Shown here: positions 1 through 6,706 of the stretch, piece by piece
How the letters are laid out: each line of letters starts with the position of its first letter
Numbering within the stretch: position 1 is the first letter of the stretch
Assembly: GCA_017553025.1 (NCBI GenBank)
Contig: JAFZNF010000198.1
Coordinates: 1-6,706 of the forward strand
Reading direction: 5' to 3'
DNA length: 6,706 nucleotides
Source: Clostridia bacterium
Lineage (GTDB): Bacteria > Bacillota_A > Clostridia > UBA1381
Position numbers and translations under genes: made by a program
Notes under the pieces: model-generated
Database searches by the model: none
What the model saw: only the letters and a program-made list of their open reading frames with translations
What the model was told of the DNA's origin: nothing

Positions 1-60
1 GTCTGAAACTTCTTCGCTTTTAAGTTGCTTATCACGGTATTCCCAAATCTTTTTTATCAT
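1..60 (-). CDS. 5' end of an unidentified gene, cut by the window edge
   Basis: Reading the minus strand from an ATG at 60-58 gives 20 codons beginning MIKKIWEYRDK and remaining open to the window edge. A GGAG Shine-Dalgarno lies 6 nt upstream of this ATG, and a near-consensus sigma-A promoter lies a further 20 nt upstream, so this is very likely a real start. The visible peptide is charged and shows no signal peptide or membrane segment. It is too short for me to assign a family. Confidence 0.6.
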   Translation of the reverse strand, partial: MIKKIWEYRDKQLKSEEVSD

Positions 61-87
61 AGCAAACTCCAAAAATAATTTGACAAT

Positions 88-116
88 ATTATATCATTTA
101 TTTTACTTTTTTTCAA
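88..116 (-). promoter_or_regulatory. sigma-A promoter for the left-edge gene
   Basis: On the minus strand TTGAAA (116-111) is followed after exactly 17 nt by TATAAT (93-88). This is a near-perfect vegetative promoter placed just upstream of the Shine-Dalgarno and ATG of the partial gene at 1-60. Confidence 0.75.
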
Positions 117-132
117 GTATTGTAGCCTTAAT

Positions 133-162
133 GTATAGAAATTGTCATAAAGTGAAATAATA
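133..162 (+). promoter_or_regulatory. candidate sigma-G/sigma-F-type promoter for the Asn/Lys-rich mini-gene
   Basis: GTATA at 133-137 and AATAATA at 156-162 are separated by 18 nt. This fits the forespore sigma-G pattern known from Bacillus (gnATr, 17-18 nt, cATnnTA) with one mismatch, the first base of the -10. A vegetative reading is weaker: TTTCAA at 111-116, 17 nt, TATAGA at 134-139. The call rests on pattern matching to two short boxes in AT-rich DNA and is tentative. Confidence 0.4.
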
Positions 163-190
163 GAAAAAGTAAAGAAAGGAAGTGAGCTCT

Positions 191-301
191 ATGGCAAAGA
201 ACGATAATAAGAATGACAACAAGAACAGCAACCAAAACAGCAATCAAAAGGATACCAACAAAAAGAACGATAATCAAAATTCCAACAAGAAGTGCGACTA
301 A
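191..301 (+). CDS. 36-residue Asn/Lys-rich hydrophilic mini-protein, possibly spore-associated
   Basis: ATG at 191 follows AAAGGA (175-180) at a 10-nt spacing and opens 36 codons ending in TAA. The product has 13 Asn, 8 Lys, 5 Asp, 3 Gln and 3 Ser, no hydrophobic residue after Ala2, and one Cys at position 35. Between residues 4 and 18 Asn occupies every second position, in units such as KND, KNS and QNS. This is disordered, low-complexity protein, not chance ORF composition. A terminator begins right after the stop, so the gene is a monocistronic unit. The bias recalls small Asn/Gln-rich spore proteins of the gamma-SASP kind, and the upstream boxes resemble a sigma-G promoter, but I see no diagnostic family motif. 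It could equally be another small disordered protein. Function unknown. Confidence 0.65.
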   Translation: MAKNDNKNDNKNSNQNSNQKDTNKKNDNQNSNKKCD

Positions 302-329
302 AAAATGCGGCAGGTTTCTGCCGCATTTT
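302..329. terminator. bidirectional intrinsic terminator between the mini-gene and thiT
   Basis: A perfect 12-bp stem (302-313 with 318-329; core ATGCGGCAG / CTGCCGCAT) encloses the loop GTTT. On the minus strand the stem runs into a six-U tract, ending thiT 10 nt after its stop. On the plus strand it starts one base after the mini-gene stop and ends in a shorter U tract. Confidence 0.9.
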
Positions 330-339
330 CATACATATT

Positions 340-852
340 TCAGGCTTTAAACAGCTTTTTGTTAAAAGTATAAAGTACTGTCAAAACTAAGATTACAATT
401 ACGAGCTCAGGGAGCAAATAGCTTCCGTTGTAGACAGCTGAATAAATCCAAGGGCTTTGACCCTCGGGCGCATAGCTTGCAAACAGGAATACGCCGGACA
501 TAAGGGAGAAGAAAAATCTCCCTAAAACGGCAACCGTACTTCCTGAAATTATGCCAAAAGTATTTTTTGGAAAAAATCCTGCAATCCCAAGCACGCCGAA
601 AGCAAAAAGGTAGTCTAAGAATATTGACATAGGGTGATAAATCACTCCGTCAAAGATAATCGATAAAAGTCCGTAAACTGCACCTGCGGAAATGCCCGAG
701 ATTGCTCCTCTGCGAAAGGCAATAAATAAAATAGGTACCATAGCGAGTGACACCGAACCGCCCTGAGGCATTTCCCATAGCCTTATGAAGTGAAATACAG
801 AGGCGAGCGCAATGCTTACGGCAATTTCTGTTAATTTTCTTGTTTTAGCCAA
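340..852 (-). CDS. thiT: ThiT, thiamine-binding S component of an ECF transporter (YuaJ family)
   Basis: ThiT binds thiamine in the membrane and delivers it through a shared ECF module (EcfA, EcfA', EcfT), which is not in this window. The 170-residue product has about six hydrophobic segments, normal for the family. Family hallmarks are visible: LWEMPQGGSVSL at residues 25-36, RRGAISG near 47, HPMSIFLDY at 73-81, the APEGQSPWIYS loop with Trp135, and YNGSYLLPE at 141-149. Trp, Tyr, Asn and Glu residues in these stretches are of the kind that line the thiamine pocket in ThiT. A longer frame begins at a TTG at 861, but the GGAG at 865-862 abuts that codon. The TTG at 852 lies 9 nt from GGAG and gives the natural N terminus MAKTRKL. 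A TPP riboswitch directly upstream independently supports the function. Confidence 0.93.
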   Translation of the reverse strand: MAKTRKLTEIAVSIALASVFHFIRLWEMPQGGSVSLAMVPILFIAFRRGAISGISAGAVYGLLSIIFDGVIYHPMSIFLDYLFAFGVLGIAGFFPKNTFGIISGSTVAVLGRFFFSLMSGVFLFASYAPEGQSPWIYSAVYNGSYLLPELVIVILVLTVLYTFNKKLFKA

Positions 853-878
853 AAAGACCAACTCCTTTAAAAAATACT

Positions 879-903
879 AAAAAAGCATACCCAAAGGATA
901 TGC
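879..903 (-). terminator. riboswitch expression-platform terminator upstream of thiT
   Basis: In the minus-strand RNA, GCAUAUCC (903-896) pairs with GGGUAUGC (892-885) across a UUU loop, giving 8 bp with one U-G pair, followed by six U (884-879). It lies between the TPP aptamer and the thiT Shine-Dalgarno, so it should act as the OFF-state terminator. Its 5' arm can instead pair with the aptamer's GGAUAAUGC (935-927) with one bulged A, a plausible antiterminator when TPP is absent. Confidence 0.8.
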
Positions 904-911
904 AAAAAGGT

Positions 912-997
912 AAAATCCCTACGATGGCATTATCCATATCAGGTTATAGGGTCGGAATTTAAAATTCCCTCTCAGCCTGTTTACAAGCTCCCCTTTT
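912..997 (-). ncRNA. TPP (thiamine pyrophosphate) riboswitch, THI element
   Basis: The minus strand carries the conserved THI-box blocks in order: GGGGAGC, the P2 hairpin closing at CAGGCUGAGAGG, a P3 stem made by GGAAUUU / AAAUUCC, then ACCC, AACCUGAU, GGAUAAUGCC and CGUAGGGA. P1 is AAAA (997-994) with UUUU (915-912). CUGAGA and GGAUAAUGCC contain the pyrimidine- and pyrophosphate-sensing residues of the family. With the downstream hairpin at 879-903 it should terminate transcription of thiT when TPP is plentiful. Confidence 0.97.
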
Positions 998-1015
998 CAG
1001 TATGCAATTTTCTTG

Positions 1016-1044
1016 ATTTTACCGCAGTTTTACTGCTATGTCAA
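1016..1044 (-). promoter_or_regulatory. sigma-A promoter of the TPP riboswitch-thiT unit
   Basis: On the minus strand TTGACA (1044-1039, perfect -35) is followed after 17 nt by TAAAAT (1021-1016). The -35 box overlaps the TGA stop of the sigma-factor gene. The spacer contains the dyad GCAGT-AAA-ACTGC (1036-1024). Transcription would start near 1009, just ahead of the aptamer. Confidence 0.8.
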
Positions 1045-1748
1045 GCGTTTTTGAAATCTTTCTTGATTTTTTCGACAATTTTTTTTTCAGTGCGCGATAC
1101 GGTCATTTGCGACACGCCTAAAAGACTTGCAGTTTCTTTCTGCGTTTTACCTTCAAAAAAACGCATTTTTGAAACAGACTGTTCAAGTTTATCCATTTTT
1201 GATATGCAATAGTCCAAAAAATCACGGTTTTCAATCAGAGCAAAGCCCTCGTCGTCATAGCCTAAAAAATTTGAAACAGGGGCATCGGAAAAAGCCTCAG
1301 CTTCAAGCGATTTCATAAAATTTGTATCGCCCGCAGAGTATGCCTCTTTTAGAGTTTCTTCGGGAATGTCAAGTTTTTTTGAAAGTTCTTCTATGCTAAG
1401 ATTTCCTGATATTTTCTTCTCCGATTCCGCCTTTGTAAGAGCGTCGTAAAGTTTCCTCGGAAGTCGTATGGGGTGGACTTTGTCACGCAGAAAACGCTTA
1501 ATTTCGCCCATAATTGTGGGTGATAAATAAGTTGAAAACTGAACGCCGCGGTCAGGGTCAAAGCGTTCTATTGCAAGCAATAAACCCATACACGCGACCT
1601 GATAAAGGTCTTCAAATTCAACCCCGCACACAAGAGATTTGTAGGCGAGAATTTTTGCGACATATGTGTAACGGCTTGCAAGCTCATCTCTTATTTTTTT
1701 GTCGTGTGTTTTCCTGTACTGGCAAAAAAGCTCATTTTCCGACGTCAC
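1041..1748 (-). CDS. alternative sigma factor of the SigB/SigF/SigG family
   Basis: The 235-residue protein is a group 3 sigma-70 factor that would direct core RNA polymerase to a special promoter set. Region 2 spans roughly residues 20-92, with FEDLYQVACMGLLLAIERFDP and the signature GEIKRFLRDK (81-90), followed by HPIRLPRKL. A region 3 helical segment lies near 100-150 (LSIEELSKKLDIPEETL), and the region 4 helix-turn-helix lies near 201-222 (TQKETASLLGVSQMTVSRTEKKI). The start is GTG at 1748, with GAGGTG 5 nt upstream. This Shine-Dalgarno overlaps the end of the preceding gene, and only 4 nt separate stop and start, so translation is probably coupled. The FLRDK-x-x-x-I-x-x-PR signature resembles SigB, but the usual anti-sigma and anti-anti-sigma genes (rsbV/rsbW or spoIIAA/spoIIAB) are not adjacent, so I do not assign a symbol. 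No terminator separates it from the thiT leader. Confidence 0.93.
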   Translation of the reverse strand: MTSENELFCQYRKTHDKKIRDELASRYTYVAKILAYKSLVCGVEFEDLYQVACMGLLLAIERFDPDRGVQFSTYLSPTIMGEIKRFLRDKVHPIRLPRKLYDALTKAESEKKISGNLSIEELSKKLDIPEETLKEAYSAGDTNFMKSLEAEAFSDAPVSNFLGYDDEGFALIENRDFLDYCISKMDKLEQSVSKMRFFEGKTQKETASLLGVSQMTVSRTEKKIVEKIKKDFKNA

Positions 1749-1752
1749 AGGC

Positions 1753-2391
1753 TCACCTCTTACTTACCAAAAATTTTGCAAACTTTATCCCGTTTTTCTG
1801 ATAGGGCAGTTTCTTCTCACGCTCCGACTTTTTCTCGCGTTCTCTAAGTTTTATAACGCCGACATATAAATCGTCGGTATCAATTCCGATTTCTTTTAAT
1901 ACATCACAATTTTCAAGGCTTATGCAATATCCGTTATAGGAGGGGGCGGAGGTCCAGTTTTCAGCCTTTTCAAAAACATCCTCATTACTCAGGCGGTCTG
2001 CATATTCTTTCGATACCAAAAAAACAAAGGATTCTGTATATCCGCTTTCTACCGAATATTTTGTAAACATTGCCTGTGTGTACTGCGGATCAAGGTTTTC
2101 GCCCATATCAAGAACAGTAACATAGGCTTGATTTTTGCCGTTTTCATTAATGTCATCAATGTTTTTTTCAATCAGTCCGGTAAGAGCAGCTACAGAGCTG
2201 TCAGAAATCTTGTGCTCGGAAATATAATCAATCTGCAAATCATAATTTATCCTGCTTGCACACTCGGTTATCGAGGCTATAAGTACAATCATAAGAAGTA
2301 CACCTAAAATGGTATGCCACTTATAATAATCCCAGAAATATTCCCACCATTCCTTTGTAAAAAGCTTAGGTTTTGTTCCGTATACTTCCAT
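1753..2391 (-). CDS. uncharacterised N-terminally anchored membrane protein, operon partner of the sigma factor
   Basis: The 212-residue protein begins with an ATG at 2391, 6 nt after GGAG. Residues 1-25 are a short cytoplasmic segment rich in aromatics (FTKEWWEYFWDYYKWHT). A single transmembrane helix follows at about 26-45, then an extracytoplasmic domain of about 130 residues with alternating helices and strands (for example AYVTVLDMG near 89-97 and FVFLVSKEYADRL near 122-134). It closes with a very basic tail (KLREREKKSEREKK). I do not recognise a characterised domain. The aromatic K-E-W-x-x-x-W-x-Y-Y-K-W-H-T segment before one helix recalls uncharacterised clostridial membrane proteins, from memory only. 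Its stop is 4 nt from the sigma-factor start, so the two are co-transcribed. A role in sensing or restraining the sigma factor is possible but not shown. The cytoplasmic part is shorter than known anti-sigma domains. Confidence 0.8.
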   Translation of the reverse strand: MEVYGTKPKLFTKEWWEYFWDYYKWHTILGVLLMIVLIASITECASRINYDLQIDYISEHKISDSSVAALTGLIEKNIDDINENGKNQAYVTVLDMGENLDPQYTQAMFTKYSVESGYTESFVFLVSKEYADRLSNEDVFEKAENWTSAPSYNGYCISLENCDVLKEIGIDTDDLYVGVIKLREREKKSEREKKLPYQKNGIKFAKFLVSKR

Positions 2392-2421
2392 TTTAATCTC
2401 CCAAAATAAAAAGATGATTGT

Positions 2422-2450
2422 ATTTTAACATAAAAGACCAAAATAATAAA
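2422..2450 (-). promoter_or_regulatory. candidate extended -10 promoter of the membrane protein-sigma operon
   Basis: On the minus strand TGTTAAAAT (2430-2422) is an extended -10 element (TG-N-TAAAAT). The hexamer 17 nt upstream, TTTATT, is a poor -35. It lies 31 nt before the ATG at 2391 and is the best vegetative candidate in this divergent intergenic region. Confidence 0.45.
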
Positions 2451-2488
2451 GAGTATCTTAATATTTCGGGTTGCATTAAGAATATCTC
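2451..2488. repeat. imperfect inverted repeat in the divergent intergenic region
   Basis: GAGTATCTTAAT (2451-2462) pairs with ATTAAGAATATCTC (2475-2488) through 12 bp with two single-base bulges and a 12-nt centre. It overlaps the -35 box of the plus-strand promoter and abuts the minus-strand promoter, the position expected of an operator, though AT-rich DNA makes chance symmetry easy. Confidence 0.35.
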
Positions 2489-2499
2489 GGTGATATAAT
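2471..2499 (+). promoter_or_regulatory. sigma-A promoter of the patatin remnant
   Basis: TTGCAT (2471-2476), a 17-nt spacer and TATAAT (2494-2499), with TG at 2491-2492 forming an extended -10. This is a strong vegetative promoter that has stayed intact although the gene behind it has lost its core. Confidence 0.75.
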
Positions 2500-2526
2500 C
2501 AACAAAAAGGAGATGTTAAACAGAAA

Positions 2527-2721
2527 ATGAGCAATGGTAAGGATATAAAAACAGCCCTTGTTATGGAGGGCGGAGCGGCATTTGTAATAAGACCGCCCGA
2601 ACCTCTTGGAATTGGCAGAACCGAAAAAAATGCAGATGAGCTTGAGCGTATCTACCAAATAGGAAGACGGGAGGCGATAAGACGTCTCCCGTACCTGAAA
2701 AATTTTTTAATAAACAGCTAA
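2527..2721 (+). pseudogene. patatin-like phospholipase remnant: N and C termini fused, core missing
   Basis: The 64-codon frame joins two recognisable ends of a patatin-like phospholipase. Residues 7-17 (IKTALVMEGGA) match the N-terminal strand and oxyanion glycine loop (ALV-x-EGG) of the family. From residue 19, FVIRPPEPLGIGRTEKNADE and the following ERIYQIGRREA...LPYLKNFL match the C-terminal segment of bacterial YjjU-type patatins. Between them about 200 residues are missing, including the G-x-S-x-G nucleophile and the catalytic Asp, so it cannot be an active lipase. The join is in frame, near codons 17-18 (about 2575-2580). AGGAG (2508-2512) is 14 nt from the ATG, rather far. The promoter is intact and the stop lies 2 nt from the convergent mltG stop. 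It could be a decaying gene, an assembly collapse or, less likely, a retained micropeptide. Confidence 0.72.
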
Positions 2722-2723
2722 TT

Positions 2724-3716
2724 CTATTTTATAGTTGATGTATGCTGTGCAAAGGTTTCGCTGAATATATGCGAGCCGTCATTTTTGCTTGTGTCGGTGT
2801 GGTAGTACAAAAATTTATGCAATGACGGATTTTTTGCCGCAACAATTGACTTTAGTGAAGGACAGCAAATCGGACCTGCAGGCAAGCCGCTGTATTTATA
2901 CGTATTATACTTTGAATCTGTTTTTAGGTCCTTGTTATATATTCTGCTTATATCATATTTTCCGTCCGATACAGCATAGGCAACCGTTGCGTCAATTTGA
3001 AGTTTCATACCCTTTTTAAGGCGGTTTTCGATAACGCCTGCAATAATACTGCGTTCACTGTCAAGTTTTGCCTCGCGTTCTATAAGGGAAGCTTTTGTGA
3101 TTACATCAAAAAGGTCGGATTTTTCAATTCCAAGGCAAGAAATCTGTTTTTGAAACTCTTTTAGCATAGTGTCAATTACTGTTTTGGCACTTGCGTCAGC
3201 GTAGAATTCATAGGTTTCGGGATATAAAAAACCCTGAAGCCTATATTTTATGTCTTTTGAGTGCGGAACTGCGCTCAAAAAGTCATAATCGTAATTTTCT
3301 CTTAGCGCCGCCTCAAATTCCGACTTTGTGCAAAGCCCAAGGCTGATTAGCTTATCTTCAATCATTTCAACGGAATATCCCTCGGGGATTGTAACCGAAA
3401 CGGTGCTCTTTTTTGCACCGTCCTTTGAAAGTGTTTCAAATATGGTGCGGAGAGAGGAGTTTTTGTCCAATTTAAAGTTCCCGTACCGTAGTTTGCCGCG
3501 GTAAGGCGAAAGGTAAAGCCTTGCCAAAAAATAGGATTTGTTATTTATTAGTCCTCTGTCCTTTAAAATTTCCGAAATTTCCGCAGAATTTGCACCCTCG
3601 GGAATGGAAACAGAAACGACGCCTTTTTTAAACAGGCGGACGCACGAATTTGAAGCGATTATTATTAAAACTGCAAGGAACAGTCTTAAAATTAAAACTT
3701 TTTTCTTCTTTTTCAT
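2724..3716 (-). CDS. mltG: MltG, endolytic murein transglycosylase (YceG-like)
   Basis: MltG cleaves nascent glycan strands at the outer face of the membrane and sets peptidoglycan chain length. The 330-residue product has a Lys-rich N terminus and one membrane anchor at about 7-24. It then has LysM-like segments beginning VSIPEG (near 36) and VTIPEG (near 108), and the YceG catalytic domain: LQGFLYPETY at 160-169, ASLIEREA with the catalytic Glu at 213 (matching Glu218 of the E. coli enzyme), VIENRLKKGMKLQIDATVAY, and YNTYKYSGLPAGPI near 270-283. Length is normal. The frame extends upstream to a TTG at 3740, but ATG at 3716 has AGGA 5 nt upstream and begins directly with the signal-anchor, so I choose it. 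The longer start is probably an artefact of the obg frameshift. It follows obg in one operon. No convincing terminator follows. Confidence 0.93.
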   Translation of the reverse strand: MKKKKKVLILRLFLAVLIIIASNSCVRLFKKGVVSVSIPEGANSAEISEILKDRGLINNKSYFLARLYLSPYRGKLRYGNFKLDKNSSLRTIFETLSKDGAKKSTVSVTIPEGYSVEMIEDKLISLGLCTKSEFEAALRENYDYDFLSAVPHSKDIKYRLQGFLYPETYEFYADASAKTVIDTMLKEFQKQISCLGIEKSDLFDVITKASLIEREAKLDSERSIIAGVIENRLKKGMKLQIDATVAYAVSDGKYDISRIYNKDLKTDSKYNTYKYSGLPAGPICCPSLKSIVAAKNPSLHKFLYYHTDTSKNDGSHIFSETFAQHTSTIK

Positions 3717-3736
3717 AATGTTCCTACCATACAAAA

Positions 3737-5002
3737 TCAAATTCCAAATCGCCGATACGCACGGTATCTCCCTCTTTTATACCTTTCAATGAGCGCATCG
3801 ATTACACCGCGGTTTTTTAGCGCACTTTGGAAAAATTGAAGGCTTTCGCTGTCGGAAAAATTAACTCCGGAGCCGACCGCGTTTATCCAACTTCCCGAAA
3901 TCACATAAACGCCGTTATCTATGCTGATTTCAAATCCCTTGTCGGTTTTGTCCGTAAAATCTTCTTCAAATATATCTGTTTCTGGCTCAAATTCCTTTAT
4001 CGGCGGAAGTTTTGAAAGCTCGCCCATTGTAAATTTCATAAGTTCCGAAACACCATTGCCTGACGCCGCAGAAATAGGGAAAACCTTGTATCCGCGGTTT
4101 TGCATTTCAAGAATAAAATCATCATACATTTTTTGGTCTGTAATGATGTCCGTTTTGTTTGCTGCGATAATCTGCGGACGGCTCTCCAAATCCAAGCTGT
4201 ATTTTTTTAATTCGTCATTTATAATATCGAAATCAGAGATGGGATTTCTGCCCTCAATTCCCGAAACATCAACAACGTGGATTAAAAGGCGGGTGCGTTC
4301 AATGTGGCGCAAAAATTCGTGCCCAAGACCTGCGCCGTCGCTTGCGCCTTCAATTATTCCGGGGATATCCGCAAGGACAAAACTCATACCTTCGCCTAGT
4401 GTTACGACACCTAAATTCGGTACAAGAGTAGTAAAATGATAATTTGCGATTTTTGGCGCGGCCTTTGTTGTGACTGAAAGCAGTGTGGATTTTCCTACGT
4501 TAGGAAATCCTAAAAGCCCTACATCTGCGAGCAGTTTAAGCTCAAGAACAATTTCTCTTTCAACACCTTTTTGCCCGTTCTTTGCAAAATTGGGGGTCTG
4601 GCGTGTCGGGGTGGCAAAATGCGCGTTTCCCCAGCCGCCGTTTCCGCCTTTTGCAAGACAGACGTCCTTTTTTGTGTCGCAAATATCGGCCAAAATTTTT
4701 CCGCTTAAAGCGTCACGGATAACCGTGCCTTTCGGCACTTTTATAATGGTATCGGCTCCGTTTTTGCCGTTCATATGCTTGCCCATACCGCTTTGACCGT
4801 TTTCGGCGGTATATTTTCTCTTGTATTTAAAATCCATAAGCGTTGTTAGGGCTTCGTCGGCACGAAAAAGTATATTTCCGCCTTTTCCGCCGTCGCCGCC
4901 GTCAGGACCGCCTGCTGCAACATATTTCTCGCGGTGGAATGCAATAGCACCGTTTCCGCCGTTTCCTGCCTTTATAAAAATTTTTGCTTTATCGGTAAAC
5001 AT
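3737..5002 (-). CDS. obgE: Obg (CgtA) GTPase with a frameshifted C-terminal OCT domain
   Basis: Obg is a ribosome-associated GTPase acting in 50S assembly and stress signalling. The glycine-rich Obg fold covers residues 1-158 (KAGNGGNGAIAFHREK, GGPDGGDGGKGGN). The GTPase domain has G1 GFPNVGKS at 165-172, switch YHFTTL near 198, G3 DIPG at 212-215, G4 NKTD at 282-285 and G5 SAA at 321. The OCT domain runs from about 357. After IDALIE (401-406) the frame ends RYKRGRYRAYRRFGI, unlike the family. Another frame from 3781 reads IKEGDTVRIGDLEFDFVW and stops at 3724-3726, which is the canonical end; a 2-nt loss near 3780-3787 explains it. The start is ATG at 5002 with AGGAG 8 nt upstream; the longer frame to 5044 would add a non-homologous hydrophobic leader. 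Repaired length would be about 426 residues, normal for Obg. rplU/rpmA, its common neighbours in Firmicutes, are absent. Confidence 0.95.
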   Translation of the reverse strand: MFTDKAKIFIKAGNGGNGAIAFHREKYVAAGGPDGGDGGKGGNILFRADEALTTLMDFKYKRKYTAENGQSGMGKHMNGKNGADTIIKVPKGTVIRDALSGKILADICDTKKDVCLAKGGNGGWGNAHFATPTRQTPNFAKNGQKGVEREIVLELKLLADVGLLGFPNVGKSTLLSVTTKAAPKIANYHFTTLVPNLGVVTLGEGMSFVLADIPGIIEGASDGAGLGHEFLRHIERTRLLIHVVDVSGIEGRNPISDFDIINDELKKYSLDLESRPQIIAANKTDIITDQKMYDDFILEMQNRGYKVFPISAASGNGVSELMKFTMGELSKLPPIKEFEPETDIFEEDFTDKTDKGFEISIDNGVYVISGSWINAVGSGVNFSDSESLQFFQSALKNRGVIDALIERYKRGRYRAYRRFGI

Positions 5003-5034
5003 AAAGAAAACTCCTAAAATCAAAATATGCTTGT

Positions 5035-5063
5035 ATTTTATCACATTTTATAATGTTTGTAAA
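5035..5063 (-). promoter_or_regulatory. sigma-A promoter of the obg-mltG operon
   Basis: On the minus strand TTTACA (5063-5058), a 17-nt spacer and TAAAAT (5040-5035), the latter preceded by TGA to form an extended -10. The Shine-Dalgarno and ATG of obg follow about 20-35 nt downstream. Confidence 0.75.
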
Positions 5064-5067
5064 CATT
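5052..5067. promoter_or_regulatory. palindrome over the obg -35 box, candidate operator
   Basis: AATGTTT-GT-AAACATT is a perfect 7-2-7 dyad. It covers the complete -35 hexamer (5058-5063) of the obg promoter. Position and symmetry suit a dimeric repressor site, but I cannot name the regulator. Confidence 0.4.
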
Positions 5068-5077
5068 TACTTTCCTT

Positions 5078-5121
5078 AAAAAATAAAACTGATATGAACC
5101 TAAGGGGTGCATACCAGTTTT
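5078..5121 (-). terminator. intrinsic terminator of the two-gene membrane protein operon
   Basis: In the minus-strand RNA, AAAACUGGUAUG (5121-5110) pairs with CAUAUCAGUUUU (5096-5085) over 12 bp including one G-U, with a possible inner ACC/GGU stem in the loop. It is followed by A and six U (5083-5078). It begins 12 nt after the stop of the gene at 5133-5783 and ends upstream of the obg promoter. Confidence 0.85.
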
Positions 5122-5132
5122 GAGTTTTATTA

Positions 5133-5783
5133 TTATCTTATGAATTCATCCCAAATAACGTCTGAGGTGGCCGACAGAATGAATGAAAGAAGCAGACACG
5201 CCTGATGCGGACCGATAAATGCCGCCTTTTCAATCCAGGTTGGGCGCGGGAAAGTTCCCCAAGTATTGAAAGAAAATATAAACGCGGGAACAACCCCGAT
5301 TAAAATAATAAATAAATATAAAAGGCAAGATATCAATTTTTTTTCTGTAAAATACTTTCCGAAAAGTAAGTATGCTGTGGAAAGCAGGATACAGCAAATT
5401 GTTCCGTAAAGATTAGGCACACCGATAAGAATGTTGCAGAAAACAGCATCACCCAAAGTAAAGGTATAGCGGTGAAAGAAGCCGTAAGTAAACAAATCTG
5501 CTATCGCTCCGACCAGAATAACGGCGGAGAGAGAAAAGCATATAGACATAAAAATCTTTTTTTTGCTTTTGTACTTTGGCGAATAGATAATTGCAGCAGG
5601 AAAAAGCACAAGCAGGAATGAGTATAGAATGAAGCATATAATCTGAACATTTGCAAAATGCAGCAATGCTGCCGCGGATATAAATTCCCATAATTTGAAA
5701 TATAAATAGAAAAACCATAATGCAACACTTAAAAAATGCAAACAACATACTAAATTTCGTATATGGCGTGTACGGAAGTCCAT
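5133..5783 (-). CDS. polytopic membrane protein of unknown function, second gene of a tandem pair
   Basis: The 216-residue protein has about six hydrophobic segments, near residues 9-28, 44-66, 77-97, 112-141, 150-172 and 190-206. It ends ATSDVIWDEFIR, with almost nothing after the last helix. ATG at 5783 lies 5 nt from GGAGG (5793-5789). An upstream in-frame TTG at 5795 overlaps that Shine-Dalgarno and is unlikely to be used. The preceding gene stops 14 nt upstream, so the two form one operon, closed by the terminator at 5078-5121. Its C-terminal S-D-x-x-W-x-E-F motif, the F-F-Y...E-F-I-S-A-A stretch near 24-39 and the overall helix layout parallel the upstream neighbour, suggesting an old duplication. 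I recognise no catalytic, transport or binding motif. Function unknown. Confidence 0.8.
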   Translation of the reverse strand: MDFRTRHIRNLVCCLHFLSVALWFFYLYFKLWEFISAAALLHFANVQIICFILYSFLLVLFPAAIIYSPKYKSKKKIFMSICFSLSAVILVGAIADLFTYGFFHRYTFTLGDAVFCNILIGVPNLYGTICCILLSTAYLLFGKYFTEKKLISCLLYLFIILIGVVPAFIFSFNTWGTFPRPTWIEKAAFIGPHQACLLLSFILSATSDVIWDEFIR

Positions 5784-5797
5784 TTTATCCTCCAAAA

Positions 5798-6520
5798 TTA
5801 CTGTTCAGCATCTTCGTTTTCAGCAAATACGAGCTGATCCCAAACAAATTCAATCCAGGTATAATCGCTTGCGCCGGCAAGCAGAATGCCGATAGTAAAA
5901 AACAACTGCGATGCGATTTCCAAGGCATTGTTTGTCAGCCAAAAAAGAGAAAATACACGGTCCTGTGTTAATATATTATTAAAAAACGGAAGAATTATTC
6001 TCAGTACAAAAAGCGACAAAACAAGCAATTTGACTGTTGATTTGTCCTTGTCAAAATAAAGTCCCGTATAAATGGCGAGAACGCCGTAAATAATGGAAAA
6101 TACAGCAGCTGTAAAACTGTAAGTGTCCCAGAATGTCAAGGAATAAACAAAACCGCCGTCTTTCATAAAGCGGGTAAGATTATCAGTTGAAAAAATACCT
6201 GAGGCAGGCTGTGAGAAGAGAAAATACACAATCCATAAAACTGTGACAATATGGCATATGCCGTATGCAATAAACCCGATACGCGCAAGTTTTATACGCC
6301 CGAATTCAAACATTGACGGTACAATAAATACAACAGGAATAAAAACCCCGCCGAAAATGCGTAAAAATGCATATGCGATATTAGGTATATTCATTTTTCC
6401 GTATTCTATAGCTACAGAAATAAAGTCAATATTATTCATATAGAAAAAAACAAATCCTGAAATAAATGCCAAGGTCATCAAAAACTTGAAAGTATATCTT
6501 TGTATAAACGAGTTTTCCAT
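5798..6520 (-). CDS. polytopic membrane protein of unknown function, first gene of a tandem pair
   Basis: The 240-residue protein starts at ATG 6520, 9 nt after AAGGAG (6535-6530), and has about six hydrophobic segments, near 11-28, 46-68, 80-102, 132-154, 163-180 and 202-216. It ends GASDYTWIEFVWDQL followed by an acidic tail (FAENEDAEQ), probably cytoplasmic. The S-D-x-x-W-x-E-F motif (218-225) recurs at the end of the next protein (207-214), and F-F-Y...D-F-I-S-V-A near 25-37 aligns with F-F-Y...E-F-I-S-A-A there, so the two are probably divergent paralogues. It leads the operon, with its own promoter at 6558-6586. No known transporter, enzyme or receptor signature is visible to me. Candidate roles such as a small-molecule or lipid-binding membrane protein would be guesses. 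Confidence 0.8.
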   Translation of the reverse strand: MENSFIQRYTFKFLMTLAFISGFVFFYMNNIDFISVAIEYGKMNIPNIAYAFLRIFGGVFIPVVFIVPSMFEFGRIKLARIGFIAYGICHIVTVLWIVYFLFSQPASGIFSTDNLTRFMKDGGFVYSLTFWDTYSFTAAVFSIIYGVLAIYTGLYFDKDKSTVKLLVLSLFVLRIILPFFNNILTQDRVFSLFWLTNNALEIASQLFFTIGILLAGASDYTWIEFVWDQLVFAENEDAEQ

Positions 6521-6557
6521 ACTGATTTTCTCCTTTTTCTAAAGTACATATATAGCT

Positions 6558-6586
6558 ATAATATCATATGCAGAACAAAAAAGCAA
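6558..6586 (-). promoter_or_regulatory. sigma-A promoter of the tandem membrane protein operon
   Basis: On the minus strand TTGCTT (6586-6581), a 17-nt spacer and TATTAT (6563-6558), preceded by TGA as an extended -10. It lies 37 nt upstream of the ATG at 6520. Confidence 0.65.
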
Positions 6587-6616
6587 TATATTTTATCAGT
6601 TTTTTAGGGAAAGGTA

Positions 6617-6645
6617 TTTACTTTGCAGGCAAAAAAGGGTATAAT
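6617..6645 (+). promoter_or_regulatory. sigma-A promoter of the right-edge gene
   Basis: TTTACT (6617-6622), a 17-nt spacer and TATAAT (6640-6645, perfect) point rightward towards the ATG at 6679. It is divergent from the promoter at 6558-6586, with about 30 bp between the two -35 boxes. Confidence 0.65.
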
Positions 6646-6678
6646 ATACTAAATAAAAGTAATTTTGGCAGGTTTAAT

Positions 6679-6706
6679 ATGCTTAGTTTGATAAATATTT
6701 TGATAA
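6679..6706 (+). CDS. 5' end of an unidentified gene, cut by the window edge
   Basis: ATG at 6679 follows GCAGG at a 6-nt spacing and a promoter with a perfect TATAAT at 6640-6645. Nine codons are visible (MLSLINILI), hydrophobic and open to the window end, so the product may start with a signal peptide or membrane helix. Too short to identify. Confidence 0.45.

Follow-up and report, generated by a model that had tools for sequence, protein, structure and literature searches.

The window analyzed here, a stretch of 6,706 nucleotides, contains an open frame of 64 codons (2527 to 2721, plus strand) whose two ends resemble the two ends of a patatin-like phospholipase, which raises the question of how such a frame arose and whether its product does anything. 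A preliminary description, made from the DNA letters, had left three options: a recent deletion in a dispensable lipase, an assembly artefact, or a stable micropeptide derived from a lipase. The evidence below favors the first of these. Very probably, a patatin-family lipase gene that was dispensable lost its middle in frame, recently and at the level of this species, leaving an enzymatically dead remnant and hence a young pseudogene.

To define the two parts of the frame, we compared it with P0004, the full-length patatin-family protein encoded at the closest related locus (L001, described below). Codons 1 to 17 (2527 to 2577), ending in ALVMEGGA, retain the 5′ end of a patatin gene, which encodes the first strand and the beginning of the glycine-rich loop. 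Residues 5 to 22 of P0004 align on positions 2524 to 2577 with 72% identity (tblastn, E = 0.002), and residues 7 to 17 of the remnant (IKTALVMEGGA) are identical to P0004 residues 12 to 22; these 11 residues bear out the earlier reading that the frame begins with the patatin ALV-x-EGG strand and loop. Codons 18 to 64 and the stop (2578 to 2721) retain the 3′ end, which is matched by P0004 residues 244 to 291 (tblastn, E = 1.7e-13). Here Pfam places the remnant in the DUF6363 family (PF19890), residues 14 to 61 scoring 50.2 bits (cut-off, 26.4) over profile positions 27 to 74 of 75 only. The Patatin domain (PF01734) was unmatched by Pfam in the 64 residues, so by domain the remnant does not belong to that family. 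The same 64 residues matched no NCBIfam family and, at E values up to 10, no solved structure; when they were searched against viral contigs, one locus (L085) matched, over residues 49 to 64 only. The deletion junction lies at 2577 to 2578 or a few bases off, and past it the remnant picks up at P0004 residue 248 or 249 (FVIRP), consistent with the jump near codon 17 that had been proposed. The frame is free of stops and frameshifts from ATG to TAA; as previously suggested, both the reading frame across the join and the stop are intact. A missing block had likewise been recognized, but its length was put at about 600 bp, whereas 225 codons, or 675 bp, are absent relative to P0004.

Related loci were collected by scanning genome contigs with the neighboring MltG, which yielded 14 loci. 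The closest, L001, was used for the whole locus and L002 for the Obg end, while L003 to L014 (31 to 36% identity) were left out. L001 comes from a Bacillota MAG whose MltG is 80% identical to that of the window, and it holds a 297-codon patatin gene between mltG and the gene for a 212-amino-acid protein, in the same relative orientation. The product of this gene (P0004) has both a Patatin domain (73.1 bits; cut-off, 27.7) and a DUF6363 domain. In the window, the same two neighbors bracket the remnant and serve as syntenic markers: the divergent gene (1753 to 2391, minus strand) encodes the 212-amino-acid protein, which is of membrane type with one hydrophobic stretch near the N terminus, and the convergent gene (2724 to 3740, minus strand) is mltG, encoding an endolytic transglycosylase (TIGR00247, 195.5 bits; cut-off, 103.4). 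When the two loci were aligned, the upstream hexamers coincided, the 5′ ends matched as far as the EGGA codons, and the 3′ parts matched again beyond a single large gap.

L001 is the only locus in which both neighbors are shared. In three further genomes (G002, G005, and G008), a full-length patatin gene lies beside a homologue of the 212-amino-acid gene; the other neighbor of the patatin gene is not mltG in G005 and G008, and in G002 one 105-amino-acid frame intervenes between the two genes (L047). This intervening frame (691 to 1008 of L047) consists of a hydrophobic part and a CxxC...CxxC part. The comparison of the orthologous locus in relatives that had been proposed therefore yields a full-length orthologue at the same locus, rather than 64-residue orthologues lacking a full-length relative there. 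The association between the two genes also appears to be wider: among the first 23 of 120 patatin clusters listed, 14 have a longest contig of exactly the same size as the longest contig in one of the first 36 of 75 clusters of the 212-amino-acid protein, so the two genes probably share contigs in those 14 clusters. A DNA search with the 361 bases around the remnant frame matched 8 of 61 genomes. The matches in G001, G002, and G005 fall at the patatin locus, and the short matches elsewhere in the other five genomes are probably due to chance.

The distance between the two retained ends is nearly constant in full-length genes. Among 31 loci given, representing 30 distinct genes, 14 genes fitted no simple pattern and were left out; in 12 of the remaining 16 the EGGA-VIRP spacing measures 231 codons, and in the other four it ranges from 228 to 233. 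One of the 16 (L055) has a TGA inside its P0004 match. The near-constant spacing argues that the window lost one clean block.

We next asked what this block contained. An alignment (A1) of P0004 with 29 of the 120 patatin proteins listed (of 7,792 matches) has 87 invariant columns, 71 of which fall in the lost part, so that residues needed for function are gone; of the 16 that the remnant holds, 15 are kept, the exception being a change from V to I. The GxSxG motif with the nucleophile serine (GVSAG, P0004 residues 47 to 51) and the catalytic aspartate motif DG[GA] (DGG, P0004 residue 170) both lie in the missing 225 codons, in agreement with the earlier statement that the catalytic Ser-Asp core is absent. 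The oxyanion loop with its Arg/Lys (EGGxMRG in this subfamily) is incomplete in the remnant, with EGGA kept and MRG lost. An AlphaFold2 model of P0004 (pLDDT, 83.2; pTM, 0.85) has the patatin fold. In this model, the lost part takes in all elements from helix 25-37 through helix 228-245; the C-terminal helices and two strands (14-19 and 248-251) fall outside it. The model of the 64-residue product, built from an alignment of only four sequences, is poor (two helices; pLDDT, 68.0; pTM, 0.33). Since the catalytic Ser and Asp are gone and Ser-Asp catalysis is established for the family, the remnant presumably cannot be a patatin enzyme, and judging from its sequence it would be enzymatically dead.

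The signals upstream of the frame have fared unequally. Promoter-like hexamers, TTGCAT (2471 to 2476) and TATAAT (2494 to 2499), are separated by 17 nucleotides, with TGA ahead of the −10 element (2471 to 2499 in all, plus strand), and in the locus alignment they line up with their counterparts ahead of the full-length L001 gene; the hexamers thus persist, as had been proposed for the promoter. A consensus promoter scan of the window did not list these hexamers because TTGCAT shares three of the six bases of TTGACA and the scan demands four. The Shine-Dalgarno sequence had also been said to persist, and this holds in part. A Shine-Dalgarno-like AGGAG is present (2508 to 2512, plus strand), but this sole AGGAG ahead of the remnant lies 14 nucleotides from the ATG, which is a poor Shine-Dalgarno-to-ATG distance. 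In L001, an AGGAG lies 5 nucleotides from an in-frame ATG, and no AGGAG occurs at that spacing in the window.

Among known systems, the full-length Patatin plus DUF6363 proteins (PF01734 and PF19890; P0004/P0005 in L001) are the closest, sharing with the remnant the locus, its neighbors, the EGGA strand and loop, and the DUF6363 end; the window differs from them in lacking the 225 codons that bear the catalytic Ser and Asp. The NCBIfam model nearest to P0004 is RssA (PRK10279; residues 12 to 192, 45.6 bits), but P0004 is not filed as RssA because this score is far below the model cut-off of 272. A second NCBIfam candidate for P0004, VpdC, was taken as noise (19 bits against a cut-off of 1000). 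A Foldseek comparison gave PlpD (5fya and 5fqu), CapV, CapE, and patatin (1oxw) as the best solved matches of the P0004 model, and of these solved patatin-fold enzymes only PlpD is matched by the A1 profile. In contrast to all of them, the remnant is predicted to retain no more of the P0004 model than its first and last strands and its C-terminal helices. Strain-variable open reading frames of Rickettsia are, in the accessible text of PMC2374718, likewise short frames, each corresponding to a fragment of a longer positional homologue; as far as that text describes them, the window's remnant differs in keeping both ends in one frame. Our literature search, in sources available in part, found no paper on DUF6363 and nothing on this locus.

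Taken as a deletion, the history of the locus would be simple. The ancestor in this lineage would have carried an intact Patatin plus DUF6363 gene of about 290 codons. A single block of about 675 bp, lying between the EGGA loop and the FVIRP strand near the C terminus, would have been lost in frame, leaving the hexamers, the start, the stop, and both neighbors in place. What remains, as the sequence shows, encodes the first strand together with the C-terminal portion, but neither the catalytic Ser nor the catalytic Asp. A loss that is a multiple of three is expected by chance one time in three. The deletion may stem from slippage or end joining at short GC-rich stretches that resemble each other near the two ends; this step is a guess, as no undeleted allele was found for this species and the DNA compared is that of relatives. 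The two ends of the relatives' genes do carry such stretches, for example GGCGGAGC and GGCGAGGC in L047. Either process could make use of them, but the longest exact matches between the two end regions are 7 to 9 nucleotides in four relatives, which is near the length expected by chance.

These stretches also bear on a rival explanation, in which the gene is intact and assembly or binning lost 675 bp of it, the assembler having joined the sequence across a short repeat. The window may be a metagenome contig, and its obg gene has a net loss of 2 nucleotides near the 3′ end relative to L001 that could be a sequencing error, both of which would fit an artefact; exact stretches of 7 to 9 nucleotides, however, are much too short to disrupt an assembly. 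More directly, the deleted form occurs outside this assembly as well. A protein search with the 64 residues, which needs shared five-residue words and could miss distant forms, gave three candidates and three matches (P0001, P0002, and P0003). P0001 is 64 residues long and has the same join, with one residue different from the window (Leu to Phe at position 54); its cluster comprises 2 sequences and 5 contigs, among which the window's own contig may be included. Nor was an undeleted form with the termini of this species present among the best 120 of 7,792 patatin matches. When 124 proteins were ranked by their match to both ends, the full-length ones among the best 30 had no more than 34 of the 47 C-terminal residues in common with the remnant, and thus none of these is an undeleted form from the window's species. 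On the strength of P0001 above all, we regard an artefact as extremely unlikely.

The other rival holds that the lipase gave rise to a stable, functional micropeptide of 64 residues, perhaps a helical one that binds a partner of DUF6363. It can draw on the open frame and its conserved C-terminal residues, on hexamers kept as in L001, on the existence of two protein variants (the window and P0001), and on a rate of amino acid change no faster than between full-length genes: over 48 codons, dN from the remnant to four full-length genes is 0.24 to 0.29, against 0.20 to 0.38 among those genes, in a comparison in which synonymous sites are saturated and undefined in four of six full-length pairs. 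Such an unaccelerated dN, like the open frame and the invariant residues kept, would be explained by a very recent deletion and equally by continued selection on the peptide. Against this rival stand the long Shine-Dalgarno spacing and the poor structural model, although the latter derives from only four sequences. The distribution of the family weighs further against it. Of the three similar-length homologues, only the near-identical P0001 carries both ends, P0002 and P0003 being C-terminal pieces only. DUF6363 occurs in 131 of 296 genomes, and for 140 of the 144 matches listed the frame measures 277 amino acids or more; of the other four (in G084, G291, G180, and G116), the G084 match runs into the first bases of its contig, and the G291 match, under cut-off, occupies bases 3 to 83 of its contig. 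Neither the 64-residue protein search nor the DUF6363 survey of the 296 genomes revealed a second species with the collapsed, both-ends form. A conserved micropeptide family is thus not supported, these searches having revealed no same-length orthologue in another species, and we consider a functional micropeptide very unlikely. It is, in our estimate, highly improbable that the collapse made a small helical DUF6363 peptide that the old promoter still expresses and that selection has kept in this species. Were the peptide translated and kept, the locus would record the traceable birth of a new small protein by the internal collapse of an enzyme gene. Read as a deletion in a lipase gene, it is a clean, well-bracketed case of gene loss by a single in-frame event, and so of ordinary gene decay; it also carries a warning that gene callers will annotate a “DUF6363 protein” of 64 amino acids here, most likely a dead remnant.

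In 61 genomes (G001 and relatives), the 212-amino-acid gene was found in 55 and a P0004 match, in a few cases weak, in 42. Three genomes (G006, G007, and G009) carry the 212-amino-acid gene, with differing flanking genes, and gave neither a P0004 nor a DUF6363 match, although their completeness is unstated and single absences may be gaps. Because related genomes with no detectable copy exist, the patatin gene is probably dispensable. YjjU of E. coli is, we presume, a patatin-family DUF6363 protein. NCBIfam calls RssA patatin-like (PRK10279). According to the accessible part of PMC3469383, E. coli yjjU and rssA knock-outs are viable and grow at 77 to 130% of the parent's rate.

The other two of the four DUF6363 matches in shorter frames are those in G116 and G180. 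In G116 (L116, contig C11, about 1660 to 1842), a lone C-terminal DUF6363 piece has a stop just before it, and the patatin core is absent upstream in the 1,950 bases examined; this is probably an independent patatin-gene remnant. In G180 (L118, contig C7, bases 1 to 490), a 153-amino-acid frame that opens at about base 29 contains the DGG half of the patatin core together with DUF6363. The stretch before it looks out of frame, perhaps because of a frame break at the contig edge.

Several features elsewhere in the window were also noted. The 212-amino-acid protein, for which no Pfam family exceeded its cut-off, is encoded ahead of a SigB/SigF/SigG-like sigma factor (1041 to 2391 for the pair, minus strand), whose scores fall short of the SigB/F/G cut-offs that were reported. 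The two genes are adjacent in L001 and in all six of the other loci read (L018 to L023), which makes the 212-amino-acid protein a candidate anti-sigma partner or sensor. At the 3′ end of obg (3737 to 3784, minus strand), an unrelated 15-residue tail replaces the last 20 residues of the L001 protein, to which L002 is similar; the change results from the net loss of 2 nucleotides in the frame and is either real or a sequencing error. Two adjacent hydrophobic proteins (5133 to 5795 and 5798 to 6520, minus strand), neither of which reaches the cut-off of any Pfam or NCBIfam family, have similar C-terminal ends (SATSDVIWDEFI and AGASDYTWIEFVWD) and are possibly tandem paralogues. Near the start of the window (191 to 301, plus strand), a 36-amino-acid peptide rich in Asn, Lys, Asp, and Gln ends in KKCD and is followed by a hairpin-like GCGGCAG...CTGCCGC; its L001 counterpart has 40 amino acids and ends in RKCD. 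Finally, a TPP riboswitch (899 to 1004, minus strand; 74.6 bits) lies upstream of thiT, an ordinary arrangement.
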